Of a stretch of 8,279 bases of DNA, positions 1 through 8,279 are shown piece by piece. The position numbers were made by a program, and so were the translations under genes. This DNA is from an uncultured Clostridia bacterium (lineage in GTDB: Bacteria > Bacillota > Clostridia > Monoglobales > Monoglobaceae): positions 1 to 8,279 of the forward strand of contig CAMCUJ010000049.1 of assembly GCA_945878965.1 (NCBI GenBank), given 5' to 3'. The notes beneath the pieces are model-generated. The model ran no database searches. It saw only the letters and a program-made list of their open reading frames with translations, and had not been told where the DNA came from. Every line of letters starts with the position of its first letter. The first letter of the stretch is position 1.

Positions 1-454
1 AATCAAAGCTCATTATAACCGCATTTTCGCCGTTTGAATAATACTTTTCACGCAAACCTACTCTCTTAAATCCTACCTTTTCATAAAGCGAAATTGCCGC
101 AATATTGCTTTCTCTTACTTCAAGATGAATCACAGAAATTCCGCTGTCTTTGCAAAATCCGATTACGTCCTCCATAAGCTGAGATGCAATTCCTCTCCTT
201 CGGAATTTTAAATCTACAGCAATATCTATTACCTCGCATTCTCCCGCAATATTCCATACTCCAATAAATCCAACGGGTGTGCCGCCGTAAATTGCAATCT
301 TGTAATAGGATATCCTGTTTTCAAGCTCCTTTTCAAATGACGCAGCACTCATTCCCGAAAGTCCGCCTTCTTCCGCAATCCTTACAAGATTATCTATATG
401 CTCACTCTTTAATTTCTCAAGGCTAACGCCCTCATTTTTAATCTCCGCCTTCAA
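1..454 (-). CDS. rimI: RimI-family N-terminal protein acetyltransferase (GNAT), 3' end cut off by the window
   Basis: The reading frame gives 151 codons before the window edge. RimI enzymes transfer acetyl from acetyl-CoA to protein N-termini, classically the N-terminal alanine of ribosomal protein S18, in the cytoplasm. Visible GNAT features are a beta strand EVIDIAVD (74-81), the acetyl-CoA loop RRRGIA (85-90), and the RimI-type C-terminal block LEVRESNIAAISLYEKVGF (111-129) followed by KYYSNGENAVIM (137-148). Family members are about 150 residues, so only a few codons should be missing. The start is TTG at 454-452: an in-frame TAA, which is the stop of the upstream gene, lies directly before it, the next in-frame ATG is only codon 35, and a GGAGG lies 7 nt upstream. 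The zero-base gap suggests translational coupling with the Sua5 fusion gene. Clustering with a t6A gene is common for rimI. The exact substrate is inferred from the family. Confidence 0.88.
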   Translation of the reverse strand, partial: MKAEIKNEGVSLEKLKSEHIDNLVRIAEEGGLSGMSAASFEKELENRISYYKIAIYGGTPVGFIGVWNIAGECEVIDIAVDLKFRRRGIASQLMEDVIGFCKDSGISVIHLEVRESNIAAISLYEKVGFKRVGLREKYYSNGENAVIMSFD

Positions 455-2077
455 TTAACAGCCTCCGTTTTTCTTAAGCTTCATAATTATCAGCTTAATT
501 ATTTTCTGCAGCTGATTACGGCATCTTATATATTCATCAAGGTTATTTCCGTATGGATCTTCAACACTTATATCAAGGTCAATATACTTTGCAACAGTCA
601 TAATTTTCTTTGAATGTTCGGGAACAACTGTATTTAAAAATTCAGTATGCTCCTCAGTCATAGTAAGTATCAAATCCGCCTGAGAAAGCATTGTTCTTGT
701 AATCTGTCTTGATTTATGCTTACTTATGTCAAGACCTATTTCACGCATAGCCTTCTCCGAATTTTCACTTACAGGCAAATTATTATAAGCATAAGTTCCG
801 GCAGATGACGCACGAAACGGAATACCTTCTTTTTCAGCCTCAGCGTTAAAAATCCCCTCAGCCATAGGGCTTCTGCAAGTATTTCCGGTACATATAAACA
901 ATATGGTCTTAAGCTCTTCTTCCGAATTATTTTCCGCTTTTTCCTCGTCAATAATCTCAGTAATTGAATTTTCATTAACTGCCGCTGCTATATTGTCAGA
1001 CTCTGAAATTTTCTCAGCTTGAGCAGTTACCGCAGCTTCATTTAAATCAATAATATTTCCGCCCGCCGCCTTATAAAGTCTGTTTTGAACAGCCCTCCAT
1101 TCACCGATATCGGAAATTTCGGGAGCATATATAATATCAACATCCATATCATCAAGTTCTCTAAGTGAATTAAACAAATTCGACATAACCTCACTTGAAT
1201 CAGTAAGACTTCCAAATGATACAGTAGTACATAAATCCGAAAATTCAGCCACGTTCTCCTTAAAAGTGAGAACGGAAATCTTCTTTTCAGCACTATCGTT
1301 AAGCTTTTCATCTATTTCATTCTTAATGTATTCCTTAATCTGAGGCTTACTTCCCTTAAGAATTATAACCTCAGCCTTTGGTGCATAATGCTTATATTTC
1401 ATTCCCGGTGACATAGGCGTCTGATTATCACTAAGCTCTGATGAACCGACAACGACCTCGCTTAAAAGTGTCTGAATTTTTTCAAGCGTGATTTTTCCCG
1501 GACGAAGTAAAACAGGTGTATCACCGCTTACATCAAGAACTGTAGACTCAACACCAACCTCGCAGGATTCACCCTTAATCATTGCGTCAACACGACCGTT
1601 TAAATCCTCATATGAATGAGAGAATCTTGTAGGACTCGGTTTTCCCGAAAGATTGGCACTTGGTGCCGCAATAGGAACTCCTGCCTTTTCAATAAGCTCG
1701 TACGCTGTATTGCTGCTCGGAAATCTTACCGCAACAGTTGAAAGTCCGGCAGTTACATTATTTGGTATATTAGCTTTCTTCTTGAATATCAGCGTAAGAG
1801 GACCGGGCCAGAATTTATCCATAAGCTTTTTTGCATCGTCGCTTATATTTTCCGCTATATCATCAAGCATTTCAATGCTTGAAATATGTACGATAAGCGG
1901 ATTATCGGATGGTCTTCCCTTTGCCTCAAATATCTTTTTAACCGCATTTTCGTCAAGTGCATTCGCACCAAGACCATATACGGTTTCTGTAGGAAAGACC
2001 ACCGTCTTTCCCGACTTTATGTACTCTGCCGCAGTTTCAATTCCCTCAGCTGTATTTGTAAGAATTTTAGTAATCAT
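455..2077 (-). CDS. sua5-ywlE: Fusion of threonylcarbamoyl-AMP synthase (Sua5/YwlC) with YwlE-like low-molecular-weight phosphatase
   Basis: 540 residues in one uninterrupted frame. Residues about 10-205 are a YrdC domain, with PTETVYGLG (29-37), KGRPSDNPL (53-61) and APSANLSG (138-145). This domain makes threonylcarbamoyl-AMP from threonine, bicarbonate and ATP, the first step of t6A tRNA modification. SPGMKYKHYAP (223-233) is the linker typical of Sua5, and a Sua5 domain runs to about 346, including NRLYKAAGG (332-340). An acidic, low-complexity linker (about 350-388) leads to a low-molecular-weight phosphatase domain (390-535) with the CX5R loop CTGNTCRS (Cys396, Arg402) and the general-acid Asp of EDPYGN (Asp507). 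Thr400 sits where YwlE of Bacillus has the threonine that favours phospho-arginine, while tyrosine phosphatases usually have Ile. The protein is therefore probably a protein-arginine phosphatase rather than a tyrosine phosphatase (inference). In Bacillus the two activities are separate nearby genes (ywlC, ywlE). ATG at 2077 follows AGAAGGTGAT by 6 nt. Confidence 0.93.
   Translation of the reverse strand: MITKILTNTAEGIETAAEYIKSGKTVVFPTETVYGLGANALDENAVKKIFEAKGRPSDNPLIVHISSIEMLDDIAENISDDAKKLMDKFWPGPLTLIFKKKANIPNNVTAGLSTVAVRFPSSNTAYELIEKAGVPIAAPSANLSGKPSPTRFSHSYEDLNGRVDAMIKGESCEVGVESTVLDVSGDTPVLLRPGKITLEKIQTLLSEVVVGSSELSDNQTPMSPGMKYKHYAPKAEVIILKGSKPQIKEYIKNEIDEKLNDSAEKKISVLTFKENVAEFSDLCTTVSFGSLTDSSEVMSNLFNSLRELDDMDVDIIYAPEISDIGEWRAVQNRLYKAAGGNIIDLNEAAVTAQAEKISESDNIAAAVNENSITEIIDEEKAENNSEEELKTILFICTGNTCRSPMAEGIFNAEAEKEGIPFRASSAGTYAYNNLPVSENSEKAMREIGLDISKHKSRQITRTMLSQADLILTMTEEHTEFLNTVVPEHSKKIMTVAKYIDLDISVEDPYGNNLDEYIRCRNQLQKIIKLIIMKLKKNGGC
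462..466 (-). promoter_or_regulatory. Ribosome binding site of rimI, supporting a TTG start
   Basis: GGAGG on the minus strand lies inside the last codons of the upstream fusion gene, 7 nt before TTG at 454. It is the main evidence for the non-ATG start, since no ATG, GTG or other TTG occurs in frame between the upstream stop codon and codon 35. Confidence 0.75.
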
Positions 2078-2083
2078 TTTTTA

Positions 2084-2093
2084 ATCACCTTCT
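2084..2093 (-). promoter_or_regulatory. Ribosome binding site of the Sua5 fusion gene
   Basis: AGAAGGTGAT on the minus strand resembles the anti-Shine-Dalgarno complement AAGGAGGTGAT and ends 6 nt before the ATG at 2077. It fixes the start given. No convincing -35/-10 pair was found in the 2094-2145 spacer, which is very AT-rich. Confidence 0.65.
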
Positions 2094-2145
2094 AAAATTT
2101 TTTATTTAGTTAGCAAGAAAGAAAAAATGTTTTTAAATTAATATA

Positions 2146-2168
2146 TCCGCCACCTAAAAGGCGGCGGA
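2146..2168 (-). terminator. Probable intrinsic terminator after the 127-aa gene
   Basis: In minus-strand RNA, UCCGCCGCC pairs with GGUGGCGGA around a UUUUA loop. This makes nine pairs, one of them G-U. On the plus strand that pair would be an A-C mismatch, so the fold favours the direction in which the genes are read. It begins 10 nt after the TAA of the upstream gene and is followed by an AU-rich stretch (UAUAUUAAUUU, then a run of U) rather than a clean U tract, so termination may be partial. It would separate prfB-prfA-membrane protein from sua5-rimI. Confidence 0.65.
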
Positions 2169-2178
2169 CATCTTAATC

Positions 2179-2562
2179 TTAATTATTGTTCTCATTTTGA
2201 GCCGCAAAACAATCAGGGTAGTTCTTTATATGTGACTTTCTGAACTCGCTCCAGAAATTCTTCTCATAAGTATCCCAATAATCATCAAAACCGCTCGTAA
2301 TCTTTGCCTTTAGCTGTTCCTTAGTCTTAAAAAGCTGTGCCTGAGCCTCTTTTATGTGCTCACATTCCGGAACATTTGCCTCAACTCTTAGCTGTGCCTG
2401 ATGCCTTTCCTCGAATTTAGACACAATTCCGCTTCCTGCCCACACTCCAAGTATAACTATCAAAACCGCCGCAACTGCTACAATAATTATCTTATCTTCT
2501 TTATTCATATTTTTGAACATTTCGATAATTCCGCCACTTTTTTCTTTGTTGTTGTCACTCAT
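2179..2562 (-). CDS. Unknown 127-aa single-pass membrane protein
   Basis: I do not recognise this family. A hydrophilic N-terminus (1-24, rich in Lys, Glu and Asn) leads to one clear membrane helix at about 25-47 (Ile/Val/Ala/Leu, ending WAGSGIV). A charged, probably helical tail (48-116) follows, with several aromatic residues (YW, Y, F, FW at 95-104) and two cysteines (67 and 118). It ends in Asn-rich sequence. There is no cleavable signal peptide pattern and no catalytic motif. Charge flanking the helix does not settle the orientation. If the tail is outside the cell the two cysteines could form a disulfide. The gene is very likely real: AGGAG lies 9 nt before ATG at 2562, it sits 26 nt after prfA in the same direction, and a terminator-like hairpin follows it. 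In many bacteria prmC, the methylase of release factors, is next to prfA, but this protein has nothing in common with PrmC. Confidence 0.8.
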   Translation of the reverse strand: MSDNNKEKSGGIIEMFKNMNKEDKIIIVAVAAVLIVILGVWAGSGIVSKFEERHQAQLRVEANVPECEHIKEAQAQLFKTKEQLKAKITSGFDDYWDTYEKNFWSEFRKSHIKNYPDCFAAQNENNN

Positions 2563-2588
2563 CTAACTTCACTCCTACTTATGTTTAT

Positions 2589-3668
2589 TCAATTTTCTTC
2601 TGCCTGCATTTTAAGTTTTTCGCTTTGGTCGGTAGTAATAAGCGCATCGATAATTTCATCAATATCACCGTTCATTATTGATTCAAGCTTATATAAAGTA
2701 AGACCTATTCTATGGTCTGTAACTCTGCCTTGAGGGAAATTATATGTTCTTATTCTCTCACTTCTGTCGCCTGTTCCTACCTGACTCTTTCTGTCCGCCG
2801 CAATCTTGCTCTGCTGTTCTCTCTGCTTTATATCATAAAGCTTTGAACGCAGCATCTTCATCGCCGCATCTCTGTTCTTGTGCTGTGAACGCTCGTCTTG
2901 ACACGTAACAACTATTCCCGACGGAATGTGTGTTATACGTATTGCCGATTCGGTCTTATTAATATGCTGACCTCCGGCTCCGCTCGCTCTGTAGGTATCT
3001 ATCTCCAAGTCCTCAGGATTAATTTCAATCTCTACATCTTCAACCTCAGGAAGCACCGCAACAGTTACGGTTGATGTGTGTATTCTTCCTCCGGACTCTG
3101 TTTCGGGTATTCTCTGAACTCTGTGAACTCCGCTTTCAAACTTTAATCTGCTGTAGGCACCATGACCGCTTATCATAAACGAAACTTCCTTGACTCCGCC
3201 TATTCCTATCTCACTAAGACTCAAAACCTCTGTCTTCCAACGCTTTGACTCAGCATACATCGAATACAGTCTAAACATACTGTTCGCAAATAACGCCGCT
3301 TCATCTCCGCCGGCTCCGCTTCGTATCTCGACTATAACGTTCTTGTCATCGTTTGGATCTTTCGGAAGAAGCAATATCTTAAGCTCTTCCTCTATCCTTT
3401 CGATATTAGCCTTTGCCTCAAGTGACTCCTCCATTGCCATATCCTTAAAATCCTTATCGGCTGTGGGGTCATTCATTATCTCTTTGGCTTCGTCTATTAC
3501 ATTCTTGTTTGATTTGTATTCCTTATACTTTTCAACAATAGGCGTCATATCCGAATGCTCCTTGCAAAGCTTTCGCCATAACTCCTGATTGGCTATAACC
3601 TCAGGGTCACTGATTTTTGCCGCCAATTCCTCGTGCTGCTTTTCTATGAACGATAATTTATCAAACAT
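2589..3668 (-). CDS. prfA: Peptide chain release factor 1 (RF1)
   Basis: RF1 reads UAA and UAG in the ribosomal A site and triggers release of the finished protein. The 359-residue length is typical. The stop-recognition tripeptide is PET at 188-190, the RF1-type PxT (RF2 has SPF). The catalytic GGQ is at 232-234 in [13 protein letters not shown], and its glutamine is normally methylated by PrmC. The C-terminal [20 protein letters not shown] (299-318) is diagnostic for RF1. Residues 1-100 form the charged helical domain 1. ATG at 3668 has AAGGAG 6 nt upstream. The gene starts 51 nt after prfB with no terminator between, so co-transcription is likely. It ends in TGA, a codon that only RF2 reads. 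The segment around GGQ is almost the same at DNA level as in prfB (see findings). Confidence 0.97.
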
Positions 3669-3719
3669 TTATTTCTCCTTAATCCTATATATAAATTCAA
3701 AATAATAATTCAATTATTT

Positions 3720-4839
3720 TTATTTCTCAATCTCGCCGCGGCTGACTGCTGTCAAATAAGCATTTATAAAATCGTCTAAATCTCCGTCCATAACAGCACC
3801 CGTATTTCCCACTTCATAATTGGTTCTGTGATCTTTAACCATACTGTAAGGATGGAACACATACGAACGTATCTGACTTCCCCAGCCTATATCAAGCTGA
3901 ACACCCTTTAAATCCTCAATCTTTTCCTTATGCTCACGCTCTGCAATTTCTATAAGCTTAGATTTAAGCATTTTCATAGCCGTTGCACGGTTCTTATGCT
4001 GCGAACGCTCATTCTGACAGGTTACAACAAGTCCCGTCGGAATATGAGTTATACGAATTGCAGACTCGGTCTTATTAATGTGCTGACCTCCGGCTCCGCT
4101 TGCTCTGTAGGTATCAACCTTTAAATCCTCAGGGTTGATATCCACCTCTATATCGTCGTCAATCTCGGGAACTACATCAAGCGACGCAAACGAAGTATGA
4201 CGTCTGCCCGATGAATCAAACGGCGAAATTCTGACAAGCCTGTGAACACCCTTTTCACATTTTGCGTAGCCGTAAGCGTTAAGTCCTTCAATTCTGAAGG
4301 TTACACTCTTAATTCCCGCCTCGTCACCTGCAAGATAGTCCATAGTTTCGGTCTTATAGCCTCTTCTTTCTGCCCATCTTGTATACATTCTGTAAAGCAT
4401 CTCGCACCAATCCTGAGCCTCAGTTCCTCCGGCTCCGGCATGGAGTGTAAGAATTGCATTATTCTTATCATACTGTCCCGAAAGAAGCGTTTCAAGCTGC
4501 ATATTTTCAAGGCTCTTTGAAAGTTCTTTGTATCCGCTCTTTATCTCATCCAAAACGCTCTCGTCATCCTCGTCAATTGCAAGTGCCACAAGTGTGGTTA
4601 AGTCCTCCCATTCGGTATAAAGCGAATTGTATCTCTCTATTTTATCCTTTAAACCCTTAAGCTTCTGAAGTATACTGCCAGCCTTTTCCATATCGTCATA
4701 AAAGTCCGGCTTTACAGTTTCCTCTTCAAGCTCCTTTATTTCAAGCTCTGTTTTTTCTATGTTAAAGTGAATCCCTCAAATCAGTAATATCCTTCTTCAT
4801 ATTTTCAAGCTCTATCTTATATTCGTCAAATTCTATCAC
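3720..4839 (-). CDS. prfB: Peptide chain release factor 2 (RF2), made by programmed +1 frameshift
   Basis: RF2 reads UAA and UGA. The gene is in two frames. Frame one starts at GTG (4839-4837), runs 25 codons ([12 protein letters not shown]..., ending LRDSL) and meets TAA at 4764-4762. A +1 shift at CTT continues with AAC (4763-4761) into the long frame that ends with TAA at 3722-3720. The joined protein has 372 residues, with SPF at 205-207 and GGQ at 250-252, the same numbers as E. coli RF2, which supports both the start and the shift. Residue 246 is Ala, as in most RF2s (E. coli K-12 has Thr). [17 protein letters not shown] near the C-terminus is RF2-specific. A caller without frameshift logic would start at ATG 4691 and lose 49 residues of domain 1. 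GTG at 4839 is preceded by AAGGAAG with 7 nt spacing. No clear promoter was found upstream, so prfB may be read from secA through the repeat element or from an unseen promoter. Confidence 0.95.
4761..4776 (-). promoter_or_regulatory. Programmed +1 frameshift signal of prfB with UAA as the in-frame stop
   Basis: Minus-strand sequence AGG GAU UCA CUU UAA C. The parts match the E. coli site AGG GGG UAU CUU UGA C: a Shine-Dalgarno-like AGG begins three codons before CUU, CUU lets peptidyl-tRNA(Leu) slip onto UUU, and the stop is followed by C, a weak termination context. Two differences stand out. The stop is UAA, not UGA, and the internal Shine-Dalgarno is AGGGAU rather than AGGGGG. UAA is read by both release factors, so the switch would sense RF1 plus RF2 rather than RF2 alone (inference). 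Confidence 0.9.
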
Positions 4840-4846
4840 TATATCA

Positions 4847-4853
4847 CTTCCTT
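4847..4853 (-). promoter_or_regulatory. Ribosome binding site of prfB, supporting the GTG start
   Basis: AAGGAAGTGAT differs by one base from the perfect anti-Shine-Dalgarno complement AAGGAGGTGAT, and its AAGGAAG part ends 7 nt before GTG at 4839. Another GTG at 4847 is out of frame and meets TAG after one codon. Confidence 0.75.
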
Positions 4854-4946
4854 TAAATTTGAATTTGCAGTATGAATTAATTTTCTTGTTTTGCTTGTAT
4901 TTATGGGCATAAGGTAACATTAATGCCATCAACGCTGTCCCCTATT
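4854..4946. other. AT-rich spacer between repeat element and prfB
   Basis: No gene is seen. The stretch next to prfB is AT-rich and could hold a promoter, but no -35/-10 pair with proper spacing was convincing. The part near 4931-4946 shares CTGTCCC and CCCTATTCC words with 5184-5202 inside the repeat element, so the element may begin a little before 4947. Confidence 0.5.
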
Positions 4947-5009
4947 CCTGTCGGCGCCAGCCGACCGAGAATACTTAATTTGCCACCGATAGGCGAGCAA
5001 GGTAGGGCG
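4947..5009. repeat. Direct repeat copy A flanking the hairpin array
   Basis: This 63-bp stretch matches 5218-5280 in the same orientation, with about 12 differences and no gaps. It starts with CCTGTCGGCG, contains GTCGGC/GCCGAC (4950-4965, loop GCCA), then a second hairpin TTGC-CACC/GGCG-A-GCAA around GATA (4980-5000) with one mismatch, then GGTAGGGCG. Confidence 0.8.
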
Positions 5010-5217
5010 ACTAACACTGCTCATTACGGCAACAGCGTTGCCGTGCAAAAGAGACCGCCGTCGCAAAGAACCAAAAGAAAATTTGTTACTTCGTAACAGG
5101 TCTGCTCCGCAGACTAAAACCTTGAGGCTCTGCCTCAAACTCCGGCAAGGGACTCCGTCCCTTTGAACCCTGCAAGGGACGTTCTGTCCCTTGACCCTAT
5201 TCCGCTTTGCCGTCACG

Positions 5218-5280
5218 CCTGTCGGCGTCAGCCGACCGACACTGCTTCATTTGCCGGCGATAGCCGAGCAAGGTGAAGTG
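5218..5280. repeat. Direct repeat copy B flanking the hairpin array
   Basis: This is the partner of 4947-5009, 271 bp away. It contains GTCGGC/GCCGAC (5221-5236, loop GTCA) and TTGC-CGGC/GCCG-A-GCAA around GATA (5251-5271), which is fully paired apart from the bulged A. It ends next to the secA stop codon. Confidence 0.8.
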
Positions 5281-5282
5281 CC

Positions 5283-8042
5283 TCAGGCACCGTTCTCCTT
5301 ATCCATACAGCAGTTCTTATATTTCTTTCCGCTTCCGCATGGACACGGCTCATTTCTGCCTATCTTTTTATCCTTTACAATCGGCTTTTTAACAGCAGTT
5401 CCATCACCGCCCGCATTTTCAGATATCGGCTTCGCTACCTGTGTTCTCTTAATCTCAGACTGCGGAATTATATGGAATAAATGCTTAACCGTTTCTTCCT
5501 TGATATCGTAAATCATTTCTTCAAACATATCCATAGCTTCAAACTTGTATTCAACTACCGGATCACGCTGTGCATAAGCACGAAGATTAATTCCCTGTCG
5601 CAGTTGCTCCATATTGTCGATGTGATCCATCCACTTTCTGTCTACAACCTGAAGAAGAATAATTCTCTCTATCTCACGGATATGCTCGCCGAACTGCTCC
5701 TCTTTATTAGCATAAAGACGCTCTGCGGTTTCAAGCAAACGCTCCTTTAGGCTCTCAATCGTCATATAGTCAAGCTCGCTGTCGTCAAATTCAAGCTCTT
5801 CCTTTGTAAAGGCTACAAATATGCTCTGGAAATGCTCAAGCATTGCCTCCCAGTTCCACTCATCGGCATGACTGCTGTCGCCCGAATGAAGTGTGATTAT
5901 ATGCTCGATAACGCTTCCCATCATATTTAGAATGTTCGCTCTTAAATCCGCTCCGTCAAGCACTTCGTTTCTCTGAGTATATATCATCTCTCTCTGCTGA
6001 TTGTTTACATCGTCATAGTTAAGAACGTGCTTTCTGATATCAAAGTTACGTCCCTCAACCCTTCTTTGTGCAGTTTCAATGGCATTTGAAATCATCTTGC
6101 TTTCAATAGCTTCATCCTCTTCAAAGCCGAATGTTTCCATAATTTTATTAATTCTGTCCGCAGCAAACAAACGCATAAGGTCGTCCTCAAGTGAAAGATA
6201 AAATCTTGATTTACCCTTATCTCCCTGACGTCCCGCACGTCCTCTTAACTGATTATCTATACGTCGGCTCTCGTGACGCTCCGTACCCATTATATAAAGT
6301 CCGCCTGCCTCAAGAACCTCCGCCTGCTCCGGTTCAACCTCTGCCTTATACTTATTATTAAGCTCCTTGAACTTTTCTCTTGCCTCTAAAATTTCCTCAT
6401 CATCAGTATCAGCAAAGCCCGTAGCCTCATTTATAAGCTTAGGTGTGTAGCCAAGCCTCTCCATTTCCTTTTTTGCAAGGAACTCAGCATTACCGCCAAG
6501 AACTATATCGGTACCACGTCCTGCCATATTTGTGGCAATTGTAACCGCACCCTTTTTACCTGCCTGTGCTACAATTTCTGCTTCTTTTTCGTGCATCTTA
6601 GCGTTAAGAACATTGTGCTTTATTCCCTTTTTCTTAAGCATACCGCTCAAAATCTCGGATTTCTCTATAGATACCGTACCTATAAGAACCGGCTGACCCT
6701 TTTCGTGTACCTCAATTACATCATTTATTACAGCATTGAATTTAGCCTTTTCACTCTTGTAAATTACATCAGGCAAATCCTCTCTCTGTATAGGCTTGTT
6801 TGTAGGTATTACAATTACATCAAGCTTGTAAATCTCCTGGAATTCGTCCTCCTCAGTCTGCGCAGTACCTGTCATACCGGAAAGCTTATCATAAAGTCTG
6901 AAATAATTCTGAAATGTTATTGTAGCCAAGGTCTTGCTCTCATTTTCAACCTTAACATTTTCCTTTGCCTCAATAGCCTGATGAAGTCCGTCGTTATAAC
7001 GTCTTCCGAACATCAAACGTCCCGTGAACTCGTCAACAATTATTATCTGACCGTCTTTTATAACGTATTCTCTATCCTTCTTCATAACGCCGTTGGCTTT
7101 GATTGCCTGATTAATATGGTGCGAAAGCGTCATATTAGCCGGATCCGTAAGGTTTTCGATATTGAACGCAAGCTCCGCCTTCTTCACACCCGAGGCTGTA
7201 AGAATTGCAGTCTTAGCCTTTTCATCAATTATATAATCAACATCACCGTAAAGCTCTTCATGGTCTTCCTTAGACTCCGTTTCTACAACAACGCGGCTTG
7301 TAAGAGTCTTTGCAAATCTGTCAGCCAAGGTATAAAGTGATGTGGACTTATCACCCTGTCCCGAAATTATAAGCGGTGTTCTCGCTTCGTCAATCAAAAT
7401 ACTGTCAACCTCATCAACAATTGCATATGAATGACCTCTCTGAACCTTTTGGTCTTTGTATATAACCATATTATCTCTAAGATAGTCAAATCCCATCTCA
7501 TTATTTGTTCCGTATGTGATATCGGCATTATAAGCAATACGTCTTTGCTCATTCTCCATATCGTGAACTATAAGTCCTACGCTAAGACCCATAAAGTTGT
7601 AAAGCTTGCCCATCCACTCACTGTCACGCTTTGCAAGATAATCATTTACAGTTACTATATGAACACCTTTTCCGGAAAGTGCATTAAGATACGCCGGAAG
7701 AGTCGCAACCAAGGTCTTACCTTCACCGGTTTTCATCTCGGCAATTCTACCCTGATGTAAAACTATACCGCCAAGTATCTGTACCGGGAAATGCTTCATT
7801 CCAAGAACTCTGAAGGATGCCTCCCTTGCTGCGGCAAATGCCTCGGGCAAAATGTCATCAAGCGTTTCTCCGTTCTTTAATCTTTCCTTAAACATCGGAG
7901 TCATCGCTTTAAGCTCTGAATCTGTCTTTTTCTCCATTTCACCTTCAAGCGAAAGTACCTTGTCAACTATCGGTCTTATTCTTTTGAGCTCTCTGTCACT
8001 GTAAGTACCGATTATCTTCTCTATTACTCCTTTTATGCCCAT
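5283..8042 (-). CDS. secA: Preprotein translocase ATPase SecA
   Basis: SecA is the cytoplasmic motor that pushes unfolded preproteins through SecYEG using ATP. At 919 residues it is within the family range. Motifs in order: Walker A MKTGEGKT (103-110), DEVD (210-213), VDEFTGR (336-342), SGMTGTA (388-394), TNMAGRGTD (504-512), and the arginine-finger region [11 protein letters not shown] (598-608). The preprotein cross-linking domain lies between DEVD and VDEFTGR. A charged insert at about 530-570, before [15 protein letters not shown], is of a kind found in many SecAs. The C-terminal zinc-binding SEC-C motif is complete: CPC (900-902) and CC (911-912). The protein ends in a short tail, MDKENGA. 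ATG at 8042 has GGAGG 9 nt upstream and a sigma-A promoter about 100 nt upstream. The last two codons and the TGA stop form part of a hairpin that belongs to the downstream repeat element. Confidence 0.98.
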
Positions 8043-8051
8043 TCTTAGATT

Positions 8052-8056
8052 CCTCC
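8052..8056 (-). promoter_or_regulatory. Ribosome binding site of secA
   Basis: GGAGG on the minus strand (within GATGGAGGAAT) lies 9 nt before the ATG at 8042 and supports that start. Confidence 0.8.
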
Positions 8057-8141
8057 ATCGTACTGTAAGTTTTCTATCTCAGCTTTTATATTTTATTGGT
8101 TTAAGAACATCTTCAAATAAATAAAAACATACTCAAAGTTT

Positions 8142-8170
8142 ATTGTACCACCTTTTATACTTTTTTGCAA
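8142..8170 (-). promoter_or_regulatory. Sigma-A type promoter of secA
   Basis: On the minus strand, TTGCAA (8170-8165) and TACAAT (8147-8142) are separated by exactly 17 nt. The -10 matches 5 of 6 consensus bases and the -35 matches 4 of 6. Transcription should begin near 8135, leaving a leader of about 90 nt that is AT-rich and shows no obvious riboswitch or attenuator fold. A weaker TTGAAG...TAAAAT pair inside the leader has only 15 nt spacing and was not called. Confidence 0.75.
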
Positions 8171-8182
8171 GTGAAATTTAAA

Positions 8183-8230
8183 AAATCTGCAAATTTTTAA
8201 ATCTGCAGATTTTTAAATCTGCAGATTTTT
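8183..8230 (-). repeat. Three tandem 16-bp palindromic repeats upstream of the secA promoter
   Basis: On the minus strand AAAAATCTGCAGATTT occurs at 8230-8215 and 8214-8199, then once more with a single C-to-T change at 8198-8183. Each intact unit contains the 14-bp perfect palindrome AAATCTGCAGATTT. AAAAATCTGC at the far end can also pair with GCAGATTTTT at the near end, followed by T residues, so in RNA the array might act as a weak terminator for an upstream gene. As DNA, spaced palindromes 12 bp upstream of the -35 box could be protein binding sites. The sequence alone does not decide. Confidence 0.8.
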
Positions 8231-8231
8231 C

Positions 8232-8255
8232 AATAAGGCGCAGAGCGCCGTTATT
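8232..8255. other. GC-rich hairpin at the window edge
   Basis: AATAA-GGCGC pairs with GCGCC-(G)-TTATT around a 3-base loop (AGA on plus, TCT on minus), with one bulged base. On the minus strand it is followed by TTATTG rather than a T run, so it is a poor terminator by itself. It may belong to the 3' end of a gene beyond the window, since a minus-strand frame closes with TAA at 8253-8251, but too little is visible to call that gene. Confidence 0.5.
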
Positions 8256-8279
8256 CAACGTTTTCGGTGGGAAAAAGGT

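What the first reader, a model, noticed from the sequence alone, without database searches (positions are those of the whole stretch)
4761..4776. prfB autoregulatory frameshift uses UAA instead of UGA
Most known prfB genes carry CUU UGA C so that scarcity of RF2, the only UGA reader here, favours the +1 shift. This one reads CUU UAA C, with the Shine-Dalgarno-like AGG at the same distance. Because UAA is also read by RF1, the feedback should respond to the pool of both factors, and frameshifting must compete with two terminators. The internal Shine-Dalgarno is also weaker (AGGGAU). The joined protein keeps exact RF2 numbering for SPF and GGQ, so a sequencing error is unlikely to explain the pattern.
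Basis: partly seen in the sequence, partly recalled or inferred. Interest (0 to 1): 0.75.

Follow-up and report, generated by a model that had tools for sequence, protein, structure and literature searches.

The report
RF2 gene switched to RF1's stop codon
In this bacterium, and in every relative of its family whose gene could be read, the internal stop that is predicted to throttle production of the termination factor RF2 is UAA or UAG instead of the usual UGA, and because UAG is read only by the partner factor RF1, the relatives that carry it would likely set RF2 production by the amount of RF1 rather than of RF2 itself.

Summary
Confirmed: prfB (minus strand) reads AGG GAU UCA CUU UAA C at 4776-4761; codon 26 is UAA and RF2 continues in the +1 frame. 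It is not a base error: in the window's family 34 of 38 genomes hold the site, 29 UAA, 5 UAG, 0 UGA.

UAA alone is not new: Prince et al. 2025 (PMC12421855) give TAA in 1.4% of 8,164 motif-bearing genomes, call it not fixed in clades, and report no TAG. Both latter statements fail here: UAA/UAG is fixed in this family, and UAG, read only by RF1, is in 17 genomes found here, needing 7 changes on an RF2 tree.

Slippery codon, stimulator and weak-context C are kept; RF1 is over its cut-off in all 16 UAG genomes searched for it; UGA remains an ordinary stop. In E. coli a UAG version of the site reports RF1 activity (PMC2680264).

Best reading: the sensor moved from RF2 (UGA) to RF1+RF2 (UAA) to RF1 (UAG). 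Where prfA follows prfB closely, RF1 might regulate itself. Sequence facts are shown; regulation is inferred.

The parts
4761..4776 (-). prfB +1 frameshift cassette AGG GAT TCA CTT TAA C
   Evidence: read directly; same string or its UAG form at prfB in 34 of 38 family genomes, one with GGT for GAT
4774..4776 (-). AGG, start of the SD-like stimulator, 12 nt before the stop
   Evidence: sequence; role from E. coli work, not tested here
4764..4767 (-). slippery CTT T
   Evidence: sequence; CTT in all 126 fetched sites
4762..4764 (-). sensing stop codon TAA, codon 26
   Evidence: sequence; UAA in 29 and UAG in 5 of 34 family sites
4761..4761 (-). C after the stop (weak termination context)
   Evidence: C in 125 of 126 fetched sites
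4762..4839 (-). prfB ORF1, GTG start to TAA, 25 sense codons
   Evidence: ribosome-binding-like AAAGGAAG at 4854-4847
3720..4763 (-). prfB ORF2 in the +1 frame, body of RF2, 347 codons and stop
   Evidence: TIGR00020, 534.9 bits, cut-off 370
2589..3668 (-). prfA (RF1), 51 nt behind prfB
   Evidence: ORF list, start and spacing; matches TIGR00020 below its cut-off; named prfA from its PxT motif and sequence, TIGR00019 was not run on the window
5283..8042 (-). secA, upstream neighbour
   Evidence: ORF list; named by recall of the sequence

Best explanation
The window holds a prfB programmed +1 frameshift site whose sensing stop is UAA throughout its family and UAG in a sister genus instead of UGA, so that control of RF2 synthesis has likely passed from RF2 alone to RF1 plus RF2 and then to RF1. 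Shown: the site, its clade-wide UAA/UAG state, repeated UAG on the RF2 tree with the other frameshift elements kept, and RF1 genes over the cut-off in the UAG genomes searched. Inferred: ribosomes pause at the stop when its release factor is scarce, tRNA-Leu slips from CUU to UUU, and full RF2 is made; with UAA either factor would end translation, with UAG only RF1 would. RF2 supply would then rise when RF1 (or total UAA-reading capacity) falls. Where prfA directly follows prfB, a shift could raise RF1 too.
For: Family: 34 of 38 genomes with the site, 29 UAA, 5 UAG, 0 UGA. Order outside the family: 7 UGA, 3 UAA, 1 fused, 2 unread, of 13. All 16 stretches of an exact UAG scan of genome contigs are prfB, and one more UAG prfB lies in a phylum sample. 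UAG needs 7 changes on the tree of 131 RF2s; one UAG clade is rejected on the 126-row tree (AU p 2.8e-37). Motif codons are conserved as DNA in the family (29 of 30 v 1 of 149 columns). RF1 over cut-off in all 16 UAG genomes searched; RF2 keeps SPF in all 16; UGA is an ordinary stop. E. coli: UAGA and UAGU versions of this window follow RF1 activity (PMC2680264, passages).
Against: No expression data from any of these organisms. The E. coli assay used UAGA and UAGU, not UAGC. No clean correlate explains the switch: tandem prfA also occurs with UGA (10 genomes) and is absent in 9 of 16 UAG genomes; stop usage does not separate the groups after allowing for kinship. Loss of sensing with a merely leaky site is not excluded. 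Motif invariance in 11 of the 16 UAG genomes is partly by construction, since the exact scan found them. In G809 the RF1 match runs over one TGA, though its open frame has 359 codons.
Confidence: 0.7

Rival explanations
1. The sensor has relaxed: any stop after CUU with a C behind it lets a fixed share of ribosomes shift, RF2 output is adequate whatever the factor levels, and UGA to UAA to UAG is near-neutral drift.
For: UAA and UAG are scattered in Lachnospiraceae-like genomes. Lim et al. 2026 (PMC13245932, abstract) report that removing the regulation in a Pseudomonas had no detectable fitness effect. Non-UGA sites go with higher UGA use near prfB there (0.31 v 0.19, p 0.007), as relaxed RF2 control might.
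Against: Shift elements, including the weak-context C, stay conserved as DNA, where fusion by one base, seen in G047, would be the simple way out. UAG in E. coli does respond to RF1 (PMC2680264). The UGA-use difference is not supported by independent pairs.
Confidence: 0.22
2. RF2 of the UAG lineages has gained UAG reading, so the loop is still RF2 autoregulation.
For: RF2 alleles with more UAG reading can be engineered (passage of PMC13245932).
Against: SPF kept in all 16 UAG genomes, and the stretch round it matches that of UAA and UGA relatives; RF1 retained in all 16 searched. Positions outside that stretch were not examined.
Confidence: 0.05
3. Artefact: base errors, a broken gene, or stops read as sense.
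For: The window and most relatives are draft assemblies, many of them from metagenomes.
Against: Same bases in 29 and 5 separate family genomes; UAG also in records not titled MAG (Acetivibrio sp. MSJd-27, Clostridiales bacterium CHKCI001); RF2 lies in the +1 frame, so reading the stop as sense would not make it; UAA and UAG end ordinary long ORFs.
Confidence: 0.02

Closest known systems
prfB (RF2) autoregulatory +1 frameshift of E. coli and most bacteria, AGG GGG UAU CUU UGA C
   Same: Place (codon 26), slippery CUU U, upstream SD-like element at the same distance, C after the stop, RF2 in the +1 frame.
   Different: Stop is UAA (window) or UAG (relatives) instead of UGA; stimulator AGGGAUUCA, as in UGA-bearing Clostridia fetched here.
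TAA variants of the prfB motif, Prince et al. 2025 (PMC12421855)
   Same: UAA as the internal stop; 1.4% of 8,164 motif genomes.
   Different: There described as not fixed in clades and never TAG; here fixed as UAA/UAG in 34 of 34 readable family genomes, with UAG in 17 genomes in all.
Engineered UAG versions of the E. coli RF2 window used to assay RF1 (PMC2680264, which names Curran and Yarus 1989 and Poole et al. 1995; those two not read)
   Same: CUU UAG shifts +1 in competition with RF1.
   Different: Laboratory constructs with UAGA or UAGU; here natural and UAGC.
Proposed RF1 autocontrol by readthrough of the UAGC stop of hemA upstream of prfA (Elliott 1989, as told in PMC2680264)
   Same: UAGC as a possible sensor of RF1 near prfA.
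   Different: There readthrough of hemA was proposed; here a frameshift in prfB, with prfA downstream in 7 of 16 fetched UAG genomes.

Membership tests
prfB programmed +1 frameshift cassette | short ORF1 and RF2 body in the +1 frame | tested here: met
   RF2 model 534.9 bits
prfB programmed +1 frameshift cassette | slippery CTT T directly before the stop | tested here: met
   window and all 126 fetched sites
prfB programmed +1 frameshift cassette | SD-like stimulator at fixed distance | tested here: met
   AGG 12 nt before the stop; AGGG or GGGG in 126 of 126 fetched sites (the script asked for AGG or GGG there); weaker than AGGGGG; decayed in G049
prfB programmed +1 frameshift cassette | C after the stop | tested here: met
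   window; 125 of 126
prfB programmed +1 frameshift cassette | stop readable by RF2 | tested here: met
   window: UAA, which RF2 reads. For the UAG relatives the feature is not met (17 genomes)
prfB programmed +1 frameshift cassette | stop specific to RF2 (UGA) | tested here: not met
   UAA in the window; 0 of 34 family sites UGA
prfB programmed +1 frameshift cassette | RF2 level controls the shift | not testable with these tools
   needs reporters or profiling

The most novel reading that the evidence does not exclude
In UAG lineages with prfA close behind prfB (TAATG overlap in G037 and G127, 2-nt gap in G034 and Acetivibrio sp. MSJd-27, 15 nt in the other three g9 genomes), the frameshift in the RF2 gene is an RF1 sensor that controls both genes: scarce RF1 lets ribosomes through prfB and on to prfA. 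This would be a natural RF1 autoregulation loop, built by capturing RF2's own autoregulatory device and reached by the path UGA, UAA, UAG.
Probability: 0.3. Interest if true: 0.87.

Novelty: new variant of a known kind. Interest (0 to 1): 0.74.

Why it matters
The prfB frameshift is the textbook case of translational autoregulation, and its near-universal UGA, with UAG never seen, has been used as the argument that it exists for RF2 autoregulation (PMC12421855). A family that has given up UGA, and repeated natural UAG versions, break that argument and supply ready-made natural experiments on what the site senses. They also offer a candidate for control of RF1, of which a 2021 paper knew no report (PMC8073009, passage).

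Tried and rejected
Idea that UAA/UAG goes with loss of UGA as a stop: rejected. UGA ends 12-35% of long ORFs in the UAA and UAG groups with more than 20 ORFs. Idea that high UGA demand drives the switch: suggestive in Lachnospiraceae-like genomes (24 non-UGA v 34 UGA genomes, means 0.31 v 0.19, Mann-Whitney p 0.007), but the independent-pairs test does not support it (median p 0.625), and it was measured on few genes near prfB.

Idea that tandem prfB-prfA drives the switch: not supported as a general rule. Tandem occurs with UGA too (UGA 10 tandem v 48 not; UAA 27 v 19; UAG 7 v 9; 6 unknown); the genomes were chosen by me and the tandem ones are mostly one order. Tight spacing is not special to UAG either: two UAA genomes (G001, G002) also have the TAATG overlap.

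Idea that the weak SD compensates for UAA: rejected, UGA relatives have the same string. Idea of an RF2 with relaxed specificity: no sign around SPF. The AU test for the nine Lachnospiraceae-like UAG rows did not finish and was not repeated. In the order of G076 (9 genomes) only G076 matched the motif pattern, so its sister state there is unknown.

Full report
WHAT IS THERE. The window is contig C49 of a draft genome of 1.52 Mb, 255 contigs and 79% completeness. On its minus strand lie secA (8042-5283), prfB and prfA (3668-2589). prfB begins with GTG at 4839 behind AAAGGAAG, runs 25 codons to AGG GAT TCA CTT, meets TAA at 4764-4762 followed by C, and RF2 continues in the +1 frame (AAC...) for 347 codons to 3720. 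The RF2 model TIGR00020 matches at 534.9 bits against a cut-off of 370.

IS IT REAL. The genus holds only this genome, so I went to the family: 38 genomes, of which 34 hold the cassette. 29 read CTT TAA C, 5 read CTT TAG C, none TGA (sequences). The four without a site are 68-79% complete; two show no TIGR00020 match and two only partial ones. The five UAG genomes form one genus code (g9). In the 30 family genomes with full-length ORF2 the codons AGG GAT TCA CTT are identical in 29, while only 1 of 149 ORF2 columns of invariant amino acid (M and W left out) uses a single codon. The bases themselves appear to be under selection, as a working frameshift site needs.

HOW OLD IS THE CHANGE. In the order (51 genomes) the 13 outside the family read: UGA in six genomes of f2 and one of f3 (UGAU); UAA in f5 and in both of f6, one with a decayed stimulator; fused in frame in f4; unread in two (G038, only a partial match in a fragmented assembly; G043, no match). 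So UAA is fixed in the window's family, and UGA, the usual state, is close by.

UAG ELSEWHERE. One exact scan of genome contigs for GAGGGATTCACTTTAGCNT gave 16 stretches, and all 16 are prfB with RF2 in the +1 frame. They are the five g9 genomes, a Clostridia bacterium (RGIG8497, the same contig as G127), Acetivibrio sp. MSJd-27 (G076), and nine Lachnospiraceae-like genomes including two Candidatus Fimimorpha and Clostridiales bacterium CHKCI001. In the class sample (391 genomes) G127, G076 (UAG) and G366, G400, G048, G081 (UAA) were met outside the family and confirmed as prfB. G127's family (6 genomes) otherwise reads UGA in four, with one unread. A phylum sample of 398 genomes gave three further prfB sites with UAA or UAG, all in one genus (g620): two UAA, one UAG; the other 24 loci besides the window's own were not prfB. 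On a quick tree of 131 RF2s (junction residues left out) UAG needs 7 changes. The nearest sampled sister is UAA for g9, for G811/G814, for G1186 and, with weak support, for G815. It is UGA for G127 and G076, and, with weak support, for the Fimimorpha group. On the 126-row tree one UAG clade is rejected (AU p 2.8e-37). TGA to TAG takes two base changes and TAA is the only stop between, so UGA, UAA, UAG is the likely path. In Lachnospiraceae-like f31 (397 genomes, 262 with a match; the match list was cut at about 150 rows) I counted by eye 18 listed genomes with AGGGATTCACTTTAAC and one with TAG. The 18, and G400, were confirmed as prfB.

WHAT IS KEPT. Of 126 fetched genomes (61 UGA, 49 UAA, 16 UAG; chosen, not random, and partly found by the motif itself) 125 have C after the stop and all have CTT. 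RF1 is over its cut-off, with an open frame of at least 359 codons, in all 16 UAG genomes (19 handles searched, three genomes named twice; in G809 the match runs over one TGA). G1186 was not searched for RF1. RF2 keeps SPF in all 16. UGA is still an ordinary stop: 12-35% of long ORFs in the UAA and UAG groups with more than 20 ORFs. So there is no sign of a changed code, and both factors are present.

HOW IT MOST LIKELY WORKS. Known from E. coli: scarcity of the factor that reads the stop lets tRNA-Leu slip from CUU to UUU, and full RF2 is made. What is sensed is set by the stop. UGA reports RF2, UAA would report RF1 and RF2 together, UAG would report RF1. That a UAG version of this window shifts and follows RF1 has been measured in E. 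coli: termination relative to frameshifting fell from 1.30 to 0.14-0.18 (UAGA) and from 1.42 to 0.06-0.16 (UAGU) in RF1 mutants (PMC2680264, passages). A review says the largest set of shift-site variants was tested with UAG (PMC5009743, passages). I infer, and have not shown, that in the window RF2 synthesis follows the pool of both factors and in UAG lineages follows RF1. In such cells RF2 would rise when RF1 falls, which would help to hold total UAA-reading capacity steady; UAA is the commonest stop in every group.

LINK TO prfA. prfA follows prfB in the window (51 nt), in all 30 family genomes judged, and in 44 of the 120 fetched genomes that could be judged. In tandem UAG genomes it is close: TAATG overlap in G037 and G127, 2 nt in G034 and G076, 15 nt in three others; the three UGA genomes of G127's family measured have 11-22 nt, but two UAA genomes (G001, G002) overlap as well. 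In the nine Lachnospiraceae-like UAG genomes prfA is not within the 5-6 kb read downstream. Coupled control of RF1 is therefore possible in some lineages only, and is offered as the bold reading.

WHAT IS KNOWN. Prince et al. 2025 (PMC12421855; abstract, first parts of the text and of the Results, Discussion and one Methods section read) took prfB genes as annotated in RefSeq representatives: 8,164 with the motif, 98.6% TGA, 1.4% TAA, no TAG, TAA not broadly fixed in clades. The window's UAA is therefore a known substitution. The UAG versions, and clade-wide fixation, go against that survey's statements. Because it relied on annotated genes, frameshifts with an unexpected stop may have been missed (inference). 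Seven library searches listed no paper whose title or shown abstract reports a natural UAG prfB site; most of the papers listed were not opened, and closed-access papers are not held. Lim et al. 2026 (PMC13245932; abstract and passages) treat presence or absence of the frameshift, not stop identity, in the passages I saw.

LIMITS.

Noticed in passing
window 2589-3668 and 3720-4763, and the same pair in relatives: prfA and prfB of one genome are more alike around GGQ (153 nt) than prfA is to relatives' prfB: in 30 family genomes the mean is 0.81 within v 0.74 between (own pair the best in 40%), which hints at gene conversion in the tandem pair.
   Followed up: partly
window 4947-5003 and 5218-5274: A 57-nt direct repeat, 86% alike, lies between secA and prfB, in a stretch rich in short inverted GTCGGC/GCCGAC words.
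   Followed up: no
window 455-2077 (-): One 540-aa ORF looks by eye like a TsaC/Sua5 domain joined to a low-molecular-weight phosphatase domain; no family search was run.
   Followed up: no
L037 (G047), L047 (G049), L046 (G046): In the same order G047 has the frame fused (frameshift lost), G049 keeps CTT TAA C with a decayed stimulator (GGTGAT), and G046 has UGA followed by T.
   Followed up: partly
L107-L125, RF1 genes of UAG genomes: RF1 of the g9 genomes and of MSJd-27 has an RF2-like GGQ context (GAGGQHVNKTE), while the Lachnospiraceae-like ones have GNGGQC or GNGGQS with NTTD.
   Followed up: no
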